From IMG/VR virus record IMGVR_UViG_3300030107_002788, positions 1 through 25,988 of that record: DNA of 25,988 nt; one strand, 5' to 3'. Below, piece after piece: positions 1 through 25,988 of the stretch (its first letter is position 1; every line of letters begins with the position of its first letter). Source of the DNA: a virus. The notes under the pieces are model-generated. The model saw only the letters and a list, made by a program, of their open reading frames with translations. It did not search any database and was not told the origin of the DNA. The position numbers and the translations under genes were made by a program.

Positions 1-340
1 CTTCTCTTAACCACTTCACAAGTTCCTTTTCTGTTTCAAATATTTTTGGTTCACTTGTGTACATAGTTTTTTCAACTACACATACTAATCTGTCTTGCGA
101 TAGCGATTCGGGATCCAGTGACACTTCTTTTTTTAGCTCTTCTATTAGTTTACATAATTCATTCCCATTGAATATATGATTCTTAAAGTCTGATTCTTCT
201 GTATCCTCTTCGTATACCATATCCTTTAGTTCTTTATCTTCAAGTATTATACAATCAGTTGTATATCGTAGGTTGGTATCCCATAGTGAGTGAGTATTAT
301 GTTCTAATAGTTCTAATAGTCTTTTTACTTTTGCTTTCAT
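1..340 (-). CDS. Partial unknown small protein, 3' end beyond the left edge
   Basis: An open frame runs from an ATG at 340-338 to the window edge without a stop, giving 113 visible codons; the C-terminus is missing. The protein starts MKAKVKRLLELLEHNTHSLW, is rich in Lys, Glu and Leu, and looks helical and soluble (for example KLIEELKKE). I see no signal peptide, membrane segment or known motif. The leader is A-rich (AACTATAAACAA before the ATG), like the other genes of this leftward cluster. It lies 26 bases downstream of the 162-residue gene, so the two are probably co-transcribed. Unlike the next two junctions upstream, this one has no hammerhead ribozyme. Function unknown; the gene is supported by frame length, position and leader. 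Confidence 0.75.
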   Translation of the reverse strand, partial: MKAKVKRLLELLEHNTHSLWDTNLRYTTDCIILEDKELKDMVYEEDTEESDFKNHIFNGNELCKLIEELKKEVSLDPESLSQDRLVCVVEKTMYTSEPKIFETEKELVKWLRE

Positions 341-352
341 TTGTTTATAGTT

Positions 353-382
353 TTTAGTTAGTATTATTATTTAGTTAGTATT
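353..382. repeat. 13-bp direct repeat at a gene junction
   Basis: The 13-mer TTTAGTTAGTATT occurs at 353-365 and again at 370-382, a 17-bp period. The right copy covers the last codons of the 162-residue gene and the left copy lies in the leader of the next gene. It could be a local duplication or slippage product. No function is assigned. Confidence 0.7.
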
Positions 383-855
383 CTGTACTGATAATCGTAG
401 TCATCTAAATCAGTATAAAAGTTACCATCTTTGTCTTCTTGTACAAAGTCTTCTCTATCGTGTGTAAAATTAAAGATGTTATTGTTATTACATTCTTTGA
501 TACATTCTTTTATCTGTATTTCTTTCTGCTCTAATTCCTTTTTATACATTTCTTTTGTCAGTAGTGCTACTTCGTTTACATTACACATTATTTCAATAGC
601 ATAGATTGTATCATCTAATTCAAATACTTGGTATGTTCCGTGGTCTTCAAACTCTCCCTCTTCATACTCTCCTACACCAAATACATATCCATCACCATCT
701 TTCCAGACCTTGTCTGCATATTGTTCGTTAGCTCTTTTTTTAGCATAGTTCATAGCTTTCCTTTTGGAGTCAAATACTTGTATGTCTGTTCCATTATCAG
801 AAGAGTACCCCTCTCCGTTCCAAGTATCTATTACGATATATTTTTTAGTTTTCAT
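367..855 (-). CDS. Unknown acidic protein, 162 aa
   Basis: A complete frame from ATG 855 to TAA 367. The N-terminal part (about residues 5-75) looks like a compact alpha/beta domain: a beta strand KKYIVIDTW, then DIQVFDSKRKAMNYAKKRANEQYA, and further beta-rich sequence. The C-terminal half (about 100-162) is highly charged, with a helix KKELEQKEIQIKECIKEC and an Asp/Tyr-rich end. I recognise no family and see no membrane segment. It is the gene immediately downstream of HHR-B: ribozyme cleavage would leave it a 24-nt A-rich leader starting UAUUACAAACUU. It is probably an early or accessory phage gene, judging only from small size, cluster organisation and lack of structural features. Confidence 0.85.
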   Translation of the reverse strand: MKTKKYIVIDTWNGEGYSSDNGTDIQVFDSKRKAMNYAKKRANEQYADKVWKDGDGYVFGVGEYEEGEFEDHGTYQVFELDDTIYAIEIMCNVNEVALLTKEMYKKELEQKEIQIKECIKECNNNNIFNFTHDREDFVQEDKDGNFYTDLDDYDYQYRILTK

Positions 856-873
856 AGTTATATTTTTAAGTTT

Positions 874-982
874 GTAATAGACAGAGGGAAATCAAACACG
901 ACAAATAGTTTAATCTTTATAAGGTTGGTTGTGTCCTAACCTAAACCCTCTGTTTCGCATATTAAATGCTCCTCAGTATTAC
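874..982 (-). ncRNA. Type I hammerhead ribozyme HHR-B with an enlarged stem III loop
   Basis: Read 5' to 3' on the minus strand. Stem I 5' strand is GUAAUA (982-977). The core CUGAGGA follows (976-970; position 7 is the variable N of CUGANGA). Stem II is GCAU/AUGC with loop UUAAU (969-957). Then come GAA (956-954) and stem III ACAGAGGG (953-946) pairing with CCCUCUGU (888-881). C17 is at 880, completing the GUC cleavage site, and stem I closes with UAUUAC (879-874). Cleavage is predicted between 880 and 879. Stem III is closed by a 57-nt insertion (945-889) that can form an inner hairpin AGGUU/AACCU. The element starts directly after the TAA stop of the 126-residue gene and ends 18 bases before the next ATG. 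All conserved hammerhead core nucleotides are present. Natural hammerheads occur in bacterial and phage genomes; activity here is inferred. Confidence 0.9.
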
Positions 983-1363
983 TTATCTTTTATATTGTTT
1001 TAATATTATTTCTGAACCATATCTTTTATTAATTTCTTTATGGTGTGTAACACATTTGTTATACACTTCTATTAAATGATGTAAGGTGTTATTTATATTA
1101 TCGTTCATCATATTAGTTCCACCAATTAATCTTTTTACTTCTTCTTTTAATTCTACATTTTCTTTTAATAATCTCGCTGACATATCTATTTCTTTTTTAC
1201 ATTTCTGTGTTAATTCATCGATATGGTCATTTAAAATCGTATCCAGATGTTTTAATTCTTTATTCTCCTTTCTTACCTCTACCATTTCCTTTACCATATC
1301 TTGATATTGTCCATATCTTTCTACTTCTTTCTGTTCTTTTAAAAATTGTTCTAATGTGTTCAT
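983..1363 (-). CDS. Unknown coiled-coil protein, 126 aa
   Basis: ATG at 1363, TAA at 983. Residues about 1-85 are almost entirely charged helix with heptad-like spacing (EQFLKEQKEVERYGQY, VEVRKENKELKHL, ARLLKENVELKEEVKRL), predicting a long coiled coil. A short Asn/His-rich C-terminal helix follows (NINNTLHHLIEVYNKCVTHH). No enzymatic motif, signal or membrane segment is seen. The gene is flanked on both sides by hammerhead ribozymes, HHR-A upstream and HHR-B starting right after its stop codon, so its mRNA could be released as a discrete 511-nt RNA. Its first codons and leader resemble those of the next gene upstream (both begin AUGAACACA). It could be an oligomerisation or adaptor protein; no function can be assigned. 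Confidence 0.85.
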   Translation of the reverse strand: MNTLEQFLKEQKEVERYGQYQDMVKEMVEVRKENKELKHLDTILNDHIDELTQKCKKEIDMSARLLKENVELKEEVKRLIGGTNMMNDNINNTLHHLIEVYNKCVTHHKEINKRYGSEIILKQYKR

Positions 1364-1384
1364 AATTTTATAGTTTTATAGTTT

Positions 1385-1438
1385 GTAATAGACAGGGGGA
1401 TTTTCCCCCTGTTTCGCATATTTGCTCATCAGTATTAC
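1385..1438 (-). ncRNA. Type I hammerhead ribozyme HHR-A, compact 54-nt form
   Basis: Read 5' to 3' on the minus strand. Stem I 5' strand is GUAAUA (1438-1433). The core CUGAUGA is at 1432-1426. Stem II is GCA-AAUA-UGC (1425-1416). GAA (1415-1413) is followed by stem III ACAGGGGGA, loop AAA, UCCCCCUGU (1412-1392). C17 at 1391 completes the GUC site, and stem I closes with UAUUAC (1390-1385). The predicted cut is between 1391 and 1390. All invariant hammerhead positions are present and every helix is fully paired. Stem I is the open helix, so it is type I. It starts 11 bases after the stop codon of the 88-residue gene and ends 21 bases before the next ATG. Comparison with HHR-B shows a compensatory change in stem III (G-C here, A-U there) and identical stem I strands. 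Strand, position and covariation argue against chance. Confidence 0.95.
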
Positions 1439-1449
1439 TTATTTTTTTT

Positions 1450-1716
1450 CTATTCTTCACAGGGAACATATTCATATGGTCGCAAAGCATAAGGGGTTGG
1501 GTTTTTAGTTTGAATATAACTTATAATACCTTTATTCTTTTTTTTCTTAATTACCTTTTCTTCTAATAGATACTCTATATGCTCTAATATTATTTCTTTG
1601 CTTATACAAAATTCAAGAGATACAAATTCTATTATTTCATTATTATTATAACCCATTCTTATTGCAGAAAATATGTTACCTAAAACATCTATGTTTATTT
1701 CATTTATTGTGTTCAT
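1450..1716 (-). CDS. Unknown small protein, 88 aa, possible winged-helix fold
   Basis: I choose the ATG at 1716 (MNTINEINIDVLG). The frame stays open to 1944, but a promoter at 1746-1778 lies inside that extension and the extra N-terminus is hydrophobic low-complexity sequence. The protein has three predicted helices in residues 8-52, including EIIEFVSLEFCISKEIILEHIEYLLEEKVI. A basic run KKKKNKG and a possible wing strand (IISYIQT) follow. This layout resembles a small helix-turn-helix/winged-helix DNA-binding domain, but no family is recognised. It is the first gene of the leftward cluster and sits directly behind its promoter. Its leader and first codons resemble those of the following gene. 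HHR-A lies just after its stop codon, so its processed mRNA would end in the stable ribozyme hairpins. Confidence 0.8.
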   Translation of the reverse strand: MNTINEINIDVLGNIFSAIRMGYNNNEIIEFVSLEFCISKEIILEHIEYLLEEKVIKKKKNKGIISYIQTKNPTPYALRPYEYVPCEE

Positions 1717-1745
1717 AGTTATATAGTTTAAATTGTTTGTACACA

Positions 1746-1778
1746 CAAATATAAAAACAAATATATTTAATATCCAAA
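1746..1778 (-). promoter_or_regulatory. Bacteroidota-type promoter for the leftward small-gene cluster
   Basis: On the minus strand: TTTG (1778-1775), a 21-base spacer, then TATATTTG (1753-1746), an exact match to the TTTG / TAnnTTTG pattern. The -7 box ends 29 bases before the ATG at 1716. Transcription would start near 1741-1739, at the sequence UACAAAC, closely resembling the 5' ends that the two downstream hammerheads would create. A second TATATTTG at 1765-1758 has no matching -33 box. Confidence 0.8.
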
Positions 1779-2124
1779 TAAAATGTAAAAAACTTTCATT
1801 CTCTTGAGGAAAATAATTTAATAATAATTTGTGGACAGAGGTATCAATCTGTTTAACAGATAATATATTTATTTGATAGGGGAGTTGATTCGCTTGTTCA
1901 CACACTTCTTCTTGAGGGAGAACTTGTCTAATAAACTTTCTCACGATACTGAATGGTATTATATCAAAAAGATATTGAGTGCTTTAAATCGCTTTATTTG
2001 TTGTGCTGTAATTTGTTTGATATATCCAAATGATTTAACAAAAAGTTTATTAACATTCTATTAACAAAATAGTTGTTGATAAATAATTATATAATTGTTT
2101 GGCTATGTTAATAAATATTTTATT

Positions 2125-2163
2125 CGTGTGTGCGTGTATGTGTGTGCGTGTGTGCGTGTGCGT
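2125..2163. repeat. 39-bp alternating purine-pyrimidine (GT/GC) tract
   Basis: A near-perfect alternation of pyrimidine and purine (CGTGTGTGCGTGTATG and similar) runs for 39 bases inside very AT-rich flanks. Such tracts can adopt Z-DNA under negative supercoiling and are prone to length changes. It lies in the middle of the noncoding divergence region. Confidence 0.85.
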
Positions 2164-2271
2164 AAATATAATAATAATAAACATTCGGTATATATATTAT
2201 GATGACAAAATATTTTAACAATCGAGTGTTGAAAATCGATATTCAAAATCTATGGGGCGATAGATAGTTAC

Positions 2272-2292
2272 ATAAATGAGATTCGCATTTAT
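2272..2292. other. Short perfect inverted repeat
   Basis: ATAAATG (2272-2278) and CATTTAT (2286-2292) form a 7-bp stem around AGATTCG. There is no T tract, so it is not a typical terminator. It could be a binding site or simply chance in AT-rich DNA. Confidence 0.4.
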
Positions 2293-2376
2293 AGTTTCGG
2301 TAGACCCCACCCCCCTAAAAAATTTCGTTTTGGTTGTGTTTCGCCAACTCCTGTAATATATAGTTATCCCACACCC

Positions 2377-2406
2377 TTGCATATCTCACTTTTTTTTATA
2401 ACTTTG
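2377..2406 (+). promoter_or_regulatory. Bacteroidota-type promoter, near-leaderless
   Basis: TTG (2377-2379), a 19-base spacer and TAACTTTG (2399-2406) fit the TTG / TAnnTTTG pattern. The box ends only 4 bases before the ATG at 2411, so the transcript should start at or next to the start codon. The other promoters in this window leave 16-32 bases between box and ATG. Confidence 0.75.
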
Positions 2407-2410
2407 CATT

Positions 2411-2704
2411 ATGTCTAAGAGAGATTACAAACATGAATATGAAACGTACCAGAAACATCTGATCCCATACAGGGTTAAGTTGAAAAAGTTGGATAAGGAG
2501 CTGGGTGGTACAGTTGGTGATGGTAAAGACGTGTCTCATAAAACTGGTGGTAGGGTTGAATTAGAGGATTCTTCTAAGAATAAAGGCCGCAAGGAAAAGT
2601 CTAGAGAGAAGGGTAGTAAAAGAAAACCATGGATGTTTTGGAAGAAAAAGAAGAAAAGGAAAAAGGGTAGTAAAGGAAAAGGAAAGGGAGGGAAAAAAAC
2701 CTAA
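2411..2704 (+). CDS. Small HNH-like phage protein with a lysine-rich tail, 97 aa
   Basis: ATG 2411 is required because the family-like N-terminus (MSKRDYKHEYETYQ) begins there. Residues 36-44 are GDGKDVSHK, with H43 as the metal-ligand-like histidine, followed by GGRVELEDSSKNKG. From memory this matches a family of very small HNH-like proteins common in marine phages, in which a (D/S)HK motif precedes a Ser/Asn-rich segment. Compared with a canonical HNH the second half is short and the central Asn is unclear, so catalysis is doubtful. Residues 60-97 are almost purely Lys, Arg, Gly and Ser, suggesting nucleic-acid binding. It lies just upstream of a full HNH endonuclease gene. The start codon is 4 bases from the -7 promoter box, so translation is probably leaderless. 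Confidence 0.8.
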   Translation: MSKRDYKHEYETYQKHLIPYRVKLKKLDKELGGTVGDGKDVSHKTGGRVELEDSSKNKGRKEKSREKGSKRKPWMFWKKKKKRKKGSKGKGKGGKKT

Positions 2705-2714
2705 AAACAAATAA

Positions 2715-3128
2715 TTGAAATATTCTAAATTAACTAATTCTAAAAAGAAGAAAAAGGAACAGTTAGGAATGGATCCAGGCACGGCAGCCAACAGGCTTCG
2801 TAAGGCTATATTGTTTTCATTTGCTAAAAGGTTAGATTTAAACTTTTGTTATCAGTGTGGATGTCAGATAGAAGATATTCATAGATTTACTATAGAGCAT
2901 AAGATTCCTTGGTTAGATTCAGAAGATCCTAGACATTTGTTTTTTGACATGGATAATATAGCATTCTCACACGATAGTTGTAATTATAGAGCTTCTAGGG
3001 GAAGAATAGGTAAGCCATGTCCTTCTGTTACAGCATATAGAAAAGGTTGTAGGTGTGAGGGTTGTTTAGATGCTAAACGTCAATATAGGGAAAATAAAAA
3101 GAGGTATAAAGATTCTTTAAAGGATTAA
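2715..3128 (+). CDS. HNH homing-type endonuclease with an extra C-terminal cysteine motif, 137 aa
   Basis: The frame opens with TTG 2715, directly after an in-frame TAA. I prefer this to ATG 2769 because KEQLGMDPGTAANRLRK (residues 14-30) looks family-conserved and the upstream bases (TAAAAACAAATAA) match the leader of the gene at 8746. HNH elements: C45-x2-C48, IEHKIPW with H62, DNIAFSH with N81 and H86, and C89. After the nuclease core, residues 101-117 carry a second cysteine cluster (PCPS..AYRKGCRCEGC; C102, C112, C114, C117) that probably binds another zinc, followed by a basic helix. The protein would nick or cut DNA and may help its own gene spread, or act in packaging as some phage HNH proteins do. 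Its last 4 bases overlap the end of the convergent gene on the minus strand, with no terminator between them. Confidence 0.88.
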   Translation: MKYSKLTNSKKKKKEQLGMDPGTAANRLRKAILFSFAKRLDLNFCYQCGCQIEDIHRFTIEHKIPWLDSEDPRHLFFDMDNIAFSHDSCNYRASRGRIGKPCPSVTAYRKGCRCEGCLDAKRQYRENKKRYKDSLKD

Positions 3129-3577
3129 CAAGGCCCTTCTTCTTCTGCTTGCATTCCCACTCCTTCTGAGGATAACTGCATTACTTTTAATATATGATCA
3201 GGCATAAAGTGAAATAGAGATATAACACTTTCATCATCTATATCCATAGCAAGGGCTCCCAAGTGGTAGAATACAGCGTTTCCTAGCCCGATCATTTCTT
3301 TTACAGAATCCATACTAGAAGACCCTTGGTTCATAGCATTTACTTCTATTTCTAAATAATCATCAGTTAAAGCCGCCAGCTGTGCTAACATCTCTGCCTG
3401 ATCTCCTCTAAGGCCTCTACTAACAAGATCTCCGAAAGCTCGTTGTGCTCCTGGGCATACATGGAAATTTTGAGTTTGATAACCCATCACATCCATTTCA
3501 CCGTTCTTACCATTTCTCTGCATATCAGCAGAGTGGTCACTAACGCTCTCTATTATTATAACCATTGATTCATTCAT
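3125..3577 (-). CDS. Unknown protein, 150 aa, last gene of the leftward operon
   Basis: ATG 3577 (MNESMVIIIESVSDHS), with an in-frame ATG at 3565 as an alternative; stop at 3125. It starts 3 bases after the stop codon of the 581-residue gene and so belongs to the same operon. Residues about 40-135 are mostly helical (CPGAQRAFGDLVSRGL, DQAEMLAQLAALTDDYLEIEV, SVKEMIGLGNAVFYHLG) and acidic, ending AEEEGPC. I do not recognise it and see no signal peptide or clear membrane helix. Its proximity to the two YxxGG-motif proteins suggests a virion-associated or assembly role, but this is inference from position only. Its 3' end overlaps the HNH gene by 4 bases. Confidence 0.8.
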   Translation of the reverse strand: MNESMVIIIESVSDHSADMQRNGKNGEMDVMGYQTQNFHVCPGAQRAFGDLVSRGLRGDQAEMLAQLAALTDDYLEIEVNAMNQGSSSMDSVKEMIGLGNAVFYHLGALAMDIDDESVISLFHFMPDHILKVMQLSSEGVGMQAEEEGPC

Positions 3578-3580
3578 ATC

Positions 3581-5326
3581 TTATTTTTTTTTCTTTCCTC
3601 CTATTTTTGGGACCTTTGATATAAAGGGTGAGGAGATTGCCTTACCAATGTCCCATATAAATTCAGTTGGTCCTGTTATCATATCTTCAAGTATTTCCCA
3701 ACCGTCAAAACCACCCTCTTCTTCTTTAGACTTATCACTCGGTTTATCTGCTGGTGACATTCCTTGTGCTGTTGACGCTCCTTGTGATCTTGATTTTGGA
3801 GTTCCTACTGGGAATCCCATTATTGCGTTATACAAATCTATTTGTTTATTCCATTCATCGTCACCTACTTTTCCTTCAAATGGTGCGTGCATAACACCAG
3901 ATGGATATACTGTATTGAATAAGTCTTCATTAAGATGTCTTAATACTGTGGGATGAACTTTGTTAAGCTCTGATAAATCAGGCCCGTTTTCACCATCGTT
4001 ATTTACATTTCCACCAGTATCATATCTTGGAGCCTTACCACCCATTAAGTAAGTCACAAAAGGTTTTATTTTTCCACCACCCCTATAATACTTAGTTAAT
4101 TCATCAGCATTATCAAAATCTTCACTTGGAACATTTGAACCACCTTTGTTATTTTTCTTATTCCTCTTGTTTTTCTTGTCTTTATTTTTTCCAACTAATT
4201 TCTGTAAAAATTTACCTACTTTAGTTTTTTCTTTAGACTCAGGTAAATTACCTTCAATAAATTGATCAACCAACTCCTGTTCCTCTCTTTTTTCTAGAGC
4301 CTCTTTTCTTTCTTCATCAGTAAAATCTTCTTCTATTAGTTCAGTTGGTTCCGTAAAAATATCCACATTGGTTCCAGAAAAAGGATCTGCATGATCTCCA
4401 CCACCAATAGTTTCATCTGTATATTCAGCATCTTCTGAGTATATACGCTCTACTGGCTCAAGTGGTTCTATAGTCCCTGACGGAACAGTTACTTCACTAC
4501 TTTCTGAATCAGAAAACACAGTAGCTGCACCACTCCCAGCTTCAGATCCCATTATTAAATCTTCAAGCATCTCGCTCACTGCTTCATCAGAACCCTCTGT
4601 TGGTGATGGTATGAACTGTAAAGGAGTGTCTGCAAAATCATCAGTTAATACCTCAATCCCCTCTTCTTCTGTTGTAGGTGACCCATCCCCAAAAATATCG
4701 CTAGACCCAGATTGATTTCTTTCTTGTTGAGCATCAAACTCATCAACAATTTTTAATTCCTCGGTTAAATCGAGATCAGTATTATTTTTCTTTTCCTCTG
4801 CCTTCTCATCAATAAGGGCGTTAATCTCATCTGCTGATGGCATTATATTAGATATAGTAGAGGTAGAACCTTCTGGGGCAGAAACATGAGAATCAACATC
4901 AGGCCTCATTAACTCCCTTAATTTATCAGCGTTTTCCTTACCATAAGCATCTTCAAACATTGTAATATCACGATCCCAATTCTTATTTCCCTCTAGGTTT
5001 TTACCCTTAAACTCGTCCATTATAGCCTGAGCAGACTTTTGTATATGCTTATATTTATCAGTATTTTGAAACTCCATTTTAGTTTCAACGCTTTTTTCCC
5101 TTAATCTATTATCCACCTCGTTAACAGGAAGACCTACACTTGCAGCAGCCTCAGCCTTTTCCTCTTCTGACATTTGTTCCCAGTCATATATAAGTATGTC
5201 TTCAACAGACATTTTTCTTTTTTTTCTACCCTCAGCTGTAGGATCTTCAGACTCTTTCATAAGTTTATCTAATTCAGTTATATCAATTCCTGAATTAATA
5301 AGTTGTTCAAATATACTTGTTGCCAT
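3581..5326 (-). CDS. Large acidic low-complexity protein with YxxGG motifs, 581 aa, putative virion-associated
   Basis: ATG 5326, TAA 3581. Residues 1-370 are strongly acidic and mostly disordered or helical (many DE-rich stretches such as EEERKEALEKREEQELV-like sequence), with no recognisable domain. A lysine-rich patch follows (KVGKFLQKLVGKNKDKKNKR). Then comes a short region with three Y-x-x-G-G motifs (KYYRGGGK, TYLMGGK, RYDTGGN) and a C-terminal domain of about 140 residues ending IGGKKKK. The same motif type occurs in the adjacent 575-residue protein. YxxGG/lysine segments of this sort appear, from memory, in structural proteins of marine phages, so a virion-internal or capsid-associated role is plausible but unproven. 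The gene begins 3 bases after its upstream neighbour and is probably translated from the same mRNA. Confidence 0.82.
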   Translation of the reverse strand: MATSIFEQLINSGIDITELDKLMKESEDPTAEGRKKRKMSVEDILIYDWEQMSEEEKAEAAASVGLPVNEVDNRLREKSVETKMEFQNTDKYKHIQKSAQAIMDEFKGKNLEGNKNWDRDITMFEDAYGKENADKLRELMRPDVDSHVSAPEGSTSTISNIMPSADEINALIDEKAEEKKNNTDLDLTEELKIVDEFDAQQERNQSGSSDIFGDGSPTTEEEGIEVLTDDFADTPLQFIPSPTEGSDEAVSEMLEDLIMGSEAGSGAATVFSDSESSEVTVPSGTIEPLEPVERIYSEDAEYTDETIGGGDHADPFSGTNVDIFTEPTELIEEDFTDEERKEALEKREEQELVDQFIEGNLPESKEKTKVGKFLQKLVGKNKDKKNKRNKKNNKGGSNVPSEDFDNADELTKYYRGGGKIKPFVTYLMGGKAPRYDTGGNVNNDGENGPDLSELNKVHPTVLRHLNEDLFNTVYPSGVMHAPFEGKVGDDEWNKQIDLYNAIMGFPVGTPKSRSQGASTAQGMSPADKPSDKSKEEEGGFDGWEILEDMITGPTEFIWDIGKAISSPFISKVPKIGGKKKK

Positions 5327-5329
5327 AAT

Positions 5330-7057
5330 TTACTTCTTTTTCTTTTTTAATTTTATAGAACCACCCTTGGAGTAGTTATTAATTTTACCTCCTTTAGAGT
5401 ATTTATTTACCCTCATTCCTTTTTTACCACTTTGAGTTTGTGGACCTTTAATTCCTTTAACAAAGGCACGCTCTTCTTCACTAAGCTGACTTTGAGGTTT
5501 TCCTTTAAGTGCTTCCATAGCCGCTTCCTCACTTTCATACTCATTTCCTCCTATAGTAAACGCCTCCGTTTCCTCAGCAACAGGTTCTTTTTGCTCTTCA
5601 ATAGTTTGTGTTCCTGTTACTACCTCTGTATCACCAGCATCACCAGCATCACCAGCATCACCAGCATCACCACCTGTATCACCACCAGTTCCTGTTCCCG
5701 TTCCTGTTCCTCCACCATCACCTTCTTCATCACCTATAAATGTGTACATCGCATCCCACTCTTCTTGAGTTAATTTTTTAGGTTTTTTATCACCAGGTTT
5801 ATCACCAGGTTCCCCACCACCTTTGTTTAACTCCGCCAATTCATCATCAGACCATTCTCCCATAACTCCTTCCAAATCATCTTCTTGCTCTATAAAAGAA
5901 GGAACATTCATTCTTTTTGACATATCAAGCTCTAGTTCTGTTTCTCCCCCAGTTGGACTAATAGGTCCTTTATGTTCAATTTTTTCTATAGAAGGTTGCT
6001 TACCTACATTTTTTAATTCTTCCTTATCCACGCCCTCTAAAGCTCTTTGTTGAAAGGCCATGTCATTTAAATACTTATTCATTAAATCCCTGGCGGCTGG
6101 AGATACCCCTCTCGAAGTACCATCCTGGCCCACATAAGAGTCCCCCATATTACCATCTGCATCCAGGTAAAACGTGTTTCTATGATCCAACATATACCCA
6201 AGGTCTTCATTTTGGAAAGCCTGTTGATACATCGAGTTCATACTGTTAACAGCATTTTGACTTGGTCTAAAGGTATATGGATTTTTTTCTGGGTCCTGAT
6301 TATGAGCTCTTCCTATCGTTCTACTTAAAGAACCCCCATTATCACCCAATGTAATCTTGTTATATCTATCATTTTTATTATCTGGATCTGGCAAAAGGTA
6401 ATCAAAGTTTCCAGAAGGATTATTGTACCACTCTTCAAGCATGTTTGCACTTTCAGTAGAAGTCATTTCAGTTCCAACGCCACCACCAAGTGTTCTATAT
6501 ATTTGATTATATGTGTGAACATTCATTCCACCTATTTTACTTTGCTCACGTGATCCTTCTTCAAATCCAGTTCCAGAAATATGTGGCATTTGGTGCATCC
6601 AATGTTCTTTTTGTGGGTTAAAGCTCATTTGATCACCCCAACCCCCTAAAGATTTCATGTATCTAGGGTCGTCTATATGATATTCACCCGTATTTTGCCA
6701 AGTAGTTTGAAAAACATCAAGTTGACCCGTTTCTTGATCATACCACAACCTATCTTCTTTAGGACCACCAGCTCCAGTAACATAGTGCGAACTAGCACCA
6801 ACACCACCCATACTAGGGTCATATAAATCAGACGGATCAAACTGAGAAACTGGATCTTGAGTCCAAGTCCCATCATCTGCTTGCTGTAAGTTTGTTGCTG
6901 AAGCAAAAGCATCATGAGCGGAACGTTCTGCTGCTATTTGAGTATCTTCATAATAACTACTGTCCGTGTCACTAGGAACTTGAGTAACGTCCTGTGCGTA
7001 GACCATTGGTCTCCCTCCTTTAGAGTATTTGTTTTGTGATTTCTTTTTTAATCTCAT
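5330..7057 (-). CDS. Large low-complexity protein with terminal KYSKGG motifs, 575 aa, putative virion-associated
   Basis: I start at ATG 7057 (MRLKKKSQNKYSKGG) rather than the in-frame ATG at 7102, because 7057 forms an ATGA overlap with the stop of the regulator gene, implying translational coupling. KYSKGGR lies near the N-terminus (Tyr about residue 11); KYSKGGK and NYSKGGS lie near the C-terminus (Tyr about 553 and 562), followed by a KLKKKKK tail. Between them is a Gln/Asn/Tyr-rich region (about 20-340) with short segments such as NPYTFRPSQNAVNSMNSMYQ, then an acidic linker with GTGTGTGTG and GDAGDAGDAGDAGD repeats. No enzymatic domain is recognised. Basic ends on an acidic body, together with the neighbouring protein, suggest a packaged or scaffold-type protein; this is inference. 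Confidence 0.82.
   Translation of the reverse strand: MRLKKKSQNKYSKGGRPMVYAQDVTQVPSDTDSSYYEDTQIAAERSAHDAFASATNLQQADDGTWTQDPVSQFDPSDLYDPSMGGVGASSHYVTGAGGPKEDRLWYDQETGQLDVFQTTWQNTGEYHIDDPRYMKSLGGWGDQMSFNPQKEHWMHQMPHISGTGFEEGSREQSKIGGMNVHTYNQIYRTLGGGVGTEMTSTESANMLEEWYNNPSGNFDYLLPDPDNKNDRYNKITLGDNGGSLSRTIGRAHNQDPEKNPYTFRPSQNAVNSMNSMYQQAFQNEDLGYMLDHRNTFYLDADGNMGDSYVGQDGTSRGVSPAARDLMNKYLNDMAFQQRALEGVDKEELKNVGKQPSIEKIEHKGPISPTGGETELELDMSKRMNVPSFIEQEDDLEGVMGEWSDDELAELNKGGGEPGDKPGDKKPKKLTQEEWDAMYTFIGDEEGDGGGTGTGTGTGGDTGGDAGDAGDAGDAGDTEVVTGTQTIEEQKEPVAEETEAFTIGGNEYESEEAAMEALKGKPQSQLSEEERAFVKGIKGPQTQSGKKGMRVNKYSKGGKINNYSKGGSIKLKKKKK
5631..5711. repeat. Short tandem repeats within the 575-aa gene
   Basis: Four perfect 9-bp units (TCACCAGCA on the plus strand, 5631-5666) encode Gly-Asp-Ala repeats. 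A 6-bp-type repeat around 5685-5711 (CCTGTT variants) encodes a Gly-Thr run. They are in frame and probably form a flexible linker that can change length by slippage. Confidence 0.85.
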
Positions 7058-7395
7058 TTTAATAAGTTTTTTATAAGTACCTCTTCTTGTAATGCGGTAC
7101 AAAATTTTGTCACAACAATCTTACCTCTTTGTGATATAACATATCTCCTCGCCCTGTTGTGTGATCTTTCTAAATATATACTAATATAACCATTTTTTAC
7201 TAGATCTGGTAAGTTTCTGGTTATAAAGGTTAAAGAGCATTGATAGTCTTTTTTTATAGTAGTACCAGTAAAGTACCTTAAATCATAAATAAAAAACAAG
7301 AACTCAAGATCAGAAACTTTTAACTTATAATGATCTCTAAAAGAAAACAGTATTTTTCTGTAATTCTTTAGACAGCTCTTTAGGTCTATTTGCAT
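7054..7395 (-). CDS. MarR-like winged-helix transcription regulator, 113 aa
   Basis: ATG 7395, TGA 7056-7054. The layout fits a MarR/PadR-like winged helix: N-terminal helices (SCLKNYRKILFSFRDHY), a conserved hydrophobic helix (SDLEFLFFIYDL, about 28-39), a turn and recognition helix (SLTFITRNLPDLVKNGYI, about 54-71), then a basic beta wing (YLERSHNRARRYVISQRGKIV, about 74-94). Small proteins of this type are frequent in Bacteroidota phages, where their targets are mostly unknown. It is the first gene of the leftward operon, with its own promoter at 7416-7447 overlapping the rightward late promoter at 7432-7463, so it is well placed to control both. Its stop overlaps the start of the next gene by 4 bases. 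Confidence 0.8.
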   Translation of the reverse strand: MQIDLKSCLKNYRKILFSFRDHYKLKVSDLEFLFFIYDLRYFTGTTIKKDYQCSLTFITRNLPDLVKNGYISIYLERSHNRARRYVISQRGKIVVTKFCTALQEEVLIKNLLK

Positions 7396-7415
7396 TGAAT
7401 TAAATTATAGTACAG

Positions 7416-7447
7416 CAAATATAAACAAATATTTCTTATATTGGAAA
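7416..7447 (-). promoter_or_regulatory. Leftward promoter of the regulator operon
   Basis: Minus-strand TTTC (7447-7444), a 20-base spacer and TATATTTG (7423-7416). The -7 box is exact and the -33 box has one mismatch to TTTG. It overlaps the rightward promoter over 7432-7447 and leaves 20 bases to the ATG at 7395. Confidence 0.7.
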
Positions 7448-7463
7448 TAATTACCTATATTTG
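7432..7463 (+). promoter_or_regulatory. Rightward promoter of the virion module
   Basis: TTTC (7432-7435), a 20-base spacer and TATATTTG (7456-7463), mirroring the opposing promoter. The ATG at 7492 follows 28 bases after the box, with an A-rich leader ending AATAATAATATG. Confidence 0.7.
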
Positions 7464-7491
7464 TGAATCATTAAATTTAAAAAATAATAAT

Positions 7492-7854
7492 ATGGCATTA
7501 TCAGGAACAAAAGCAACGGAAGCTGCTTTCGGTCAATACGGATCAAGTTACTTAAATGGTGATGGAGATTTAATCAATTTAGAGTCTTCTACAAAAGTAT
7601 TTATTTGTGCAATCACAATGTGCGAAGATACTACTTTTCAAAAACTAGAAAACTTAGGAGGAGATATAAGATCAATAAGTACGGTTACAGCAGAAAATGA
7701 TCATGATCACGCAACAGGTGGTTTTGGAGCGTCAGCAAATTCTACAGACGTAACCACTTCTCACACCTTTAAAACAGGAGTTACTATATATGGAAAATGG
7801 GATCATGTTGAATTAAATAGTGGTGGTTGCATATGTTACTACGCTCCATTATAA
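7492..7854 (+). CDS. Putative structural protein, 120 aa
   Basis: I choose ATG 7492 (MALSGTKATEAAFGQYG). The frame upstream (to a TTG at 7441) would include the promoter. The protein is Gly/Ser/Thr-rich and beta-rich, with AKVFICAITMCEDTTF-like sequence in the middle and a GVTIYGKWDHVELNSGGCICYY end. From memory, small proteins of this type, with an EDTTF motif and a terminal GVTIYG strand, are common beside structural genes of environmental phages, but no function is established that I know. It is the first gene of the rightward module and lies 9 bases before a lectin-like gene, suggesting a tail-fibre-associated or decoration role. Confidence 0.75.
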   Translation: MALSGTKATEAAFGQYGSSYLNGDGDLINLESSTKVFICAITMCEDTTFQKLENLGGDIRSISTVTAENDHDHATGGFGASANSTDVTTSHTFKTGVTIYGKWDHVELNSGGCICYYAPL

Positions 7855-7863
7855 TATATAAGT

Positions 7864-8733
7864 ATGTTAGGTTTAGGAAACAGTATAACTTCTAATTCTG
7901 GAGCAGCTCCATTCTCTCCAGGTGACCTTGCTAAGCTGGTTACGTGGTATGACTTTACAGACTTAAGCACTATGTATACAGATGCTGGATCTACTAACGT
8001 TACTTCTAATTTAGACAAGATATATAGAATAGAAAACAAGGCCTATCCCCTTGTAGGAAGCACCGCAATAGGTGTGTTTACACAAATGCAAACAGAGGCT
8101 GATAGGCCAACATATAATGCATCTGCTAATGGAGCATCTTTTACAGCTAATCAACATCTTCTATCAAACAAAGCGTTGGGTAATGTTGATACTAACAAAC
8201 TCTCTGATACAACTTTAAATGGTGGGGCCATGAATGTGTTTATTGTGGCAGATTGTGCCTCTACATCCGTTTCGGCTGACGGAACTTTATTTCACTTATC
8301 AGGGGATGATGCTAATGATAGAATGACTATATATATAGACGATAACAGCACTACTGATAGATGGCAGTGGCATAGCCAAAACAACAGCCTTAGAGATAAT
8401 ATATACCTGAATAGCGGCCAAAACATTACAACTAATAAAGAATTATGGACAGCGTCAATAAAGGCGGCTGCCCCAAATCTTTATAGGAATGGGGATAGTT
8501 CTGACGGTGGCACTACTGTTACTGGGGACGAATCTACTTTAGACACTAATTTAAATGTTGATCTTTCAGCTAATGATACTGATGTGCATTTTCATATTGG
8601 AGCAAAAGGCCCTACAGCGGGTTTATATTTTGGGGGAGTAATATGTGAAATCATTATTTATGACCAGGCCCACGCAGACGCAGATCGTAAGAAAGTAGAG
8701 GATTATTTAATAAGTAAGCACGGTATATCATAA
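7864..8733 (+). CDS. LamG/concanavalin-like lectin-domain protein, 289 aa, putative receptor-binding or decoration protein
   Basis: ATG 7864. After a short N-terminal segment, the protein has hallmarks of a LamG-type beta-sandwich: LVTWYDFTDLSTMYTDAGS (about 25-43), an RPTYNAS..GASF segment, NVFIVADCAS, a central WTASIKAAAPNLYRNG strand, and the typical ending FGGVICEIIIYDQAHADADRKKVEDYL followed by an ISKHGI-type tail. In such domains the WxDxxDxxTxxxD start and the final helix after ExIxYDxxL are diagnostic. These domains bind carbohydrates and are common on phage tail fibres and capsid surfaces. No catalytic residues or signal peptide are seen. It sits between a small structural protein and a fibre-like protein, supporting a role in host-surface binding. 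Confidence 0.78.
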   Translation: MLGLGNSITSNSGAAPFSPGDLAKLVTWYDFTDLSTMYTDAGSTNVTSNLDKIYRIENKAYPLVGSTAIGVFTQMQTEADRPTYNASANGASFTANQHLLSNKALGNVDTNKLSDTTLNGGAMNVFIVADCASTSVSADGTLFHLSGDDANDRMTIYIDDNSTTDRWQWHSQNNSLRDNIYLNSGQNITTNKELWTASIKAAAPNLYRNGDSSDGGTTVTGDESTLDTNLNVDLSANDTDVHFHIGAKGPTAGLYFGGVICEIIIYDQAHADADRKKVEDYLISKHGIS

Positions 8734-8745
8734 AAACAAAATAAT

Positions 8746-10134
8746 ATGAGCTCATTAACAGGAACAAAAATAAAAGATAGCTATAAAAGTTTAATAAAAA
8801 CAGAGGCTACAACAGGATTTAATTCTTCTACACCAACGAGAATAGAGGATGGTGATGGAACAAAAAGTGCTATTCATTTAGGAAAAAGCTCGATACACAT
8901 ATCAGGAAGTGCAGCTATTAATGTTTTAGAAACCTCTACTCCCTCAGCAAACCTACATATTATAGGAACCTCTACTAAATCTATGTTAGTAGAAAACTCA
9001 GATGGATATGATAAGTTCTATATAGGAGATGTAAACAGTGCTTATAATGTAAAGCTTGGAGATATAGATGTTATTTCCCCAGGCAATAACACTTATATGG
9101 CTATAGAGGATAATAATAATAAGATATATACAAATAGTACATATTTTGGTGTTAATAATACGGTTCCTACATCAACACTACATGTTGGTAACTTTTCTGG
9201 AACAGCAAACTTTTCTTTAGGATCTGATACCAGTGCCTTTAAAGTGGGTAAGAGTGGTAACACAGGTTTATTTAAAGTTGATACGCAAAATGAAAAAGTT
9301 GTGGTTAATGGATCTTTAGAGATGACAGGAACTGGATCTTTTAGTAAAAGTACACAAAGAATAGAATTAGAAGAATATTTTAAAAGATTACCACAAATTA
9401 ATGGAACTTTAGTTATAGACCCTGATGCAGATAACGCTACAGCTCTAGCTAGCTATGTGTCAGCAAATAAAGATTTTGAATTAGACGGAACTGATGTTGC
9501 TAGTGCGACTGTTAGGTTTGATAATAGTGCAGAGGGTTATGGGGGAATACTTATAACAACCCACAATACAGCTAATGATCAAATAATTGTACAACCTCAC
9601 ACAGATGCCAATCAAACTATGTGGGACTCTGATCATTTTTTAACACAAAAACAAGTTACATGGGAGTGTGCTATTCAAACGGGATCTTCTATAGCAGATG
9701 CTTCTTTTTGGGCTGGTATAAAGAAAACTAATGACGCTGCTTATGCAACAGATTCTGATCAGGCTTATTTTTTATATTCAGCAGATGATACTCAAGGGGC
9801 TTTAACAACAAACGCTAATTTACATTTTGTTTACTCTGTTGGAGGAACTGATTATATAACAGATTTAGGCTTAGCGGTTGCGGCAGATACTGTTTATAGA
9901 TTAAGAGTTGAAATAGATATAAATAGACAAGCATCTGTATTTGTTAATGACGTTCAATATGGGGCGGTTACCTCATCTACAGCGGGGGGTGCTACACAAA
10001 GCGTTGCTACTACAAAATCTTTAGCCATAACAAGTGGAATAGTTTTAAAGCCTTATATTGGTGTAGAAACTTTAGCTACGGCACAAAAATCAATTCGCAT
10101 ATTTTACGAAAGAATTAGTAGGGTTATTGCCTAG
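8746..10134 (+). CDS. Fibre-like structural protein, 462 aa
   Basis: ATG 8746 with leader AAAACAAAATAAT. The N-terminus (MSSLTGTKIKDSYKSLIKTE) resembles the short attachment segment found at the start of many phage fibre-like proteins. Residues about 40-200 are repetitive beta structure (AIHLGKSSIHISGSAAINV, STLHVGNFSGTANFSLG, FKVDTQNEKVVVNGSLEM), typical of fibre shafts. Residues about 215-462 form a probable globular beta-sandwich head (VTWECAIQTGSSIADASFWAG, YRLRVEIDINRQASVFVNDVQYG, IRIFYERISRVIA), again lectin-like. It is probably a tail fibre or head fibre that works with the preceding LamG protein. It is the last gene before a new promoter at 10135. Confidence 0.75.
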   Translation: MSSLTGTKIKDSYKSLIKTEATTGFNSSTPTRIEDGDGTKSAIHLGKSSIHISGSAAINVLETSTPSANLHIIGTSTKSMLVENSDGYDKFYIGDVNSAYNVKLGDIDVISPGNNTYMAIEDNNNKIYTNSTYFGVNNTVPTSTLHVGNFSGTANFSLGSDTSAFKVGKSGNTGLFKVDTQNEKVVVNGSLEMTGTGSFSKSTQRIELEEYFKRLPQINGTLVIDPDADNATALASYVSANKDFELDGTDVASATVRFDNSAEGYGGILITTHNTANDQIIVQPHTDANQTMWDSDHFLTQKQVTWECAIQTGSSIADASFWAGIKKTNDAAYATDSDQAYFLYSADDTQGALTTNANLHFVYSVGGTDYITDLGLAVAADTVYRLRVEIDINRQASVFVNDVQYGAVTSSTAGGATQSVATTKSLAITSGIVLKPYIGVETLATAQKSIRIFYERISRVIA

Positions 10135-10165
10135 TTGTATTAATAAAAAATTTTTACTATATTGG
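10135..10165 (+). promoter_or_regulatory. Promoter before the DUF1599 gene
   Basis: TTG (10135-10137), a 20-base spacer and TATATTGG (10158-10165), one mismatch from TAnnTTTG. The -33 box begins right after the stop codon of the fibre gene. The leader that follows contains the TTTAATTTAA word shared with two other genes. Confidence 0.6.
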
Positions 10166-10187
10166 TGGAAATTTAATTTAATACAAT

Positions 10188-10580
10188 ATGAAAACCGAAA
10201 AACTAATCGAGAAGGTCTGTGAAGACGTTAAAAATCTACTTATCAAAAAAAATAGAGACTACGGAGATTCCGCTCTAAATCCATCAAGTGTATTTTCAAA
10301 GGGAGATGTTTTTGAATCATTAGGATCAAGAATAGATGATAAACTTATGCGTATACAAAACGTAGGGGTTAACGATGAAACAGAAGATACTATATCTGAC
10401 TTAATAGGATATCTTATTCTTTATAAAGTTGCTTTAATAATAGAAAAAGACGAGGAGTATAACTCAGAAAAAGAAATTATTGAGAATGGTGGTTATGTGA
10501 CAATAAATGGTAGAACAATGGGTACGGTAGACGATTTAGACTTTTACTACTCAGAAAAAAAAGAAGAAAATGGAAATTGA
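10188..10580 (+). CDS. DUF1599 (nucleotide modification associated domain 1) protein, 130 aa
   Basis: ATG 10188. Residues 19-85 match the DUF1599 pattern: KKNRDYGDSALNP (K21, N22, D24, Y25, G26), VFSK, SRIDDKLMRI (R48, D50, D51, K52), then EDTISDLIGYLILYK (E66, D67, D71, Y75). The Asp/Glu pattern suggests metal and nucleotide binding, as in all-alpha nucleotide hydrolase-like folds. The family has been linked by published comparative genomics to phage nucleotide or DNA-base modification, but its reaction is not settled to my knowledge. The C-terminal 40 residues are acidic and specific to this protein. Its end overlaps the next gene by 11 bases. No partner base-modification enzyme is visible here. 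Confidence 0.82.
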   Translation: MKTEKLIEKVCEDVKNLLIKKNRDYGDSALNPSSVFSKGDVFESLGSRIDDKLMRIQNVGVNDETEDTISDLIGYLILYKVALIIEKDEEYNSEKEIIENGGYVTINGRTMGTVDDLDFYYSEKKEENGN

Positions 10581-10851
10581 ATCAATAAATCCTATAATAA
10601 GAAAAATAACAATAGGAGACTTAAAACAAGGATTAACTTATAAAGTTGGTCAAAAAATGTTAGGGGGAACTGTAGAAGTAACCGCTATAATACAAGATGA
10701 GGCAGCATGGTTTAAACACCAACAAGTTGTTTATGATGTATATATAAAAACAAACGGAGATGATTTCTCAAGACCTTGGAAAAGGTTCTTTGATCAACCA
10801 ACAGCTATAGAGTTTGATGTTGAAGAAAGGGAACACTACGAAGTGCAATAA
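10570..10851 (+). CDS. Unknown conserved-looking small protein, 93 aa
   Basis: ATG 10570, inside the end of the preceding gene (11-base overlap), TAA 10851. The protein is a small beta-rich domain: IRKITIGDLKQGLTYKVGQ, EVTAIIQDEAAWFKHQQVVYDVYIK, then PWKRFFDQPTAIEFDVEE. It has one domain, no signal and no membrane segment. From memory similar proteins occur in other environmental phages beside terminase and co-chaperonin-like genes, but I know no function. It is tightly packed, with 3 bases to the next ATG, so it is in the same operon as the DUF1599 and GroES-like genes. Confidence 0.8.
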   Translation: MEIESINPIIRKITIGDLKQGLTYKVGQKMLGGTVEVTAIIQDEAAWFKHQQVVYDVYIKTNGDDFSRPWKRFFDQPTAIEFDVEEREHYEVQ

Positions 10852-10854
10852 TAT

Positions 10855-11436
10855 ATGAGGCCAATAAAAGATTATTTTTTTGTTAAGGTAGAAAAGAAAA
10901 CCGAAGATACTACAAGTATTGGGGATACAGAGTTAGTGATAGACACCAGTTTTGACCCACTGTTTTTAGCTAGGCAACATGGCGTTGTGGTAGAAACTCC
11001 AGGTGCACTTCCTAATGGAATAAATTTTGATATAAAAAAAGGGGACATAGTTTATTGTCATCACTTTTTAACACAAGAAGAGAATGAGGTTAAGTTTTAT
11101 GAACAAGAACTTGTGTATAAAATCCACTGGAATGACATTTACTGTAGGCTTAGAAATGGTAAATTAAAAATGTTGTACCACTGGAATCTTGTAGAACAAA
11201 AAATGGAAGACGAAAAAGACTTTACAACTGAATCAGGCATAGTAATAAAGCCTCACATGGAAGAAATAGAGCTTCGTGGATATATAAGACATATGAATAA
11301 AGGAATGAAAGAATTGGGAGTAAAAGAGGGTGATGAGGTGGTTTTTTCGGAAAATTCAGAGTATAGTATGAATATTATGGGCGAAAAGTTGATGAGGATG
11401 AGAAATTTTGATATATTAGCTAAAATAGAAAAATAG
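10855..11436 (+). CDS. Two-domain GroES-like co-chaperonin, 193 aa
   Basis: ATG 10855. The start MRPIKDYFFVKVEKK is typical of a GroES first strand. Domain 1 (about 1-108) continues HGVVVETPG..., IKKGDIVYCHHF and LVYKIHWNDIYC. Domain 2 (about 109-193) repeats the plan: WNLVEQ, SGIVIKPHMEE, RGYIRHMNKGMKELGVKEGDEVVFS, then EKLMRMRNFDILAKIE, which matches the C-terminal strand of GroES (DILA). Length is about twice that of GroES (near 97), so it looks like a tandem Cpn10, similar in plan to chloroplast Cpn20. Phage co-chaperonins such as T4 gp31 cooperate with host GroEL to fold the capsid protein; that role would fit the nearby capsid genes. The mobile loop in domain 1 is probably TTSIGDTELVIDTSFDPLF; none is obvious in domain 2. 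Confidence 0.8.
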   Translation: MRPIKDYFFVKVEKKTEDTTSIGDTELVIDTSFDPLFLARQHGVVVETPGALPNGINFDIKKGDIVYCHHFLTQEENEVKFYEQELVYKIHWNDIYCRLRNGKLKMLYHWNLVEQKMEDEKDFTTESGIVIKPHMEEIELRGYIRHMNKGMKELGVKEGDEVVFSENSEYSMNIMGEKLMRMRNFDILAKIEK

Positions 11437-11437
11437 T

Positions 11438-11728
11438 ATGGAAGATCACGAAATCTTAGACGTATGTATGGAAAATTCATATGACCTTATTATGGGTAAG
11501 AAATCGTTAGATGAAATACTAGATTCAAGTGAAGTTCCTTATATCTTATGGAACGTGGTTAGCGAAAAAGATCTTAGAAGCTCAATATTCAACGACATCC
11601 TAGACCTTATGATAAAATATTATGAAGACTTAGAAATGTATGAACGATGTTCAGAATTATTAAAATTTAAGAAAAATGAGAAGCTTAGACGTAAAAAGAA
11701 GATTAGAAGAGCTAATAGAATCGGGTAA
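11438..11728 (+). CDS. Unknown small protein, 96 aa
   Basis: ATG 11438, one base after the TAG of the GroES-like gene; stop at 11728. The N-terminal 70 residues are acidic and helical (EILDVCMENSYDLIMG, SLDEILDSSEVPYILW, SIFNDILDLMIKYYEDLEMYERCSELL). The C-terminal 20 residues are very basic (KFKKNEKLRRKKKIRRANRIG). Such an acidic helix with a basic tail may bind nucleic acid or a partner protein, but no family is recognised. Its last 53 bases overlap the next gene in another frame, and the basic tail is encoded in this overlap, so its composition may be constrained by both frames. Confidence 0.75.
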   Translation: MEDHEILDVCMENSYDLIMGKKSLDEILDSSEVPYILWNVVSEKDLRSSIFNDILDLMIKYYEDLEMYERCSELLKFKKNEKLRRKKKIRRANRIG

Positions 11729-11966
11729 ACAAGCATTTGATCTTTTGCTTGAAGAAGTTAAAAAACCTATAGACCCAGAATTACAAGACGATAAGGCTAG
11801 AAACGCCATGAAAGCAAAGAAAGAGTGCTTTATGGACGCACAGGAAATTTTAATATCTATTAATAAGATAGAAAAACAAATAGAAGGAGAGGATACTGAT
11901 CAAGACATAGATAAAGACGAAAATTCATTTCAAGCTGGCTTCTCAGAAAAATACGCTAAAAAATAG
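11676..11966 (+). CDS. Small helical protein upstream of the terminase, 96 aa
   Basis: ATG 11676 (GAAAAATGAGAAG context), stop 11966. The protein is nearly all helix: LDVKRRLEELIESGKQAFDLLLEEV, then DPELQDDKARNAMKAKKECFMDAQEILISINKIEKQIEG, ending in an acidic tail. I infer a possible small-terminase or DNA-packaging accessory role from the position directly before the large terminase, but no helix-turn-helix signature is clear and I do not recognise a small-terminase family. It overlaps the previous gene by 53 bases, and 48 bases separate it from the large terminase, a gap containing a promoter-like -7 box. Confidence 0.75.
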   Translation: MRSLDVKRRLEELIESGKQAFDLLLEEVKKPIDPELQDDKARNAMKAKKECFMDAQEILISINKIEKQIEGEDTDQDIDKDENSFQAGFSEKYAKK

Positions 11967-11985
11967 AGAGTACAATTTATTTTAC

Positions 11986-11993
11986 TATATTTG
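11986..11993 (+). promoter_or_regulatory. Promoter -7 box before the large terminase
   Basis: An exact TATATTTG box in the context ACTATATTTGC lies 21 bases before the ATG at 12015. No TTTG or TTG sits 19-21 bases upstream, so only the -7 element is supported. Confidence 0.5.
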
Positions 11994-12014
11994 CATAATT
12001 GGTAAAAATTTCTT

Positions 12015-14042
12015 ATGGAAGGAAAAATAAGAGTAAATGGATTGTATTTTAAACTTCCTCCTAAACCAAAGAAAAAGGATATTCTTTTTTCTGATCTAAA
12101 AAAGAAAGATCAAAAGTGGAGGAGAACAGAAATGCCAGATACACTTTCAGAAGAAACTGCTGCTAATCATTCAGAATTTATAAACAAAGAATTTGAAAGA
12201 AGAAGGGGTGGGGTTTGGTTTATGAATAATGGAAAACCTACTTATATAACAGGAGAGCATTACTACTACTTAAATTGGTGTAAGTTAGATATTGGTTATC
12301 CTCAATATAGAGATAGGGATAGAAGGTTCTTTGTTTTTTGGGAAATATGTAAAAACGATCCAGAGTGTTTTGGAATGGTTATGGTAAAACATCGTAGAGA
12401 GGGTGCTTCTTATAAAGGAGCCGCTATGTTGTTACACGAAATAACATCTAGGTACAACTCACATGGTGGGATTATAAGTAAAACAGGTGTGGATGCTAAA
12501 TCATTATTTACTGATAAATTAGTTTATATGTTTAGGCACCTTCCTTTTTTCTTCCAACCTATTATAGATGGTAGTGATAACCCGAAGAGTACATTAAGTT
12601 TTAATGCTCCAGGACAAAAAATATCTAAAAACTATAAGAAGATTGTTAAGTCAGAGGCTTTAAATAGTAAGATAGATTGGAGAAACACAAAGGATAATTC
12701 TTATGACTCTGTTAAGTTAGTTAGGTATTTATGTGATGAGGGAGGAAAATGGGTAGACGCTAACGTGGAAAAGAATTGGCAAGTTGTTAGATCCTGTTTA
12801 ACATTAGGAGATAAGATTATAGGAAAATGTTTTATGCCTACCACCGTGAATGAAATGGCTGACTCAGGTGGAGAAAGATTTAAGAATATATGGGATGATA
12901 GCAGTATAGAAGAAAGAGATGCTAACGGAAGAACTAGATCTGGAATGTATAGTTATTTTACTCCAGCTTATGATGGATACGAAGGGTTTATAGATGAGTA
13001 TGGAATGTCTGTTATTAATACACCAACAAAAGAGCAGGCTAGGTTTATAGGTAAAAATATTGGTGCTAAAGAATATCTTCAGAATGTAAGAGAGGCTTAT
13101 AAGAAAAATACTACCAAGCTTTCTGAGGAAAAAAGACAAAGACCTTTTACGGTTGAAGAGGCTTTTAGAAGTGACTCAAGACATAGTCCTTTTGATGTAG
13201 AAAGAATATATCAACAAATGGATTATAACGAAGAGTCAGATGGATTAATTGTTAAGGGTGATTTTATATGGAAGGATGGTATTAAAGATACAAAGGTTGT
13301 TTGGAAACCAGGATCTACAGGTAGGTGGAGAATATCTTGGTTACCACCAGAGGAAAGGAGAAATAATATAAAAATGAAGGGTGTTAAAAAATGCCCAGGA
13401 AATGATATAGAGATGGTTGCAGGATGTGACCCTTATGATCATGACACAACAACAGATGGTAGAAGATCAGATGCAGCGTGTTATGTTTATAAGAAGTTTA
13501 CAATGATGGATGATTTCTCTAATGTTTTTGTTTGCGAGTATATAGCACGACCTCCTAAAGCAGAAATGTTTTATGAAGACGTTCTTAAGACTTGTGTTTT
13601 TTATGGGTGTCCGATACTGGTTGAGAATAATAAAATAGGTATTATAAAATACTTTGAAAGAAGAGGTTATTATGAGTACCTAATGGATAGGCCAGAATCA
13701 ACCCATACAGATAGTAGTAGAAAACAAAAAACAAAAGGAATACCTTCTACGGGTGTAGCTGTATTGAATGCACAAACAGAAGCAATAGCTTCATATGTGT
13801 ATGATTATATAGGTATACTTGATTTAGAAACAATGGAGATGGGTAGGTGTTATTTTAATAGACTACTTGATGATTGGAGTCGTTTTGAACCAGATAATAG
13901 AACAAAGTATGATGCCACTGTAGCCTCAAGCTTAGCTTTATTAGCTGCCCAAAAACATGTTACAATAAAAAAGGTTAAGAAAATAAGTATTAACTTTATA
14001 AAAAAATATAATAATTCAGGATTAATATCTAAGAGAATATAG
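12015..14042 (+). CDS. terL: Terminase large subunit, 675 aa
   Basis: ATG 12015. The N-terminal ATPase domain has a Walker-A-like segment KHRREGASYKG (about 125-135), a divergent P-loop as in many TerL proteins, and a Walker B YLCDEGGK with D241 and E242 after a hydrophobic strand. Residues 270-280 (KCFMPTTVNE) fit the coupling motif region. The C-terminal RNase-H-like nuclease has VAGCDPYD (D472), ILVENN (E538) and KYDATVASSLALL (D633), the expected three acidic positions. The enzyme pumps DNA through the portal and cuts the genome during packaging. The length is ordinary for TerL. The stop codon TAG is followed immediately by the portal ATG, implying coupled translation. Confidence 0.95.
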   Translation: MEGKIRVNGLYFKLPPKPKKKDILFSDLKKKDQKWRRTEMPDTLSEETAANHSEFINKEFERRRGGVWFMNNGKPTYITGEHYYYLNWCKLDIGYPQYRDRDRRFFVFWEICKNDPECFGMVMVKHRREGASYKGAAMLLHEITSRYNSHGGIISKTGVDAKSLFTDKLVYMFRHLPFFFQPIIDGSDNPKSTLSFNAPGQKISKNYKKIVKSEALNSKIDWRNTKDNSYDSVKLVRYLCDEGGKWVDANVEKNWQVVRSCLTLGDKIIGKCFMPTTVNEMADSGGERFKNIWDDSSIEERDANGRTRSGMYSYFTPAYDGYEGFIDEYGMSVINTPTKEQARFIGKNIGAKEYLQNVREAYKKNTTKLSEEKRQRPFTVEEAFRSDSRHSPFDVERIYQQMDYNEESDGLIVKGDFIWKDGIKDTKVVWKPGSTGRWRISWLPPEERRNNIKMKGVKKCPGNDIEMVAGCDPYDHDTTTDGRRSDAACYVYKKFTMMDDFSNVFVCEYIARPPKAEMFYEDVLKTCVFYGCPILVENNKIGIIKYFERRGYYEYLMDRPESTHTDSSRKQKTKGIPSTGVAVLNAQTEAIASYVYDYIGILDLETMEMGRCYFNRLLDDWSRFEPDNRTKYDATVASSLALLAAQKHVTIKKVKKISINFIKKYNNSGLISKRI

Positions 14043-16721
14043 ATGAAAAAAGAATTTGAAACTATAGGTGGTTATCCAACCATTTTTGTAAGCAACGAAG
14101 ATAAAGCTAAAAACGAATACGGACTTCAGTATTTTAAAAGAATGTATCATGACTGGAAAAATAACAGTCAAATGAACTACCAGGATAGAAAAAGAAGGTT
14201 TGAAAAAATGAGGTCTTATGCTGAAGGAACTCAAAGTGTTGGTAAGTATAAAGATTTATTAGATGTGCAAGGGGATAGTTCTTATATGAATATAGACTGG
14301 ACACCTGTTTCTATTATACCTAAGTTTGTTGATGTTGTTTGTGGTAGTATTATAAATCAAGAGCATACTGTAAAAGCAAACGCTATTGATCCTTTATCTG
14401 TTGATGTTAGAAGAAAAGATGCTAAACAAATGTTAGCAGACATGTTATCTGCACCCGCAAAAGCTAAAATGTCTCAAGCTACGGGTCAAAATTACAATAA
14501 ACCTGGATTTGTAGCAGAGGATTATGAGGAAATAAAATTATTCATGTCTTTAAATTACAAACAAGCACAAGAAATAGCTATAGAAAACGGAATCACATTT
14601 GTTATGCAACAAAATGATTTTGAAGAGATGAAAAGAAAGTTAATTAGAGACATGGTTGTTATAGGAACAGCTTCTATAAAGACTTATATAGATCCATCTT
14701 ATGGAATAAAAATAAGATATGTTGATCCAGCTAATTTAGTTACCTCTCACACAAATTATTCTGATTATAAAAATATACAGCACGCAGGAGAGGTTTATAC
14801 AATTTCTATAGCTGAGTTAAAACAAATGGCTGGAGATCAATTTACAGAAGATGAATATAAAGATATAGCAGAAAATTATGCTAAAAAAACTGAAGATACT
14901 GACTATATGAATAATGGTAGGTTTTCTGGAATAGGTGATTATAATCATGAGTATGATAAATTTTCAATAGAAATAATGGATGCGGAGTTTATATCTACCT
15001 ATGACATGAAGTATGAGAAGAAAGATAATAAATATGGTGGATATACAGTTAATAAAAGAGGTTATGCTTACAAAAAACCTAAAAAATCAAAAAGTAAAAG
15101 AGAGGTTATTAGAAATACAGTTAAGGTTGTTTATAGCGGTAAGTATATAATTGGGACAGATTATATTTTTGATTATGGTCTTGCTAAAAACATGTCTAGA
15201 AAAAAATCAAACCTTTCTGAGGTTTCTTTATCTTATATGGTGTATACCCCAAATATTCATAAAATGCAGAATGTTTCTTTAGTTCAAAGAATGATTCCTT
15301 TTGGAGACCAAATACAGTTAGCTCATTTAAAAATGCAACAGGTTATGGCTAAAGCTAGACCAAAGGGTGCGGCTTTTGAGGTAGGGTCTTTAGAGAATGT
15401 TTCTAAAGGAGATGGTGGGACATTTACACCAATGGAGCTTCAAGAAATATTTGATCAAACTGGTAATATATATTACAGAAGAATGGATGATGAAGGTATG
15501 GCAGCTAACGCAGCTCCTATACAAGAGCTAGAAAATGGTATAGGTAGAGACATGATGCAGTTGATACAAATATATCAACATAATCTACAAATGATTAGAG
15601 ACGTAACAGGTGTTAATGAAGCTAGGGACGGAACAAAACCTTCTAGCGAGGCTTTGGTTGGTGTTCAAAAAATGCAATTATTAGCTTCTAATAACGCAAC
15701 AAGAAGTGTAAATGATGGGTATTTAAAAATAGTAAAAAAATTAGCAGACTCTATATGTTTAAAATTACAAGATATAGTGGAGTACGATAAACCTATTGAT
15801 GGGTATATATCAGCTTTGGGTAGTGCTGTTATTCAAACTATAAGAATAAATAAAGATGTTGCTACTAAAGACTTTGGTATATCTATAGAGATAGCTCCTG
15901 ATGAAGAAGAAAAAGCTAGATTAGAACAAAATATACAAGTTTCAATGGCCCAAAAAGAGCTTAGGGTTGAGGATGCTATTATGATTAGGGATATAAATAA
16001 TGTAAAATTAGCTAATCAACTTCTTATTCTTAGAAGAAAAAAATATCAACAAGAACAAATGGCGATGCAACAAGCTGCTTCTCAAGCAAATGCTCAACAA
16101 CAACAACAATCTGTTATGGCCGCAACTCAAGCAAAGCAACAAGAAATGCAGATGGAAGCCCAAATAGAAATACAAAAAATGCAAGCAGAGGCTCAAATAT
16201 CAGCCCAAAGAATGCAGTTAGAGTTTCAGTTAAAAGGACAACTTGAGGAAGCTGCTCATAATAGAAGAATGAATGAGATACATTTAGGAAATCAAGCTAA
16301 GGTTGCGGGGCATAAGATACAAGGGGACTCTAAACAAGCTGGTATAGAAAAGAGTGCTCATTATCAATCAAGAATGATAGAACAAAGAAAGGGTGACGCA
16401 CCACCAATAGAAGATCCTGATTCACTTGGGGATATGGCTCTTCCAAAAATAAACACAGGCTCTTTTAAACAAATACCACCCAAACCTGAACCAGTAGGAA
16501 TGCAAGGGCCATTAATGCCAGGAGGAAGACCACCTATGCCAGGAGGAAGACCGCCTATGCCAGGAGGAAGACCACCTATGGGAATGGGACCACAAGGACC
16601 TCCACCAAGGAGACCACAAGGCCCCCCTCCAAGAAGACCACAAGGTCCTCCACAAAGGCCTCCACAAGGACCTCCACCAATGATGAGAAGAGGGCCTCAG
16701 AGACCTCCTAGAGGTGCTTAA
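14043..16721 (+). CDS. Portal protein with glutamine-rich and proline-rich C-terminal extensions, 892 aa
   Basis: ATG 14043 abuts the terminase stop codon. Residues about 1-640 have the portal plan: an N-terminal helical region (YFKRMYHDWKNNSQMNYQDR), a long middle, then GVNEARDGTKPSSEALVGVQ and NDGYLKIVKKLADSICLKL, typical of the portal clip and stem region. The dodecameric portal is the DNA entry and exit channel and the docking site for terminase and neck proteins. After about residue 670 comes a Gln/Met-rich coiled coil to about 780 (QQQQQSVMAATQAKQQEMQM). A tail (about 825-892) follows with three MPGGRPP repeats and many PQGPPP units. This tail is unusual; 892 residues is long for a portal. 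Assignment rests on position after TerL and sequence plan. Confidence 0.9.
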   Translation: MKKEFETIGGYPTIFVSNEDKAKNEYGLQYFKRMYHDWKNNSQMNYQDRKRRFEKMRSYAEGTQSVGKYKDLLDVQGDSSYMNIDWTPVSIIPKFVDVVCGSIINQEHTVKANAIDPLSVDVRRKDAKQMLADMLSAPAKAKMSQATGQNYNKPGFVAEDYEEIKLFMSLNYKQAQEIAIENGITFVMQQNDFEEMKRKLIRDMVVIGTASIKTYIDPSYGIKIRYVDPANLVTSHTNYSDYKNIQHAGEVYTISIAELKQMAGDQFTEDEYKDIAENYAKKTEDTDYMNNGRFSGIGDYNHEYDKFSIEIMDAEFISTYDMKYEKKDNKYGGYTVNKRGYAYKKPKKSKSKREVIRNTVKVVYSGKYIIGTDYIFDYGLAKNMSRKKSNLSEVSLSYMVYTPNIHKMQNVSLVQRMIPFGDQIQLAHLKMQQVMAKARPKGAAFEVGSLENVSKGDGGTFTPMELQEIFDQTGNIYYRRMDDEGMAANAAPIQELENGIGRDMMQLIQIYQHNLQMIRDVTGVNEARDGTKPSSEALVGVQKMQLLASNNATRSVNDGYLKIVKKLADSICLKLQDIVEYDKPIDGYISALGSAVIQTIRINKDVATKDFGISIEIAPDEEEKARLEQNIQVSMAQKELRVEDAIMIRDINNVKLANQLLILRRKKYQQEQMAMQQAASQANAQQQQQSVMAATQAKQQEMQMEAQIEIQKMQAEAQISAQRMQLEFQLKGQLEEAAHNRRMNEIHLGNQAKVAGHKIQGDSKQAGIEKSAHYQSRMIEQRKGDAPPIEDPDSLGDMALPKINTGSFKQIPPKPEPVGMQGPLMPGGRPPMPGGRPPMPGGRPPMGMGPQGPPPRRPQGPPPRRPQGPPQRPPQGPPPMMRRGPQRPPRGA
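16515..16577. repeat. Three 21-bp tandem repeats encoding MPGGRPP
   Basis: Units 16515-16535, 16536-16556 and 16557-16577 begin ATGCCAGGAGG and differ only by one silent change (CCA/CCG). They lie in the portal gene near its 3' end and are followed by further imperfect CCACAAGGNCCTCC repeats. Confidence 0.9.
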
Positions 16722-16742
16722 GTGAAAATATATAAGTAAAAC

Positions 16743-16774
16743 TTTGTTTTTAAAAAATAAAAGAATTACTTTTG
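16743..16774 (+). promoter_or_regulatory. Strong promoter for the scaffold and capsid genes
   Basis: TTTG (16743-16746), a 20-base spacer and TACTTTTG (16767-16774), an exact match to TTTG / TAnnTTTG. It lies in the 85-base gap after the portal and 32 bases before the scaffold ATG. The leader carries TTTAATTTAATTTAATTT. A dedicated strong promoter suits the high demand for capsid protein. Confidence 0.85.
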
Positions 16775-16806
16775 CGAAAATATTGTTTAATTTAATTTAA
16801 TTTATT

Positions 16807-17967
16807 ATGAGTGACGAAATGGGAGAAATCATCGCAGAACAATTAAGCGGTGATGTAGTATCTAATGATAATTCACAAGCTGCTGAGGTGGTTGATTTAA
16901 CAACACCAGAACCAACACCAACACCTGCTCCAGCACCAGAACAACCAGTAGAGGCTACTCAAGAAACTCCACAACAAATACAACAGGAAACGCCTGTGAA
17001 AACAGAAAGTCCTGTAGAACAAAATAATGATCGTTCTTTAAATACTGAATCTAGAAATCAACCTGTACAAGAAAGGGTACAACAACCTAATGCCTCAGAA
17101 ATAAACGAGGGCTTTGTTGCATACATGAACGAACAGTTCGGCACAGAGTTTAAGTCTGTTGATGAAGCTAAGAGTGCTCTCTCACCTAAAGAGCTTAATT
17201 TTGCTAACGAACAGATAGCACAAATGAATAAGTTTGTAGGTGATACTGGGAGGTCTATTGTTGACTACCTAAGAACTCAAACGATTGATTACACTAAAAT
17301 GCCTAATGAGGATGTAATGAAGGTTTATATGAAACAAAATAACCCTGATCTTACAACTGAGGAAGTTAATTTATTAATTACCTCTAAATACAAGTTAGGA
17401 GATAAAAATGGTAATGAAACTGAGAGTAAGCTTGGACAGATTGAGCTTAAAAGAGATGTTATTAATGCAAGAAAAGAACTTCTTAATTTGCAAGAACAAT
17501 ACAGAATGCCTCAACAAAATAAAGGCATGAGTAATGAGGAGGCAAATCAAATAAGGGAAAACTGGCTTAATAACATGAAGACTGAAGTTAATGATGTAGA
17601 GTCTTTATCTTTTGAAATAAATGATAGGGGGGACGTTTTTGATTTTCAACTAAATGATAAACATAAAGAAAGTTTAGTTCAATCAAATTCTAACCTTAAT
17701 AATTTTTTCGATAGATATGTAAACAAAACAGGCGACTGGAACTTTGATAAATTAAACATTGATATGTTTGTTTTAGATAATTTTCAAGACATCATAAGAA
17801 GTGTTGCAAGTCAATATAGGTCCAAAGGCACCGAGCAGGTGATAAAGGATATTAAAAATCCATCGTTTAATAACGAGCCTAGGGGTGATATGTCAAGTAA
17901 GAAGTCTATTATTGAGCAGTTAGATGATCAGATAAATGGAGGAACGGGGTCATTATGGAATAGATAA
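16807..17967 (+). CDS. Probable capsid scaffolding protein, 386 aa
   Basis: ATG 16807. Residues 1-95 are acidic and then Pro/Thr/Gln-rich low complexity (TTPEPTPTPAPAPEQPVEA), probably disordered. Residues 95-386 are charged helices (EINEGFVAYMNEQFGTEF, LNFANEQIAQMNKF, IELKRDVINARKELLNLQEQY) with no enzymatic motif. A helix- and disorder-rich acidic protein encoded between portal and major capsid protein is the usual position and composition for a scaffold, which directs procapsid assembly and is then removed. No protease is visible. It shares the promoter at 16743-16774 with the capsid gene. Assignment is by position and composition, not by a recognised family. Confidence 0.75.
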   Translation: MSDEMGEIIAEQLSGDVVSNDNSQAAEVVDLTTPEPTPTPAPAPEQPVEATQETPQQIQQETPVKTESPVEQNNDRSLNTESRNQPVQERVQQPNASEINEGFVAYMNEQFGTEFKSVDEAKSALSPKELNFANEQIAQMNKFVGDTGRSIVDYLRTQTIDYTKMPNEDVMKVYMKQNNPDLTTEEVNLLITSKYKLGDKNGNETESKLGQIELKRDVINARKELLNLQEQYRMPQQNKGMSNEEANQIRENWLNNMKTEVNDVESLSFEINDRGDVFDFQLNDKHKESLVQSNSNLNNFFDRYVNKTGDWNFDKLNIDMFVLDNFQDIIRSVASQYRSKGTEQVIKDIKNPSFNNEPRGDMSSKKSIIEQLDDQINGGTGSLWNR

Positions 17968-17998
17968 ACAATAATTTAATAATTTAAAACATAATAAT

Positions 17999-19447
17999 AT
18001 GGCAACGGTAAGTTTAGGTGGAGAAGTTCATGTTAAACCTTCTGCGGTTCAAATTGCTACCAATGAGAACTACGTAAGTAATTTAACAACGAACTCTTTA
18101 CGAAAAAGAGACGTTTCTGAAAAACTTGTTAAGCGTTATGGCGATCAAGGGATTACAGGACTTCTTGAATTGATGGGCTCAAAAGCACCGTCAAATAATA
18201 CTACGTTTGAACACTATGAAGAGGCGTTCAGACATAATAGTGTAACAGGGCAATTCCCTGGCACTTCTCCAGGAACAGGATCAGTAACAATGACTCTTGT
18301 TGCAGGAGGTTATACTTCTAACTTTGCGGGTGGTGATCTTGAATACACTCCAGTTAGACCTGGTGACATCTTAAGAGATAAAGATGGAGATATGTTCTAT
18401 GTAACGGCAACAACTATGCCTGTAGATGCTACATATCAAGTAACAATGTATTCAATTTCTTCTGGTGGTGCTGGCACAAAAGTAGCATCAACGGATTATG
18501 AATTTGCTATTATTGGTAATGCTCATCCAGAAGGTGGGTCACAACCAGATAGCTTATCTCCGTTAATTCATGAATACGAAAATAAGTGTATGATTTTAAA
18601 AGAATCTTTTGAAGTAACAGGTTCTGAGGCTACAAACATTGTATATGTAAAAGTTGACAATGAAAAAATGGGATCAGGATATGTATGGTACTTAAAAGGT
18701 GAATCAGATACTTATAAGAGATTTTTAGATTACTCTGAAATCATGATGATGATGGGAGAGGATATTACGAATACTGTTCTAGAAGCTACTACTACTACTT
18801 TTAAAAGTGGAAGTAACGCTGCTAGTAACTCAACTCTTAGAGGAACTCAAGGTTTACTTCCTTGGATCGAAACAGATGGACAGTCTATGGACTTAGGATC
18901 TGCTTCTATTACAATGGCGGACTTTGATGCGATCATTAAATCATTAGATAAATATAGAGGTGCTAAAGAATACGCTATGTATTCAGGTATCAATCTATCT
19001 TTAGATATTGATGATTTATTAGCTGCTCAAGGAGCTTATGCTGCTGGAGGTGCTAATTATGGTGCTTTCCAAAATAATAAAAATATGGCGTTAAACTTAG
19101 GTTTCAACTCATTCACTAGAGGAGGTTATACATTCCATAAGAAAACTTATGATTTATTTAACCACCCTAGATTATTAGGAGCTTCTGGATTTAACTACAA
19201 CGGATATGGTGTTTGTATTCCTATGGATATGCAAAAAGATGCTAAGTCTGGTGAAAGTATTCCATCGTTAAGAATACGATATAAAGCTGCTAATGGTTAT
19301 TCTAGAGATATGGAGCACTGGTTAACTGGTTCTGCTGTTCTACAAAACAAAACTAACACTACTGACGTGCTACAATCGCACTACAGATGTGAAAGAGGTT
19401 TTGAAGGATTTGCGGCTAACAGATACATGTTAATCAAGAAATCTTAA
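17999..19447 (+). CDS. Major capsid protein, 482 aa
   Basis: ATG 17999, with leader AACATAATAAT. The 482-residue protein lies directly after the scaffold gene and is moderately hydrophilic, with no signal or membrane segment. Segments consistent with an HK97-type fold include an N-terminal arm (ENYVSNLTTNSLRKRD), a Gly/Thr-rich loop with an inserted beta region (about 80-170; VTMTLVAGGYTSNFAGGDLEY, GDILRDKDGDMFYVTAT) and a helical spine (ADFDAIIKSLDKYRGAKEY). The C-terminus is QSHYRCERGFEGFAANRYML. Codons are more uniform and AT-balanced than in the neighbours, as expected for a highly expressed gene. No dedicated terminator is found before the next gene, so the capsid and the 137-residue protein share an mRNA. 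Confidence 0.88.
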   Translation: MATVSLGGEVHVKPSAVQIATNENYVSNLTTNSLRKRDVSEKLVKRYGDQGITGLLELMGSKAPSNNTTFEHYEEAFRHNSVTGQFPGTSPGTGSVTMTLVAGGYTSNFAGGDLEYTPVRPGDILRDKDGDMFYVTATTMPVDATYQVTMYSISSGGAGTKVASTDYEFAIIGNAHPEGGSQPDSLSPLIHEYENKCMILKESFEVTGSEATNIVYVKVDNEKMGSGYVWYLKGESDTYKRFLDYSEIMMMMGEDITNTVLEATTTTFKSGSNAASNSTLRGTQGLLPWIETDGQSMDLGSASITMADFDAIIKSLDKYRGAKEYAMYSGINLSLDIDDLLAAQGAYAAGGANYGAFQNNKNMALNLGFNSFTRGGYTFHKKTYDLFNHPRLLGASGFNYNGYGVCIPMDMQKDAKSGESIPSLRIRYKAANGYSRDMEHWLTGSAVLQNKTNTTDVLQSHYRCERGFEGFAANRYMLIKKS

Positions 19448-19475
19448 TTATTAACCTTATAAATTTTATATAAAA

Positions 19476-19889
19476 ATGGAAAAGTATTTATATTTTAGAA
19501 AAGACAGTACGTTGGCTAATGACGATGATCCAGGTAATGGTTCTGTTATGTACCCACTTAGCACTTTACATGGCATAGTTGTTGGTGATTCATCAACTGT
19601 TGGTGTTGTTACTGGTGCAAGTGGTAGATGCTCATTGTTTTTCAAACCAATGAAGAAGTCTATTGGTGTCGCAGAAGATGAAGCTGGTAGTGATAATATT
19701 GATGTTGTGGTATTGGATTGTGGTGATTTTACCGCAAAAGATATCATGATGAGTATTGCTGAGGCAGCTAACGAGCCTGTATCAAGAAATAATGGTTTTA
19801 TCGTTGTTTATGATGCTGTAACTGGTGAGTCTGTTGATAGCAATATTACAGGAATCCATGTTGTGGATCAAATAGCACCTGCTGACTAA
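19476..19889 (+). CDS. Putative capsid-associated small protein, 137 aa
   Basis: ATG 19476 (MEKYLYFRKDSTLANDDD), stop 19889. The protein is an alpha/beta domain with strands LHGIVVGDSSTVGVV, RCSLFFKPM and IDVVVLDC, a helix TAKDIMMSIAEAANE, and a final strand GFIVVYDAV. From memory, small proteins with a YLYF start and a KDVM-type helix commonly follow capsid genes in marine phages; their role is usually unknown and may be capsid decoration. It lies 28 bases after the capsid gene with no promoter between and is followed by the terminator at 19945, so these two share the end of one transcript. Confidence 0.78.
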   Translation: MEKYLYFRKDSTLANDDDPGNGSVMYPLSTLHGIVVGDSSTVGVVTGASGRCSLFFKPMKKSIGVAEDEAGSDNIDVVVLDCGDFTAKDIMMSIAEAANEPVSRNNGFIVVYDAVTGESVDSNITGIHVVDQIAPAD

Positions 19890-19944
19890 TTCTAATTACT
19901 AACTGTCTTGAAATGATATATAGGCAGGATAAAGAACACATTAA

Positions 19945-19967
19945 GGAGGGGGAGTTTCTCCTCCTCC
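19945..19967 (+). terminator. Terminator-like hairpin after the capsid operon
   Basis: GGAGGGGGAG (19945-19954), loop TTT, CTCCTCCTCC (19958-19967): a 10-bp stem with one G-U pair, followed 5 bases later by a T/A-rich stretch (TTTTAATTTTAA). The T tract is interrupted, so read-through into the gene at 20007, which lacks its own clear promoter, is likely. Confidence 0.75.
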
Positions 19968-20006
19968 AAGATGTTTTAATTTTAATTTAATTTAATTTTT
20001 AATACA

Positions 20007-20912
20007 ATGACTACAAAAAAAACTACAAAAGTTAAGGAGCCAGTGGTTACTACAACTATTGAGACTCCAGTGGCAGAAAAGCCAGTTAAAAAAACAAACA
20101 CTCACGGAATAAAAAACCTTAATCGAGGTTTTAAGAAAAGCAAAAAATCAGTAACTACATATAGATTATACAAAGAAGGTGTAGATAGAAAGACTGGTAA
20201 AGTTAAATTCCCTATTGTTCACATGATAAAAGCTGAAGATATTATATTTGATGAGGCTAAGAGTGTAAATAGAAAGATAAGATATATACCTGGAGAGCCG
20301 TCTATATTTGAGGATGAACAAAAAGAGGATTCAAAAGTTAAGTCACCTATTACATTTAATAATGGAATGTTAATGGTTGATTATACAAACCCTACTTTAA
20401 AAAGTTATTTAGATGCTTGTAATGCAAATGCTAGTAACCCTAATAGGATGAAAAATTCTGCACCAGTATTTAAAAGATTAGATTTTGAAAAAGAAGCTAA
20501 AGAAAAAATGGCTAAAGAGATTAAATCAATGGATGCTTTAAAGACGGTTTTTGAGATGCCTTTAGATAAATTATTAGGATATGCTCAAGTATTAGGAATA
20601 AAGATTGATAAATCTACAGATGAGATTAGATATGATATGAAAGTTTTAGCTGAAAAAGATCCTGAAAAATTTATGACAGGACTTGATGATCCTAAAATGG
20701 AGATTAAACAAACTTTACTTAGAGCTAAGGAGTTTGGTGTTATAGATTGGGATACTCAAAAAGTTATGTGGGTTCAAGGAAACCAAAGACCCGTAATAAC
20801 AAACGTTCCATTAGGAATAAAACCAGTGGACTTTTTAGCTGATAAATGTATGACAGATTCAGGTAGTTCTATTATGGATCAAATAAAGATACACTTATCA
20901 AAGTTCAATTAA
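20007..20912 (+). CDS. Unknown conserved-looking protein, 301 aa
   Basis: ATG 20007 with a long TTTAATTTAATTT leader ending AATACAAT. Residues 1-50 are Lys/Thr-rich (TTKKTTKVKEPVVTTTIETP), probably disordered. Residues 50-130 contain beta strands with IIFDEAKSVNRKIRYIPGEPSIFEDEQ, and the rest is helical (EKEAKEKMAKEIKSMDALKTVFEM) with DWDTQKVMWVQGN near the end. I recognise no enzyme motif. From memory similar proteins with a RxIRYxxxxxSIFxDEQ motif occur between the capsid and neck genes of Bacteroidota and marine phages. It is therefore possibly a virion or assembly protein. It follows a terminator and ends before a strong terminator, so it may be expressed mainly by read-through. Confidence 0.75.
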   Translation: MTTKKTTKVKEPVVTTTIETPVAEKPVKKTNTHGIKNLNRGFKKSKKSVTTYRLYKEGVDRKTGKVKFPIVHMIKAEDIIFDEAKSVNRKIRYIPGEPSIFEDEQKEDSKVKSPITFNNGMLMVDYTNPTLKSYLDACNANASNPNRMKNSAPVFKRLDFEKEAKEKMAKEIKSMDALKTVFEMPLDKLLGYAQVLGIKIDKSTDEIRYDMKVLAEKDPEKFMTGLDDPKMEIKQTLLRAKEFGVIDWDTQKVMWVQGNQRPVITNVPLGIKPVDFLADKCMTDSGSSIMDQIKIHLSKFN

Positions 20913-20932
20913 CATTAATTAACATCAACAAT

Positions 20933-20967
20933 AAGGGAGGTACAAATTTGTTACCTCCTTTTTTTTT
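20933..20967 (+). terminator. Strong rho-independent terminator
   Basis: Stem AAGGGAGGTA (20933-20942) pairs with TACCTCCTTT (20952-20961) as 10 bp with one G-U, loop CAAATTTGT, and the stem runs into a nine-T tract (20959-20967). It ends the transcript of the 301-residue gene. Its loop contains the -33 box of the following promoter. Confidence 0.92.
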
Positions 20968-20977
20968 GCTATATTTG
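20947..20977 (+). promoter_or_regulatory. Promoter of the neck/tail genes, overlapping a terminator
   Basis: TTTG (20947-20950), a 19-base spacer and TATATTTG (20970-20977), an exact consensus. The -33 box lies in the terminator loop and the T tract forms part of the spacer. The ATG at 20994 is 16 bases downstream. Confidence 0.85.
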
Positions 20978-20993
20978 TTGAAAATGTTTAGAT

Positions 20994-21917
20994 ATGACGA
21001 TTGATGAGTTATATAAGTTTATACAATTTATAGCAAATAAAGAACAAAGAGGGTTTATAAAACCTTCTGAGTTTAATATGTTAGCTGAAAGAGCTCAAAT
21101 TGATTTAATACACGATAGGTTTGCTAGGTATAAGGCTAAGGATAGACCATCACTAGCTTTAGAGCAAAATAATTCTGTTATAGATGATATACACACTCTT
21201 GTGACACAAAAAAGGTTAAGTTATAATAATATACCTATACCCCAAGATGATATTGACAACTGGAATGACGCTTACCCAGGGGAGCCTTTTCCTTATCAAT
21301 ACCTTCTAGATCAATTTAATGAAGAAAAGTATGGTGTTGGATCTTGGCAGACTCCAGATGATTATTTACATTTTATACAATTAAAAAGGTCTAAAAACAA
21401 TCCTGATGAACTTCAGTTTAACGAATTTAATTCTTCTTTTGCAGATCTTCCTTACGATAATATTGAACTATTAACACACGATCAGTATCTTATGAGAAAG
21501 GAAAGTGTTTTAAATCCTATTGATATGTATAATCTAACTGGAATGGGTGGTAAGGCTGTGGCTGTTGTTGTAGAGGGTGGTTTTCGGATTTTTAAAAACG
21601 ATTCTTACACTACCGCAAAACAGACTTGGTCATCAGTAACCTCTCCTTCATATTCAACTTTTCCTGGAACTGTTTCTAGAAGCGACTATTTTTTAGAATA
21701 TATACGAAAACCAAAAAAACCTCATTGGGGATATACTATGGTTAACAATATGTATGTATTTAATCCATCTAGCCCTAATACAGTTGAATTAGAATTATCT
21801 GAAAAAACACATAGTGAAATAGCTCAAAGAATGCTTTCTTATATAGGTATATCTCTTAGAGATCAAGAACCTTTAGGATATGCAGAGGCAAAAGTACAAG
21901 ATCAAAAAAAATCCTAA
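20994..21917 (+). CDS. Putative neck/virion protein, 307 aa
   Basis: ATG 20994. The N-terminus is helical (MTIDELYKFIQFIANKEQRG, PSEFNMLAERAQIDLIHDRFA), followed by a Ser/Asp-rich middle with beta strands and a distinct C-terminal domain with YFLEYIRKPKKPHWGYTMVN and LELSEKTHSEIAQRMLSYIGISLRD. This layout, an N-terminal helix pair with a final helix that follows EL, matches from memory proteins of the neck/ring region in crAss-like and flavobacterial phages, but I cannot assign a named family. It starts the transcription unit controlled by the promoter at 20947-20977 and lies 3 bases before the next gene. A head-tail connection role is inferred from order. Confidence 0.75.
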   Translation: MTIDELYKFIQFIANKEQRGFIKPSEFNMLAERAQIDLIHDRFARYKAKDRPSLALEQNNSVIDDIHTLVTQKRLSYNNIPIPQDDIDNWNDAYPGEPFPYQYLLDQFNEEKYGVGSWQTPDDYLHFIQLKRSKNNPDELQFNEFNSSFADLPYDNIELLTHDQYLMRKESVLNPIDMYNLTGMGGKAVAVVVEGGFRIFKNDSYTTAKQTWSSVTSPSYSTFPGTVSRSDYFLEYIRKPKKPHWGYTMVNNMYVFNPSSPNTVELELSEKTHSEIAQRMLSYIGISLRDQEPLGYAEAKVQDQKKS

Positions 21918-21920
21918 AAA

Positions 21921-23519
21921 ATGGCAACAAGAAGAGGTATAGCGGAACAAATATTAAGAATAATTAGCGGAGGGGAACCTACCACTGAAATAGATATTAG
22001 TATAAGAGAAATAATGTTTTTAGTTGATCAGGAAAGGGATTCTTTAATTAAAGCTGAAATATTAGACTCTATGTACACTAAAGGGGTTGCTAACGCAAAA
22101 GGAGAGTTAGAGATTTTAGGCCAATACATGATATCAAAAACCGTAAAATTATATGGAGGAATTAAATCTGGATCTTTTCTGTATGGTATGTTACCTGAAG
22201 GTTTAATGTCTTTACCAAAAGACATGGCTGTGCAACATGTTATGTCAATTCCGTATTTCCATGGAGATGAAGTAGATACAGATGACAATATGGGTGCAAG
22301 TAATATACCTTCAATTAGACAAAGAAGGGTGGTAGAGGTTTCTGTAGACGAAGGGTTTATTGCGAACACTACTTCAGAGCTTGCGCTTGCTACATTTACA
22401 AACGGTCCTTTAAAAATGGATGATAATTATATAATATCATTTACGCTTAATACGGGAACATCTTATGGTGAACCCAAAGAACATGAAATAAGTTTTAATG
22501 TTGATACAAAAAAATACAAAAACTCTATATATAGTTGGCAGGGACTTGTTCAGGCTATTAAAAATAGTATTGATTTTAAAAAATTCTTAAAAGAATTTAA
22601 ATTAAAAATTACATCAAGTGATACTACCAATGTAACAGCTTCTTCAATAGCATTTGGGGGTTTATATAATTACTCTTTTTCAAATTTTAAAATAAACTCA
22701 GCAGAATCTGGTGGAGACCACGGATTTACTTATACAGTGGTAGATTTAGATATTTTTTCTCAAGATCAAGTATCAGATTCGTCTTTAGAGGTTAGTATAA
22801 ATAATACTACATATTCAGTTGATTTTACTAATGAAGATTGGGGTAACGCTATATCAGCGGATGGGACAGGCACTATAACCGCTCTTGCGGCTGCTCAGTA
22901 TGTAGCAAAGGCGTTTGTTTTAAAAAATGCTGACAAAATAGCTAAAGAACAAAATGTTGCTGTTACAACAAAGGCACCAGTAACTACTTACTTTGGACAA
23001 GATGGGGAGGGTGGGCCAAGGAGTTTAATATGGTTTGTAGAAATGACTCAAAGAGGTGGTTTTAATATAAGTGTTAATTCACCTGGAATAATCACCCCAA
23101 CCATATACCCTAACAATATGTATTTTATAGCAGGGTTTGATGAGGAAACAGGAAACCCTAACCAATGGGGGTCTTATAATATACAAGGGTATTATCCAGC
23201 TAGGTTTAAGAAAAGCAAAACTTTCACAAGAATGCCTAATAATGGTCAGTATAATACTTTATATGACAAAGCTGTTACAATGAGTGGTAGGGATTATTAT
23301 TATATACATGGTAGAACAATATATTTATATAACAAATATAATACAGATGATTTAAATCAAATAACGGTTACTTTTCTATCAAACTCATCATACCTTGATG
23401 ATAACAACCCCTATCCAATACCTTCTGACCATGTTAATATTATTATTAAAAACGTTATTCAGATACTTGGTGTTATGAGGCAAGCCAAAAAAGATATGAC
23501 TAATGATAACCTTAAATAA
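21921..23519 (+). CDS. Putative neck/tail structural protein, 532 aa
   Basis: ATG 21921, 3 bases after the previous stop. The N-terminus MATRRGIAEQILRIISGGEP and ISIREIMFLVDQERDSLIKAEIL form helices. The middle (about 170-360) is beta-rich with possible Ig-like or sandwich domains (DNYIISFTLNTGTSYGEP, SLEVSINNTTYSVDF). The C-terminal part has IHGRTIYLYNKYNTDDLNQITVTFL and PYPIPSDHVNIIIKNVIQILGVMRQ, a helical end with a Met-Arg-Gln-Ala motif. From memory this resembles ring or tail-adaptor proteins of podovirus-like Bacteroidota phages. No catalytic residues are seen. Placement between two similar proteins suggests the neck/tail-tube assembly. The exact role is unknown. Confidence 0.72.
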   Translation: MATRRGIAEQILRIISGGEPTTEIDISIREIMFLVDQERDSLIKAEILDSMYTKGVANAKGELEILGQYMISKTVKLYGGIKSGSFLYGMLPEGLMSLPKDMAVQHVMSIPYFHGDEVDTDDNMGASNIPSIRQRRVVEVSVDEGFIANTTSELALATFTNGPLKMDDNYIISFTLNTGTSYGEPKEHEISFNVDTKKYKNSIYSWQGLVQAIKNSIDFKKFLKEFKLKITSSDTTNVTASSIAFGGLYNYSFSNFKINSAESGGDHGFTYTVVDLDIFSQDQVSDSSLEVSINNTTYSVDFTNEDWGNAISADGTGTITALAAAQYVAKAFVLKNADKIAKEQNVAVTTKAPVTTYFGQDGEGGPRSLIWFVEMTQRGGFNISVNSPGIITPTIYPNNMYFIAGFDEETGNPNQWGSYNIQGYYPARFKKSKTFTRMPNNGQYNTLYDKAVTMSGRDYYYIHGRTIYLYNKYNTDDLNQITVTFLSNSSYLDDNNPYPIPSDHVNIIIKNVIQILGVMRQAKKDMTNDNLK

Positions 23520-23526
23520 ATAAAAG

Positions 23527-24294
23527 ATGGCTTATAATCAAAATTGGTACGAATATAATAATATAGATTCAGCACAGTTTGTTTCTGTTCAAGAGGTTAT
23601 ACAAGATCTTATTGTAGAAGAAGGAAAGTCTAGTGAGCATGATTATTTAAGGTATTTTAAAATAGCTTTAAGTGGATTAAAAGAATTAAATTTTGACACT
23701 GTAAGACAAATAAAAACAATAGAGCTTCCTTTAGATCATAAAAACACAGTTAGACTTCCTAGTGATTATGTTTCTTATACTAAGATAGGAGTTATTGGGG
23801 GTAATGGAGAAATGAATTATTTAGGCCAAAAAAATAAAATAAATCTTGTTCATGGATCTAAATCAACAATTAGTGATACAACAACAGATCCTCCAATATT
23901 TACAGACAATATCCCTGGAGATGGTATATGGGGAAGATATGGACAAGGTGGGGGAAATAATGCTAACGGTTATTATAGAGAGAATATGGAAGAGGGAACT
24001 ATTGAGTTTTCAAACGCAACAGGTAGTATTATAATAGAATATATTTCAGATGGATCAACAGGTTTATCTGGAGATGAGATAAAAATACACACTTTTGCTG
24101 AAGAAGCTTTAAAGGCTTATGTGTATTGGAGATCTATATATAGAAAAAGAGCAATTAATATGAATGAAAAAATGATTGCTAAGAAAGAATTTTATAACCA
24201 AAAAAGGCTTGCTAGAGCTAGAATGCAGTCATTTAATAAAGAAGAGGCTTTACAGACTACAAGAAAAGGATTCAAGCAGGCACCTAAACTTTAA
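23527..24294 (+). CDS. Head-tail adaptor / tail tubular A-like protein, 255 aa
   Basis: ATG 23527. The sequence has a helical N-terminal region (EVIQDLIVEEGKSSEHDYLRYFKIALSGLKEL), then IKTIELPLDHKNTVRLPSDYVSYTKIGV, where the LPSDY-type strand and following ALK motif are typical of phage ring/adaptor proteins. A Gly-rich region precedes SIIIEYISDG, and the final helices (AEEALKAYVYWRSIY, KKEFYNQKRLARARMQSF) fit the helix bundle of adaptor proteins related to T7 gp11 and crAss-like ring proteins. It probably forms a ring beneath the portal. It lies 7 bases after the previous gene and 4 bases before the next, consistent with one operon. The family call is from pattern recall and not a domain search. 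Confidence 0.78.
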   Translation: MAYNQNWYEYNNIDSAQFVSVQEVIQDLIVEEGKSSEHDYLRYFKIALSGLKELNFDTVRQIKTIELPLDHKNTVRLPSDYVSYTKIGVIGGNGEMNYLGQKNKINLVHGSKSTISDTTTDPPIFTDNIPGDGIWGRYGQGGGNNANGYYRENMEEGTIEFSNATGSIIIEYISDGSTGLSGDEIKIHTFAEEALKAYVYWRSIYRKRAINMNEKMIAKKEFYNQKRLARARMQSFNKEEALQTTRKGFKQAPKL

Positions 24295-24298
24295 ATAA

Positions 24299-25988
24299 AT
24301 GCCTAGCCAACAATTAAAAAGAATTTTTGCGGGTGGACTAGACAGGGACACTGATGGTAGACTATTGAAAAATGGTGACTACCACTATGCTTTAAATATA
24401 AGAAACATATCTTCGGAGGCAAATACAGAGGGTGTTGTGGAAAATATAAAAGGAACTCAATCAATTCCATATGAATTTCCAAATCTTGTTAGTAAATGCA
24501 CTCCTCAAAGAACGATTCTTTTTATGCCCTCTAATAATTATTATGTAAATTATTCTGGGCTAAATGATGTACCAGAAGCATGGGAGTGGGCTCTTCAGGA
24601 TAACTCTGAAGCATTTTTTAATGGCCAACTTATAGATGATCCTATAGGATTGTATGATGAGGAATTAGAGCCTGATGGGTCTTATCCTGCTAATTTTATT
24701 ATAGGTATATCAAGCTCTTTATCAATGGTAAACATTCCAGAGATACAAGCTCCTATAGAATATGAGGGATCTACTGCTGAAAATCAATTATCTTACTTAA
24801 CAACGTTTTTAGAAACGTATGGGGCAGTATTTTCAAGTGCAGGTATTTCAGTTAGTATAATAAATAATAATTCTCAGTATTGGAATGATGAGGATTGGTT
24901 TTCTAATCCTGAAAGTATAGTAAATCATCCAGATTATACACCAGGTCAAATATACGCTTACGCTTTATTGTTTGAGGGAACGTGTGATGTTCAGGTTAAT
25001 CAATTTTATTTAAATATATTAACTCAAGGATCTCCACAGGTTAATGTGGTAAACGGTCCATATGGAGATAGTGAACAATTAGATGTTCCTGAAGAGGGAT
25101 TTGTTTCTATGGGATGGAATATAGTTGATGAGGCAGATAAAAATTATATGGAAGGGGGTTTTATGGCTTTAACTGATTTAGGTCAACACCCCGTAATAAC
25201 TCCTGTAAACTACACTTGTATAGGGACTTATGAGGACACAAAAGATGATAAAATATATTATATGATTGCTAGTGATCTTGATGCAGGGCTTCATCATATA
25301 TTAAGGTATGATTTACACAATAATGGAATAGAAACAATTTTTAGAGACAGTGGTAATCCAGGAACAAGTGTGTTTAGTTGGAGTGAGCATTTTTTAATAA
25401 ATGATATAGATAAAATAGGGGATGTTTTATATTGGACCTCAAGGCAATATGGAGAACCTAATTCAATTAACGTGAGAAAATCTAAAAAAAGCATGGGGTT
25501 GATTGATGGGATAGTGGGGCCATACCAAGTAAATGAAGAGGGGATTATTACTGGGTATTCTTTAAAAGATTATTATCCATATGAATTATATAACCCAACT
25601 TATCCATCTGCAAAGAAAAAGCAATATGTAGAGGTTATTAAAAGACCTCCTCTTGATTTTCCTACATATACATATTTAACAGATCCTAATTTTAAGAAAA
25701 ACAATCTACATGGACATATGTGGCAATTTAAGTATAGATACCACTTTTATGATAAAGAGATGAGTGCGTGGTCTCCTGTTAGTGATGTTGTTCCCTCTCA
25801 AGCTAGTATGAATAATATACCCCAACAAAACAACCAGTCTTCTGATAATAGAATAAATATAACTGTAAAAAATTCATCTGGTATTGTTGAGTTTATAGAG
25901 GTAGCCGCATTAAAATGTAAAGATATTGGAAACTTCCCAAAAGGTAATAGAGGGGATTTTAGAAGCATAACTAAAATAAAAAACGATT
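24299..25988 (+). CDS. Tail tubular B / stabilisation-like protein, partial at right edge
   Basis: ATG 24299, open to the window edge for 563 codons, so the 3' end is missing. The start IFAGGLDRDTDGRLLKNGDYHYALNIRN followed by EGVVENIKGT is characteristic of the large beta-propeller-like tail nozzle or stabilisation proteins that follow the adaptor in podovirus-like and crAss-like phages. Later segments support a repetitive beta structure: TCIGTYEDTKDDKIYYMIASD, IGDVLYWTSRQYGEP, and FKYRYHFYDKEMSAWSPVSDVV, the last a family-like motif. Such proteins form the end of the short tail and carry the fibres. Its position directly after the adaptor-like gene supports the call, as in T7 gp12 relative to gp11. 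Sequence identity to T7 itself is not claimed. Confidence 0.8.
   Translation, partial: MPSQQLKRIFAGGLDRDTDGRLLKNGDYHYALNIRNISSEANTEGVVENIKGTQSIPYEFPNLVSKCTPQRTILFMPSNNYYVNYSGLNDVPEAWEWALQDNSEAFFNGQLIDDPIGLYDEELEPDGSYPANFIIGISSSLSMVNIPEIQAPIEYEGSTAENQLSYLTTFLETYGAVFSSAGISVSIINNNSQYWNDEDWFSNPESIVNHPDYTPGQIYAYALLFEGTCDVQVNQFYLNILTQGSPQVNVVNGPYGDSEQLDVPEEGFVSMGWNIVDEADKNYMEGGFMALTDLGQHPVITPVNYTCIGTYEDTKDDKIYYMIASDLDAGLHHILRYDLHNNGIETIFRDSGNPGTSVFSWSEHFLINDIDKIGDVLYWTSRQYGEPNSINVRKSKKSMGLIDGIVGPYQVNEEGIITGYSLKDYYPYELYNPTYPSAKKKQYVEVIKRPPLDFPTYTYLTDPNFKKNNLHGHMWQFKYRYHFYDKEMSAWSPVSDVVPSQASMNNIPQQNNQSSDNRINITVKNSSGIVEFIEVAALKCKDIGNFPKGNRGDFRSITKIKND

Follow-up and report, generated by a model that had tools for sequence, protein, structure and literature searches.

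A type I hammerhead ribozyme between two small genes of a Bacteroidota-type phage, probably a member of a compact phage class punctuating early transcripts

Several hammerheads placed around single prophage genes have been described, and the processing of their transcripts into gene-length mRNAs was proposed; three native arrangements were cleaved in vitro and one of them also in E. coli (Perreault et al. 2011, PMC3088659). The same source reports a hammerhead variant located 13 nt ahead of the helicase start codon of haloviruses HF1/HF2, where the transcript 5' end is related to the cleavage site (Perreault et al. 2011). The HDV-like theta ribozymes of gut phages (PMC10879173) are also self-cleaving ribozymes of Bacteroidota and Bacillota phages, but they have a different fold, and the role proposed for them is tRNA 3'-trailer processing. 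A 2017 review (PMC6155905) still treated the role of prokaryotic hammerheads as unsettled.

The element described here, HHR-A, is a viral hammerhead localized just before a start codon, as in HF1/HF2; the latter, however, belongs to an archaeal virus, is a structural variant and occurs as a single copy before the helicase gene. HHR-A is a type I hammerhead, recognized by sequence motif, fold and covariance model, at 1385..1438 on the minus strand of the window (i.e., the whole stretch of 25,988 nucleotides that was analysed). Read from 1438 to 1385, its sequence is GUAAUA-CUGAUGA-GCA(AAUA)UGC-GAA-ACAGGGGGA(AAA)UCCCCCUGU-C/UAUUAC, the slash being the predicted cut. It is composed of: (i) an open helix I of 6 bp (1438-1433/1390-1385); (ii) the core CUGAUGA (1432-1426); (iii) stem-loop II, GCAAAUAUGC, of 10 nt with 3 bp (1425-1416); (iv) GAA (1415-1413); (v) a closed stem III of 9 bp, ACAGGGGGAAAAUCCCCCUGU (1412-1392); (vi) C17 of a GUC site (1391), with a predicted cut between 1391 and 1390. 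All core positions of a type I hammerhead are present, including CUGANGA, GAA, A15.1-U16.1 and H17, and the three helices, II and III closed and I open, surround the core. The minimum-free-energy structure is identical to the hammerhead fold (z-score of -4.0 alone and -5.5 with flanks). An earlier note had read this minus-strand stretch as a complete type I core with helices of 6, 3 and 9 bp, GUC and A15.1-U16.1, which the sequence, the motif scan and the fold confirm.

The position between two small genes of a leftward cluster, also claimed in that note, is borne out. HHR-A begins 11 nt past the stop of an 88-aa ORF (MNTINEIN..., 1450..1716, minus strand) and ends 21 nt ahead of the ATG of a 126-aa ORF (MNTLEQF..., 983..1363, minus strand). 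The latter ORF has a weak match to phrog_3671 (a family of unknown function) and its stop codon abuts helix I of a second ribozyme, HHR-B; 18 nt past that helix I is the ATG of a 162-aa ORF (MKTKKYIVIDT..., 367..855, minus strand). A Bacteroidota-like promoter, TTTG-21-TATATTTG, found by motif match at 1746..1778 (minus strand), reads into the cluster. With 5 matches in the window vs. 1.9 expected, this motif is weak alone; the 1746-1778 site lies in a leader conserved in two related phages, L001 and L206. The attribution to a Bacteroidota-type phage agrees with this upstream motif and with the large terminase, about 40% identical to that of Flavobacterium elemo phages. As for intergenic processing, the idea is not new, since it was proposed for prophage hammerheads by Perreault et al. 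2011 (PMC3088659). Two other features of the neighbourhood can be mentioned: a small divergent ORF beside the early cluster (2715-3128, plus strand), with a Pfam HNH endonuclease match barely over the cut-off, and a CA-rich stretch with repeated ACAC/ACGC units (2100-2190) between the divergent gene clusters.

HHR-A is the sole type I/III motif on both strands of the window when the stem III loop is limited to 60 nt. Allowing a longer stem III in the scan adds HHR-B, and still none on the plus strand. Motifs with at least 6/3/8 pairs never appeared in 200 dinucleotide shuffles of the window, and one with at least 4/3/4 appeared once.

Rfam 15 reported no hammerhead family in the window at E<=10, only chance families. 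RAGATH-1-hammerhead (RF03152) matched neither HHR-A nor HHR-B, its gathering score of 56.3 bits not being reached. No Rfam match at gathering level was found in 14 loci (123 kb) that hold several tens of related hammerheads; class hammerheads of other loci were matched below threshold only. The silence of Rfam thus says little on HHR-A, since its models also miss dozens of related hammerheads at gathering score. RF00163 (Hammerhead_1) has the same topology and core, with stems II and III closed and helix I open; nevertheless, phage class members score 25-30 bits, under its gathering cut-off of 34, and HHR-A is unreported at E<=10. Several class members score highest, among the Rfam families, with RF03152 (27-41 bits), always below 56.3.

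Related hammerheads were gathered by DNA pattern scans, and a covariance model, R1, was built from 33 phage hammerheads with common stem sizes, the window and its close relatives being excluded. HHR-A is the best match of R1 in the window (39.2 bits, E 4.3e-10, E-values being approximate), and the 5' half of HHR-B is also matched (22.2 bits). The covariance-model search by which the earlier note proposed to check the element gave nothing with Rfam, an outcome that the note had named as refuting it, but succeeded with this purpose-built model. In the training set (n=33), 13 of the 16 pairs show changes on both sides, with a covariation score of 0.84 vs. 0.17 after shuffling. That the motif is due to chance or to coding sequence has a practically negligible probability: a 40-aa frame (1368-1490, minus strand) does run through HHR-A, but none of the 200 shuffles produced a motif at equal strictness, R1 is independent of the window, and stem III changes are compensated in L206.

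The class to which HHR-A is compared counts at least 185 distinct hammerheads in at least 133 loci (motif scan of fetched loci). The pairing of its members is partly true by construction, because they were chosen by motif; with a pattern that made no demand for pairing, all three helices are formed in 144 of the 150 distinct matches listed. Among the 157 listed matches with a 13-nt stem-loop II, the base 5' of helix I is A in 154, loop II reads U-N-A-N-U (U5 in 154, A7 in 143, U9 in 125), the first base 3' of helix I is A in 138, the outer pair of helix I is mostly G-C, and pairing past 6 bp is possible in only 13. The main pattern left free the 5' flank, the loop letters, the 3' flank and the helix I length. 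On the other hand, the 13-nt length, A2.1, U1.1, G10.1-C11.1 and GAAAC were demanded by it and are not independent findings. Loop II would dock on helix I at its open end, which lies 6 bp away from the core, and so take the part that an internal loop plays in other type I hammerheads. Of the 27 stretches from a scan of genome contigs, only 2 (L058 and L066) pass the hammerhead scan, which indicates that the class is mainly viral. The first pattern scan gave 34 stretches, most of them coding look-alikes without helices, which were rejected.

HHR-A has the helix I of 6 bp and the outer G-C pair of this class, with A on its 5' side and AAA on its 3' side (the class having AA). As in the class, it is in sense orientation between a stop and an ATG 10-39 nt downstream. 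It lacks, however, the class stem-loop II (4 bp plus UNANU), having only 3 bp and the loop AAUA; «complete», the word of the earlier note, is right for the core and the helices but not for this peripheral motif, shared by nearly all relatives. Because U5 of loop II and the fourth pair of stem II are missing, the tertiary docking of HHR-A is possibly weak.

HHR-B (874..982, minus strand), a second and longer type I hammerhead identified by motif scan, fold and the partial R1 match, has a helix I identical to that of HHR-A, G at N7 and a predicted cut between 880 and 879. Its stem-loop II is the regular one of 13 nt, GCAU-UUAAU-AUGC, with the UNANU loop as in L001, and that of HHR-A is the same minus UUU (GCAUUUAAUAUGC to GCAAAUAUGC). 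HHR-A may be slower than HHR-B, owing to its short loop II. Stem III of HHR-B encloses a 57-nt insert (945-889, minus strand). This insert, whose predicted fold is two hairpins, is nearly identical in the L001 copy (5673-5782), and a different long insert occupies the same place in another phage (L040, 3167-3292).

The relatives of the window phage found by blastn are L001, L206 (86% identity along 4.6 kb in another part of the genome) and L004. One hammerhead copy, with the HHR-B insert, is present in L001 and two are present in L206. The first of the latter (12353-12408) agrees with HHR-A in helix I, in the core and in the 10-nt stem-loop II, while all pairs of stem III but the three proximal to the core differ, with pairing kept. 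This retention of pairs under replacement of stem III is the best evidence that HHR-A is kept as an RNA structure. In the second (11663-11773, plus strand), stem III is long and positions 10.1-11.1 form an A.A mismatch; this copy is possibly weak or impaired.

These data bear on the reading that HHR-A is decaying, i.e., real by descent but, with UUU lost from stem-loop II, no longer docking and cutting little, HHR-B being the working copy. The 10-nt stem-loop II was found in two members only, in the window and in L206, although IMG/VR was scanned for that length, and loop II otherwise shows strong conservation of U5, A7 and U9. Yet the identical 10-nt stem II stands in L206 beside a stem III mostly replaced and still paired, when relaxed constraint predicts otherwise, and the core, the flanks and the cleavage triplet of HHR-A are intact. 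Decay is thus considered unlikely.

It is very unlikely that the element is a mere hairpin 3' of the upstream gene, with stem III acting as an intrinsic terminator or exonuclease barrier and the core being incidental. Stem III does have a high stability and was flagged as a terminator-like hairpin poor in T's. However, it is not followed by a real U-run, the gap of 21 nt to the next gene is too small for a separate promoter, and the hammerhead core does not vary among phages whose stem III, usually a short hairpin with frequent GNRA or UNCG loops, is unrelated.

HHR-A with its L206 counterpart, and HHR-B with that of L001, form similarity islands of about 90-150 nt with different genes on either side. 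Moreover, helix I is shared by 22 of 95 ribozyme pairs of the same locus vs. 3% between loci. Both observations would suit modules that serve mainly as shared homology for swaps of small genes, cleavage then being either secondary or incidental to the spread of the modules. We regard this as quite improbable, since pure homology patches need neither an invariant core nor compensatory stems, and since in most of the class the sequences of different phages have diverged too far to recombine. The reading retained for HHR-A is that of a genuine type I hammerhead belonging to a compact phage class which punctuates polycistronic early transcripts, and we hold it to be probable.

The location of the class relative to genes was compared with random places. 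Among the matches listed that had enough flanking sequence, an ATG (frame of at least 35 codons) is found within 40 nt downstream in 151 of 170 cases in sense and in 19 of 170 in antisense, vs. 199 of 850 random places, and the median gap from hammerhead to ATG is 19 nt. An upstream stop starts at -9 to +1 of C3 in 111 of the 177 listed matches vs. 31 of 885 random places, an overlap which partly reflects tight intergenic gaps because the control is random places and not ribozyme-free gene boundaries. Among the same 177, the stop is the catalytic U4-G5-A6 in 28, lies at 2.3-2.1 in 20, and is formed by the two bases before helix I plus its outer base in 29. Upstream stops on the ribozyme could simply result from compact genomes and stop-like letters of the motif. 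One phage record contains nine hammerheads in 4.3 kb, of which six share sequence with the 3' end of the preceding ORF and are followed by an ATG after 13-16 nt; a BLAST search of this region against phage records gave no match.

The proteins encoded downstream (n=144) belong to no common or dominant family, with anti-restriction, ArdC, MazG and DUF matches in 1-3 each, as expected of a general processing element. In one locus (L089), a twister-P3 ribozyme (174-241, plus strand, above the Rfam gathering score) lies 39 nt before an ATG and one gene ahead of a hammerhead, so that two consecutive genes are each preceded by a ribozyme. It must be noted that the same genes can have ribozyme-free spacers in related phages, which implies that processing is not essential for those genes.

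BLAST of single hammerheads against phage records gave mostly chance matches, but led to three records with class members. Flavobacterium phage elemoA_7-9A has a class hammerhead just before gp69 (NC_055852, 17290-17347, minus strand, E 5.6e-13), and class members are also found in Pelagibacter phage Jormungand and a pelagivirus fosmid. No class hammerhead is present in the related phage record MW202828. In elemoA the small annotated antisense ORF gp68 overlaps the hammerhead (NC_055852 17275-17382, i.e., L195 2964-3071) and is probably spurious; on the strand opposite gp68, an unannotated 21-aa frame ends with TAG on helix I.

HHR-A is very likely a hammerhead ribozyme that cuts the transcript carrying it at a site between two small genes. 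The most likely function of the class is to cut early polycistronic transcripts into single-gene mRNAs. The analysis shows the anatomy, the independent model match, the stem covariation, the sense orientation and the fixed stop-start position in many phages, and we infer cleavage, end chemistry, mRNA stabilisation and translation sensitivity. RNA polymerase would start at the promoter near 1746-1778 and transcribe leftward the 88-, 126- and 162-aa genes. As ribosome-free intergenic RNA emerges, the hammerhead would fold and cut itself after C17, separating the genes. The upstream mRNA would end just past its stop with the stem II and III hairpins and a 2',3'-cyclic phosphate, and should resist 3' exonucleases. 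The downstream gene would be released on its own mRNA, whose 5' end bears a hydroxyl and whose leader, about 25 nt long, comprises hardly more than the ribosome-binding region; for HHR-A this RNA is predicted to begin 27 nt before the ATG (6 nt of helix I plus 21). In most cases the stop of the upstream gene in this class lies on helix I or the core, or abuts one of them; from this geometry, a ribosome terminating there should shield the ribozyme and delay the cut, and cleavage is expected to be translation-sensitive.

For the prophage arrays, the available part of Perreault et al. 2011 mentions neither a stop-codon overlap, nor a UNANU or A..AA signature, nor an open helix I fixed at 6 bp. 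The arrays they tested were tandem or triple, vs. up to nine hammerheads in 4.3 kb in the present class, which comes mostly from virus contigs and also from a cultured relative of the window, a Flavobacterium phage. In the open-licence papers searched, neither the stop-codon overlap nor the loop and flank signature was found to be described. These class regularities look new, whereas the idea of processing was already known.

A wider proposal is only tentative and rather doubtful: in phages of many lineages, small early genes may be ribozyme-bounded cassettes, each with its stop on or against a hammerhead and a short set leader, expressed as its own mRNA under the control of ribosome traffic and swapped at the shared modules. 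A stop on the ribozyme and an ATG about 19 nt further, whatever the downstream gene, lead to a sharp prediction of the positions of 5'-hydroxyl ends, which can be checked in the cultured Flavobacterium phage. Since standard Rfam screening misses the class, ribozyme-cut phage operons are probably under-counted.
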